Below the pieces are notes generated by a model, which saw only the letters and a list, made by a program, of their open reading frames with translations, did not search any database and had not been told where the DNA came from. The translations under genes and the position numbers were made by a program. A stretch of DNA of 36,895 nucleotides from Oscillospiraceae bacterium (lineage in GTDB: Bacteria > Bacillota > Clostridia > Oscillospirales > Ruminococcaceae). Below are positions 1 to 36,895 of the stretch, piece by piece (positions within the stretch are counted from its first letter, which is position 1; the number at the start of each line of letters is the position of its first letter). Location of the stretch: NCBI GenBank assembly GCA_022508965.1, contig JAFLUD010000010.1:1-36895 (forward strand), written 5' to 3'.

Positions 1-738
1 CTCGACGACAACTTCAACTCTATCGACCGCGCTATTCTCTACGGGCGCACGATCTTCAACTCGATACGCAAGTTTATCGTATTCCAGCTGACTATCAACG
101 TCGCGGCGGTTCTGATCTCGTTTATCTGCCCGCTTATCGGCATCGAAAATCCGCTTTCGGTTATCCAGATACTCTGGGTAAACCTCGTTATGGACACGCT
201 GGCGGCTCTGGCATTCGGCGGAGAGCCTCCGCTCGGAAGATTCATGCGTGAGAAGCCCAAGCGCCGCACCGAGCCGATCATCAGCAAGTATATGCTCTCG
301 GAGATCGCTGTGGGCGCGGGCTGGACGTTTATTCTCTCGCTTTGTATGCTGATACTCGGGTCGTTCCCAAGCGGCGATCCTACAAGCTATCTCGAAAGCT
401 GGGGATTCCTCCGGGATATTCACATCGAGAATGAGCCGCACGCTATTCTTCACACGGCATACTTCGCGTTCTTCATCTTTATCGCGGTGTTCAACGCGTT
501 TAACGCGCGTACCGACCGCATTAATCTCTTCGACAATCTCGGCAAGAACAAGGGATTCCTTGCGGTATTCGGCATCATTACGGTGGTTCAGGTGCTTATG
601 ACCTACCTCGGGCGCGGGATACTCTCGGGCTGGGGGCTGAACGTCGTTGAATGGCTGGTGGTGCTGATCCCGGCTATCTCGATCATTCCCGTTGATCTTA
701 TCAGAAAGGCAATCGCGAAGGGCGTTGCCAAGAACTGA
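1..738 (+). CDS. Calcium-transporting P-type ATPase (P2B-like), C-terminal part, 5' end cut by window
   Basis: The reading frame is open from base 1 and encodes the last 245 residues of a cation-pumping P-type ATPase, which exports Ca2+ across the cytoplasmic membrane using ATP. The visible start (LDDNFNSIDRAILYGR) is the hinge after the P domain, followed by KFIVFQLTINV and LWVNLVMDTLAALAFGGEPP. These are the hallmark M5 and M6 helices of PMCA/SERCA-type pumps; the asparagine and aspartate in VNLVMDT are the usual Ca2+ ligands. Three or four more membrane segments follow (about residues 97-115, 138-158, 182-200 and 215-235). The phosphorylation, A and N domains lie upstream of the window. 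It sits 30 bases before terD, and TerD domains bind Ca2+, so a joint role in Ca2+-linked stress physiology is likely. Assignment as a P2 pump is firm; Ca2+ as substrate is by family. Confidence 0.9.
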   Translation, partial: LDDNFNSIDRAILYGRTIFNSIRKFIVFQLTINVAAVLISFICPLIGIENPLSVIQILWVNLVMDTLAALAFGGEPPLGRFMREKPKRRTEPIISKYMLSEIAVGAGWTFILSLCMLILGSFPSGDPTSYLESWGFLRDIHIENEPHAILHTAYFAFFIFIAVFNAFNARTDRINLFDNLGKNKGFLAVFGIITVVQVLMTYLGRGILSGWGLNVVEWLVVLIPAISIIPVDLIRKAIAKGVAKN

Positions 739-768
739 GTTTCAAGCGTTTATAAGGAGGAAAAAATT

Positions 769-1353
769 ATGGCAGTAAATCTTACCAAAGGACAGCGCGT
801 GAGCCTGGACAAATCGGTTACTATGGCTAGAATCGGTCTCGGATGGGACGTTAACCGCTATGACGGCGGACAGGACTTCGACCTTGACGCCTGCGTTTTC
901 CTGCTGGGTTCGAACGGCAAGGTTCTGAAGGACGAGGACTTTGTATTCTACAACAATCTTACCGCACGCGACGGCGCGGTCGTTCACACGGGCGATAACC
1001 GCACCGGCGAGGGCGAGGGCGACGACGAGGCTATCATCATCGATTTCACGAAAATTCCTCAGGAGATAGAGAAGATCGCGGTGACGGTCACGATCTTCGA
1101 CGCGCAGGTCAAGAATCAGAACTTCGGGCAGGTCTCCAACGCTTATGTGCGCGTTGTAAAGATCGACAATCCCGACGATGAGGTCGGCGAGGAAACGCTC
1201 CGCTTCGATCTGGTGGAGGAATTCTCCATCGAGACGGCGCTGGTTGTCTGCGAGATCTACCGCTATAACGGCGACTGGAAATTCAACGCCGTTGCGGCGG
1301 GCTATCAGGGCGGGCTGGAAGCGCTGTGCCGTTCTTACGGGGTTAACGTATAG
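769..1353 (+). CDS. TerD family protein (tellurium/stress resistance, Ca2+-binding domain)
   Basis: A complete 194-residue TerD-domain protein, the usual length for the family. The family is cytoplasmic, binds Ca2+ and belongs to Ter stress modules linked to tellurite, phage and envelope stress; its biochemical action is not settled. The sequence shows the typical start (VNLTKGQRVSLDK), the acidic pair DFDLDACVFLL (residues 36-46), the acidic loop TGDNRTGEGEGDDE (74-87) expected to hold Ca2+, the FGQVSNAYVRV core, and the C-terminal YNGDWKFNAVAAGYQGGL motif. An AAGGAGG site lies about 9 bases before ATG 769. It follows the Ca2+-ATPase by 30 bases and is separated from the next Ter gene by a 267-base spacer with a tandem repeat. 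In Bacillus the YceC/D/E paralogues occupy this place. Confidence 0.95.
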   Translation: MAVNLTKGQRVSLDKSVTMARIGLGWDVNRYDGGQDFDLDACVFLLGSNGKVLKDEDFVFYNNLTARDGAVVHTGDNRTGEGEGDDEAIIIDFTKIPQEIEKIAVTVTIFDAQVKNQNFGQVSNAYVRVVKIDNPDDEVGEETLRFDLVEEFSIETALVVCEIYRYNGDWKFNAVAAGYQGGLEALCRSYGVNV

Positions 1354-1363
1354 TTTGATAGAG

Positions 1364-1607
1364 AATAGTTGCCGGTTGCTAGTTATAATGTGGTAAACGC
1401 TCCGTAAGATTACCGAAGGAACTTTTAACCTAGAATTAACTAGCTACCTGCTACTAAAAATTAACAACTAAAAATTGCCGGTAAAAAATTATTAGCAAAT
1501 AGTTGCCGGTTGCCGGTTAGTAAGGGAGCAAATGCTCCGCAAGGTTTGCGAAGGAACTTTTAACCTAGAATTAACTAGCTACCAGCTACTAAAAACTAAC
1601 AACTAAA
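1364..1607. repeat. Two direct copies of a ~110-base AT-rich intergenic repeat, 135-base period
   Basis: The 267-base spacer between the two TerD genes has no credible gene. It holds two direct copies of one unit, about 1364-1472 and 1498-1607, offset by 135 bases. Each starts with AATAGTTGCCGGTTGC and ends with CTACTAAAAA(t/c)TAACAACTAAA. The best conserved part is GAAGGAACTTTTAACCTAG, followed by AATTAACTAGCTACC. The copies differ at scattered bases in the first half. Stop codons are dense in all frames. No intrinsic terminator or consensus promoter was seen inside. The second copy runs directly into the ribosome binding site of the next gene. Confidence 0.8.
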
Positions 1608-1620
1608 GGGGGTTCGCGGC

Positions 1621-2835
1621 TTGGACTTGAATCAGCTCATTGAGGGGGCTTCCTCGGGTTCGACACTGAGGCTGCCCTCGGGGGAATTTGAGGGTCCCTT
1701 CGTTATCAGCAAGCCGCTGCACCTTATCGGAAACAACACCACGCTTTGGGCGAAGAACGGCGCGGTCCTCAAAATAAATTCCAACGGCGTCGTTATCGAG
1801 AATCTTCGCGTGGAGCTTACCGACGGGGACGTCTCGGATACGGCGGTGGCGTCGAATTTTCTCGCTGCCGTCAAGAACGTCGAGATCCTCGGCGGAGTGA
1901 GCGGGTTCGGTTCGGAGGACGGCTGCTTTGACGTTCCGAGAACAATAGAACTCGGAGAGTTTCGCGCGGAGGACGAGAATTCGTTTATTTTGAGCGTGAA
2001 CGTTCCCGAGAAAACAGAGATATTCTGTAATATGCGCGAGGTGGCGTTCTCCCCTGCTGTTTTAAGCGCGGGGAGGAACGATATTACCGTTACCGTTTCG
2101 GGGATATCGGCGCAGACGCTTCTTTACGCGGAGATCATGTTTAAATCCGCGTTTACAAGACGGGTGTACCTTACGGGGAAGCCGAAAACCGACGCGGAGG
2201 CTGCGAGCTTCAGGCAAGTTTATTCCGCTCCTGTGAGAAAGTCCGCGAAAAAGGCTAAGGCGACTGCACCGCAGACGGACGTTATTTCCCTTTCGCCACC
2301 GCAGGCGGAGGGCTCCGCGAGGATCGATATGACGAGAGGTTTGCGGACTGCACTTGCGCCTTACATAGGCAGCAGCTTTTCGGTTTATTTCAGCTGTGAA
2401 AAGTCGCGCAACGCAGACATAGATCCTTACGTTTTTCTGCTCGACAGAGACGGGAGGGCGCTTAGCGACAACAGTCTTATATTCTTCGGGAACGAACGTT
2501 CGGAAAACGGCGAGGTGCGTTACTTCCCCGACGACGGTCACATTGACATAGATCTCGCGGCGGTGGATTATCGGGTGGAAAAAATCGTGCTGGCTTACGC
2601 GGTCTATGCTGCGGACGCTTTCAACAACTTTTCCATAGCGAAAAATCCCAAGATATCAATTCGCACCGACAGCGAACGCATTTCTTTCGCAATGGACGGG
2701 CTGTCGGAGGAATCGGCGATCGTTGCCGCGGAGATATACCTTTACAAAGGCGAATGGAAAATTTCCGCGGTCGGCGCGGGCTACAACGGCGGCGTGGCAA
2801 GGCTGTGCGAGAGCTACGGCATTGAAGTGGAATAA
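1621..2835 (+). CDS. Two-domain protein: beta-helix-like N-terminus fused to a C-terminal TerD domain
   Basis: A 404-residue protein about twice the length of a plain TerD protein. Residues 1-110 look like the start of a right-handed parallel beta-helix (pectin-lyase fold): regularly spaced short strands in GSTLRLPSGEFEGPFVISK, HLIGNNTTLWAKNG and GVVIENLRVEL. A middle stretch (111-190) is beta-rich and unassigned, and a Lys/Ala/Pro-rich linker spans about 203-230. Residues 233-404 are a TerD domain with DIDPYVFLLDRDGRALSDN, and YKGEWKISAVGAGYNGG near the end. The acidic Ca2+ loop of ordinary TerD is shortened here (NERSENGEVRYFPDDGH), so metal binding may differ. The start is a TTG 9 bases after AAAGGGGG. 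It lies within the Ter operon, 42 bases before the YceG-like gene. Function is unknown; a scaffold or surface-recognition role is only a guess. Confidence 0.85.
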   Translation: MDLNQLIEGASSGSTLRLPSGEFEGPFVISKPLHLIGNNTTLWAKNGAVLKINSNGVVIENLRVELTDGDVSDTAVASNFLAAVKNVEILGGVSGFGSEDGCFDVPRTIELGEFRAEDENSFILSVNVPEKTEIFCNMREVAFSPAVLSAGRNDITVTVSGISAQTLLYAEIMFKSAFTRRVYLTGKPKTDAEAASFRQVYSAPVRKSAKKAKATAPQTDVISLSPPQAEGSARIDMTRGLRTALAPYIGSSFSVYFSCEKSRNADIDPYVFLLDRDGRALSDNSLIFFGNERSENGEVRYFPDDGHIDIDLAAVDYRVEKIVLAYAVYAADAFNNFSIAKNPKISIRTDSERISFAMDGLSEESAIVAAEIYLYKGEWKISAVGAGYNGGVARLCESYGIEVE

Positions 2836-2877
2836 AATGCCGAAGATCACCGCCAATAAATTTGAGGAGTTGAGAAA

Positions 2878-5064
2878 ATGGCTCAGCAGGAGTTTTTGAG
2901 ATATGTCGGGTATGATAACCCCGACAATTTTAGAAGCTTGCTGATCGAACAATTTACCGCGGCTAAGAAAAACGGACTGTTCTTCAAAGAACGGCTGCCT
3001 ATGGCGACTACCGACGAGATTGCCGCTGCCTCGGCTTACACCGCTTCCAGCTTTGAAAACGCCGAGGACATCAAGAGAGGTCTGGACAGCTGGCTTCACG
3101 CCGCGAACGTTCCCTGCGACAGCGAAAAGATCGCCGAGATAATGGCTATGGCGGTCGCGGACTGCGGCGCTAACAAGAAAAATACCTATTTCGTGCTGCT
3201 GTGCTGGCTGATAAAATATCTCGGCACGCGCCCGGGGTCGGTTTTGTACATCGGCGCGGCTACGCTTCGCGAGCTGTATTTTCTTTGTATGATGAACGCG
3301 GCGGGCGTTAAGATCACACTGGTGAGCTACGGGCTGGACGCGGATTTTTCTAAGCTCGCGTGCAAGGATGTTATCACCGTTAAAAACGGGAGCAATTCCG
3401 CGCCGTTACAGATAGATTTCGGGAAGATCGATCTCTCGCGGGAGGCTAAGCTCTCGCAGATGCGCGCCGAAAGCGAGCGCGTGGATGGTCTTGTAAAGCG
3501 GCTTTCCACCACGGCGGCGGGTATGTTCGAGGATATTCTTAAGGACAGGCGGTCGCGTGTTATCGGTGGCGGCGGCGTGTTCACAGAGGACGGGGAGATA
3601 CCCGTGTACTGCGCGGCGCTTATCGGCTATGACGAGGAAGACGTTTATACGAATATGCTCGTGAAATTCAAGGAAAGCTTCGCGGGGCTTAAAAAGCAGC
3701 TGATATTCATCGAAAAGCCGATGGAAAACCCAAATGCCGACGAGGTAAAGGCTCTGGGGAGCGCTCCGAGGACGAGCACTGCCGAAATGATCGACGCGCT
3801 GGCTATGATGATAAACTTAAGCGGCGACAGGACCCGCACGGCGCTTGCTCAGCGGACGCTGCGCGAGATCCTTTCGGAGCTGAATACGGGAAATCAGACG
3901 GTGGTTCTCAATTACGCGAACAAGCTGATCACCTGGCTTTACCGCTGCACGCAAGCGCGCAAATATTCCGTGAAATATGAGGATATCCCGGTTATTCTTT
4001 ACTACGGGGATATCTCGCAGTCGGAGATGTATTTTCTGAATTTCATGTCGCGGTGCGGGTTTGACGTGGTGTATATTTCCCCGAACAAAGCGAATTTCGA
4101 TCTTGTGGTCGATAAAAATATCGGCGGACGGATGCAGATATTTGAGCTTCCGCAAAGCAAAAACAGCGGCGAATACCCGAAGAGCGCCGTTAAAATGAAG
4201 GTGGCTACCGTCGCCTACTCGGCGGAGCGGGATCTGGACACCATGCTCTACGGCGGCGATACGGGGATCTACCGCAGCTTTCAGTTCCCAAACAGCCAAT
4301 CGCTTACGCTGAAAACCACCTTCGAGGAGATCGCTATTCTCTGGAAGCAGGAAGCGCGCTTCAGGCAGGGTTTTACTACGGCGGGGAATCTGGTTTCGAT
4401 CCCGAATATCTTCGCTAAGATAAGCGGCGTTGAAAACGGAAATCTGGGCAACTACTGGGAGGATATTCGGCAGAAGCTCACTCCCGAGACTATTCTCGTT
4501 GTCAAAAAACCCAATCCCAAAAGCGACGGGCAGACGGGCATCGATCTATCCGCATACAGGCAATTCTACCGAAACGGAAAGATCGACACCGAGAAGCTCA
4601 AGGCTTCTACCCTTAACAAGTACAGCTATCTTCCCGACAGGATCCAGGATATGCTGTTCTATAAGCTCCAGGAGGCCGCCTCGTCGGGGTATATTAAGCT
4701 ATCCGACGACAACCTGATGTGCAGCGTGCTGCACTTCGGTATGAATCTCGACAAGAATTTCCTCAAGATAATTCAGAGATTCGATTTTACGCGCACTATC
4801 CCGAAGCTCATATATATCGACGCCGTGGAGGATACGTTCTCACTGGAAGAATGCATTCAGATAGTTCTGTGCAACCTTATCGGCTTCGACGTTCTCGTTT
4901 ATACGCCTACGGGCTATAAAAACCTCGAAACGTTCGTATCTTCGGACGCATTCGAGGAGCATATCATGGATCAATTTTTGTACAACACAGAGGTTCCGAA
5001 ATTCAAAATACCCTCTGAACCTAAGAACAGCGGTTTTTTCGGAAAGCTGTTCGGAAAACACTAA
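2878..5064 (+). CDS. YceG-like Ter-module protein (putative component of a 'biosynthetic module')
   Basis: A 728-residue soluble protein. I assign it to the YceG family from its position between TerD and TelA genes, as in Bacillus yceCDEFGH, and from motifs such as PVILYYGDISQSEMYFLNFM followed by GFDVVYISPNK (residues 371-403). A related motif occurs earlier, PGSVLYIGAATLRELYFLCM followed by GVKITLVSYG (119-152), suggesting an internal duplication of an alpha/beta unit. Bacillus YceG is shorter, about 540 residues from memory. The C-terminal third (about 520-690) carries EDTFSLEECIQIVLCNLIGFD, broken here after EEC by nothing unusual, and ends in a basic tail. Comparative genomics by others places the family with genes for a nucleoside-like metabolite; no reaction has been shown. 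The start follows GAGGAG by 8 bases. The next gene is 33 bases downstream. Confidence 0.75.
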   Translation: MAQQEFLRYVGYDNPDNFRSLLIEQFTAAKKNGLFFKERLPMATTDEIAAASAYTASSFENAEDIKRGLDSWLHAANVPCDSEKIAEIMAMAVADCGANKKNTYFVLLCWLIKYLGTRPGSVLYIGAATLRELYFLCMMNAAGVKITLVSYGLDADFSKLACKDVITVKNGSNSAPLQIDFGKIDLSREAKLSQMRAESERVDGLVKRLSTTAAGMFEDILKDRRSRVIGGGGVFTEDGEIPVYCAALIGYDEEDVYTNMLVKFKESFAGLKKQLIFIEKPMENPNADEVKALGSAPRTSTAEMIDALAMMINLSGDRTRTALAQRTLREILSELNTGNQTVVLNYANKLITWLYRCTQARKYSVKYEDIPVILYYGDISQSEMYFLNFMSRCGFDVVYISPNKANFDLVVDKNIGGRMQIFELPQSKNSGEYPKSAVKMKVATVAYSAERDLDTMLYGGDTGIYRSFQFPNSQSLTLKTTFEEIAILWKQEARFRQGFTTAGNLVSIPNIFAKISGVENGNLGNYWEDIRQKLTPETILVVKKPNPKSDGQTGIDLSAYRQFYRNGKIDTEKLKASTLNKYSYLPDRIQDMLFYKLQEAASSGYIKLSDDNLMCSVLHFGMNLDKNFLKIIQRFDFTRTIPKLIYIDAVEDTFSLEECIQIVLCNLIGFDVLVYTPTGYKNLETFVSSDAFEEHIMDQFLYNTEVPKFKIPSEPKNSGFFGKLFGKH

Positions 5065-5097
5065 GGCTTTTGCCTTGAAACAGAAAGGAAATGCAAA

Positions 5098-6255
5098 ATG
5101 GGACTTCAATTCACACCCGGCGCCGCTGCGGCTCAGCAGGCTAATATGGAGGTTGAGACTACCGCTGCTGTGCGTTCTGACGCTGCTCTCGAGGCTAAGC
5201 TCGAAGAGGCTAAGAACTTCAATATCATGGTAAAGACCGATGAGATCAAGCAGCAGCTCGCTACCAGCAAGGAAATTGATCAGCTGGTTTCTACCATTAA
5301 CGTAAACGATTCCTCTACTATCGTTAAGTTCGGCGCAGAGGCTGCCGATCAGATCTCCCAGGCTTCGGATCAGGTCCTCAATTCTATGAGCATCCAGCAG
5401 ATCAACGATACGGGCGTTATGCTTAAAAACCTCGCCGCTATCATGGAGCAGTTCGACGCTAAAGAACTCGAGGACAAGCCCGGGCTGTTCGCTAAAATGA
5501 AGAAGAATATCGAGAAGATCCTCAGCAAGTATGATACTATGGGCAAGGAGATCGACAAGATCTACGTTCAGCTGAAAAAGTATGAGGTTGAGATCGAGCA
5601 GTCCAACCAGAAGCTCGGCAATATGTACGACGCTAACATCGGCTATTATCAGCAGCTTCTCAAGTATATCATGGCAGGCGAGCAGGCAGTTGCGGAGCTT
5701 GATACCTATATTGAGGATTACAAGAAAAAGGTTGAGGCCGAGCCTGACAACGGCACTATCCGCATGGATCTGTCCAATCTTCAGCAGATGCGCGAGATAC
5801 TCGATCAGCGCGTTATGGACCTTAAGATCGCGGAGAACGTTGCGCTTCAGACGGTTCCCATGCTGAAAACTATGGAATACTCCAACCTCAATCTGGTTCG
5901 CAAGATCAACTCCGCGTTCATCATCACTATGCCTGTATTCAAGCAGTCCCTCGCGCAGGCTATCATGCTCAAGCGCCAGAGAATCCAGGCGGAATCGCTT
6001 GCGGCTCTCGACGAGAAGACCAACGAAATGCTCATTAAGAACGCACAGAATACCGTAGAGCAGTCTAAGATGGTTGCGGGTATGTCGGCGAATTCTTCCA
6101 TTAAGGTTGAGACCCTCCAGCAGACCTGGCAGACTATCGTAAACGGTATCGACGAGGTTCAGGCTATTCAGGACGAGGCTCGCGCTAAGCGCAAGGAGGA
6201 CGCTAAGGCTCTTGAGGATATCAAGGCGGACTATAAGAAGAGAATGAAGGCATGA
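5098..6255 (+). CDS. TelA family toxic anion resistance protein (YceH-like)
   Basis: A 385-residue protein of the TelA/KlaA family, the usual length. It is largely helical with long charged heptad stretches, for example about 125-165 (AIMEQFDAKELEDK onwards) and 180-240, and the family core FIITMPVFKQSLAQAIMLKR followed by QRIQAESLAAL (about 278-305). A typical C-terminal end, VETLQQTWQTIVNGIDEVQ, is followed by a Lys/Glu-rich coiled tail. Members accompany TerD proteins in tellurite-resistance and stress operons and are thought to act at the cytoplasmic face of the membrane; the mechanism is unknown. AGAAAGGAAA precedes the ATG. This is the last gene of the operon, ending 45 bases before a strong terminator. 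A 515-residue open frame on the other strand is only a mirror of its codon use. Confidence 0.92.
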   Translation: MGLQFTPGAAAAQQANMEVETTAAVRSDAALEAKLEEAKNFNIMVKTDEIKQQLATSKEIDQLVSTINVNDSSTIVKFGAEAADQISQASDQVLNSMSIQQINDTGVMLKNLAAIMEQFDAKELEDKPGLFAKMKKNIEKILSKYDTMGKEIDKIYVQLKKYEVEIEQSNQKLGNMYDANIGYYQQLLKYIMAGEQAVAELDTYIEDYKKKVEAEPDNGTIRMDLSNLQQMREILDQRVMDLKIAENVALQTVPMLKTMEYSNLNLVRKINSAFIITMPVFKQSLAQAIMLKRQRIQAESLAALDEKTNEMLIKNAQNTVEQSKMVAGMSANSSIKVETLQQTWQTIVNGIDEVQAIQDEARAKRKEDAKALEDIKADYKKRMKA

Positions 6256-6264
6256 TGTGGCAGA

Positions 6265-6298
6265 TTGCAATTGATAATTGACAATTGACAATGAAGGT
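6265..6298. repeat. Short direct AATTGA/CAATTGACAAT repeats before terminator
   Basis: Between the telA stop codon and the terminator lies GCAATTGATAATTGACAATT followed by GACAATG, a run of ATTGA units. Similar short AT-rich runs occur at 25470-25500 and 27920-27961. They look like the scattered low-complexity spacer repeats common in this type of genome. No coding or promoter role is seen. Confidence 0.5.
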
Positions 6299-6299
6299 T

Positions 6300-6335
6300 G
6301 ACCCCCGCGGCAGTTGCCGCGGGGGTTGTTTTTTG
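6300..6335 (+). terminator. Intrinsic terminator of the Ter operon
   Basis: Perfect 12-bp GC-rich stem ACCCCCGCGGCA / TGCCGCGGGGGT (6301-6312 with 6315-6326) with a 2-base loop, directly followed by TGTTTTTTG. It lies 45 bases after the telA stop and separates the Ter operon from the next promoter. Confidence 0.93.
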
Positions 6336-6408
6336 TGCAATCATAATAATAATTGCTTGGTAAAATTCTACAAAATTCTATAAACAATAAGAAAGTTAAA
6401 CTTTTGTG

Positions 6409-6437
6409 TTGACAAATTGTTCTATATGTTATATAAT
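6409..6437 (+). promoter_or_regulatory. Consensus sigma-A promoter for the 162-residue exported protein
   Basis: TTGACA (6409-6414), a 17-base spacer and TATAAT (6432-6437) form a perfect vegetative promoter. Transcription should start near 6444, giving a leader of about 55 bases before the ATG at 6500. Confidence 0.9.
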
Positions 6438-6499
6438 TATTACAAGAACATTATCGGCAAGTTTTTAGCATTATAATTCTAAGAAAGGCGGTTGATATT

Positions 6500-6988
6500 A
6501 TGAAAAAAGTTATTATCCCAATTGTTGCTGCTGCGGTGGCTGCGATCGCGGCGGTCGGCATTATCGTGTTCAGTTCTATCCGCGCGTCTGCGGATAAGCC
6601 CGCGCCTCCTAAGGAAATTCCCAGCGGAAATTACTACATTGACGGAAATCCCGCAAACGACGAGCTGTATCTCGTGGTTGACGGCGGAACTATTCACTTT
6701 GAAAGCAGCATAGGTCTGCGCGAGGCGTTTAAGGCTCTTTCTATCAAGCTTCACGAGGAAGCAAGCGACGAGGATTGGCTGGAGCGTCAGGTCGATGTGA
6801 CTATGGAAGACTGGGGCGACAGCAGTTATAACTACACCGTAAAGAATTTCCCCGGCAGTACAAACGAGCTGGCCGTAATGTTCAGGATACTGGAAAACGA
6901 GATCGGTTACAGCGGACAGGGTGTGCACTACTTCCCCGACACGAAAACCATTCACAGCTGGGCGGGAGATTATCTTCTCGCCGAATAA
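6500..6988 (+). CDS. Unrecognised secreted or membrane-anchored protein, 162 residues
   Basis: I do not recognise the family. Residues 1-27 form a lysine-started hydrophobic segment (KKVIIPIVAAAVAAIAAVG) that could be a signal peptide or a single anchor; there is no lipobox cysteine. The remaining 135 residues are acidic and likely extracellular, with strand-rich pieces such as SGNYYIDGNPANDELYLVV and GGTIHFESS, and an aromatic C-terminus (VHYFPDTKTIHSWAGDYLL). There are no cysteines after the signal segment. A GAAAGGCGG site precedes ATG 6500 by 8 bases. The gene stands alone between its own perfect promoter and a two-way terminator, so it is a single-gene unit that should be well expressed. 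Confidence 0.75.
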   Translation: MKKVIIPIVAAAVAAIAAVGIIVFSSIRASADKPAPPKEIPSGNYYIDGNPANDELYLVVDGGTIHFESSIGLREAFKALSIKLHEEASDEDWLERQVDVTMEDWGDSSYNYTVKNFPGSTNELAVMFRILENEIGYSGQGVHYFPDTKTIHSWAGDYLLAE

Positions 6989-7003
6989 TTCCCAAAAAAC
7001 AAG

Positions 7004-7039
7004 AACCTCCCACGGAAAATTCCTTGGGAGGTTTTTTTA
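7004..7039. terminator. Bidirectional terminator between convergent genes
   Basis: Stem AACCTCCCA (7004-7012) with TGGGAGGTT (7025-7033), extended inward by GGA/TCC, followed by a T run on the plus strand. On the minus strand the same stem is followed by TTCTTGTTTTTT. It can end both the 162-residue gene (plus) and the aminopeptidase operon (minus), whose last stop codon abuts it at 7037. Confidence 0.88.
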
Positions 7040-8788
7040 TATCGGTTTTGTGATCTCCTTTAACCATACGCGTTCTTCTTCGGATAAATGGGGGGAGAGT
7101 TCCTCGAAAACCATGCGCTGATAATCGTTGAAATACTCGATCTGGCGCGGCGTGAGCAGGCTTTTTTCCACGCCTGCGCTGTCGAACGGCACGAGCGTCA
7201 GCGGTGAGAATTTCAAAAAACCGTGCTCGGTTTTTTCGCATAACAGCAGGCTCTCATGGCGTATTCCGAACTTGCCCTCGACGTACAGACCAGGCTCGTC
7301 GGAGGTTATCATTCCCGCTTTCAACGGCGCGTCGCCGACGGCTCGCCAGCTTATTCGCTGCGGTCCCTCGTGGACATTTAAGAGAAATCCGACGCCGTGC
7401 CCGGTGCCGTGGTTGAAGTCGAGAAATTGCTTCCAGAGCGGTTCCCGCGCAGCGTAATCCAGCGTAGAACCGCGGACTCCCTCGGGAAACTGCGCGTGCA
7501 AAAGCTCGAGATGCCCCGCCAAAACAAGCGTGAACGCGCGTTTTTCGTCGGCGGTGAGTTCCCCTAAAACAAACGTTCGCGTGACATCGGTCGTGCCCTC
7601 GAGATAATGCCCGCCGGTGTCGCAGAGAAGCAGCCCGTGCGGCTCTATGAACGCGTTGGTGGCTTCGGTTGCAGAGTAATGAACGATCGCGGCGTGTTCT
7701 CCGAACGCCATGATCGGCGCGAAGCTCTGACCGAGGTAATTTACACCCAGCTCGCGGAATTCTTCCAGCTTTTCGGCGGCGGAAAGCTCGGTGATTTTTT
7801 CGCTTTGTACCGCGGTTTTCAGCCACTTCATAAACCTCGTAAGCGCGATGCCGTCCTTCAGATGCGCGGTTTTTTCGGCGGCGATCTCGGCGGCGTTTTT
7901 CACCGATTTCAGGAGCGCTATGGGGCTTGGTTTTTCAATTATTTTTGCGTTTTCGAGAGAGTTCAGGAAGCGGAAATTTACCGCCTTCGGGTCTGCCCAG
8001 ACGTTGCAGGAGAGCTCCTCCAGAGCGCTGTAAATGCTGTCGTATGGGAGTATCTCGATGCCGTCTTTTTTCAACTCCCGTGCAATCTCATCACTGAAGA
8101 CGGAACGCTCGGAAAACAGCAGGGCGCGTTCCTCAAAAACCAGCATGAAAGCCAGAAAAACGGGGTTGTATTCCACGTCGGCGCCGCGCAAATTAAGCGT
8201 CCACGCTATTTCGTCCAATGCGGAAAGAGCTAAGCAATGCGCGTTTTTTTCGCGCATTTTTTTGCGTATTTCTCCGAGCTTTTCGGCGCGGGAAAGTCCG
8301 CAAAGCTCCTCAGGGAAAGCGATCACGGGCTGTCGGGAAAGCGGGGGACGGTTGTTCCAGACTGCGTTTCCCTGGTCTTCGTCGGTCTTGAACCCAATGT
8401 TTTTTTTCGACAATTTTCTTTGCAGGCGGCAGGCGAATTCGGCGGGAACAGTTCTTCCGTCGAAGCCTAAAAATGAATTTTCGGGCATTGAATCCTGCAA
8501 AAATTGCTCGATCGTGGGGGTGTTCGGCTCGCCCGATCTCATGAGCGTGATCTCACTTTCGGAAAGCTCTCGCTCGGCTTGGAGAAAATATCTGCCGTCA
8601 GTCCACAGGGCGGCTTGGTTTTGAGTTACCACGAGCGTTCCCGCGGAGCCTGTGAAGCCGCTTAAATACTCGCGTAAGCGGAAGTGCGCGCCGACGTATT
8701 CCGAGCCGTGAAAGTCCTCGGTGCAGACAATGTATGCGTAGATTCCGCGAGAATTCATTTGCTCGCGTAACGCAGATATTCTATTCAT
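7037..8788 (-). CDS. Xaa-Pro aminopeptidase (aminopeptidase P, M24B)
   Basis: A 583-residue cytoplasmic metallopeptidase that removes an N-terminal residue preceding proline. The length fits the long (three-domain) aminopeptidase P subfamily: two creatinase-like N-terminal domains (about 1-290), then the pita-bread catalytic domain. The metal ligands are visible: aspartates in LLCDTGGHYLEGTTDVTRT, histidine in GTGHGVGFLLNVHEGP, and glutamates in TSDEPGLYVEGKFG and IRHESLLL. The ATG at 8788 lies 1 base after the pullulanase stop, so the two genes are translationally coupled. It is the last gene of the minus-strand operon and ends at the two-way terminator. Its link with glucan genes is presumably general nutrient scavenging. 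The function assignment is strong. Confidence 0.95.
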   Translation of the reverse strand: MNRISALREQMNSRGIYAYIVCTEDFHGSEYVGAHFRLREYLSGFTGSAGTLVVTQNQAALWTDGRYFLQAERELSESEITLMRSGEPNTPTIEQFLQDSMPENSFLGFDGRTVPAEFACRLQRKLSKKNIGFKTDEDQGNAVWNNRPPLSRQPVIAFPEELCGLSRAEKLGEIRKKMREKNAHCLALSALDEIAWTLNLRGADVEYNPVFLAFMLVFEERALLFSERSVFSDEIARELKKDGIEILPYDSIYSALEELSCNVWADPKAVNFRFLNSLENAKIIEKPSPIALLKSVKNAAEIAAEKTAHLKDGIALTRFMKWLKTAVQSEKITELSAAEKLEEFRELGVNYLGQSFAPIMAFGEHAAIVHYSATEATNAFIEPHGLLLCDTGGHYLEGTTDVTRTFVLGELTADEKRAFTLVLAGHLELLHAQFPEGVRGSTLDYAAREPLWKQFLDFNHGTGHGVGFLLNVHEGPQRISWRAVGDAPLKAGMITSDEPGLYVEGKFGIRHESLLLCEKTEHGFLKFSPLTLVPFDSAGVEKSLLTPRQIEYFNDYQRMVFEELSPHLSEEERVWLKEITKPI

Positions 8789-8789
8789 T

Positions 8790-10589
8790 TCAATTTATTC
8801 TCCTTGCAAAGAGTATCGAATATTCCGCACAACGAAGCCGATTTTCGGTGTATAGCGGCGTGGCGGATGCGCGGGTTTTGTCGGCGTAAATTTCAAAGGT
8901 TCCTTGCAGATCAATTGTGTACAATTGATTTTCGGGATTTACGATCAAGAAAAATTCGCCGTTTTTATTTGTGATCTTCAATAAAAATCCGCTTTCCAAC
9001 TGTTCAAATTCGCGGGCGTCGGGTTCTGCGCAAAGCAGCTTGCGAAGCGCTATCAGACCTTTATAATATTCGACGGTCTCGCGGTTTTCGGCGGTGCTGT
9101 TCCACTTTATACTGTTGATCTCGTCGGGGGAATTGTAGCTGTTTTCGACGCCGTTTTTCGTGCGCAGGAATTCCTGTCCCGACTGGAAAAAGACGATCCC
9201 GCGCGTTAAAAAAAGCAATGCCGCAGACATTCTGTCAGCCGCGGTTATATGCTCGTTTTCCGCTTGGTTGAGCGAAATTCTCAGCTTATCAAATAACGTC
9301 AGATTATCGTGACATTCTACATAATTTACTGTTTGATTTGAATTGTTTGCCCAGAAATCCTGCAAAAACTCTCCGGTGAGCGATTGGCGAATCGGCGACA
9401 GATGATAGTCGTCGGGGGCGCCGTTTACATAGCCGCGATCCTCCGACGAGAACACCGAGCCTTTCACCGCGTCGCGGAAGCTGTCGTTGAAAAACGCGAT
9501 CTTCGGGAGCATTTTCGCGTTCTTCAAAACCGCGCGATCCTGCTCGGGGAGCGCGCTTATGCCGCCTGTCCAGCCCTCTCCGTAGAGCAGGATCTCGGGG
9601 TTTATTTTCCGCAATCTTCGGGTGATTTTTTTCATTGTGTCTAGGTCGAGGAGTCCCATCAGATCGAAGCGGAAGCCGTCGAATTTGTACTCGCGCTCGA
9701 GGAATTCGAGGCTGTCCAGGATGAATTTCTGCGCCATTTTTCGCTCGCTGGCAAACTCGTTTCCGCAGCCGGAACCGTTTGAATACCCGTTTTCGCCGCG
9801 AAAATAATAGCGCGGGAATATTCTTCCGAACGCGCAGTCGTCCGCCGAAAAGGTGTGATTGTACACCACGTCGGCGACTACTCCGATGCCGTTTTTATGT
9901 GCCGCGGCGATCAGCTCGCGAAGCTCGGAAACCGCGTTGTTCTGCGAATAATAGGGGCTTGGCGCGTTGTAAAAGCGCGGGTTGTAGCCCCAGTTATATT
10001 CCGAGCCGCCGAAGTCAAAATCGAAAACCGGCATAAGCTGAATGTGCGTTATGCCGAGCGATCTTATATACTCCATGCCTGCCGGATCGCCGTGGGAATT
10101 CTTCACATTTTTTTCGCAAAATGCGAGGAACTTTCCGCGGTTTTTAAAGTTCGCGTTTTCGTCCATCGAAAAATCGCGCACCGATAGCTCGTAAATTATC
10201 GGATCTTTTCCCGATATCTGCGGCTGGTTTTCCCAATCTGCGGGGGCATTTTTCCGCATATCAACGACGATCCCGCGTTCTCCGTCGGGAGTCACGGCGC
10301 GCGCGTAGGGGTCAGCGGACTCTACCGTTTTTCCGTTTCGCGTGACGAAAAAGGTGTACCTTATTCCCTCAAGATCGCCGCTTTTGATATACTCGAAAAC
10401 GCCGTTTTTTTTGTTCATTTTCGCGGTGAAGATAAGCGTGTTTTCCGTATTATAAAGCCGCAGATCAATGTTCTTGGCAAATGGCTGCCAGACGCGGAAA
10501 ATGGTTCTCTTGGGAGAATAGACAGCACCTAGATTCCCCTTGAAAAAATACTTATCCGCGGTGGTAAAATCGTAATTTTTATTCTTCAT
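8790..10589 (-). CDS. pulA: Type I pullulanase (GH13 debranching enzyme)
   Basis: About 599 residues, the length of minimal intracellular type I pullulanases. It hydrolyses alpha-1,6 branches of pullulan, glycogen or limit dextrins. Residues 10-110 form a CBM48-like beta-domain (FRVWQPFAKNIDLRLYN). The GH13 barrel follows with FGGSEYNWGYNPRFYNAP (type I signature, usually YNWGYDP; the Asp is Asn here), GVVADVVYNH (region I), FDGFRFDLMGLLD (nucleophile Asp), ILLYGEGWTGG (acid/base Glu) and YVECHDNLTL (region IV). There is no signal peptide, so it acts in the cytoplasm. The frame overlaps the ttcA-like gene: ATG codons lie at 10595 and 10589. I prefer 10589 because a weak GGATG lies 5 bases before it. 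It works with the nearby 4-alpha-glucanotransferase on imported oligosaccharides. Confidence 0.95.
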   Translation of the reverse strand: MKNKNYDFTTADKYFFKGNLGAVYSPKRTIFRVWQPFAKNIDLRLYNTENTLIFTAKMNKKNGVFEYIKSGDLEGIRYTFFVTRNGKTVESADPYARAVTPDGERGIVVDMRKNAPADWENQPQISGKDPIIYELSVRDFSMDENANFKNRGKFLAFCEKNVKNSHGDPAGMEYIRSLGITHIQLMPVFDFDFGGSEYNWGYNPRFYNAPSPYYSQNNAVSELRELIAAAHKNGIGVVADVVYNHTFSADDCAFGRIFPRYYFRGENGYSNGSGCGNEFASERKMAQKFILDSLEFLEREYKFDGFRFDLMGLLDLDTMKKITRRLRKINPEILLYGEGWTGGISALPEQDRAVLKNAKMLPKIAFFNDSFRDAVKGSVFSSEDRGYVNGAPDDYHLSPIRQSLTGEFLQDFWANNSNQTVNYVECHDNLTLFDKLRISLNQAENEHITAADRMSAALLFLTRGIVFFQSGQEFLRTKNGVENSYNSPDEINSIKWNSTAENRETVEYYKGLIALRKLLCAEPDAREFEQLESGFLLKITNKNGEFFLIVNPENQLYTIDLQGTFEIYADKTRASATPLYTENRLRCAEYSILFARRIN

Positions 10590-11385
10590 AATCATCCAAA
10601 AAGCTATGCTCTCCGAGCGCGTCCTTATACGAAATTATGCGGTCGAGGCGGACGTTGTGGACGCTGCGGAATATGTTCTGCGCGACCTGCGGGTTTTCCT
10701 CGGAAAGCCGCGCTATCAGCCGCTTTACGAGCTGCCGCTTGGAGCCGTCCTGCTGCTTTGTAAGCCTGCACGCGCACTGCAAAAACCGCAGATCGTTTAC
10801 ATCTCTCCACGCTATTATGTCGCGCTCGCGCACGAAGTACAGCGGGCGGATTAGCTCCATTCCCGTGTAATTCTGCGCCTTTAATTTCGGAAGCATGGTC
10901 TGGGTCTGACCGCCGTAGATCATTCCCATTAAAATGCTTTCTATCACATCGTCGAAGTGGTGTCCGAGCGCGATCTTATTGCAGCCAAGCTCGCGTGCCT
11001 TGCTGTACAGGTGCCCGCGGCGCATTTTCGAGCAGAGAAAACAGGGGTTGTTTTTGGTGTTTTCGGTGTGCTTGAAGATCTCGGTTCGGAACGTCTCGAT
11101 CGGCAGTCCGAGGCGCTTTGCGTTGCTTTTTATGAGCGCGTAATGTTCCTCGGAATAACCGGGATCCATCACTAAATATCTCACTGTAACAGGGAATGCC
11201 GCGCGCTGTTCGAGATCGCGGAAGAGTTCCCCCAAAAGCATGGAATCCTTGCCGCCCGAAATGCAGACGCATATCTTGTCGCCGCTTTTGAGCAGGCTGT
11301 ATTCCTCGATCGCTTTGGAGAAATTTCGCGTTATCGTCCGCGCAAACTCGGTGTGAAGGCTGTTTAATACCGCGTTTTCGCTCAT
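10579..11385 (-). CDS. TtcA-like tRNA 2-thiocytidine synthetase family ATPase
   Basis: A 268-residue PP-loop ATPase of the TtcA/TtuA group, which adenylates a tRNA base for sulfur insertion. The PP-loop ISGGKDSMLLG lies at residues 42-52. Cysteines CFLC (115-118) and a further pair in LQCACRL near residue 205 match the iron-sulfur or catalytic cysteines of the family, and GHHFDDVIESIL is the typical second motif. The length is somewhat below E. coli TtcA. The gene overlaps malQ upstream by 4 bases (ATGA) and pulA downstream by 11-17 bases, so it is expressed with glucan genes although no functional link is obvious. It could act on another tRNA position; the substrate cannot be read from sequence. 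Confidence 0.88.
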   Translation of the reverse strand: MSENAVLNSLHTEFARTITRNFSKAIEEYSLLKSGDKICVCISGGKDSMLLGELFRDLEQRAAFPVTVRYLVMDPGYSEEHYALIKSNAKRLGLPIETFRTEIFKHTENTKNNPCFLCSKMRRGHLYSKARELGCNKIALGHHFDDVIESILMGMIYGGQTQTMLPKLKAQNYTGMELIRPLYFVRERDIIAWRDVNDLRFLQCACRLTKQQDGSKRQLVKRLIARLSEENPQVAQNIFRSVHNVRLDRIISYKDALGEHSFLDDYEE

Positions 11386-12866
11386 TGCTTTTTATCTCTC
11401 ATGTAGGTTACGGCGAGGTCTTTAAGCAGCGCGGCGTGCTTGGATTTTAGCTGCTTTGTCTGCATTCGCCAGCCCCAGTTTCCGCCGAGCGTGGACGGGA
11501 CGTTCATTCTTCCGCGCTTGCCGAGTCCCAGAATATCCTGAATGGGAATTACCGTCAGGAACGACGGCGATGCGTATGCCGCGCGGATCGCGCAGACGTT
11601 GAATTTATCGAACGTTCCCTTATTCAGGTAGCGCTTCGCCATTTTCTTGGAGGCGGCGTCAGCTTCCTTGAACCACTGCATGATCGTTGCGTTGTCGTGA
11701 GTTCCCGTATAGCAGACGGAGTTTTTCGGGTAGTTGTGCGGGAGGTGGTCGTTGTCGGAATTCTCGGGATTGAAGCCGAACTGCACAACTCTCATTCCCG
11801 GGAAGCCGCTTTCTGCGAGCAGCTTTTTCACGCTGTCGAAAATGTCGCCCAGGTCTTCGGCGATTATGCTTACGTCGCCGAGCTGCTTTCTGATCTCGTT
11901 GAACAGATCCATTCCGGGACCTTGCTCCCAATTTCCGTGCTCGGCGGTCTCGTTGCCGTAGGGAATGGCGTAGTAGGTGTCGAACGCGCGAAAGTGGTCT
12001 ATTCTCAACATATCATAGAGCTGCGCGGATTTCTTCACGCGCTTTATCCACCAGTCGTAACGGGTCTTCTTCATCTCCTGCCAATTGTACAGAGGGTTCC
12101 CCCAAAGCTGTCCGGTTTTTGAGAAATAATCGGGCGGAACTCCCGCGACGCGTTTGGGATTCAGGCGTTCGTCCAGCTCGAACAGCGCGGGGTTCGCCCA
12201 AACGTCGGAGCAGTCGGGAGAAACGTAGATCGGAATGTCGCCGATGATCTGTATTCCCTTGGCTTTGCAGACTCCGTGGAAGCGGTTCCACTGTCTGAAA
12301 AAGATGTACTGGCACCACTTTACGAAGCGTATTTCGTCCTTTAGCTCCTCGCTGTATTTCTCAATCGCGGCGGGGCGGCGGAGCTTTATGTCCTCCTCCC
12401 ACTGAGTCCACGGCTTGCCGCCGAATTTTCCCTTTAAGGCAATAAACAGCGCGTAATCCTCCAGCCACGAGGATTCCTCCAAAACAAACGAGGTGTAGCC
12501 TACGTCGTCGACGAATTTCGCGAACGCTTTTCTGAGCAGCTCGTTTCGTGTTTTGGAGATCTTGTCGTAATCAACATACTCGGGATCGGCTCCGTAATCG
12601 GCGTTTTCACAGTCGGACTTGTCGAGAAGTCCGTGCTCGCACAGCTCGTCTAAGTCGATGAGCAGGTGGTTCCCCGCAAACGACGAGAACGGCTGGTAGG
12701 GGCTGTCGCCGTAGCCGGTGGGTCCTATCGGCAATACCTGCCAATAGCTCTGCCCCGCGCTTACCAGCCAGTCCGCGAATTTTTCCGCTTCCTTGCCCAG
12801 CGTTCCTATGCCGTAGGGCGAGGGCAGCGAGGTTATGTGCATAAGCACTCCGCAAGTTCTGTTCAT
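11382..12866 (-). CDS. malQ: 4-alpha-glucanotransferase (amylomaltase, GH77)
   Basis: A 494-residue GH77 enzyme that transfers alpha-1,4-glucan segments between maltodextrins and releases glucose. The start RTCGVLMHITSLPSPYGIG is typical. Active-site motifs are complete: DIPIYVSPDCSDVWANP, LRIDHFRAFD (nucleophile Asp), SIIAEDLGD (acid/base Glu) and CYTGTHDNATIM. The length matches bacterial amylomaltases, and no signal peptide is present. GGAGGAGC lies about 6 bases before the ATG. It follows the yifB-like gene by 77 bases and overlaps the ttcA-like gene by 4 bases. Together with pullulanase two genes on, it gives a complete cytoplasmic route for debranching and disproportionating imported starch fragments or glycogen. 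Confidence 0.96.
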   Translation of the reverse strand: MNRTCGVLMHITSLPSPYGIGTLGKEAEKFADWLVSAGQSYWQVLPIGPTGYGDSPYQPFSSFAGNHLLIDLDELCEHGLLDKSDCENADYGADPEYVDYDKISKTRNELLRKAFAKFVDDVGYTSFVLEESSWLEDYALFIALKGKFGGKPWTQWEEDIKLRRPAAIEKYSEELKDEIRFVKWCQYIFFRQWNRFHGVCKAKGIQIIGDIPIYVSPDCSDVWANPALFELDERLNPKRVAGVPPDYFSKTGQLWGNPLYNWQEMKKTRYDWWIKRVKKSAQLYDMLRIDHFRAFDTYYAIPYGNETAEHGNWEQGPGMDLFNEIRKQLGDVSIIAEDLGDIFDSVKKLLAESGFPGMRVVQFGFNPENSDNDHLPHNYPKNSVCYTGTHDNATIMQWFKEADAASKKMAKRYLNKGTFDKFNVCAIRAAYASPSFLTVIPIQDILGLGKRGRMNVPSTLGGNWGWRMQTKQLKSKHAALLKDLAVTYMRDKKQ

Positions 12867-12943
12867 AAAATGCTCCTCCGTTTCCGGTATCGTTTTCCGG
12901 CGAATTCCAAATCTATCTTTTTAAATTCTTTCAATAAAAACAA

Positions 12944-14470
12944 CTATTTATCCCAGTATTTTCTGTCCAAACTTCGGAAGCTGATCGCTTGGGAAATGTG
13001 CGCCTTTTCCAAACTCTCGCTTCCGTCCAAGTCGGCGCAGGTGCGCGCTACTTTAAGTATCCTGTCATACGCGCGTGCGGAAAGTCCCAGCGACTCGAAC
13101 GCGCGTCCCAACATCTCCTCCGCTTCGGGGGACATTTTGCAGACCTCGGCGATTATGTCGGAGGTTATGCGGCTGTTGGATTTTATGTGAGTCCCCTTGA
13201 AACGTTTCGCCTGGATATCGCGCGCACGCTGTACGCGCTCGGCTATCGCCGCGGAGCTTTCCTGCGGCTTGCGGTTGGTAAGATCGCCGTAATTTACGGG
13301 CTTTACCTCTATCTGGATATCTATTCTGTCCAGCACGGGGCGGGATATTTTATGCAAATACGCGCTTACCTGGTTGGGAGAACAGGTGCACTTTTTCGTC
13401 GGGTTTCCGAAGTTTCCGCAGGGGCAGGGATTCATCGCGGCTACGAGCATTACCTCGCAGGGGTAATTCACCGAGCCGCTGGCTCTGGAGATCGTTATAT
13501 CGCCGTTCTCAAGCGGCTGGCGGAGCGTTTCCAATACCTTTCTGTCAAACTCGGGCAGCTCGTCCAAAAACAGCACGCCGTTATGCGCCAGTGAGATCTC
13601 GCCCGGGCGCGGGATACTGCCTCCGCCGATAAGTCCGACGGCGCTTGCGGTGTGGCTCACCGAGCGGAACGGGCGCTCGATCACCAGCGGCTCGCGCGGG
13701 TCGATCATTCCCGCGACGGAATGTATCTGCGTGGTCTCTATACTCTCGTCGAACGTTATCTTCGGCATTATCGACGGGATGCGCTTGGCGAGCATGGATT
13801 TTCCCGAGCCGGGAGGTCCGAGCATCAATACATTGTGCGAGCCTGCGGCGGCTACCTCCACCGCCTTTTTCGCCGCGAACTGTCCCATTATATCAGAGAA
13901 ATCCTCGAAGTGGCGGCTCTTACTTATCTCCGGCTCGTAGCGCGGCTCGGGAGAAAGCCCCGTGCCGTGTTGGAGGAATTCGATTATCTGCGTGATGTGC
14001 TCGGCGCCGTAGATCTCTATCCCCTCGACCACCGAGGCTTCGCGGGCGTTTGCCGCGGGGAGGAATATACGCTTTATTCCGCTTTTCGCGGCGGTTATCG
14101 TCATGCTCAGCGCGCCGTTTATCGGAGCCAGCCTGCCATCCAGAGAAAGCTCGCCTATGAACGCGGCGTCATCCAGCTTTGCGCCGATTATTCCGCCTAA
14201 CTCCATAAGAGCTACTATTATCGGCAGGTCGAACATCGAGCCTATCTTCCTAACGCTTGCGGGCGCGAGGTTTACCGTTACCCTGCCGTTCAGCAGCTTT
14301 AACTGAAGCTGACCCAGCACCGCGCGGATCCTCGCTTTGCTCTCCTGAACCGCCGCGTCGGGCAATCCCACCACGTCGAACGTCGGCTGCCCCGCGGATA
14401 TGCTCGCTTCTACCGTTACCGAAAACGCGTTCAGCCCGAACAGGCCGATACTGTTTACTTTACTGAACAT
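12944..14470 (-). CDS. YifB/ComM family Mg chelatase-like AAA+ ATPase
   Basis: A 508-residue protein of the YifB family. In naturally competent bacteria the ComM member is a helicase that promotes branch migration during uptake of DNA; the role in clostridia is not established. N-terminal domain: VNSIGLFGLNAFSVTVEASI and FDVVGLPDAAVQESKARI (a Lon-S5-like fold, 1-175). AAA+ domain: Walker A GPPGSGKS (218-225), Walker B GVLFLDELPEF, the AAMNPCPCGNFG loop with a following cysteine pair, then the C-terminal Mg-chelatase domain. I start at ATG 14470 (MFSKVNS) because AGAGGGATAGG sits just before it; an upstream in-frame ATG at 14488 has no site. It is the first gene of the minus-strand operon, with a promoter at 14595-14623 and a repeated leader element between. 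Confidence 0.93.
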   Translation of the reverse strand: MFSKVNSIGLFGLNAFSVTVEASISAGQPTFDVVGLPDAAVQESKARIRAVLGQLQLKLLNGRVTVNLAPASVRKIGSMFDLPIIVALMELGGIIGAKLDDAAFIGELSLDGRLAPINGALSMTITAAKSGIKRIFLPAANAREASVVEGIEIYGAEHITQIIEFLQHGTGLSPEPRYEPEISKSRHFEDFSDIMGQFAAKKAVEVAAAGSHNVLMLGPPGSGKSMLAKRIPSIMPKITFDESIETTQIHSVAGMIDPREPLVIERPFRSVSHTASAVGLIGGGSIPRPGEISLAHNGVLFLDELPEFDRKVLETLRQPLENGDITISRASGSVNYPCEVMLVAAMNPCPCGNFGNPTKKCTCSPNQVSAYLHKISRPVLDRIDIQIEVKPVNYGDLTNRKPQESSAAIAERVQRARDIQAKRFKGTHIKSNSRITSDIIAEVCKMSPEAEEMLGRAFESLGLSARAYDRILKVARTCADLDGSESLEKAHISQAISFRSLDRKYWDK

Positions 14471-14510
14471 AATTCCTATCCCTCTCATAATTATGTCATT
14501 ATTATACCAT

Positions 14511-14586
14511 AGCGGCGAGCCGCCGCGGGTTTTCCCAATATTGTGCAGAACAAATTTGTACGTTGATTGCTGTCAGGCTAATATGT
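14511..14586 (-). repeat. 76-base leader element, copy B (upstream of yifB-like operon)
   Basis: On the minus strand this starts ACATATTAGCCTGACAGCA, contains CACAATATTGGGA, and ends with the hairpin GCGGCGGCTCGCCGC. It begins about 9 bases after the yifB promoter -10 box, so it should be the first part of the transcript. A second copy lies at 23569-23644 on the plus strand. In the first 57 positions 44 bases are identical without gaps, and both copies end in a GC hairpin. No protein is expected. A second TATAAT (minus strand, 14506-14501) follows it without a clear -35. Confidence 0.8.
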
Positions 14587-14594
14587 ACACAAAT

Positions 14595-14623
14595 ATTATA
14601 CCATATTTTTCTAAAAATTGCAA
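14595..14623 (-). promoter_or_regulatory. Promoter of the yifB-malQ-ttcA-pulA-pepP operon
   Basis: Minus strand: TTGCAA (14623-14618), 17 bases, TATAAT (14600-14595), preceded by TGG as an extended -10. Transcription should start near 14588, at the edge of the repeated leader element. It mirrors the plus-strand rlmB promoter 41 bases away. Confidence 0.8.
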
Positions 14624-14663
14624 CGTAATTCCCAATTATTTTCACAAAAATTTGCTTTGGTGG

Positions 14664-14692
14664 TTGCAAATTTTTTTGATATATGGTATAAT
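14664..14692 (+). promoter_or_regulatory. Promoter of the rlmB-era operon
   Basis: Plus strand: TTGCAA (14664-14669), a 17-base spacer, and TATAAT (14687-14692) with an extended TGG. The expected start is near 14699, about 40 bases before the rlmB ATG. The hexamers and spacing are identical to those of the divergent yifB promoter. Confidence 0.82.
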
Positions 14693-14738
14693 GAATAATG
14701 TATTATTATAAATATGTCTAAAATTGCAAAGGGAATTT

Positions 14739-15482
14739 ATGGAAAAGGATATAAAGCAACAGATAATTTACGGCAAAAACGCCGTTTTGGAGGCGCTGAA
14801 CTCCGACCGCGAGATCGACACGGTCTTTGTTTTGAAGGGCGCGGCGCCAAGTAACATCGTCGCTGCCGCAAAAAAGCGCGGCGTTGTCGTCAAGGACGTG
14901 AGCGAGGAAAAGCTATCGGCTATGACGGGAAATTCAAAGCACGGCGGGGTCGCCGCGGAGCTTTGTTTGTGCGAATACGCCGAGCTTACGGATATTCTCG
15001 CGGAGGCTGAAAAAAAGGGCAAGCCGCCTTTTATCATAATCGCCGACGAGATCGCCGATCCGCACAACCTGGGAGCGATTCTCCGAACTGCCGAAGCGGC
15101 GGGCGCGGACGGCGTTATAATCCCGAAGAGGCGTTCTGCGTCGCTGAATGCCACGGTGTTCAAGACCAGCGCGGGCGCGGCTGCTTGGATAAAGGTCGCG
15201 AGGGTTGCCAATCTGGTGGACACCATCAAGACACTCAAAAAACACGGCGTCTGGGTTTACGGTATGGAGGCGGACGGAGTTCCCTACGACATAACCGATC
15301 TTTCGGGGGCGGTCGCTATCGTGGTCGGCTCGGAGGGCTTCGGGCTGGGGAGACTGATCCGCGAAAACTGCGACGAGGTGCTCTCGCTTCCGATGAGCGG
15401 GAGGATTAATTCCCTTAACGCCTCGGTATCAGCGGGGATACTGATGTACGAGGTCGTAAGGCAGCGTAGCGCTAAGGGGTAG
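14739..15482 (+). CDS. rlmB: TrmH/SpoU family rRNA 2'-O-methyltransferase (RlmB-like)
   Basis: A 247-residue SPOUT methyltransferase that methylates a ribose 2'-OH using S-adenosylmethionine; the RlmB group modifies G2251 of 23S rRNA. An N-terminal substrate-binding domain (IIYGKNAVLEAL, then about 75 residues) precedes the knot domain. Motif 1 is IADEIADPHNLGAILRTAEA, motif 2 is IVVGSEGFGLGRLIRENCD, and motif 3 is LPMSGRINSLNASVSAGILM. I use ATG 14739, preceded by AAAGGGA; an upstream TTG at 14724 is inside that site. It is the first gene of a long operon concerned with RNA modification and ribosome maturation. The exact target base is inferred from the family. Confidence 0.92.
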   Translation: MEKDIKQQIIYGKNAVLEALNSDREIDTVFVLKGAAPSNIVAAAKKRGVVVKDVSEEKLSAMTGNSKHGGVAAELCLCEYAELTDILAEAEKKGKPPFIIIADEIADPHNLGAILRTAEAAGADGVIIPKRRSASLNATVFKTSAGAAAWIKVARVANLVDTIKTLKKHGVWVYGMEADGVPYDITDLSGAVAIVVGSEGFGLGRLIRENCDEVLSLPMSGRINSLNASVSAGILMYEVVRQRSAKG

Positions 15483-15532
15483 GCTGCGGGAAAGACAGAG
15501 CTTAGGTATTTGAAATTTAAGGAGAGATCAAA

Positions 15533-18500
15533 ATGTCCGACGATAGATACAGTATAGACGATATTCTCAAGGAGATCGACACAAAGCGTTATCAGGACGG
15601 CGACGACACCGCAAGCACCGATGACGACGAAATTGTCACCTCGGACTACAAGCCCGAGAGCGTTACCGAAATTCTTGACGGCGACGCTATAAACCGCGCG
15701 CTTGCGGGTTCACAGAAGAAAAAGCCCGACCTTTCGGTGACGCAGGTCATAAATTCCTTAGACAGAAAAAAGGGGCGCTCGGCGCGGCAGCTTACCGAGG
15801 AAGAGTCGGATAAGCGCAGGAACGCGGATATCTCCAAGGCTTTCGGGAACAAAAAGAAGCCGAAGCCCCAGCGCGAGAAGCTCTCGGCAAGGCAGCTGAC
15901 CGAGGAGGAGACCGACGAGCGGCGTTCTCTTGAGATCAGCCGTGCGGCGGATATCAAGAAATGGGAGAAGCTGCGCGAGGAAGAGAGTTCCGAGGACGAG
16001 TACGTTTATGAGGGCGACTTTGAGGGCGACTTTGAGGGTGATCTCGAGGGGAATTTCGAGGATAGCACAGAGCTTGTTACTCCCGAGAGCGAATATGTAC
16101 GACCCTACCGCAAGCCCGAGGTTTCCGGGGCGGACGACGACATCATATTCCACACACGCGGCGACCTTGTTACCACCGACACCGCGCAGATCCGCAAGCA
16201 GAAAAAGATCGACGATATCAACCGCGCGCTTCTTAAGATCGACAGCGAGGCGGATTCCCCGGACGATATGCTAAACGCTCTCAATCCCATGGATTCCCGC
16301 GAAAAGGCTGTGGAGATCATAAAGGGGAATGAGGACGACAACACCGATACCCTGGCGGTTGCAGGAAACGATCTTAAGCGCATCGCAAAGGGCGAGGAGC
16401 GCATTAAGGAATATCAGCCCGCGAAAAAACGCGAGGCGGACGAGGTTTTGTTCGCTCCGCCGGGAGCCGTTCCGGGGGCGGCGGGTATGCAAAGCCCCGT
16501 GTTCCCTGCGGAGATACACGTCGGCGAAACGATCGTTGAAGCTCTCAACAAGAAAATAAGCGAGCAGTCTTCCCCGAGGACCGAGGAGGAGAGCGTTCCC
16601 CAAACAACCGAAGAACCTGCGGCTTTTGCGGCGCGCAGTCCCGAGGAGGAAGAGGCTCTCGAAAGAATAAGACAGGCGGACGAGCTTGCTCAGAAAAAGA
16701 AGCGCAAGATCGCGAACTTTATTCTGGATACTCCGGATACGGAGGAGCTGGAGCCTGCCGTTTCCGCGCCTGCGGACGACTATTCGGAGGACTATGACGA
16801 CGAGGACGACGAGCCTATCGACCTCGACGACGAGAACGTTATCCGCGACCGCCTGGAGCGCGCTTCCAAGGGGCTTTTGAGCAGACTGCTGATCCTTGCG
16901 GGGCTTTTTGCGGTGACGCTTTTCGTTACTCTCGCGAACAAATTCAACATGGAGCTTGGCGGGCTTAACAAGGTCATCAGCCTGCGCGTTGCTCCCGATA
17001 ACTACCTATACACTCACCTTACAGTCGGCATACTTTCATTCGCGGCCTGCTCGTCGGTTATTTCCAACGGATTCTCAAGGCTGCTGAAGCTGCGTCCCGA
17101 CGGAGATACGCTTTGCGCGTTCGCTCACATGGGGGCGCTCGCGGCGCTTATTCCCTACCTCATAAACGCGGAATACATTCAGCGCGGACGCGCGCACGTT
17201 TATCTGCTGGTCTCGCTGGGAGCTTTACTGTTCAACACGCTGTCAAAGATATGCACCGTAAAGACCGCGCAGAAGAACTTCGCGTTCACCTTCGGCGGAA
17301 GAGCGAAGTACTTTATCGAGCGCTGCGAGAGAACCAGCGCGGACAAGCTCGCTAAGGGCGCTGTTTCGGGGATCCCCGCGGTCGGAGCTATGCGAAAGAC
17401 CGAAATTCTCTGCGACTTTATCGTTTCTACCTACTGTGAGGACGCTTCGGACAGGCTTTCGAGAAAGATCGTTCCCGCGGCTGCCGCAGCGGCGGTAGTC
17501 GGAGCTATCGCGGCGTTCTTCGCGAGCGCGGGAGAGACGGATATGGTTATAAACCGCGTGAACTGGGCGGTTACCGTTATGACCGCGATATTCGCGCTGG
17601 GAGCGTCGTTCTCGGGGTCTATGACCGTTACGCTGCCTTTACTGTTCGCTTCACTCAAAAACAACCGCCGCGGCTCGGCTATTCTCGGATATAACGCCGC
17701 TACCGAGCTTTCGGAGCTTAACGCCGTTCTTCTGGAGGCTAAGACGCTGTTCCCCGCGGATTCCGTTAAGATCACCAACATCTGCGGCTATGACAAGCCC
17801 AAAAACCGCGGCGAGGGCAAGATAAACATCGACGAAGCCATTATCTATGCGGCTTCGCTGGCGGTGGCTTCCGACAGCGTGCTTGCGGACGCGTTCTTCG
17901 GAATGCTAAACAACAAGCGCGAGCTTCTGAAGCCCGTGTCGGGGTGCGTTTATGAGAATAATCTCGGCGTGATGGGCTGGATCGACAGGAGACGCGTTCT
18001 GTTGGGTAACAGACGCCACATGAAGTCCCACGAAATAACTGTTCCCAATATGAAAAAGGAATCGGCGGCTAACGTCAACAACGACGAGGTCATCTACCTC
18101 GCGGTGGGCGGCGAGGTTTGCCTGCTGTTTTTCGTGGAGCTTTCGGCGAATCCCGCGGTAAAGCTGAACGTTCAGCGGCTTACAAAGCGCGATGTTTCGC
18201 TGGTTATCAGAACCGTTGACGGCATGATGACGGAGGCGGAGATCTCCGAGCTGTTTGACATCGATTCCGAAAAGGTGAAGATCCTGCCGTTTGAGGCGCA
18301 TGAGACCTTTGCGGAAAACACTAAGTTCGTTTCGTCGGGAAGCGCTTCGGCTTCCTGCATCGGCACCTTCTCCTCGTTTGCGGGGGCGGTCTGCACGGCG
18401 CGGCTGCTGCGCGACAGGACCGTTTTGAGCTGCATTGTTCAGCTTAGCTGTATCGGGCTTGGGGTGCTGCTGGCTATCATATTCGCGCTGTTTACTCAGT

Positions 18501-18589
18501 TCGGTTTCTTTGACGCGCTGTATCTGCTGCTCTTTAACATCGCAACGGGGGCTATTACTCTCGGCGCGCAGCTGTTTAAACGCCTATGA
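15533..18589 (+). CDS. Giant membrane protein: acidic disordered N-terminus plus degenerate P-type (P1B-like) ATPase
   Basis: 1018 residues. Residues 1-445 are highly charged, low in hydrophobics and probably disordered. They include two copies of SARQLTEEE(S/T)D(K/E)RR (83-96 and 118-131), an EGDF/EGDL run (160-175) and an Asp/Glu cluster (415-435). From 447 there are about eight membrane segments (447-467, 494-512, 525-545, 555-573, 645-665, 676-704, 965-988, 992-1012). Residues 712-950 align by eye with the P/N cytoplasmic domains of heavy-metal ATPases: NRRGSAILGYNAATELSELNAVLL is followed by EAKTLFP exactly where DKTGTLT should be. The CPC metal site reads SGS (694-696), TGDN reads TVDG, and no GDGxND or TGES is present. 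It is therefore probably not a pump but a sensor, scaffold or regulator. Start after AAGGAGAG. It overlaps tadA by 4 bases. Confidence 0.75.
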   Translation: MSDDRYSIDDILKEIDTKRYQDGDDTASTDDDEIVTSDYKPESVTEILDGDAINRALAGSQKKKPDLSVTQVINSLDRKKGRSARQLTEEESDKRRNADISKAFGNKKKPKPQREKLSARQLTEEETDERRSLEISRAADIKKWEKLREEESSEDEYVYEGDFEGDFEGDLEGNFEDSTELVTPESEYVRPYRKPEVSGADDDIIFHTRGDLVTTDTAQIRKQKKIDDINRALLKIDSEADSPDDMLNALNPMDSREKAVEIIKGNEDDNTDTLAVAGNDLKRIAKGEERIKEYQPAKKREADEVLFAPPGAVPGAAGMQSPVFPAEIHVGETIVEALNKKISEQSSPRTEEESVPQTTEEPAAFAARSPEEEEALERIRQADELAQKKKRKIANFILDTPDTEELEPAVSAPADDYSEDYDDEDDEPIDLDDENVIRDRLERASKGLLSRLLILAGLFAVTLFVTLANKFNMELGGLNKVISLRVAPDNYLYTHLTVGILSFAACSSVISNGFSRLLKLRPDGDTLCAFAHMGALAALIPYLINAEYIQRGRAHVYLLVSLGALLFNTLSKICTVKTAQKNFAFTFGGRAKYFIERCERTSADKLAKGAVSGIPAVGAMRKTEILCDFIVSTYCEDASDRLSRKIVPAAAAAAVVGAIAAFFASAGETDMVINRVNWAVTVMTAIFALGASFSGSMTVTLPLLFASLKNNRRGSAILGYNAATELSELNAVLLEAKTLFPADSVKITNICGYDKPKNRGEGKINIDEAIIYAASLAVASDSVLADAFFGMLNNKRELLKPVSGCVYENNLGVMGWIDRRRVLLGNRRHMKSHEITVPNMKKESAANVNNDEVIYLAVGGEVCLLFFVELSANPAVKLNVQRLTKRDVSLVIRTVDGMMTEAEISELFDIDSEKVKILPFEAHETFAENTKFVSSGSASASCIGTFSSFAGAVCTARLLRDRTVLSCIVQLSCIGLGVLLAIIFALFTQFGFFDALYLLLFNIATGAITLGAQLFKRL

Positions 18590-19044
18590 CGCTCGACGAG
18601 GAATTTATGGAAAAGGCGCTCGCGCTTGCGCGAAAGGCTTACGAGCTGGGGGAAATCCCGGTGGGGGCTATCGTTGTTACAAAGGACGGCGAGATCGTCG
18701 GAGAGGGCTACAATCAGCGTGAGACGCTCTGCTCGCCTACCGCGCACGCGGAGATGCTCGCTATCGAGATGGCTTCGCAAAAGCTCAAGGCGCGGAGGCT
18801 CTCTGACTGCACCATCTATGTCACCTTAGAGCCTTGCCCGATGTGCGCGGGCGCTATTATGAACGCTCATCTTAAGCGGCTGGTTTACGGCGCTTTCGAC
18901 GATAAAAACGGCGCGTGCGCGTCGGTGGTCACTTTGTTCGATGAGAAATTCACGCATATCCCCATGGTGAGGAGCCGCGTTCTCGAACGGCGCTGCGGCG
19001 ATATTTTAAGCGAGTTCTTTAAGGAGATCCGCGAAAATAAATGA
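18586..19044 (+). CDS. tadA: tRNA-specific adenosine deaminase
   Basis: A 152-residue zinc deaminase that converts adenosine 34 of tRNA-Arg(ACG) to inosine. The zinc and catalytic residues are intact: HAE (54-56) and PCPMC (83-87), with the family motifs GEIPVGAIVV and MNAHLKRLVYGAFD. The length is typical. The ATG overlaps the stop of the large membrane protein by 4 bases (ATGA), indicating translational coupling. Downstream the flippase gene begins 17 bases later. Its place among rlmB, rimM and trmD fits an RNA-modification operon. Confidence 0.96.
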   Translation: MTLDEEFMEKALALARKAYELGEIPVGAIVVTKDGEIVGEGYNQRETLCSPTAHAEMLAIEMASQKLKARRLSDCTIYVTLEPCPMCAGAIMNAHLKRLVYGAFDDKNGACASVVTLFDEKFTHIPMVRSRVLERRCGDILSEFFKEIRENK

Positions 19045-19060
19045 CATTAGGAATCATTCT

Positions 19061-20503
19061 ATGAATAAATACCGTACTCTGGCAAGCAATATGCTGATCC
19101 TCGCTGTCGGTCAGCTCAGCTCTAAGCTGCTTGTCTATGTGATGCTGAGGTTCTACACCGACATACTCGGAACAGACGGTTACGGCGAAATGACGAATAT
19201 CGTCACCGCCTGCGACCTGTTGATTTCCGTGGTGTCGCTGTCTATCTCAAGCGGCGTGCTGAGATTTGCTCTGGAAAAAAGCAACGACGGAAAAATGGTC
19301 TTTTCTATCGGCATCAACACTATTCTCGTAAACTCGCTGTTTTTCCTCTGCACTGTCCCGCTTATCGGTATGATTCCTTTGTTTCGCGGGTATGAGTGGA
19401 TGATCTTCATCTACGTTATTCTCGGCTGTATCAAGGACGTGTGCGCTATTTATGTGCGCTCGCGGTATTCTGTGACGCTGTTCGCGGTGGACGGTATCGT
19501 TACCACAGTTTCTACGGTGGTGTACAACCTGCTGTTCCTCGGAGTATTCCACTTCGGAGTGCCGGGGTATGTGTTCTCGATAGTTCTGGGAAACGTTACC
19601 TCGATAGTGTTCCTCAACATCACCACAAAGCTGTTTATGGACTACCGTCCGATCAGGAACGACAAGACGCTGAGGGTGTCGATGCTGCGGTACTGTATTC
19701 CGCTTATGCCGACTACTATCATGTGGTGGATCATCAGCTTTTCCGATCTGTATATGATCACCGCGTTTATCGGTGAGGACGCGAACGGTCTTTACGCGTT
19801 TGCGTATAAGTTCCCGAACCTTGCTATTATGGTCATGGGTATCTTTTCGCAGGCGTGGAGAATGTCTGCTATCACGGAGAGGAATTCCCGTACTACCTCG
19901 AATTTCTATTCCAACACCTTCAGCATGATGCAGACTATCATGTTCTTGGCGAGCGGCGGTATTATGCTGGTTTTGAGACCGATCATAATGCCGTTCTTCG
20001 GGTCGGAGGATTTTCAGCCTGCTTACATTTACGTTCCGCTGCTGCTGGCGGCGGTCATCTTCCAGAGCTTTGACAACTTCTTAGCTTCCATTTACGAGGC
20101 GGCGCAGAAAACTACCCACTCGATGATCTCATCGGGGATAGGCGCGGTCTCCAATATCGTTCTCAACATCGTTCTTATCTACGCTTTCGGGATAATGGGC
20201 GCGGCTATCGCTACCGTTAGCAGCTATGTTATCGTGTTTGTGTACAGAATTTTCGACACCAAAAAATATCTCTATATGAAGGTATACTGGGCGAAGATAT
20301 TCGTCAATCTGGCGCTTTTGGCGGTTATGGCGTGGTCGATCATCTTCCTGGAATACGGCACGCTTCAGAACGTCATAAACGCGGTCGTATTCCTTGTTAT
20401 CGCGGCGCTTAACTTCCAGTCCTGCGTGCAGGCGGTGAAGCTGGTGCTTCATAAGAGCAAGAATAATTCCCGGGAAAATCAGGATAAGGAAACCAACGTA
20501 TGA
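19061..20503 (+). CDS. Polysaccharide/oligosaccharide flippase family membrane protein (Wzx/MurJ-like MOP superfamily)
   Basis: 480 residues with 12-14 predicted membrane segments throughout and a short basic C-terminal tail (VLHKSKNNSRENQDKE). The start MNKYRTLASNMLILAVGQLSSK, followed by LRFYTDILGTDGYGEM, is typical of polysaccharide biosynthesis (RfbX/Wzx) exporters of the MOP superfamily, which flip lipid-linked sugars. Charged residues within the membrane part (RSRYS, around the EDANGLYAFAYKFP motif) fit the family. No glycosyltransferase genes are nearby, so the substrate (capsule, teichoic acid, lipid II or spore polysaccharide) cannot be told. It overlaps rimM by 4 bases, which is an odd partner and probably reflects operon packing only. 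Confidence 0.88.
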   Translation: MNKYRTLASNMLILAVGQLSSKLLVYVMLRFYTDILGTDGYGEMTNIVTACDLLISVVSLSISSGVLRFALEKSNDGKMVFSIGINTILVNSLFFLCTVPLIGMIPLFRGYEWMIFIYVILGCIKDVCAIYVRSRYSVTLFAVDGIVTTVSTVVYNLLFLGVFHFGVPGYVFSIVLGNVTSIVFLNITTKLFMDYRPIRNDKTLRVSMLRYCIPLMPTTIMWWIISFSDLYMITAFIGEDANGLYAFAYKFPNLAIMVMGIFSQAWRMSAITERNSRTTSNFYSNTFSMMQTIMFLASGGIMLVLRPIIMPFFGSEDFQPAYIYVPLLLAAVIFQSFDNFLASIYEAAQKTTHSMISSGIGAVSNIVLNIVLIYAFGIMGAAIATVSSYVIVFVYRIFDTKKYLYMKVYWAKIFVNLALLAVMAWSIIFLEYGTLQNVINAVVFLVIAALNFQSCVQAVKLVLHKSKNNSRENQDKETNV

Positions 20504-21018
20504 AGAAATTTCTCGAAATAGCCAAAATAGTGTCTACCCACGGGATCCGCGGGGAGGTGCGCTGTCAGTATTACTGCGATTCTGCGGACGTTCTCTGCGA
20601 GTTTGACAGGCTGTATCTCGGCAAGGACAAGGCTTGTGTACAAGTCGAACGCGCGTTTGTTCAAAAGAACACGGTAGTTCTCAAAATCGAGGGGATAGAT
20701 TCCATAGAAGAAGCGCAGAAGCTGATCGGGAGATTCCTCTTTATCGACCGCGAGGACGCGGAGCTTCCCCCCGACGTTTATTTTATCCAAGATATTATCG
20801 GGCTTACCGTTAAGGACTTTGACAGCGGCATTATCTACGGGAAAATTTCCGACGTCTATCAGAACGGCGCTTCGGACGTTTATTCCATAAAAAAATCCGA
20901 CGGCACGGAGCTGTTGTTCCCGTATATCGACGAGGTTGTCAGAAAAATCGACATCGACGGCGGTGAAATGCTTATAACGCCGCTGCCGGGACTGTTTGAG
21001 GACTATGATGAGGATTGA
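20500..21018 (+). CDS. rimM: Ribosome maturation factor RimM
   Basis: 172 residues, the normal length. RimM binds ribosomal protein S19 and assists late maturation of the 30S head. The N-terminal RimM domain (FLEIAKIVSTHGIRGEVRC) and C-terminal PRC barrel (YFIQDIIGLTVKD, and FPYIDEVVRKIDIDGGEMLI near the end) are both present. The ATG overlaps the flippase stop by 4 bases, and its own stop lies inside the start of trmD. RimM-TrmD pairing is conserved across bacteria, usually with rpsP and rplS, which are absent here. Confidence 0.95.
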   Translation: MKKFLEIAKIVSTHGIRGEVRCQYYCDSADVLCEFDRLYLGKDKACVQVERAFVQKNTVVLKIEGIDSIEEAQKLIGRFLFIDREDAELPPDVYFIQDIIGLTVKDFDSGIIYGKISDVYQNGASDVYSIKKSDGTELLFPYIDEVVRKIDIDGGEMLITPLPGLFEDYDED

Positions 21019-21754
21019 TATTGCTACGCTGTTTCCCGAGATGTGCGAGAGCGTTTTGCAAACGAGCGTTCTGGGGCGCGGCATCAAGAACGGGTTTTTG
21101 GAGGTCTATACCCACGACATACGGCTTTACACCGAAAACCGCCACCGAAACGTCGACGACAAGCCCTACGGCGGCGGCACGGGTATGATCATGATGGCGC
21201 AGCCGATCCACGACTGCGTTATGGCTATTATTTCCCAGCACAGGGCGCGTCCGAGGATAATCTACCTCTCGCCGCAGGGTGAAACGCTTACACAAGGCAA
21301 GGTTCGGGAGCTTTCGGAGGAAGAGGGGCTTATTCTCATCTGCGGGCACTATGAGGGCGTTGACAGGCGGGTGCTGGACGAGCTGCAAGCCGAAGAAATT
21401 TCCGTGGGGGATTATGTTCTTACGGGCGGAGAATTGCCGGCGCTTATTCTCACCGACGCTGTGGCGCGGCTTCAGGAGGGCGTGCTTCCAAACGAGGACG
21501 CGTATTCCATTGAATCCCACTATGACGGGCTGCTGGAATTTCCGCAATACACGCGGCCCGAGGTCTGGCGCGGGAGGGCTGTTCCCGAGACGCTGCTTTC
21601 GGGAAATCACGCAAAGATCCGCGAATGGCAGCGGGAGATGGCGCTGGAGACTACCCGCGAAAAGCGCCCGGATATGTATGAGAAATACGTTTTGGAACAT
21701 GCGGAAGAGCTGTTCTCAAAGAATAAAAAACGCAAGGGGAATAAAGATGACTAA
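21008..21754 (+). CDS. trmD: tRNA (guanine-37-N1)-methyltransferase
   Basis: A 248-residue SPOUT enzyme that makes m1G37 in tRNAs reading CNN codons, preventing frameshifts. Visible motifs: MRIDIATLFPEMCES start, DDKPYGGGTGMIM, CGHYEGVDRRVLDE, and the knot SVGDYVLTGGELPALILTDA. Among three possible starts (TTG 20996, ATG 21005, ATG 21008) I choose 21008: GAGGA ends 5 bases before it and the protein then starts like other TrmD proteins. It overlaps rimM by 11 bases and era by 8, so the three are translationally coupled. Confidence 0.95.
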   Translation: MRIDIATLFPEMCESVLQTSVLGRGIKNGFLEVYTHDIRLYTENRHRNVDDKPYGGGTGMIMMAQPIHDCVMAIISQHRARPRIIYLSPQGETLTQGKVRELSEEEGLILICGHYEGVDRRVLDELQAEEISVGDYVLTGGELPALILTDAVARLQEGVLPNEDAYSIESHYDGLLEFPQYTRPEVWRGRAVPETLLSGNHAKIREWQREMALETTREKRPDMYEKYVLEHAEELFSKNKKRKGNKDD

Positions 21755-22646
21755 AAACGCTTTTATCGCCGTTATGGGGCGGCCTAACGCGGGGAAATCC
21801 TCGCTTACTAATCTGCTGGTGGGCGAGAAAATCTCCATCGTCAGCGAGAAGCCGCAGACCACTCGAAACCGCATCAACGGCGTTCTTACTACGGGAGATA
21901 CTCAATTTGTTTTCATCGATACCCCGGGTATGCTGAAGGCGCGCACAAAGCTCGCGGAGCACATGGTGAAGTCGGTTCGCACAGCTGCGGACGACGCGGA
22001 CTGCGCTATTCTGATGGCGGACGTTACCAAAAAAATTTCCGCGGCGGAACAGGAGCTTATACGCTCCTTCGCGCAGCGCGGAACTCGGGCGGTGCTTATT
22101 CTCAATAAAATTGATCTTTTGAAAAACAAGGAGGATCTGCTGCCTATCATTTCGCAGTACAGCGAGCTGTATGATTTCGAGGAGATCATTCCCGTGAGCG
22201 TCAAGCGGCGGATCAATACCGAGAATATCCTTCCGGCACTTGAAAAGTTCGCCGTGGAGGGAGAGCACTTCTTCCCCGACGACATCGCTACCGACCGCAC
22301 GGAACGGTTTCTTTGCGGCGAAATTATCCGCGAGAAAATCCTCTGGACTATGCAGCAGGAAATTCCTCACGGGACGGCTGTGGACATCGAATCCTTCAAG
22401 TCCCGAAAAAAATACGCCGGGGAAATTATCGACCTCGGCGCGGTGATTATTTGCGAGAAAAATTCTCATAAAGGTATGATCATCGGAAAGGGCGGCGAGC
22501 GCCTGAAGCAGATCGGCACGCTTGCCCGAAAAGACATCGAGGAGCTGCTGGGGTGCCGGGTCAATCTTCAAATATTCGTGAAAGTAAAGGAAGATTGGCG
22601 CAATCGCGAGAATATTATCAATGAATATAATATTGTAGATGAGTGA
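21747..22646 (+). CDS. era: GTPase Era
   Basis: A 299-residue GTPase that binds the 3' end of 16S rRNA during 30S assembly. G1 is GRPNAGKSS (10-18), G2 lies in the PQTTRNRI segment, G3 is DTPG and G4 is NKID. The C-terminal KH domain has IIGKGGERLKQIG. I start at ATG 21747 (MTKNAFIAVMGRPN), with AAGGGGA 6 bases upstream. A longer open frame from 21279 is only trmD read out of frame. Era closes the plus-strand operon; its stop is separated by 3 bases from the stop of the convergent regulator gene, with no obvious terminator between. Confidence 0.96.
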   Translation: MTKNAFIAVMGRPNAGKSSLTNLLVGEKISIVSEKPQTTRNRINGVLTTGDTQFVFIDTPGMLKARTKLAEHMVKSVRTAADDADCAILMADVTKKISAAEQELIRSFAQRGTRAVLILNKIDLLKNKEDLLPIISQYSELYDFEEIIPVSVKRRINTENILPALEKFAVEGEHFFPDDIATDRTERFLCGEIIREKILWTMQQEIPHGTAVDIESFKSRKKYAGEIIDLGAVIICEKNSHKGMIIGKGGERLKQIGTLARKDIEELLGCRVNLQIFVKVKEDWRNRENIINEYNIVDE

Positions 22647-22649
22647 CGC

Positions 22650-23315
22650 TTAATTCAGCTTTAGCAGTTCCCTCTCGACGTTTGTCACTACCGAGAACAA
22701 TGCGGCGCTTTGCTTGGGGTATTCGTGTTCTATGCGGGCGTTGGTTATACGCTCGTCTTCGGTGCCCTCCTTCGACGCGGCGCGTACTCTGACGTTGTCT
22801 ATCGACAGCTTTGCCACGCAAAGTCCCGATACCTCTTCGATCGGCACCGCAAAGCTGTTTTCGTCGTTTTGTCCGCCTGCGGAATATACCATTCTGTACG
22901 CGCGGTATACGGCGGTCAGGATATACGAGCTTATCGCTTTGGCGAGCTTGGTGTTCTTGGTCTTCATCAGCAGTGAGAATACGACCTCGAGCGAGTTGGT
23001 CGCGAGCTTTTTGCGCAGCAGCGTTCCCGCGCCGCTGGGTGCGCCCTCGTAGCTCTCGGATACGGTGCTTTCGGGAAGCTCGTCCTCGACTACTACCGTG
23101 CCGTTGCGCGAGCTTGTTCTTCCGAGTATATAGTCGATCGACACGCCGTAGAAGTTCGCGGCGGTTACCAGAAAATCAAGTCCGCACTCGCGCTTGCCGT
23201 TCTCATAATGCGATAGCAGCGCCTGCGCTATGCCGAGCTGTTCGGCTGCTTCCTTTTGACGCAGACCGCGTTCTTTTCTCAATAACTTCATCACTCTGGG
23301 GAAATCTTTATTCAT
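22650..23315 (-). CDS. XRE-family transcriptional regulator with unassigned C-terminal domain
   Basis: 221 residues. A Cro/CI helix-turn-helix lies at about 8-62 (VMKLLRKERGLRQKEAAEQL, then GIAQALLSHYENGKREC and NFYGVSIDYILGR), so it binds DNA. After a short acidic linker the C-terminal 125 residues are mostly helical with no domain I recognise; SLEVVFSLLMKTKNTKLAKA suggests a dimerisation or effector region. I start at ATG 23315 because AAGGAGA precedes it; an upstream in-frame ATG at 23417 lies in non-coding leader. A promoter at 23490-23518 gives a leader of about 170 bases. It is convergent with era (3 bases between stops). Its targets are unknown; divergent placement relative to the histidine phosphatase makes that gene a candidate. 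Confidence 0.85.
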   Translation of the reverse strand: MNKDFPRVMKLLRKERGLRQKEAAEQLGIAQALLSHYENGKRECGLDFLVTAANFYGVSIDYILGRTSSRNGTVVVEDELPESTVSESYEGAPSGAGTLLRKKLATNSLEVVFSLLMKTKNTKLAKAISSYILTAVYRAYRMVYSAGGQNDENSFAVPIEEVSGLCVAKLSIDNVRVRAASKEGTEDERITNARIEHEYPKQSAALFSVVTNVERELLKLN

Positions 23316-23489
23316 TCTTGGCGTCTCCTTATTTAATGGACGATTAATGGGCGTTAGGCTTTTCGGAGGATTTTGCCGCTTTACCGCATAAAATCGGGCG
23401 GGCGCGGATCCCTTCAAATATCGGTGGTTTTCCCTATTATAGCGATATTTTGACCGAAAAGCTATGCGCTATTAATATCAATATGTAAT

Positions 23490-23518
23490 ATTATATAATA
23501 TTTATTCCCATTTGTAAA
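23490..23518 (-). promoter_or_regulatory. Promoter for the XRE regulator gene
   Basis: Minus strand: TTTACA (23518-23513), a 17-base spacer, and TATAAT (23495-23490). A second TATAAT (minus, 23441-23436) lies closer to the gene but lacks a recognisable -35. The AT-rich stretch 23440-23550 holds no gene. Confidence 0.65.
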
Positions 23519-23568
23519 GCGTAATTTTTCACAAAATTTTCACGGAGAAAATGGTTATAATAACAGTA

Positions 23569-23644
23569 ACATTTTAGCCTGACAGCAGTCTGCGTGCGTC
23601 ACTGTTCCACACAATATTGGGAACAGGGAGCGGCAGCCTGCCGC
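23569..23644 (+). repeat. 76-base leader element, copy A (upstream of histidine phosphatase)
   Basis: Plus strand: starts ACATTTTAGCCTGACAGCA, contains the inverted pair TGTTCC / GGAACA around ACACAATATTG, and ends with the hairpin GCGGCAGCCTGCCGC. A -10 box TATAAT (23556-23561) lies 7 bases before it, without a clear -35. It stops 3 bases before the ribosome binding site AAAGGAG. It matches copy B at 14511-14586 (opposite strand) in length, order of parts and position relative to a -10 box. Confidence 0.8.
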
Positions 23645-23659
23645 ACAAAGGAGTTTGGA

Positions 23660-24268
23660 ATGATAAATTATTATCTTTATCTCATTCGTCACGGGATCAC
23701 ACAGGGGAATCTCGACGGGAAATACATCGGGCAGACCGATCTGGCGCTTTGTCCCGAGGGGAAAAAGCAGATCGAGGCTTTGTGTGCGGACGACATCTAT
23801 CCGAACGTCGGGAAGGTGTATTCCAGTCCGCTGCAGCGGTGTCTGGAGACCGCCGAGATAATCTACCCGGAGCAGAAGCTGATGATCGTGGACGAGATAT
23901 GCGAGATGAATTTCGGGGACTTTGAGGGGAAAACGCAGACCCAGCTTCAAGACCTGCGGGAATACACCGAATGGCTTAAGGGCGGCTCTGAGGCGGCTCC
24001 GCCGAACGGCGAGAAGTACGGGGATTTCGTGCTCCGATGCGTTGAGGGGCTGGACACGATCTTCAACGATATGATGCAGCACAAGATCACTCGCGCCGCC
24101 TGCGTTACCCACGCGGGGGTCATTACCAACCTGCTTTGCGGCTGCGGGCTTCCAAAAGGTCAGCCGGCGGATTTTCTGTGCGACCCCGGAAACGGCTTCG
24201 AGATCATTCTCACGCCGTTTCTGTGGCAGAAGGGGCCTGTGTTTGAGATCTCGGGGAGGCTGGTTTAG
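23660..24268 (+). CDS. Histidine phosphatase family protein (phosphoglycerate mutase-like)
   Basis: 202 residues with the histidine phosphatase fold. The phosphorylated histidine is in LIRHGITQGN (H11), with the supporting arginine in YSSPLQRCLETAEII, an acidic residue in EMNFGDFEGK and the second histidine in CVTHAGVITNLL. The usual substrates of such small members are phosphosugars, alpha-ribazole phosphate (CobC) or other phosphomonoesters. It is too short and lacks insertions for a glycolytic mutase, so a phosphatase is more likely. Start ATG 23660 follows AAAGGAG by 6 bases; an upstream GTG at 23594 lies inside the repeated leader element. No cobalamin genes are nearby. Confidence 0.9.
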   Translation: MINYYLYLIRHGITQGNLDGKYIGQTDLALCPEGKKQIEALCADDIYPNVGKVYSSPLQRCLETAEIIYPEQKLMIVDEICEMNFGDFEGKTQTQLQDLREYTEWLKGGSEAAPPNGEKYGDFVLRCVEGLDTIFNDMMQHKITRAACVTHAGVITNLLCGCGLPKGQPADFLCDPGNGFEIILTPFLWQKGPVFEISGRLV

Positions 24269-24423
24269 CGCTTACGCGCTCCGAATGAAAATCCTGTCGG
24301 ATCTTCATTCGGGTTCTCCGCTTCGCGGAGGTCGGCACGGCTTGCGCCCTGCCGATAGGTTATCTTTCCGCGGGAGACACGCGAAAAAATTCTGTTTAAA
24401 TTCCGTTTTCCTTCGGAAAACGG
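24267..24423. repeat. Cluster of five hairpins in the spacer before the TraB-family gene
   Basis: The 182-base spacer holds no gene but five consecutive inverted repeats: AGCGC/GCGCT (24267-24280); CCGAATGAA/TTCATTCGG with inner ATCC/GGAT (24281-24312); CTCCGC/GCGGAG (24316-24330); TCGGCA/TGCCGA (24332-24355); CCGTTTTCC/GGAAAACGG (24403-24423). The last is followed by GTTTTAT and may serve as a weak terminator of the histidine phosphatase gene. The dense packing resembles REP-type spacer elements. Confidence 0.6.
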
Positions 24424-24450
24424 GTTTTATAATACTTGGAGGTCTTCGGT

Positions 24451-25368
24451 ATGAAGAAAAGGATTCTTGCGGCGGTGTTGGTATGCGTGGCTGCGCTGTT
24501 TTCGGGGTGCGGAAGGGTTCCGACGCGCGAGGCGGAGCCGCCGTTTTTTGTTGTCGCGGACGAGCAGACGGGCGGCATGGTATACCTGCTGGGGACTATG
24601 CACGTTGCTCCAAAAAACTGCGCGCTGCCCGACAGGATATACGAGGCGCTTCTTTCCTGCGATACGCTTGCGGTAGAGGTGGATCTGATCGCTCTCGAAG
24701 CGGATAACGAGAGGCTTTCGGAGGCTATGAAGCTGATGGAATGTCAGGGGGAGACCGCGAGGGATTTTCTCGGGGAGGATTATGACGAGATCAGGGCGTT
24801 CTTTAGGAAAAAACGCTTGTACAATTCTGCTTTCGACAGATACATTCCGGCGGTGTGGAGCAGTATTCTCACAAACAAGCTCGCCGAGGACTGCGGGTAT
24901 TATTCCGAATACGGCACGGACAGGCTGCTTTTGTCTTACGCGAGGTCGTATTCCATTCCCATTTACGAGATCGAATCCGCCGAACAGCAATACCAGATCA
25001 ACGCGAACGAGCCGCGCGAGCTACAGGTGTTTCTTCTTAAGGATTCCGTGCGGACGGACTATGAGGTTCAAAAAAATCAGCTTAAAGAGCTTTACCGCGC
25101 GTGGAGCGAGAGCGATTTTGACGCGCTGGAGCGGTTGATCGCGGAGGAGGAGATTCCCGAAAATCTAACGGAGGAATACGAGCAGTTTTATTTTGAGATG
25201 TATGAGAACCGTCAGGCGAAGATGGCGGAGTACATAGTGGATTCCCTTAAAAACGGGGACAGGACGTTTGTGGCGGTGGGAGCGATGCATTATTTCGCTG
25301 CTCCCGATATTTTAGATTTTCTGGAGCGGGAAGGATATTCAATACAATTATTGAGCGAGGCAGCCTGA
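24451..25368 (+). CDS. TraB/GumN (TiKi-like) family lipoprotein
   Basis: 305 residues. A lipoprotein signal peptide with lipobox LFSGC places the mature protein on the outside of the membrane. The two family motifs are present: VYLLGTMHVAP near the start and VAVGAMHYFAAPDILDFLEREGY at the end, with conserved glutamate in AVEVDL. The superfamily includes metal-dependent proteases such as animal Tiki and the peptide-pheromone shutdown protein TraB; bacterial members are mostly uncharacterised. Length is typical. ATG 24451 follows TGGAGG by 8 bases; a TTG at 24436 in frame lies before that site. The gene has its own terminator at 25392. A hydrolase role is by family only. Confidence 0.88.
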   Translation: MKKRILAAVLVCVAALFSGCGRVPTREAEPPFFVVADEQTGGMVYLLGTMHVAPKNCALPDRIYEALLSCDTLAVEVDLIALEADNERLSEAMKLMECQGETARDFLGEDYDEIRAFFRKKRLYNSAFDRYIPAVWSSILTNKLAEDCGYYSEYGTDRLLLSYARSYSIPIYEIESAEQQYQINANEPRELQVFLLKDSVRTDYEVQKNQLKELYRAWSESDFDALERLIAEEEIPENLTEEYEQFYFEMYENRQAKMAEYIVDSLKNGDRTFVAVGAMHYFAAPDILDFLEREGYSIQLLSEAA

Positions 25369-25391
25369 AAGATAACTTTCTATACAAAATG

Positions 25392-25420
25392 AAGCGGGTA
25401 AATCTACTCGCTTTTTTGTT
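25392..25420 (+). terminator. Intrinsic terminator after the TraB-family gene
   Basis: AAGCGGGTA (25392-25400) pairs fully (one G-T) with TACTCGCTT (25405-25413) around AATC, followed by TTTTGTTT. It lies 24 bases after the stop codon and isolates the feoAB unit. The spacer 25421-25513 has only a weak promoter candidate (TTTCAC, 18 bases, TAAAAT at 25443-25448) and AT-rich filler. Confidence 0.88.
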
Positions 25421-25513
25421 TCACTTAAATTCCCGAAACGCATAAAATGAGTGTAAGCGGTAAAATCTTACCTCTTAATTCTAACTACTAACATCTAATC
25501 GGGGGTTTTTATT

Positions 25514-25750
25514 ATGGACAATTTTTGTTCTTTATGTGATATAAAGGTCGGTGAAAGGGCGGTTGTGGAAAGGCTTCGCACTCACGGTTCCATGCGGCGG
25601 CGTATGCTGGATATCGGGCTTTGCGACGGGACTGTGGTGGAATGCGTCGGGCGCAGCCCTATGGGCGACCCGAGCGCATATCTTATCCGCGGCGCGGTCA
25701 TCGCTATCCGCGCGAACGACAGCCGCGGTGTTATAGTGAGGGGGATCTGA
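25514..25750 (+). CDS. feoA: FeoA ferrous iron transport accessory protein
   Basis: A 78-residue SH3-like FeoA protein, typical in length. Motifs: LCDIKVGERAVVERL, MRRRMLDIGLCDGTVVECVG, and the ending YLIRGAVIAIRANDSRGVIV. It is cytoplasmic and assists FeoB in Fe2+ uptake by an incompletely known interaction. The two N-terminal cysteines (CSLC) are an extra not seen in all members. Its stop codon touches the FeoB start codon, so the pair is co-translated. No Fur box with good symmetry was recognised upstream. Confidence 0.94.
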   Translation: MDNFCSLCDIKVGERAVVERLRTHGSMRRRMLDIGLCDGTVVECVGRSPMGDPSAYLIRGAVIAIRANDSRGVIVRGI

Positions 25751-27886
25751 ATGGGACTCACTGCAAGATCCACGGGGTTTTCCGCTATGTCGGAGGACTT
25801 TGTTGTCGAGAAAAAATCCCCGAGCGACAAGGTGATCGCTATCGCGGGGAATCCCAACGTCGGGAAAAGCACGGTATTTAACGCTCTTACGGGGCTTCAT
25901 CAGCATACGGGAAACTGGCCGGGAAAAACGGTCTCTACGGCGCAGGGATCCTTTCGGACGAAAAAATTCTCGTATATTCTTGCGGATATTCCCGGGACGT
26001 ATTCGCTGCTGGCTCATTCAAAAGAGGAGGAGGTCGCCAGAAATTTCATCTGCTTCGGCGGAGCGGACGCCGCTATCGTCGTATGCGACGCTACCTGTCT
26101 CGAGCGCAGTCTGAACCTCGCGCTTCAGGTGATGGAGCTTTGTCCGAGGACACTGGTCTGTGTGAACCTTATGGACGAGGCAAAGCGGCGAGGTATCGGG
26201 ATCGATCTTCAAAGGCTTGAAGAAGAACTCGGCGTTCCTGTTGTCGGGACTTCGGCGCACAACAAAAAGTCGCTTGTGCGGCTTACCCAGCGGCTGGATG
26301 AGCTTTGCGGGGGGGATATTCCCACTCCGAGAAGGCTGCGCTATATAAAGCCTATCGAGCAGGCGGTGGAGATGGTGACGCCCGCGCTTTCGGGGCAGTT
26401 GGATTCGATCTTGCCGCCGCGCTGGACGGCTTTGAGGCTTATCGACAACGACACTTCCTTAAATTCCGAGATCGAAAAGTACTATGGGAAGGATCTTTGC
26501 GGGATCGAGGAGATTTCCGAGGCGGTTGAGCGCGCGAAATTCCACCTTGCCGAAAACGAGATCACCTGCGACTGCCTTAAGGACAGGATAGTTTCGTGTA
26601 TTCTTCTGAACGCGGAGGAGGTGTGCGACGAGGCGGTTTTCGGCGCTTCGGGGCGGAGTGTTCCCTCGCGCGCGGACAAAATTCTCACAAGCAAAATTTT
26701 CGGTTACCCGATAATGCTTTTGATGCTGATGGTGATCTTCTGGATAACCATTGTCGGCGCGAATTACCCGAGCGAGCTTCTCGGAAACGCGCTGTTTTGG
26801 CTGGGCGACAGGCTTTCGGAGCTTCTCCACTTTCTGAACGCCCCGGATTGGCTGCACGGGATCATCATTGACGGCGCGTATCGAGTTCCTGCGTGGGTGA
26901 TCTCGGTAATGCTGCCGCCTATGGCGATATTCTTTCCGCTATTCTCGCTTTTGGAGGACCTGGGTTATCTGCCGCGCGTCGCGTACAATCTCGACAGACC
27001 GTTCTGCAAGTGCAATGCCTGCGGGAAACAGGCTCTTACGATGTGTATGGGTTTTGGGTGCAATGCCGCGGGGGTTGTGGGCTGCCGCATCATCGACAGC
27101 CGCCGCGAACGGCTGATCGCGATGCTTACGAACGCGTTTGTTCCCTGCAACGGGCGGTTCCCGATGATACTTACTATTATCTCGCTGTTCTTTGTGGGCG
27201 GGACTGTCGGCTTTGGGAGCAGTCTGCTCTCCGCGGCGGCGCTTACGGGCGTTATTCTGCTGGGAATTGCTATGACGTTTTTGGTTTCTAAAATTCTTTC
27301 CTCGACTATTCTCAAGGGGGAGCCGTCGTCGTTTACTCTGGAGCTGCCGCCGTTTAGAAAGCCGCAGATCGGGAAAATTCTGGTGCGGTCGCTGCTGGAC
27401 AGAACGGTTTTCGTGCTTGGGAGGGCGGTTGCCGCGGCGGTTCCTGCGGGGGTTATAATATGGCTGCTGGCGAACGTTTCTATCGGCGGCGAGGCTATTC
27501 TCAATCACATAACGGGAGCGCTCGACCCGTTCGGGCGGTTTATCGGCATGGACGGCGCGGTGGTTACGGCGTTTTTGCTGGGGCTGCCCGCTAACGAGAT
27601 CGTGATTCCCTTGACCGCTATGGCGTATATGCAGCAAGGCAGTCTCACCGAGATCGCGCCCGCGCAGATGCTGGAGCTGTTCTCGCAAAACGGCTGGACC
27701 GCTGTCACCGCGCTTTGCGTTATCATTTTCGCGCTTATGCACTTCCCCTGCGCGACGACGCTTCTCACCGTAAAAAAGGAAGCGGGCGGCTGGAAATGGG
27801 CGGCGATGGCGTTTATTATCCCAACTGTTTGCGGAGTGGTTTTATGTGCGGTTATCGCGGGGGTCGCAAGGATGTTTGGAATATAA
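25751..27886 (+). CDS. feoB: Ferrous iron transporter FeoB
   Basis: 711 residues. An N-terminal GTPase domain has G1 GNPNVGKST (33-41), the G2 region GNWPGKTVS, G3 DIPGTYSL (79-86) and G4 NLMD (139-142), followed by a helical GDI domain (about 185-300). The membrane domain has two Gate segments: FLEDLGYLPRVAYNLD (here FSLLEDLGYLPRVAYNLDRP) with CNACGKQALTMCMGFGCNAAG, and the later ELPPFRKPQIGKIL. The protein carries Fe2+ into the cell. It has no fused FeoC; feoC is not found downstream, which is common in Firmicutes. A short leader (residues 1-26) precedes the GTPase; an alternative start is Met13. A strong terminator follows at once. Confidence 0.97.
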   Translation: MGLTARSTGFSAMSEDFVVEKKSPSDKVIAIAGNPNVGKSTVFNALTGLHQHTGNWPGKTVSTAQGSFRTKKFSYILADIPGTYSLLAHSKEEEVARNFICFGGADAAIVVCDATCLERSLNLALQVMELCPRTLVCVNLMDEAKRRGIGIDLQRLEEELGVPVVGTSAHNKKSLVRLTQRLDELCGGDIPTPRRLRYIKPIEQAVEMVTPALSGQLDSILPPRWTALRLIDNDTSLNSEIEKYYGKDLCGIEEISEAVERAKFHLAENEITCDCLKDRIVSCILLNAEEVCDEAVFGASGRSVPSRADKILTSKIFGYPIMLLMLMVIFWITIVGANYPSELLGNALFWLGDRLSELLHFLNAPDWLHGIIIDGAYRVPAWVISVMLPPMAIFFPLFSLLEDLGYLPRVAYNLDRPFCKCNACGKQALTMCMGFGCNAAGVVGCRIIDSRRERLIAMLTNAFVPCNGRFPMILTIISLFFVGGTVGFGSSLLSAAALTGVILLGIAMTFLVSKILSSTILKGEPSSFTLELPPFRKPQIGKILVRSLLDRTVFVLGRAVAAAVPAGVIIWLLANVSIGGEAILNHITGALDPFGRFIGMDGAVVTAFLLGLPANEIVIPLTAMAYMQQGSLTEIAPAQMLELFSQNGWTAVTALCVIIFALMHFPCATTLLTVKKEAGGWKWAAMAFIIPTVCGVVLCAVIAGVARMFGI

Positions 27887-27922
27887 TTAAAAGCTCCCTA
27901 AGTCGTTTAGGGAGCTTTTAAT
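27886..27922. terminator. Terminator after feoB
   Basis: Near-perfect stem TTAAAAGCTCCCTAA / TTAGGGAGCTTTTAA with loop GTCGT, followed by TTTATTATA. The A/T flanks make it work in both directions, so it can also end the minus-strand small gene at 27962. The spacer 27923-27961 holds short repeats (TACACTTTACACTG, CAACTTTCAACTG). Confidence 0.88.
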
Positions 27923-27961
27923 TTATTATACTGTACACTTTACACTGTCAACTTTCAACTG

Positions 27962-28126
27962 TCAGAGCGAGTCCATGAAGTTGCCGAGCAGCTTCATCGC
28001 TTTCGCGGTGGTCTTGCGGCGCAGGCGGCGATTGGATGTAAGCGAACGCACCGCCAAAAAAGCAAGTCCGCCCGTTACCGCGCCCGCTGCCGCGCTTTTT
28101 ATATAACGCTCCTGTTCTCGTGTCAT
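27962..28126 (-). CDS. Small basic protein, 54 residues, possible single membrane helix
   Basis: Short but well supported: AAAGGAGATGATTTTT places a strong ribosome binding site 8 bases before ATG 28126. The protein has a charged start (MTREQERYIK), a hydrophobic Ala/Gly-rich stretch SAAAGAVTGGLAFLAVRSL (11-29) that could be one membrane helix, and a very basic second half (NRRLRRKTTAKAMKLLGNF). I know no function; such proteins are often small membrane or envelope-associated proteins in clostridia. It shares the two-way terminator with feoB. A 578-residue frame running through it on the minus strand is a mirror of the ammonium transporter and not a gene. Confidence 0.7.
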   Translation of the reverse strand: MTREQERYIKSAAAGAVTGGLAFLAVRSLTSNRRLRRKTTAKAMKLLGNFMDSL

Positions 28127-28287
28127 AAAAATCATCTCCTTTTCATTCGTATTGTCCGCAATTCGCGCGGTTTTATTTGCGGTAAATTCAGGTTTTGTTA
28201 AATTTATGGGATTCTTTGCTCTTGGGGGAATTTTTTTGTGTAATTCTACAAAATGCAAGATTTTATTTGAGAACTTGCAAAAAAGTA

Positions 28288-28316
28288 TTGACAAAGTTAT
28301 ATTCCCCGTGTATAAT
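28288..28316 (+). promoter_or_regulatory. Consensus promoter of the ammonium transporter
   Basis: TTGACA (28288-28293), 17 bases, TATAAT (28311-28316): perfect sigma-A promoter. The start should be near 28323, giving a leader of about 104 bases that is mostly taken by one long hairpin. Confidence 0.93.
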
Positions 28317-28327
28317 AGAATTAAAGC

Positions 28328-28380
28328 AAAGAGGCTGTGGAGTGTGTATTCCCTAAGAAAACACGCTTCACGGCCTCTTT
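28328..28380 (+). promoter_or_regulatory. Long leader hairpin upstream of the ammonium transporter (possible attenuator)
   Basis: A 23-base arm (28328-28350, starting AAAGAGGCTGTGG) pairs with 28358-28380 (ending CACGGCCTCTTT). Pairing holds at 22 of 23 positions with three G-U pairs, around the loop CCCTAAG. It occupies almost the whole start of the transcript and is followed by GTATTTTATTTATT, so it could act as a terminator/attenuator or stability element. The ribosome binding site GAAAGGAG (about 28409-28416) lies 30 bases further on. It is not a known riboswitch that I recognise. Confidence 0.75.
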
Positions 28381-28426
28381 GTATTTTATTTATTACTACA
28401 TAGGCAAATGAAAGGAGCGGTCTTAA

Positions 28427-30205
28427 ATGAACGCAATTTTTACGGTACTTGCAGGGGCAAGCGCCGAGGAGGTCGTCAACAGCACGATGTTCAACACCGG
28501 CGACGGCAACGGCATCTGGTATCTGATCGGCGCGGCGCTGGTGTTCTTCATGCAGGCGGGCTTCGCTATGGTCGAGACCGGTATGACCCGCGCGAAAAAC
28601 GCCGGAAACATCATCATGAAAAACCTCATGGATTTCTGTATTGGAACGGTGGTTTTCATATTCCTCGGATTCGGGCTTATGCTCGGAGAGGACGCGCTTT
28701 TCGGGCTGGTCGGTGTGCCGACGCTGGAGATTCTCAACAGCTTTACGAGCTTTGACAGGTGCGCGGAGTTCGTGTTTAACCTGGTGTTCTGCGCGACGGC
28801 GGCGACTATCGTTTCGGGCGCGATGGCTGAGCGCACAAAGTTCATCAGCTACTGCATTTACTCGGGAGTTATAAGCGCGATCGTTTACCCGGTCGAGGCG
28901 CACTGGGTATGGGGCGGAGGCTGGCTTGCCCAGCTCGGCTTCGTGGATTTCGCAGGCTCGGCGGCTATTCACATGGCGGGCGGTATGTGCGCGCTTATCG
29001 GCGCGGCGATGGTAGGGCCGCGTATCGGGAAGTTCGGCAAGGACGGAAAGCCGAGGGCTATTCTCGGGCACTCGATGACGCTGGGTGCTTTGGGCGTGTT
29101 TATCCTGTGGTTCGGTTGGTATGGCTTTAACGGCGCGGCTGCAGATAACGTTGAGCACCTTGCTAAGATATTCCTCACGACAACGGTGGCTCCGGCGGTT
29201 GCTACCTGCACTACCATGATATTCACATGGCTTAAAAACGGCAAGCCCGATGTTTCGATGTGTCTGAACGCTTCGCTGGCGGGGCTTGTTGCTATCACCG
29301 CTCCCTGCGCGGACGTTGACTGCGTTGCGGCGGCTATTATCGGCTTGGTTTCGGGATTCCTCGTGGTATTCGGCGTATGGCTGCTGGACTACAAGCTGAA
29401 GATCGACGACCCTGTGGGCGCGGTTGCGGTGCATTTCTGCAACGGTATCTGGGGTACGCTGGCAGTCGGACTTTTCGCTAACGGCAACGGTCAGAACGTC
29501 GGCGTCGGCGGCACTCCCGTAAAGGGATTGTTCTATGGCGGAGGATTCGCGCAGCTGGGTGTTCAGGCGCTGGGCATGGTTTCCATTCTCGCGTGGACGG
29601 CGGCGGTTATTTCTCTGACATTCCTCATAATCAAAAAGACTATCGGGCTTCGCGCTTCCCGGCACGAGGAGATCGTCGGCATGGACGCCACCGAGCACGG
29701 TCTTCCCAGCTCTTATGCGGATTTTATTCCCACTATGCAGATCGAAACTACCTCCTCGGGTCGCGACAAGGAGGTCGAGACGCTGGCTAAGGTGGATGGC
29801 GACAAGCAGTCACCCGCGGTTCGCAGAGAGCATACTCCGCCGGACGGCGCGCGTATGTCGAAGGTGGTCATCATCACCAAGCCCGAACATATCGAGGCTC
29901 TCAAAAACGCGATGTCGGGCATCGGTATTACGGGCATGACGGTTACGAACGTTCTCGGCTGCGGTATGCAGAAGGGCGCGACGGAATTCTACCGCGGCGT
30001 TCCCATCGAAACACATCTGCTGCCCAAGATCAAAATGGAGATCGTCGTGTGCAAGGTGCCCGTCGAGCTGGTAATTGACACCGCCAAGGACGTTTTGTAC
30101 ACCGGCAGGATCGGCGACGGAAAGATCTTCGTTTACGACGTTGAAGACGTGGTCAAGGTGCGTACCGGTGAATCCGGCTATGACGCTTTGCAAGACAACG
30201 AATGA
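28427..30205 (+). CDS. Ammonium transporter fused to a C-terminal PII signal protein (Amt-GlnB)
   Basis: 592 residues. Residues 1-410 are an Amt channel with about 11 membrane helices: FFMQAGFAMVETGMTRAKN, the twin pore histidines in FAGSAAIHMAGG (H182) and GAVAVHFCNGIWG (H336), and FGWYGFNGA. A linker of about 55 residues leads to a PII domain (477-588): MSKVVIITKPEHIEALKNAM, CGMQKGATEFYRG, LLPKIKMEIVV, and the B-loop TGRIGDGKIFV with RTGE for ATP/ADP binding. In the T-loop the tyrosine that is uridylylated in enteric GlnB is missing (RGVPIETHLLPK against RGAEYMVDFLPK). The transporter should therefore be gated by its own PII through nucleotide/2-oxoglutarate sensing. Own promoter and leader hairpin. 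No glnA or separate glnB is in the window. Confidence 0.95.
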   Translation: MNAIFTVLAGASAEEVVNSTMFNTGDGNGIWYLIGAALVFFMQAGFAMVETGMTRAKNAGNIIMKNLMDFCIGTVVFIFLGFGLMLGEDALFGLVGVPTLEILNSFTSFDRCAEFVFNLVFCATAATIVSGAMAERTKFISYCIYSGVISAIVYPVEAHWVWGGGWLAQLGFVDFAGSAAIHMAGGMCALIGAAMVGPRIGKFGKDGKPRAILGHSMTLGALGVFILWFGWYGFNGAAADNVEHLAKIFLTTTVAPAVATCTTMIFTWLKNGKPDVSMCLNASLAGLVAITAPCADVDCVAAAIIGLVSGFLVVFGVWLLDYKLKIDDPVGAVAVHFCNGIWGTLAVGLFANGNGQNVGVGGTPVKGLFYGGGFAQLGVQALGMVSILAWTAAVISLTFLIIKKTIGLRASRHEEIVGMDATEHGLPSSYADFIPTMQIETTSSGRDKEVETLAKVDGDKQSPAVRREHTPPDGARMSKVVIITKPEHIEALKNAMSGIGITGMTVTNVLGCGMQKGATEFYRGVPIETHLLPKIKMEIVVCKVPVELVIDTAKDVLYTGRIGDGKIFVYDVEDVVKVRTGESGYDALQDNE

Positions 30206-30450
30206 CTTTTTTGGGGGAACTTTTTTTCGCAAAAAGTCCCCCCCAATCCCCTAGTGTGGGGGGCGCCGCCCCCCACACCCCCTGCCAAAGGGACTAGTCC
30301 CTTTGGAATCCCGGTTTTTTATATTTTAGCCACAGTTTCAATAACTGCTGTGGTTCTTGTTGTTCATAAAACTCTAAATCAAAATGAGGAAGTTTTTTGA
30401 AAGGGGTTTGGGGGAATCTTTTTTTCAAAAAAGATTCCCCCAAAAAGCGT
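30204..30450. repeat. Palindrome-rich inverted-repeat element filling the gap between two convergent genes
   Basis: The 245-base gap holds no gene. Its ends are inverted copies of each other, and each end is itself a hairpin: left 30213-30244 (GGGGGAACTTTTT with AAAAAGTCCCCC) and right 30407-30444 (17-bp stem TTTGGGGGAATCTTTTT). Read inward, both begin GAC..TTTTTGGGGGAA and continue to AATCCCC / AAACCCC. Between them are an 11-bp GC hairpin GTGTGGGGGG / CCCCCCACAC (30254-30278) and the perfect 22-bp palindrome 30285-30306 (CCAAAGGGAC centre CTAG). It abuts both stop codons. It looks like a MITE/REP-like element that may double as a two-way terminator. Confidence 0.75.
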
Positions 30451-30852
30451 CTATTTTTCCAGAAGCAGCCGCGCGGCGAATGCTGCCATAAGATCGTATT
30501 CACTTACTCCGCGCTCAATGTCAACGGGCTGTTCTAACGGCTCGATCACGCCGTGCTCGGTGCGGATCGAACGATTGAGCGAGAGAGTCAGCTTTTCGTC
30601 GGTTCGCGAGGTGACGCTTACCGTGTTCTTCGGGGAAATGCCGCAGGTGATAAGCTGGATGCCGCGCGGGATGTTCTGGTCGCAGCTGTCGCCGTCCACT
30701 ATTATCCCAAGCGCGGAGCTGACCTTCGCTTTTCCGTTTTTCCCCACTATTACCGCGGCTTTGGGAACGTCTATTTCGGCATAGTTCGCCTTTATCGTGG
30801 GGAGTTCCCCAAAAAGTCTGTCCGCGTGCGATTCTCCGACAATACAAATCAT
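30451..30852 (-). CDS. Unrecognised conserved-looking protein, 133 residues
   Basis: I do not recognise the family with confidence. The coding signal is good: clean frame, codon use like its neighbours and GAGGGG 9 bases before ATG 30852. The first half has alternating strands and helices (MICIVGESHADRLF, AAVIVGKNGKAKVSS, GIIVDGDSC); the second contains GIQLITCGISPKNTVSVTSR, LTLSLNRSIRTEHGVIEP and a helical end YDLMAAFAARLLL. The ITCGISPKNT segment faintly recalls Mur-ligase-type proteins, but no ATP-binding loop is present. It is soluble, with no signal peptide. Downstream lies the palindromic element; upstream is the terminator of the sigma-factor gene. Confidence 0.65.
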   Translation of the reverse strand: MICIVGESHADRLFGELPTIKANYAEIDVPKAAVIVGKNGKAKVSSALGIIVDGDSCDQNIPRGIQLITCGISPKNTVSVTSRTDEKLTLSLNRSIRTEHGVIEPLEQPVDIERGVSEYDLMAAFAARLLLEK

Positions 30853-30914
30853 TTTAGGAGTCCCCTCTTGCCCTTGGATTCTTGCTTCTAGTTTGCGCCA
30901 AAAAATCTCAAATA

Positions 30915-30950
30915 TAACAAAAAACCGAGAGAATATCCCTCGGCTTTTTT
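30915..30950. terminator. Terminator of the dgt-dnaG-sigma operon
   Basis: Stem CCGAGAG (30925-30931) with CCCTCGG (30937-30943), loop AATAT. On the minus strand it is followed by TTTTTTGTTA, ending the sigma-factor gene 32 bases after its stop; on the plus strand it is followed by CTTTTTT. No gene in 30853-30982. Confidence 0.85.
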
Positions 30951-30982
30951 ATGTAATTCAGAGTATTCCCTATTAACCGTTC

Positions 30983-32041
30983 TTAATCAAGAAATACTCT
31001 CAGCGCCTTGCTCTTGCTTTGCGAACGCAGCTTTCTGAGCGCTTTTGCTTCGATCTGGCGAATTCGCTCGCGCGTTACCTGGAACTGTCTGCCGACCTCC
31101 TCCAATGTGTGCGCACGGTCGTAACCCACGCCGTAGCGGAATTTTAGCACCTCGCGTTCCCGCTCGGGAAGCGTGTTGAGCGCTTTGTTCAGCTCGTCCT
31201 TGAACACCGCCTGCATCGCCGTGTCTATCGGCGCGGGCGCGTCCTCGTCGGGTATGAAATCGCCGAGATAGCTGTCCTCCTCCTCGCCTACGGGCGCTTC
31301 CAGCGAAACGGGGTCCTGAGCTATTCTGATTATCTCGCGCACCTTGTCGGAGGTCATGTTCAGCTCCTGCGCCACCTCGTCCACCGTCGGCTCGTGTCCG
31401 TTTTCGTGGAGCAGCTTGTTCTGCGTTTTCTTGACGCGCGAGATGGTCTCTACCATGTGGACGGGAATTCTTATTGTTCTTGCCTGATCGGCTATCGCTC
31501 TCGTGATCGACTGTCTTATCCACCAGGTGGCATAAGTCGAGAACTTATAGCCCTTGGTATGGTCGAACTTCTCGACCGCCTTGATAAGTCCGCTGTAGCC
31601 CTCCTGGATAAGATCGAGAAGCGGCATTCCGCGCCCGACGTAGTGCTTGGCTATGCTGACTACCAGACGCATATTCGCTACGATAAGTCTGTCGCGCGCC
31701 TGCTCGTCGCCCTGGGCTATCTTCTCCGCTAACTCTACCTCCTCTTCGGCAGAGAGCAGCGGGATCTTGCCTATTTCGCGAAGATGGATCTTTACGGGAT
31801 CGTCGAGACCGGAGCTTTTTTCGCCGTTTTCATCATTATACTCGAGCGCTTTATTAAGGTCGTCCTCGACGTTGAAATCGTCGTCGAGCTTGATGTTGTT
31901 GCGGTCGAGGAATTCGCTGAGCTTGTCGAGATCGACGTCCGCTTCTTCTATTACGTTATAGATCTCACGCGTGGAGAGTGTTCCGCTTTGCTTGCCGCGC
32001 TCAAGAAGCTCGTTAAAAATATTTTTCTCGGTATTGTTCAT
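30983..32041 (-). CDS. Second RpoD-type sigma-70 factor (divergent paralogue)
   Basis: 352 residues with the full group 1/2 sigma layout: a short region 1.1-like domain (1-60, [20 protein letters not shown]), region 1.2 ([18 protein letters not shown]), region 2 ([41 protein letters not shown]), region 3 ([22 protein letters not shown]) and region 4 ([27 protein letters not shown]). It is very similar to the neighbouring RpoD. It differs at EGYSG (EGNMG in the partner), at the AHT insertion before LEEVG and in the C-terminal tail ([13 protein letters not shown]). DNA-contacting residues of 2.4 and 4.2 are the same, so it should read similar promoters. It lies 35 bases after rpoD with site GAAAGGA, last in the operon. 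Confidence 0.93.
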
Positions 32042-32076
32042 TTACAAATCCTTTCATCGGGTATGTACAAATTACT

Positions 32077-33165
32077 TTATTCCAGAAAATCTTTTAGCTT
32101 TCGGCTTCTGGTCGGGTGCCGCAATTTTCTTAAAGCCTTGGTCTCTATCTGACGAATTCTCTCGCGCGTTACCTGGAACTCCTGCCCGACTTCCTCGAGC
32201 GTGCGCTGACGTCCGTCTATCAGTCCGAAACGCAGGATTATTACGCGCTTTTCCCGTTCGGTGAGCGTGTCTAAAACCTCTCCGAGCATTTGCTTCAACA
32301 TCGAATTACACGCTTCGTCGGCAGGCGCGGGGGCGTCCTCGTCGGGGATAAAGTCGCCGAGGTGGCTGTCTTCTTCCTCGCCTATCGGGGTTTCCAGAGA
32401 AACGGGGTCTTGGGCTATGCGGATTATCTCGCGGACTTTATCGACGTTCATTCCCAAATGCTCGGCGATCTCGTCCTCGGTAGGCTCGCAGCCGTTTTCA
32501 TGGAGCAGGTAGCCCTGCGCTTTCTTTACCTTGGTGATCGTTTCCACCATGTGGACGGGAATTCTGATCGTTCTTGCCTGGTCGGCAATGGCTCTCGTTA
32601 TCGCCTGCCTTATCCACCAGGTCGCGTACGTCGAGAACTTGAAACCCTTTGTGTAATCGAACTTCTCTACCGCCTTGATAAGCCCCATATTCCCCTCTTG
32701 AATGAGGTCGAGGAACTGCATTCCGCGGCGGACGTATTTCTTCGCGATGCTTACCACCAGTCGCAGGTTCGCTTCGATAAGGCGCTTTTTCGCGTACTCG
32801 TCGCCAGTTTCCATTCTCGCGGCAAGCTCGATCTCTTCCTCGGTCGTAAGGAGCGGTATTTTTCCGATGTCCTTCAAAAACGACTTTACGGAATCGTCCG
32901 GCAGCATTACGTCCGCGTCCGCGCTGTCGACGTAATCTCTGTCGGAATAATCGAGAATGCTGTCGATATCAAGGTCGGCGTCGAAATTGTCGACAATCTT
33001 GATATTCATACTCACGATCTTGTCAAATATTCTGTTTATCTGGTCGGCATCAAAGTTCAGCTCTTCGAGGGCGTCGGTAACTTCCTTCGCCGTCAGGCTT
33101 CCCTTTTGCTTTCCTTGATTGAATAATTCCTCCAAGGTGTTGGAGAACCCGCCGTTTTCTGTCAT
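32077..33165 (-). CDS. rpoD: RNA polymerase primary sigma factor RpoD (SigA)
   Basis: 362 residues. This is the likely housekeeping sigma factor: it follows dnaG with a 1-base overlap (TAATG), as in many Firmicutes, and carries the canonical sequences [68 protein letters not shown] and the standard tail [13 protein letters not shown]. The short region 1.1 and absence of the non-conserved insert fit Gram-positive SigA. It directs core polymerase to TTGACA/TATAAT promoters such as those at 6409 and 28288. A closely similar second sigma gene follows 35 bases downstream. Confidence 0.96.
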
Positions 33166-34907
33166 TACTTTCTCTTCTCCTTTAGTTTATGCGCCATTTC
33201 CAGTAATTCATCATCGGACATTTCGTCGATATTCTTTCCCGACGAAGCGCCGTAATTGTTCAATACCTCTATATAATCCATAAGCGCCGCTTTATCGTTC
33301 GCGAACGTCGTGTCGCCGACTATTTGAGTTATTCTGCCCATTTCGGTCGGCGCAAATTCCTCATTAAACAAAGAAATATCGGGCGCTGCGCCGTTTTTCA
33401 GCATATTTGTCAAAAATTCGTACACTTTCTTATTAAACGACGTTACGAAATCGCCTGTGAGCTTTGCGGTTATACGCTCGAGCGCGTCGGGGTTGTGGTA
33501 CAAAAAGCAGATTATACCGCGCTCGGCGCGTTCCTCCTTGGGGAGCTTGTGCGCCTCGGGGTTTATTCTGTCCGCGGTCGGGCGCATTATCTGCGCTTGC
33601 TCGCGGCGGTGGGCGTAGCGACGGTTGCGCTTCCTCGCCTCCTCCACTGCCGTTTTGATCGTTTCCGAGGGGATATCCGTGTTCTTCGAGGTTCGCGATA
33701 TGTAGACCGCGCGGTCGAGGTCGCTGTTGATCTCCGCTAAAAACGCGACCGCTTTTTTGAGATACGCAGCCTTTCCGTCGTCGGAATTCAAGTCCAGACC
33801 CTGCGCGAGCTTGTCCATCTGGTAATCAATTGCTCCCGCGGACTTTTCAATCAGCATTGTGAACGCGTCTGCGCCGAATTTCTTGATAAACTCGTCGGGG
33901 TCTTTAGCGCCGTCCATTCTCAAAATACGGGCGCGCACTCCCGCTTCGGACAGCAGGTTTATCGCGCGGGAAGCTGCTTTCTGCCCCGCTTCGTCGGAAT
34001 CGTAGGAGAGGATCACTTCCTTTTTTCCAAGGCGCGAGATCATGTTCGACTGCTGCGCTGTAAGCGAGGTTCCCAGTGACGCGACGGCGCTGTCGAAGCC
34101 CGCCTGATGGAGCGAGATCACGTCCATATACCCCTCGCAGAGTATGAAGTAATCGGCTTTGGAATTCTTGGCGTTGTTCAGCGCGAACAGCATATTGCTC
34201 TTGCTGAAGATCATCGTCTCGGCGCTGTTTAAGTACTTCGGGCTGTTTTTGTCTTCCGAGAGCGTTCTTCCGCCGAATGCCGCGATATTCCCCCTGGTAT
34301 CGAAGATCGGGAACATCACGCGGTTTCGGAACTTGTCGTACATCTTGTTGTTATTGGTCGCCAGCAGCGAGCCGTCTGCCATTTCAAAATCCGAGAAGCC
34401 GAGGTTCTTCAGATAAAAATGCAGATTATGGTAGTCGTCAAGCGCGTAGCCCAAGCCGAATTTCCTTATCGTATGATCGGAGAGCCCGCGATTTCGGAGA
34501 TAGTTAAGCCCCGCGGTTCCCTCCTCCGAAAAAAGGAGCTTGTGGAAGTACTTCCCCGCCTCGCGGTTCATCTCGTACATTCGCTGGCGCTTTCGCGCCG
34601 TGCCGTCGTCCTTATCCTCCGGCATCGGCATTCCCGCGCGCTGCGCCAGAAAACGCACCGCGTCCATGTATTCCAGATTCTCAATAAGTCTTATAAACGT
34701 GATAACATCGCCGCCCGCGCCGCAGCCGAAGCAATGGAACAACTGTTTATCCGGCGAGAACGAGCAGGAGGGCGATTTTTCGGAGTGAAACGGGCAGCGG
34801 CACATATACGAGCTTCCCGAGCGCTTTAGCTCGACGTATCCCTGCGCTACGGAGATTATGTCGTTGTTGTCGTGCAAATCACGCAGAAAGTCCTCGGACA
34901 AGCGCAT
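33165..34907 (-). CDS. dnaG: DNA primase DnaG
   Basis: 580 residues. It makes RNA primers at the replication fork. The N-terminal zinc-binding domain has CRCPFH and [10 protein letters not shown] with [10 protein letters not shown] (about 38-65). The catalytic core has the TOPRIM motifs [20 protein letters not shown] and [17 protein letters not shown], the metal-binding acidic residues being intact, and the RNAP-basic motif [29 protein letters not shown]. The C-terminal 150 residues form the helicase-binding domain. AAGGGGTG precedes the ATG. It begins 15 bases after dgt and its stop overlaps the rpoD start, giving the classic dgt-dnaG-rpoD arrangement. Confidence 0.96.
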
Positions 34908-34922
34908 CGCCGCACCCCTTTT

Positions 34923-35933
34923 CTAGGAAATGTAACCTCGATTCCAGCCGTGAGGGATAAAGAGCTTTTTGAAATAATCCACCGCGTATTCGTCGGTCAT
35001 TCCGCTTATATAATCGCCGACGGCGGTCTCTAAGCCGTCCTTCTCCGCAAGCTCGGCATAAAGCCGCGGCATCTCGTCTTTATTCTCATAAAAATAGTTG
35101 AACAGGAACTCGACTATCTGCCCCGCCTTGTCCTTTTCGGCGACCGTGGGCGCGGCTTGATATACGCTCTCGAACATGAACGCACGAAGCTCGTCGAACG
35201 CTTTTTTCGTAGTCTCGTCGAACTTTATTTCCTCGCGGCTGTTCTCAACCAGCGAACGCACGAGGCCGGTTATTCTCTGGGATTTGGTGCTGCCGAGAGT
35301 TTTTACGGGGAACTCGGGGAGCTGTTCTTGTCTGATAACCCCGCCGCGGATGGCATCCTCGATGTCGTGATTTATATATGCGATCTTGTCGCAAAAGCGC
35401 ACTACCATGCCCTCTAACGTTGCCGCGTGCGCGGCGCTTCCGCGGTGGGCGACTATTCCGTCTACCACCTCGAACGTGAGGTTTAAGCCCTTGCCGTCCT
35501 TTTCAAGCACCTCGACTACGCGCTTGCTTTGGAGATTATGCGCGAAGCCGTTCGGCAGGAGCTTGTCCAGAACGCGCTCGCCGTCGTGTCCGAACGGGGT
35601 GTGCCCCAGATCGTGACCGAGCGCGATCGCTTCCGTAAGATCCTCGTTTAATCCCAACGCGCAGGCTACCGTCCGCGAGATCTGGCTTACCTCAAGGGTG
35701 TGGGTCAGGCGGGTGCGGTAATGGTCGCTGTGCGGGATGAGGAACACCTGCGTTTTATGCTTCAGTCTGCGAAAGGAGTTGCAGTGGATTATTCTGTCGC
35801 GGTCGCGCTGGAAGTCGGTTCGGAAATCGCAGGGGGTCTCGTATACCCTGCGTCCGCGGCTGTCCTTGGATTTGCAGGCGAATTCGCTTAAAATGCGTTC
35901 TTCGTTTGCCATAATTCTTTCGCGCGGCAGCAT
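34923..35933 (-). CDS. dgt: Deoxyguanosinetriphosphate triphosphohydrolase-like protein (HD domain)
   Basis: 336 residues of the dGTPase-like HD family, which removes triphosphate from dNTPs and tunes nucleotide pools. HD motif residues are complete: RTRLTHTLEVSQISR (first His), IALGHDLGHTPFGHDGE (His-Asp), and the later aspartate in FCDKIAYINHDIEDA. The length fits the shorter Gram-positive clade. Three starts are possible (GTG 35942, ATG 35939, ATG 35933). GAGGAG ends 8 bases before 35933, so I choose that one. It leads the dnaG-sigma operon; the link with replication priming is conserved in clostridia. Confidence 0.93.
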   Translation of the reverse strand: MLPRERIMANEERILSEFACKSKDSRGRRVYETPCDFRTDFQRDRDRIIHCNSFRRLKHKTQVFLIPHSDHYRTRLTHTLEVSQISRTVACALGLNEDLTEAIALGHDLGHTPFGHDGERVLDKLLPNGFAHNLQSKRVVEVLEKDGKGLNLTFEVVDGIVAHRGSAAHAATLEGMVVRFCDKIAYINHDIEDAIRGGVIRQEQLPEFPVKTLGSTKSQRITGLVRSLVENSREEIKFDETTKKAFDELRAFMFESVYQAAPTVAEKDKAGQIVEFLFNYFYENKDEMPRLYAELAEKDGLETAVGDYISGMTDEYAVDYFKKLFIPHGWNRGYIS

Positions 35934-36018
35934 TCCCATCACTCCTCAAAAATTTCTCCTATAAATATATACAATTTTCGACTTTGGTTATCCTTTTTTT
36001 ATTTGTAATTTCGGCGAA

Positions 36019-36639
36019 TTATGCAAAATTGTACCAATCTTTTTGTGCAATTTCAACATCAACGCTGCCGTTGCAGGCGTCGATCAGATGTTCTTTCAAA
36101 AGCTCGGAGTATTCCTCGCGAACCCACAGAGAGATCGCTACGTTCTGACCGAAATCCTCGTTTATCACGCGCGCGTCACATTCGGCGAACAGCTTGGGGA
36201 TTCTTCCGTAAAGCGAATAATCGAGCGTGATCTTCATATTCGCCGACATCGCCATTACCTTGATCTCGGCGCTGTCTACCGCGTCTTTGGCTGCTCTTGT
36301 GTAGGCGCGGACAAGTCCTCCGGCACCGAGCATTATTCCGCCGAAATAGCGCGTTACAACGCATACTAGGTCGGTTAGTCCCTCTTTTCTGAGCACCTCG
36401 TAGATCGGAACGCCCGCGGTCCCGCCCGGCTCGCCGTCGTCGGAGTGGCGGCTTATGCCATTCTCGCGGAGTATATACGCGTAGCAATTGTGCGTCGCCT
36501 TGCGGTGCTGCGCGCGTATCTCGTTTATAAACGCCGTCGCTTGCTCTTCGGTTTCCACAGGACAAAGATAGCCTATAAACTCCGATCTCTTCTCGATAAA
36601 GCGTGCTTCACAGCGCGATGCGATGGTCTTATATTCCAC
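36019..36639 (-). CDS. YigZ/IMPACT family protein
   Basis: 206 residues of the YigZ family, usual length. The N-terminal IMPACT domain has the signature SDDGEPGGTAGVPIYEVL and VTRYFGGIMLGAGGLVRAYTRAA (about 66-118). The C-terminal 70 residues form the ferredoxin-like second domain. Eukaryotic IMPACT regulates the kinase GCN2; bacterial members are uncharacterised but bind nucleic acid folds similar to elongation factor domains. It starts with GTG 36639, 5 bases after GGAGG. It lies 85 bases before dgt; the AT-rich gap 35950-36018 has no clear terminator, so read-through into dgt is possible. Confidence 0.93.
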   Translation of the reverse strand: MEYKTIASRCEARFIEKRSEFIGYLCPVETEEQATAFINEIRAQHRKATHNCYAYILRENGISRHSDDGEPGGTAGVPIYEVLRKEGLTDLVCVVTRYFGGIMLGAGGLVRAYTRAAKDAVDSAEIKVMAMSANMKITLDYSLYGRIPKLFAECDARVINEDFGQNVAISLWVREEYSELLKEHLIDACNGSVDVEIAQKDWYNFA

Positions 36640-36691
36640 AAAATCCTCCGTAAATCCTCATAAAACAACAGCAAATTACGCGCAAAAATAA

Positions 36692-36729
36692 CTGTTCACA
36701 TTTCCCGAGAAGAGCGGTAATGTGAACAG
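36692..36729. other. Inverted repeat upstream of yigZ (second terminator or operator)
   Basis: Perfect 11-bp stem CTGTTCACATT (36692-36702) with AATGTGAACAG (36719-36729), loop of 16 bases containing a weak inner CCG/CGG pair. On the minus strand it is followed by TTATTTTTGCG, so it may be a back-up terminator for rpmE. Its symmetry would also suit a repressor site for yigZ, whose start is 53 bases away. Confidence 0.6.
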
Positions 36730-36740
36730 CTCTTAAGAAC

Positions 36741-36769
36741 AAAAACTCACGCATTTGACCATGCGTGAG
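36741..36769 (-). terminator. Intrinsic terminator of rpmE
   Basis: Minus strand: CTCACGCAT / ATGCGTGAG (9 bp, 36769-36746), loop GGTCAA, followed by TTTTTGTTCTT. It lies 33 bases after the rpmE stop codon. The spacer 36640-36802 holds this and one more inverted repeat, no gene. Confidence 0.9.
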
Positions 36770-36802
36770 CTTCGTTTTTGAGAAATTGCGCGCTCAGGGT
36801 GA

Positions 36803-36895
36803 TTACTTGCCCATATTGTAACGCTTCTTGAATCTGTCTACGCGTCCGCCGCTGTCAACCAGCTTCTGCTTACCGGTATAGAACGGGTGGCACTT
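36803..36895 (-). CDS. rpmE: 50S ribosomal protein L31, C-terminal part, 5' end cut by window
   Basis: The minus strand from the window edge reads [20 protein letters not shown] followed by [10 protein letters not shown] and a stop: the last 30 residues of bacterial L31, a large-subunit bridge protein. The CHPFYTG motif is the family signature; the cysteine visible here belongs to the zinc-binding set, but the upstream CxxC that separates zinc-containing from zinc-free forms is outside the window. The frame is too short to be listed by usual ORF cut-offs. It ends at its own terminator. Confidence 0.95.

Follow-up and report, generated by a model that had tools for sequence, protein, structure and literature searches.

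Much is known about the pseudoenzymes among kinases and proteases. Among P-type ATPases, the P1B heavy-metal pumps, with CopA (PDB 3rfu and 4bbj), ATP7B (7si3), and a ZntA-type pump (4umv) as structural representatives, are recognized by four motifs: DKTGT with its phosphorylated Asp, the Mg-binding loop GDGxND, the actuator loop TGES, and a CPC-type metal site located in the helix that precedes the P domain. A degenerate human P-type protein, ERMA/TMEM94, has also been described; it carries DKQGI and GSSANL, has no TGES, and is reported to transport Mg2+ (PMC13322241). The group FUPA24 (CtpH/CtpI) comprises P-type homologs with a very large N-terminal segment and is listed as functionally uncharacterized in that classification (PMC3573892).

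The window analyzed here, meaning the whole 36,895-nucleotide stretch of DNA, contains a complete ORF on the plus strand (positions 15533 to 18589) that begins with ATG and encodes a protein of 1,018 amino acids. This protein is part of one family of P1B homologs, found across an order, whose members are without the catalytic motifs for phosphorylation, Mg binding, dephosphorylation, and metal binding and have kept the eight-helix fold. The fold is known, and the family itself falls outside the functional P1B pumps. No paper on the family was found in the full-text literature searched, a coverage without most subscription journals.

Homology to P1B ATPases and loss of the catalytic motifs

Searched alone, the window protein resembled P1B ATPases weakly. 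The CopA model NF007952 aligned with residues 639 to 919 (E value, 3.7e-8) and TIGR01525 gave an E value of 1.1e-7, both far under their curated cut-offs, and PDB entry 3rfu matched at 6.4e-5. The Pfam scan returned no matches, and no NCBIfam model scored above its curated cut-off. The P1B layout proposed in the sequence-only reading gained strong support when 55 family members were used: the CopA model matched 43 and TIGR01525 matched 40 of them, the family HMM found CopA (3rfu) at 8e-35, and the profile-profile alignment between the family and P1B ATPases extended over 546 columns (E value, 8e-36), with the GN..M and YLAVGGE pieces of that proposal also falling into register. A structure prediction was run as a check on the same proposal, and the modeled core had a P-type fold whose best structural matches were P1B pumps.

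The P1B-like core, defined from the profile alignment and the predicted structure, occupies residues 432 to 1018 (positions 16826 to 18586, plus strand). Eight long helical stretches were predicted in it, at about residues 434 to 470, 488 to 518, 524 to 544, 558 to 586, 638 to 667, 672 to 713, 946 to 986, and 995 to 1014, and these are read as the putative counterparts of the eight membrane-spanning helices that P1B ATPases have. Homology spanned both the membrane part and the P- and N-domain headpiece (residues 721 to 945; 17693 to 18367, plus strand). Of the actuator (A) domain, a remnant was left at about residues 587 to 637 (17291 to 17443, plus strand), from which the TGES stretch is absent.

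At the place of DKTGT, the profile alignment set residues 735 to 741, EAKTLFP (17735 to 17755, plus strand), and bore out the earlier placement of Glu735 on the phosphorylated Asp. The idea that this position is never Asp did not hold. Across 56 aligned sequences, column 735 carried D in 14, E in 9, T in 8, S in 7, R in 7, G in 4, N in 3, and other residues in the remainder; it is KTGT, along with GDGxND, that is invariably missing. F740 (49/56) and P741 (44/56) make up a new conserved motif at the former active site. In about half of the order members the columns from 736 to 738 onward (window positions 17738 to 17746) read DxD[IV]FP; 27 of the 56 sequences have D736 and 26 have D738. This resembles the HAD motif DxD, and a HAD phosphatase instead of an ATPase was considered; it was thought unlikely because the GDGxND stretch is deleted.

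Three of the 82 homologous ORFs were true pumps with DKTGT, GDGxND, TGES, and CPC. Neither DKTGT nor GDGxND occurred in any of the 79 non-pump ORFs, five of which were shorter than 600 residues and some of these cut; the proposed check for close homologs with an intact DKTGT was thus negative within this set. The GDGxND stretch is deleted in the profile alignment and the family lacks the stretch that would contain TGES, in agreement with the earlier failure to find either motif. Five near relatives had GDGKVN, in a loop away from the GDGxND place, and TGEP was present in the A-remnant region of L041 only, of the 79 ORFs, which was taken as chance. The CPC replacement had been read as SGS; the residues that align are S692, F693, and S694 (17606 to 17614, plus strand), two positions away, but the site has no Cys either way. 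Cys was found at column 692 in 2/56 and at column 694 in 5/56 sequences. TVDG (residues 894 to 897; 18212 to 18223, plus strand) did align with TGDN as had been claimed. Its Asp, D896, is kept in 54/56 sequences, and the flanking G and N are not kept in the window protein. The ATP site of the N domain was also altered, with SDSV in place of SEHP and N810 as the first residue of GxG (G in 22/56), so that only the second G is kept. G812 and G825 were invariant (56/56).

The window protein has none of DKTGT, GDGxND, TGES, and CPC. Judged by these motifs, the family almost certainly consists of pseudo-ATPases, and its proteins would be unable to pump by the P-type cycle. The earlier view of a pseudo-transporter is well supported by the P-type fold of the model and the absence of DKTGT from all 79 ORFs.

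Distribution, selection, and gene neighborhood

Of 100 related genomes, all from one order, 92 gave a match in a search with the single sequence. The match in G058 was a true pump, leaving a family count of 91/100 that includes a contig-end fragment in G008. A profile search added G075 and G089, G087 probably has a family gene cut by the contig end behind rlmB, and uncertain fragments were seen in G003 and G085. No family gene was seen in G037, G064, G092, or G058, genomes that are 55 to 83% complete. Among the matches listed for 398 genomes of the phylum, those covering the HMM at full length were seven from the same order; the best E values were 1.4e-103 or better inside the order and 3e-39 or weaker outside it, where the matches listed mostly covered positions 204 to 485. 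In 118 genomes of the class, the full-length matches were the four from the order; the other 114 comprised 54 listed as other orders and 60, of kinship not shown, without a match at 1e-30. Named loci (80 kept of 130 found) came from uncultured Oscillospiraceae, Ruminococcaceae, Ruminiclostridium, and Clostridia bins. These records point to Oscillospirales as the host order, and the few records whose titles disagree (Bacteroides, Roseburia, and Eubacterium) are probably mislabeled bins. An engine-less member of a transporter superfamily that nearly an entire order of gut-type bacteria has retained is unusual, and the distribution suggests that one bacterial order has a membrane protein that is nearly universal in it and unannotated.

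In a tree with several long branches, built from 18 family members, 19 intact pumps, and one odd protein, all 18 family members fell in one clade with support of 100/100. Within the genus (25 rows), conservation was 0.76 for the headpiece, 0.74 each for helices 1 to 4 and the A remnant, and 0.62 and 0.59 for helix regions 5 to 6 and 7 to 8, the less conserved parts of the core. Ratios of dN to dS were obtained for 12 close pairs using a Nei-Gojobori type count in our own script, a few of the pairs being less sure with a dS of 1 or more. Estimates for the 575-codon core were possible in 11 of 12 pairs and ranged from 0.034 to 0.149; the ratio was 0.015 to 0.092 for the P/N part in 10 of 12 and 0.05 to 0.24 for the tails, whose evolution outpaces that of the core in most pairs. 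The P1B fold and the P/N headpiece have been kept under purifying selection.

In the window, the gene lies 50 bp downstream of rlmB (14724 to 15482, plus strand), which encodes the 23S rRNA G2251 2'-O-methyltransferase (TIGR00186; E value, 2e-72, above cut-off), and overlaps by 4 bases the following tadA ORF (18586 to 19044, plus strand), which matched the NCBIfam TadA model with an E value of 9.7e-43 and 145.8 bits, slightly below the cut-off of 150. Further downstream are rimM, trmD, and era, and the surroundings of translation genes claimed earlier are real in this genome. A polysaccharide-flippase-like gene (19061 to 20503; HfsF-like match, 2.4e-14, far under cut-off) sits among these translation genes, between tadA and rimM, and follows tadA in most loci of the genus.

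Across the order, rlmB was directly upstream on the same strand in 47/49 loci outside the genus, at distances of −219 to +207 bp, and was absent from this position in L036 and L070; its presence upstream in L085 and L086 brings the count to 49/51. In the 80 named loci, rlmB was found within −300 to +400 bp in 68 and at 418 to 1244 bp in five, could not be seen in six truncated loci, and was absent in L136. L038 has a full rlmB (2569 to 3309) about 2.7 kb upstream and a partial copy (5715 to 6020) right before the family gene. The next commonest neighboring cluster was present in only 9/49 loci, and because no other neighbor exceeds this number, the pair of rlmB and the family gene has mostly been kept while its surroundings were rearranged. 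A physiological tie to tadA had been suggested from the 4-base overlap. The overlap is real, but the linkage is confined to near relatives, with tadA following the family gene in 30 of the 80 named loci and no tadA match in the order-level loci, and tadA was rejected as a partner outside this group; in two other named loci, L159 and L160, the tadA match lay over 4 kb from the gene. Across the order, the partner is rlmB. Any tie to translation rests on this adjacency, which could reflect just shared expression.

The N-terminal tail and its conserved peptide

Residues 1 to 445 (15533 to 16867, plus strand) form an N-terminal tail with 116 D/E against 67 K/R. It had been described as an acidic tail of this length, and it is net acidic but not a plain acidic chain, as short conserved motifs are present. 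From its composition the tail of the window protein is probably disordered, and by analogy with the P1B membrane layout it would be cytoplasmic. Tails in the family measured 16 to 613 residues before the first membrane helix (median, 301; n = 56), and 46/56 were net acidic. Two members from one family of the order (L053, 6233 to 7870, and L055, 5487 to 7121) are nearly without a tail and without the peptide described below, and offer a natural comparison for finding the partner of the tail.

Residues 6 to 15, YSIDDILKEI (15548 to 15577, plus strand), make up an order-wide motif resembling a docking peptide, with the consensus [FY]x[ILV][DE][DE]ILxE[FVI]; I11 and L12 were invariant in 28 full-length rows. 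The scan for it covered the first 120 residues and left out L053, L055, and L077 (shorter than 600 residues) and four cut genus rows; from L039, which is split by a stop, only the front piece was used. The strict pattern was present in all 26 genus members with a complete N terminus and in 20/46 distant tails, against a mean of 0.004 for shuffled tails (maximum, 1; 500 rounds). A relaxed pattern was found in 32/46 distant tails against 0.96 after shuffling (maximum, 5), and in 14/46 the peptide was unrecognizable even with this pattern. Only one of 795 other long ORFs in the loci carried it, namely, the front half of the split family member in L039. In a pattern scan of 59 genomes of the order, 25 had a match. 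Of 28 match places that were read, 14 looked like family tails from their context, with not each one aligned, one was an NKTGT protein, and 13 were in other frames. In the window genome, no other clear N terminus with the peptide was seen: matches near the front of a frame were in frames of 19 and 26 residues, and one (L208) lay 31 residues into a possibly coding, 150-residue reverse frame.

Conserved islands of the tail within the genus (25 rows) were residues 6 to 14, 200 to 300, about 330 to 345, and 380 to 400. The mean majority fraction was 0.71 for residues 200 to 300 (16130 to 16432, plus strand) versus 0.41 for residues 41 to 200, and the former stretch could be a small module that folds or binds. 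A basic-hydrophobic island, KKKRKIANFIL, spans residues 388 to 398 (16694 to 16726, plus strand), with F396 invariant in 28 rows; K/R-rich, FVL-like pieces resembling it were noticed by eye in several other genera.

The NKTGT protein was found in G095 (L210, 3035 to 4924, minus strand, contig C9). This P1B-like protein of 629 amino acids has NKTGT for DKTGT, in the sequence SVLFNKTGTVTEG (Asp to Asn), and MTGDN, with no GDGxND and no TGES, and its N terminus contains YDLDDILREY. The preceding gene is presumably fructose-bisphosphate-aldolase-like. None of 97 genomes of the order held a close relative, the next best match being an intact pump with about 30% identity over part of the protein, and it is probably a second, separately derived pseudo-pump.

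Possible roles and comparison with known systems

The scaffold, sensor, or tether role put forward in the sequence-only reading is plausible. We somewhat favor a role as a membrane-anchored scaffold or receptor, and the family protein was probably repurposed as a membrane tether that serves another task. The headpiece would serve as a binding module in which the old active site has given way to a new LFPxG(S/T)V motif. The long cytoplasmic tail would present the N-terminal peptide, which would dock a cytosolic partner and so tether it to the membrane, and expression with rlmB would set the protein to the level of a housekeeping gene. A role near ribosomes or in RNA processing is possible, and the adjacency to rlmB may only supply steady expression. 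Taken as a whole, the picture of an order-wide dead P1B pump as a housekeeping scaffold, with the chassis as anchor, the headpiece as binder, and a peptide on a long disordered leash that would recruit a partner in the cytosol, perhaps from the ribosome or RNA-processing machinery whose genes lie alongside, and with the leash as if added twice, is tentative and a little short of an even call. The NKTGT protein, which bears the same kind of N-terminal peptide, speaks for a scaffold; the faster evolution of the tails than the core in most pairs and the conservation of the membrane helices speak against it. Because the peptide is unrecognizable in 14/46 distant tails and two members are without a tail, tethering cannot be the whole function.

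The main rival is an unusual transporter, a channel or pump that would rely on the P-type fold but not on the usual cycle, as proposed for ERMA/TMEM94. Loss of motifs is by itself no proof of lost transport, because this degenerate protein is reported to move Mg2+ with DKQGI, GSSANL, and no TGES (PMC13322241). The eight-helix fold is kept and helices 1 to 4 are conserved in the genus (0.74), but no metal-binding CPC is left, deletions have removed the TGES and GDGxND stretches, and helix regions 5 to 6 and 7 to 8 are the less conserved parts of the core within the genus (0.62 and 0.59). The residue at the DKTGT Asp also varies widely, whereas the Asp of ERMA is reported as kept and needed (PMC13322241). 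On balance a transporter is unlikely, with perhaps a minor share of the probability. Slightly less likely again is a membrane sensor, in which the headpiece would bind a nucleotide or another small ligand and signal via the tail. Such a sensor would fit a headpiece that is among the best-conserved parts (0.76), with a dN/dS of 0.015 to 0.092 in 10 of 12 pairs, invariant G812 and G825 (56/56), and D896 in 54/56 sequences, but with SEHP changed to SDSV and the first G of GxG lost (N810), ATP binding of the kind seen in P1B pumps is unlikely.

A decaying pump gene heading for loss is very improbable. The catalytic motifs are lost and in-frame stops lie in the matched stretch of three relatives (G014, G026, and G082), but the frame is open in nearly all genomes with a match, and neither a neutral dN/dS (0.03 to 0.15 in the core) nor frequent loss of the frame was seen. 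A new conserved LFP motif at the old active site and a single deep clade also argue against decay, as does the separate presence of two intact P1B pumps with DKTGT, GDGxND, TGES, and CPC in the window genome; decay was rejected on dN/dS, distribution, and the single clade. A fortuitous ordering of short motifs in a membrane protein unrelated to P1B ATPases, which would fit the lack of a Pfam match and of an NCBIfam model above its curated cut-off, has next to no probability and was rejected given the profile-profile E value of 8e-36 over 546 columns, the family HMM match to CopA at 8e-35, and best structural matches that were P1B pumps. The family makes it possible to test clearly if a P-type fold is able to act as a platform of a structural kind.

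Set against described systems, the NKTGT protein of G095 is alike in being P1B-like, in having its catalytic Asp replaced, and in carrying the same kind of N-terminal peptide, but it keeps KTGT and TGDN and groups, on a long branch, with intact pumps. FUPA24 likewise combines P-type homology with a very large N-terminal segment; it differs in that, according to the classification, its C-terminal region contains the functional motifs (PMC3573892). ERMA/TMEM94 shares the P-type fold, a degenerate DKTGT and GDGxND, and the absence of TGES; it is eukaryotic, keeps its Asp (D427), and is reported to transport Mg2+ (PMC13322241), whereas the present family varies at that Asp and has the GDGxND stretch deleted. 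With the P1B heavy-metal ATPases, represented by CopA, ATP7B, and the ZntA type, the family has in common whole-length homology, eight helices, and the P/N headpiece. It is distinguished from them by the loss of DKTGT, GDGxND, TGES, and CPC, a reduced actuator domain, a long tail with a docking-like peptide, and a position after rlmB.
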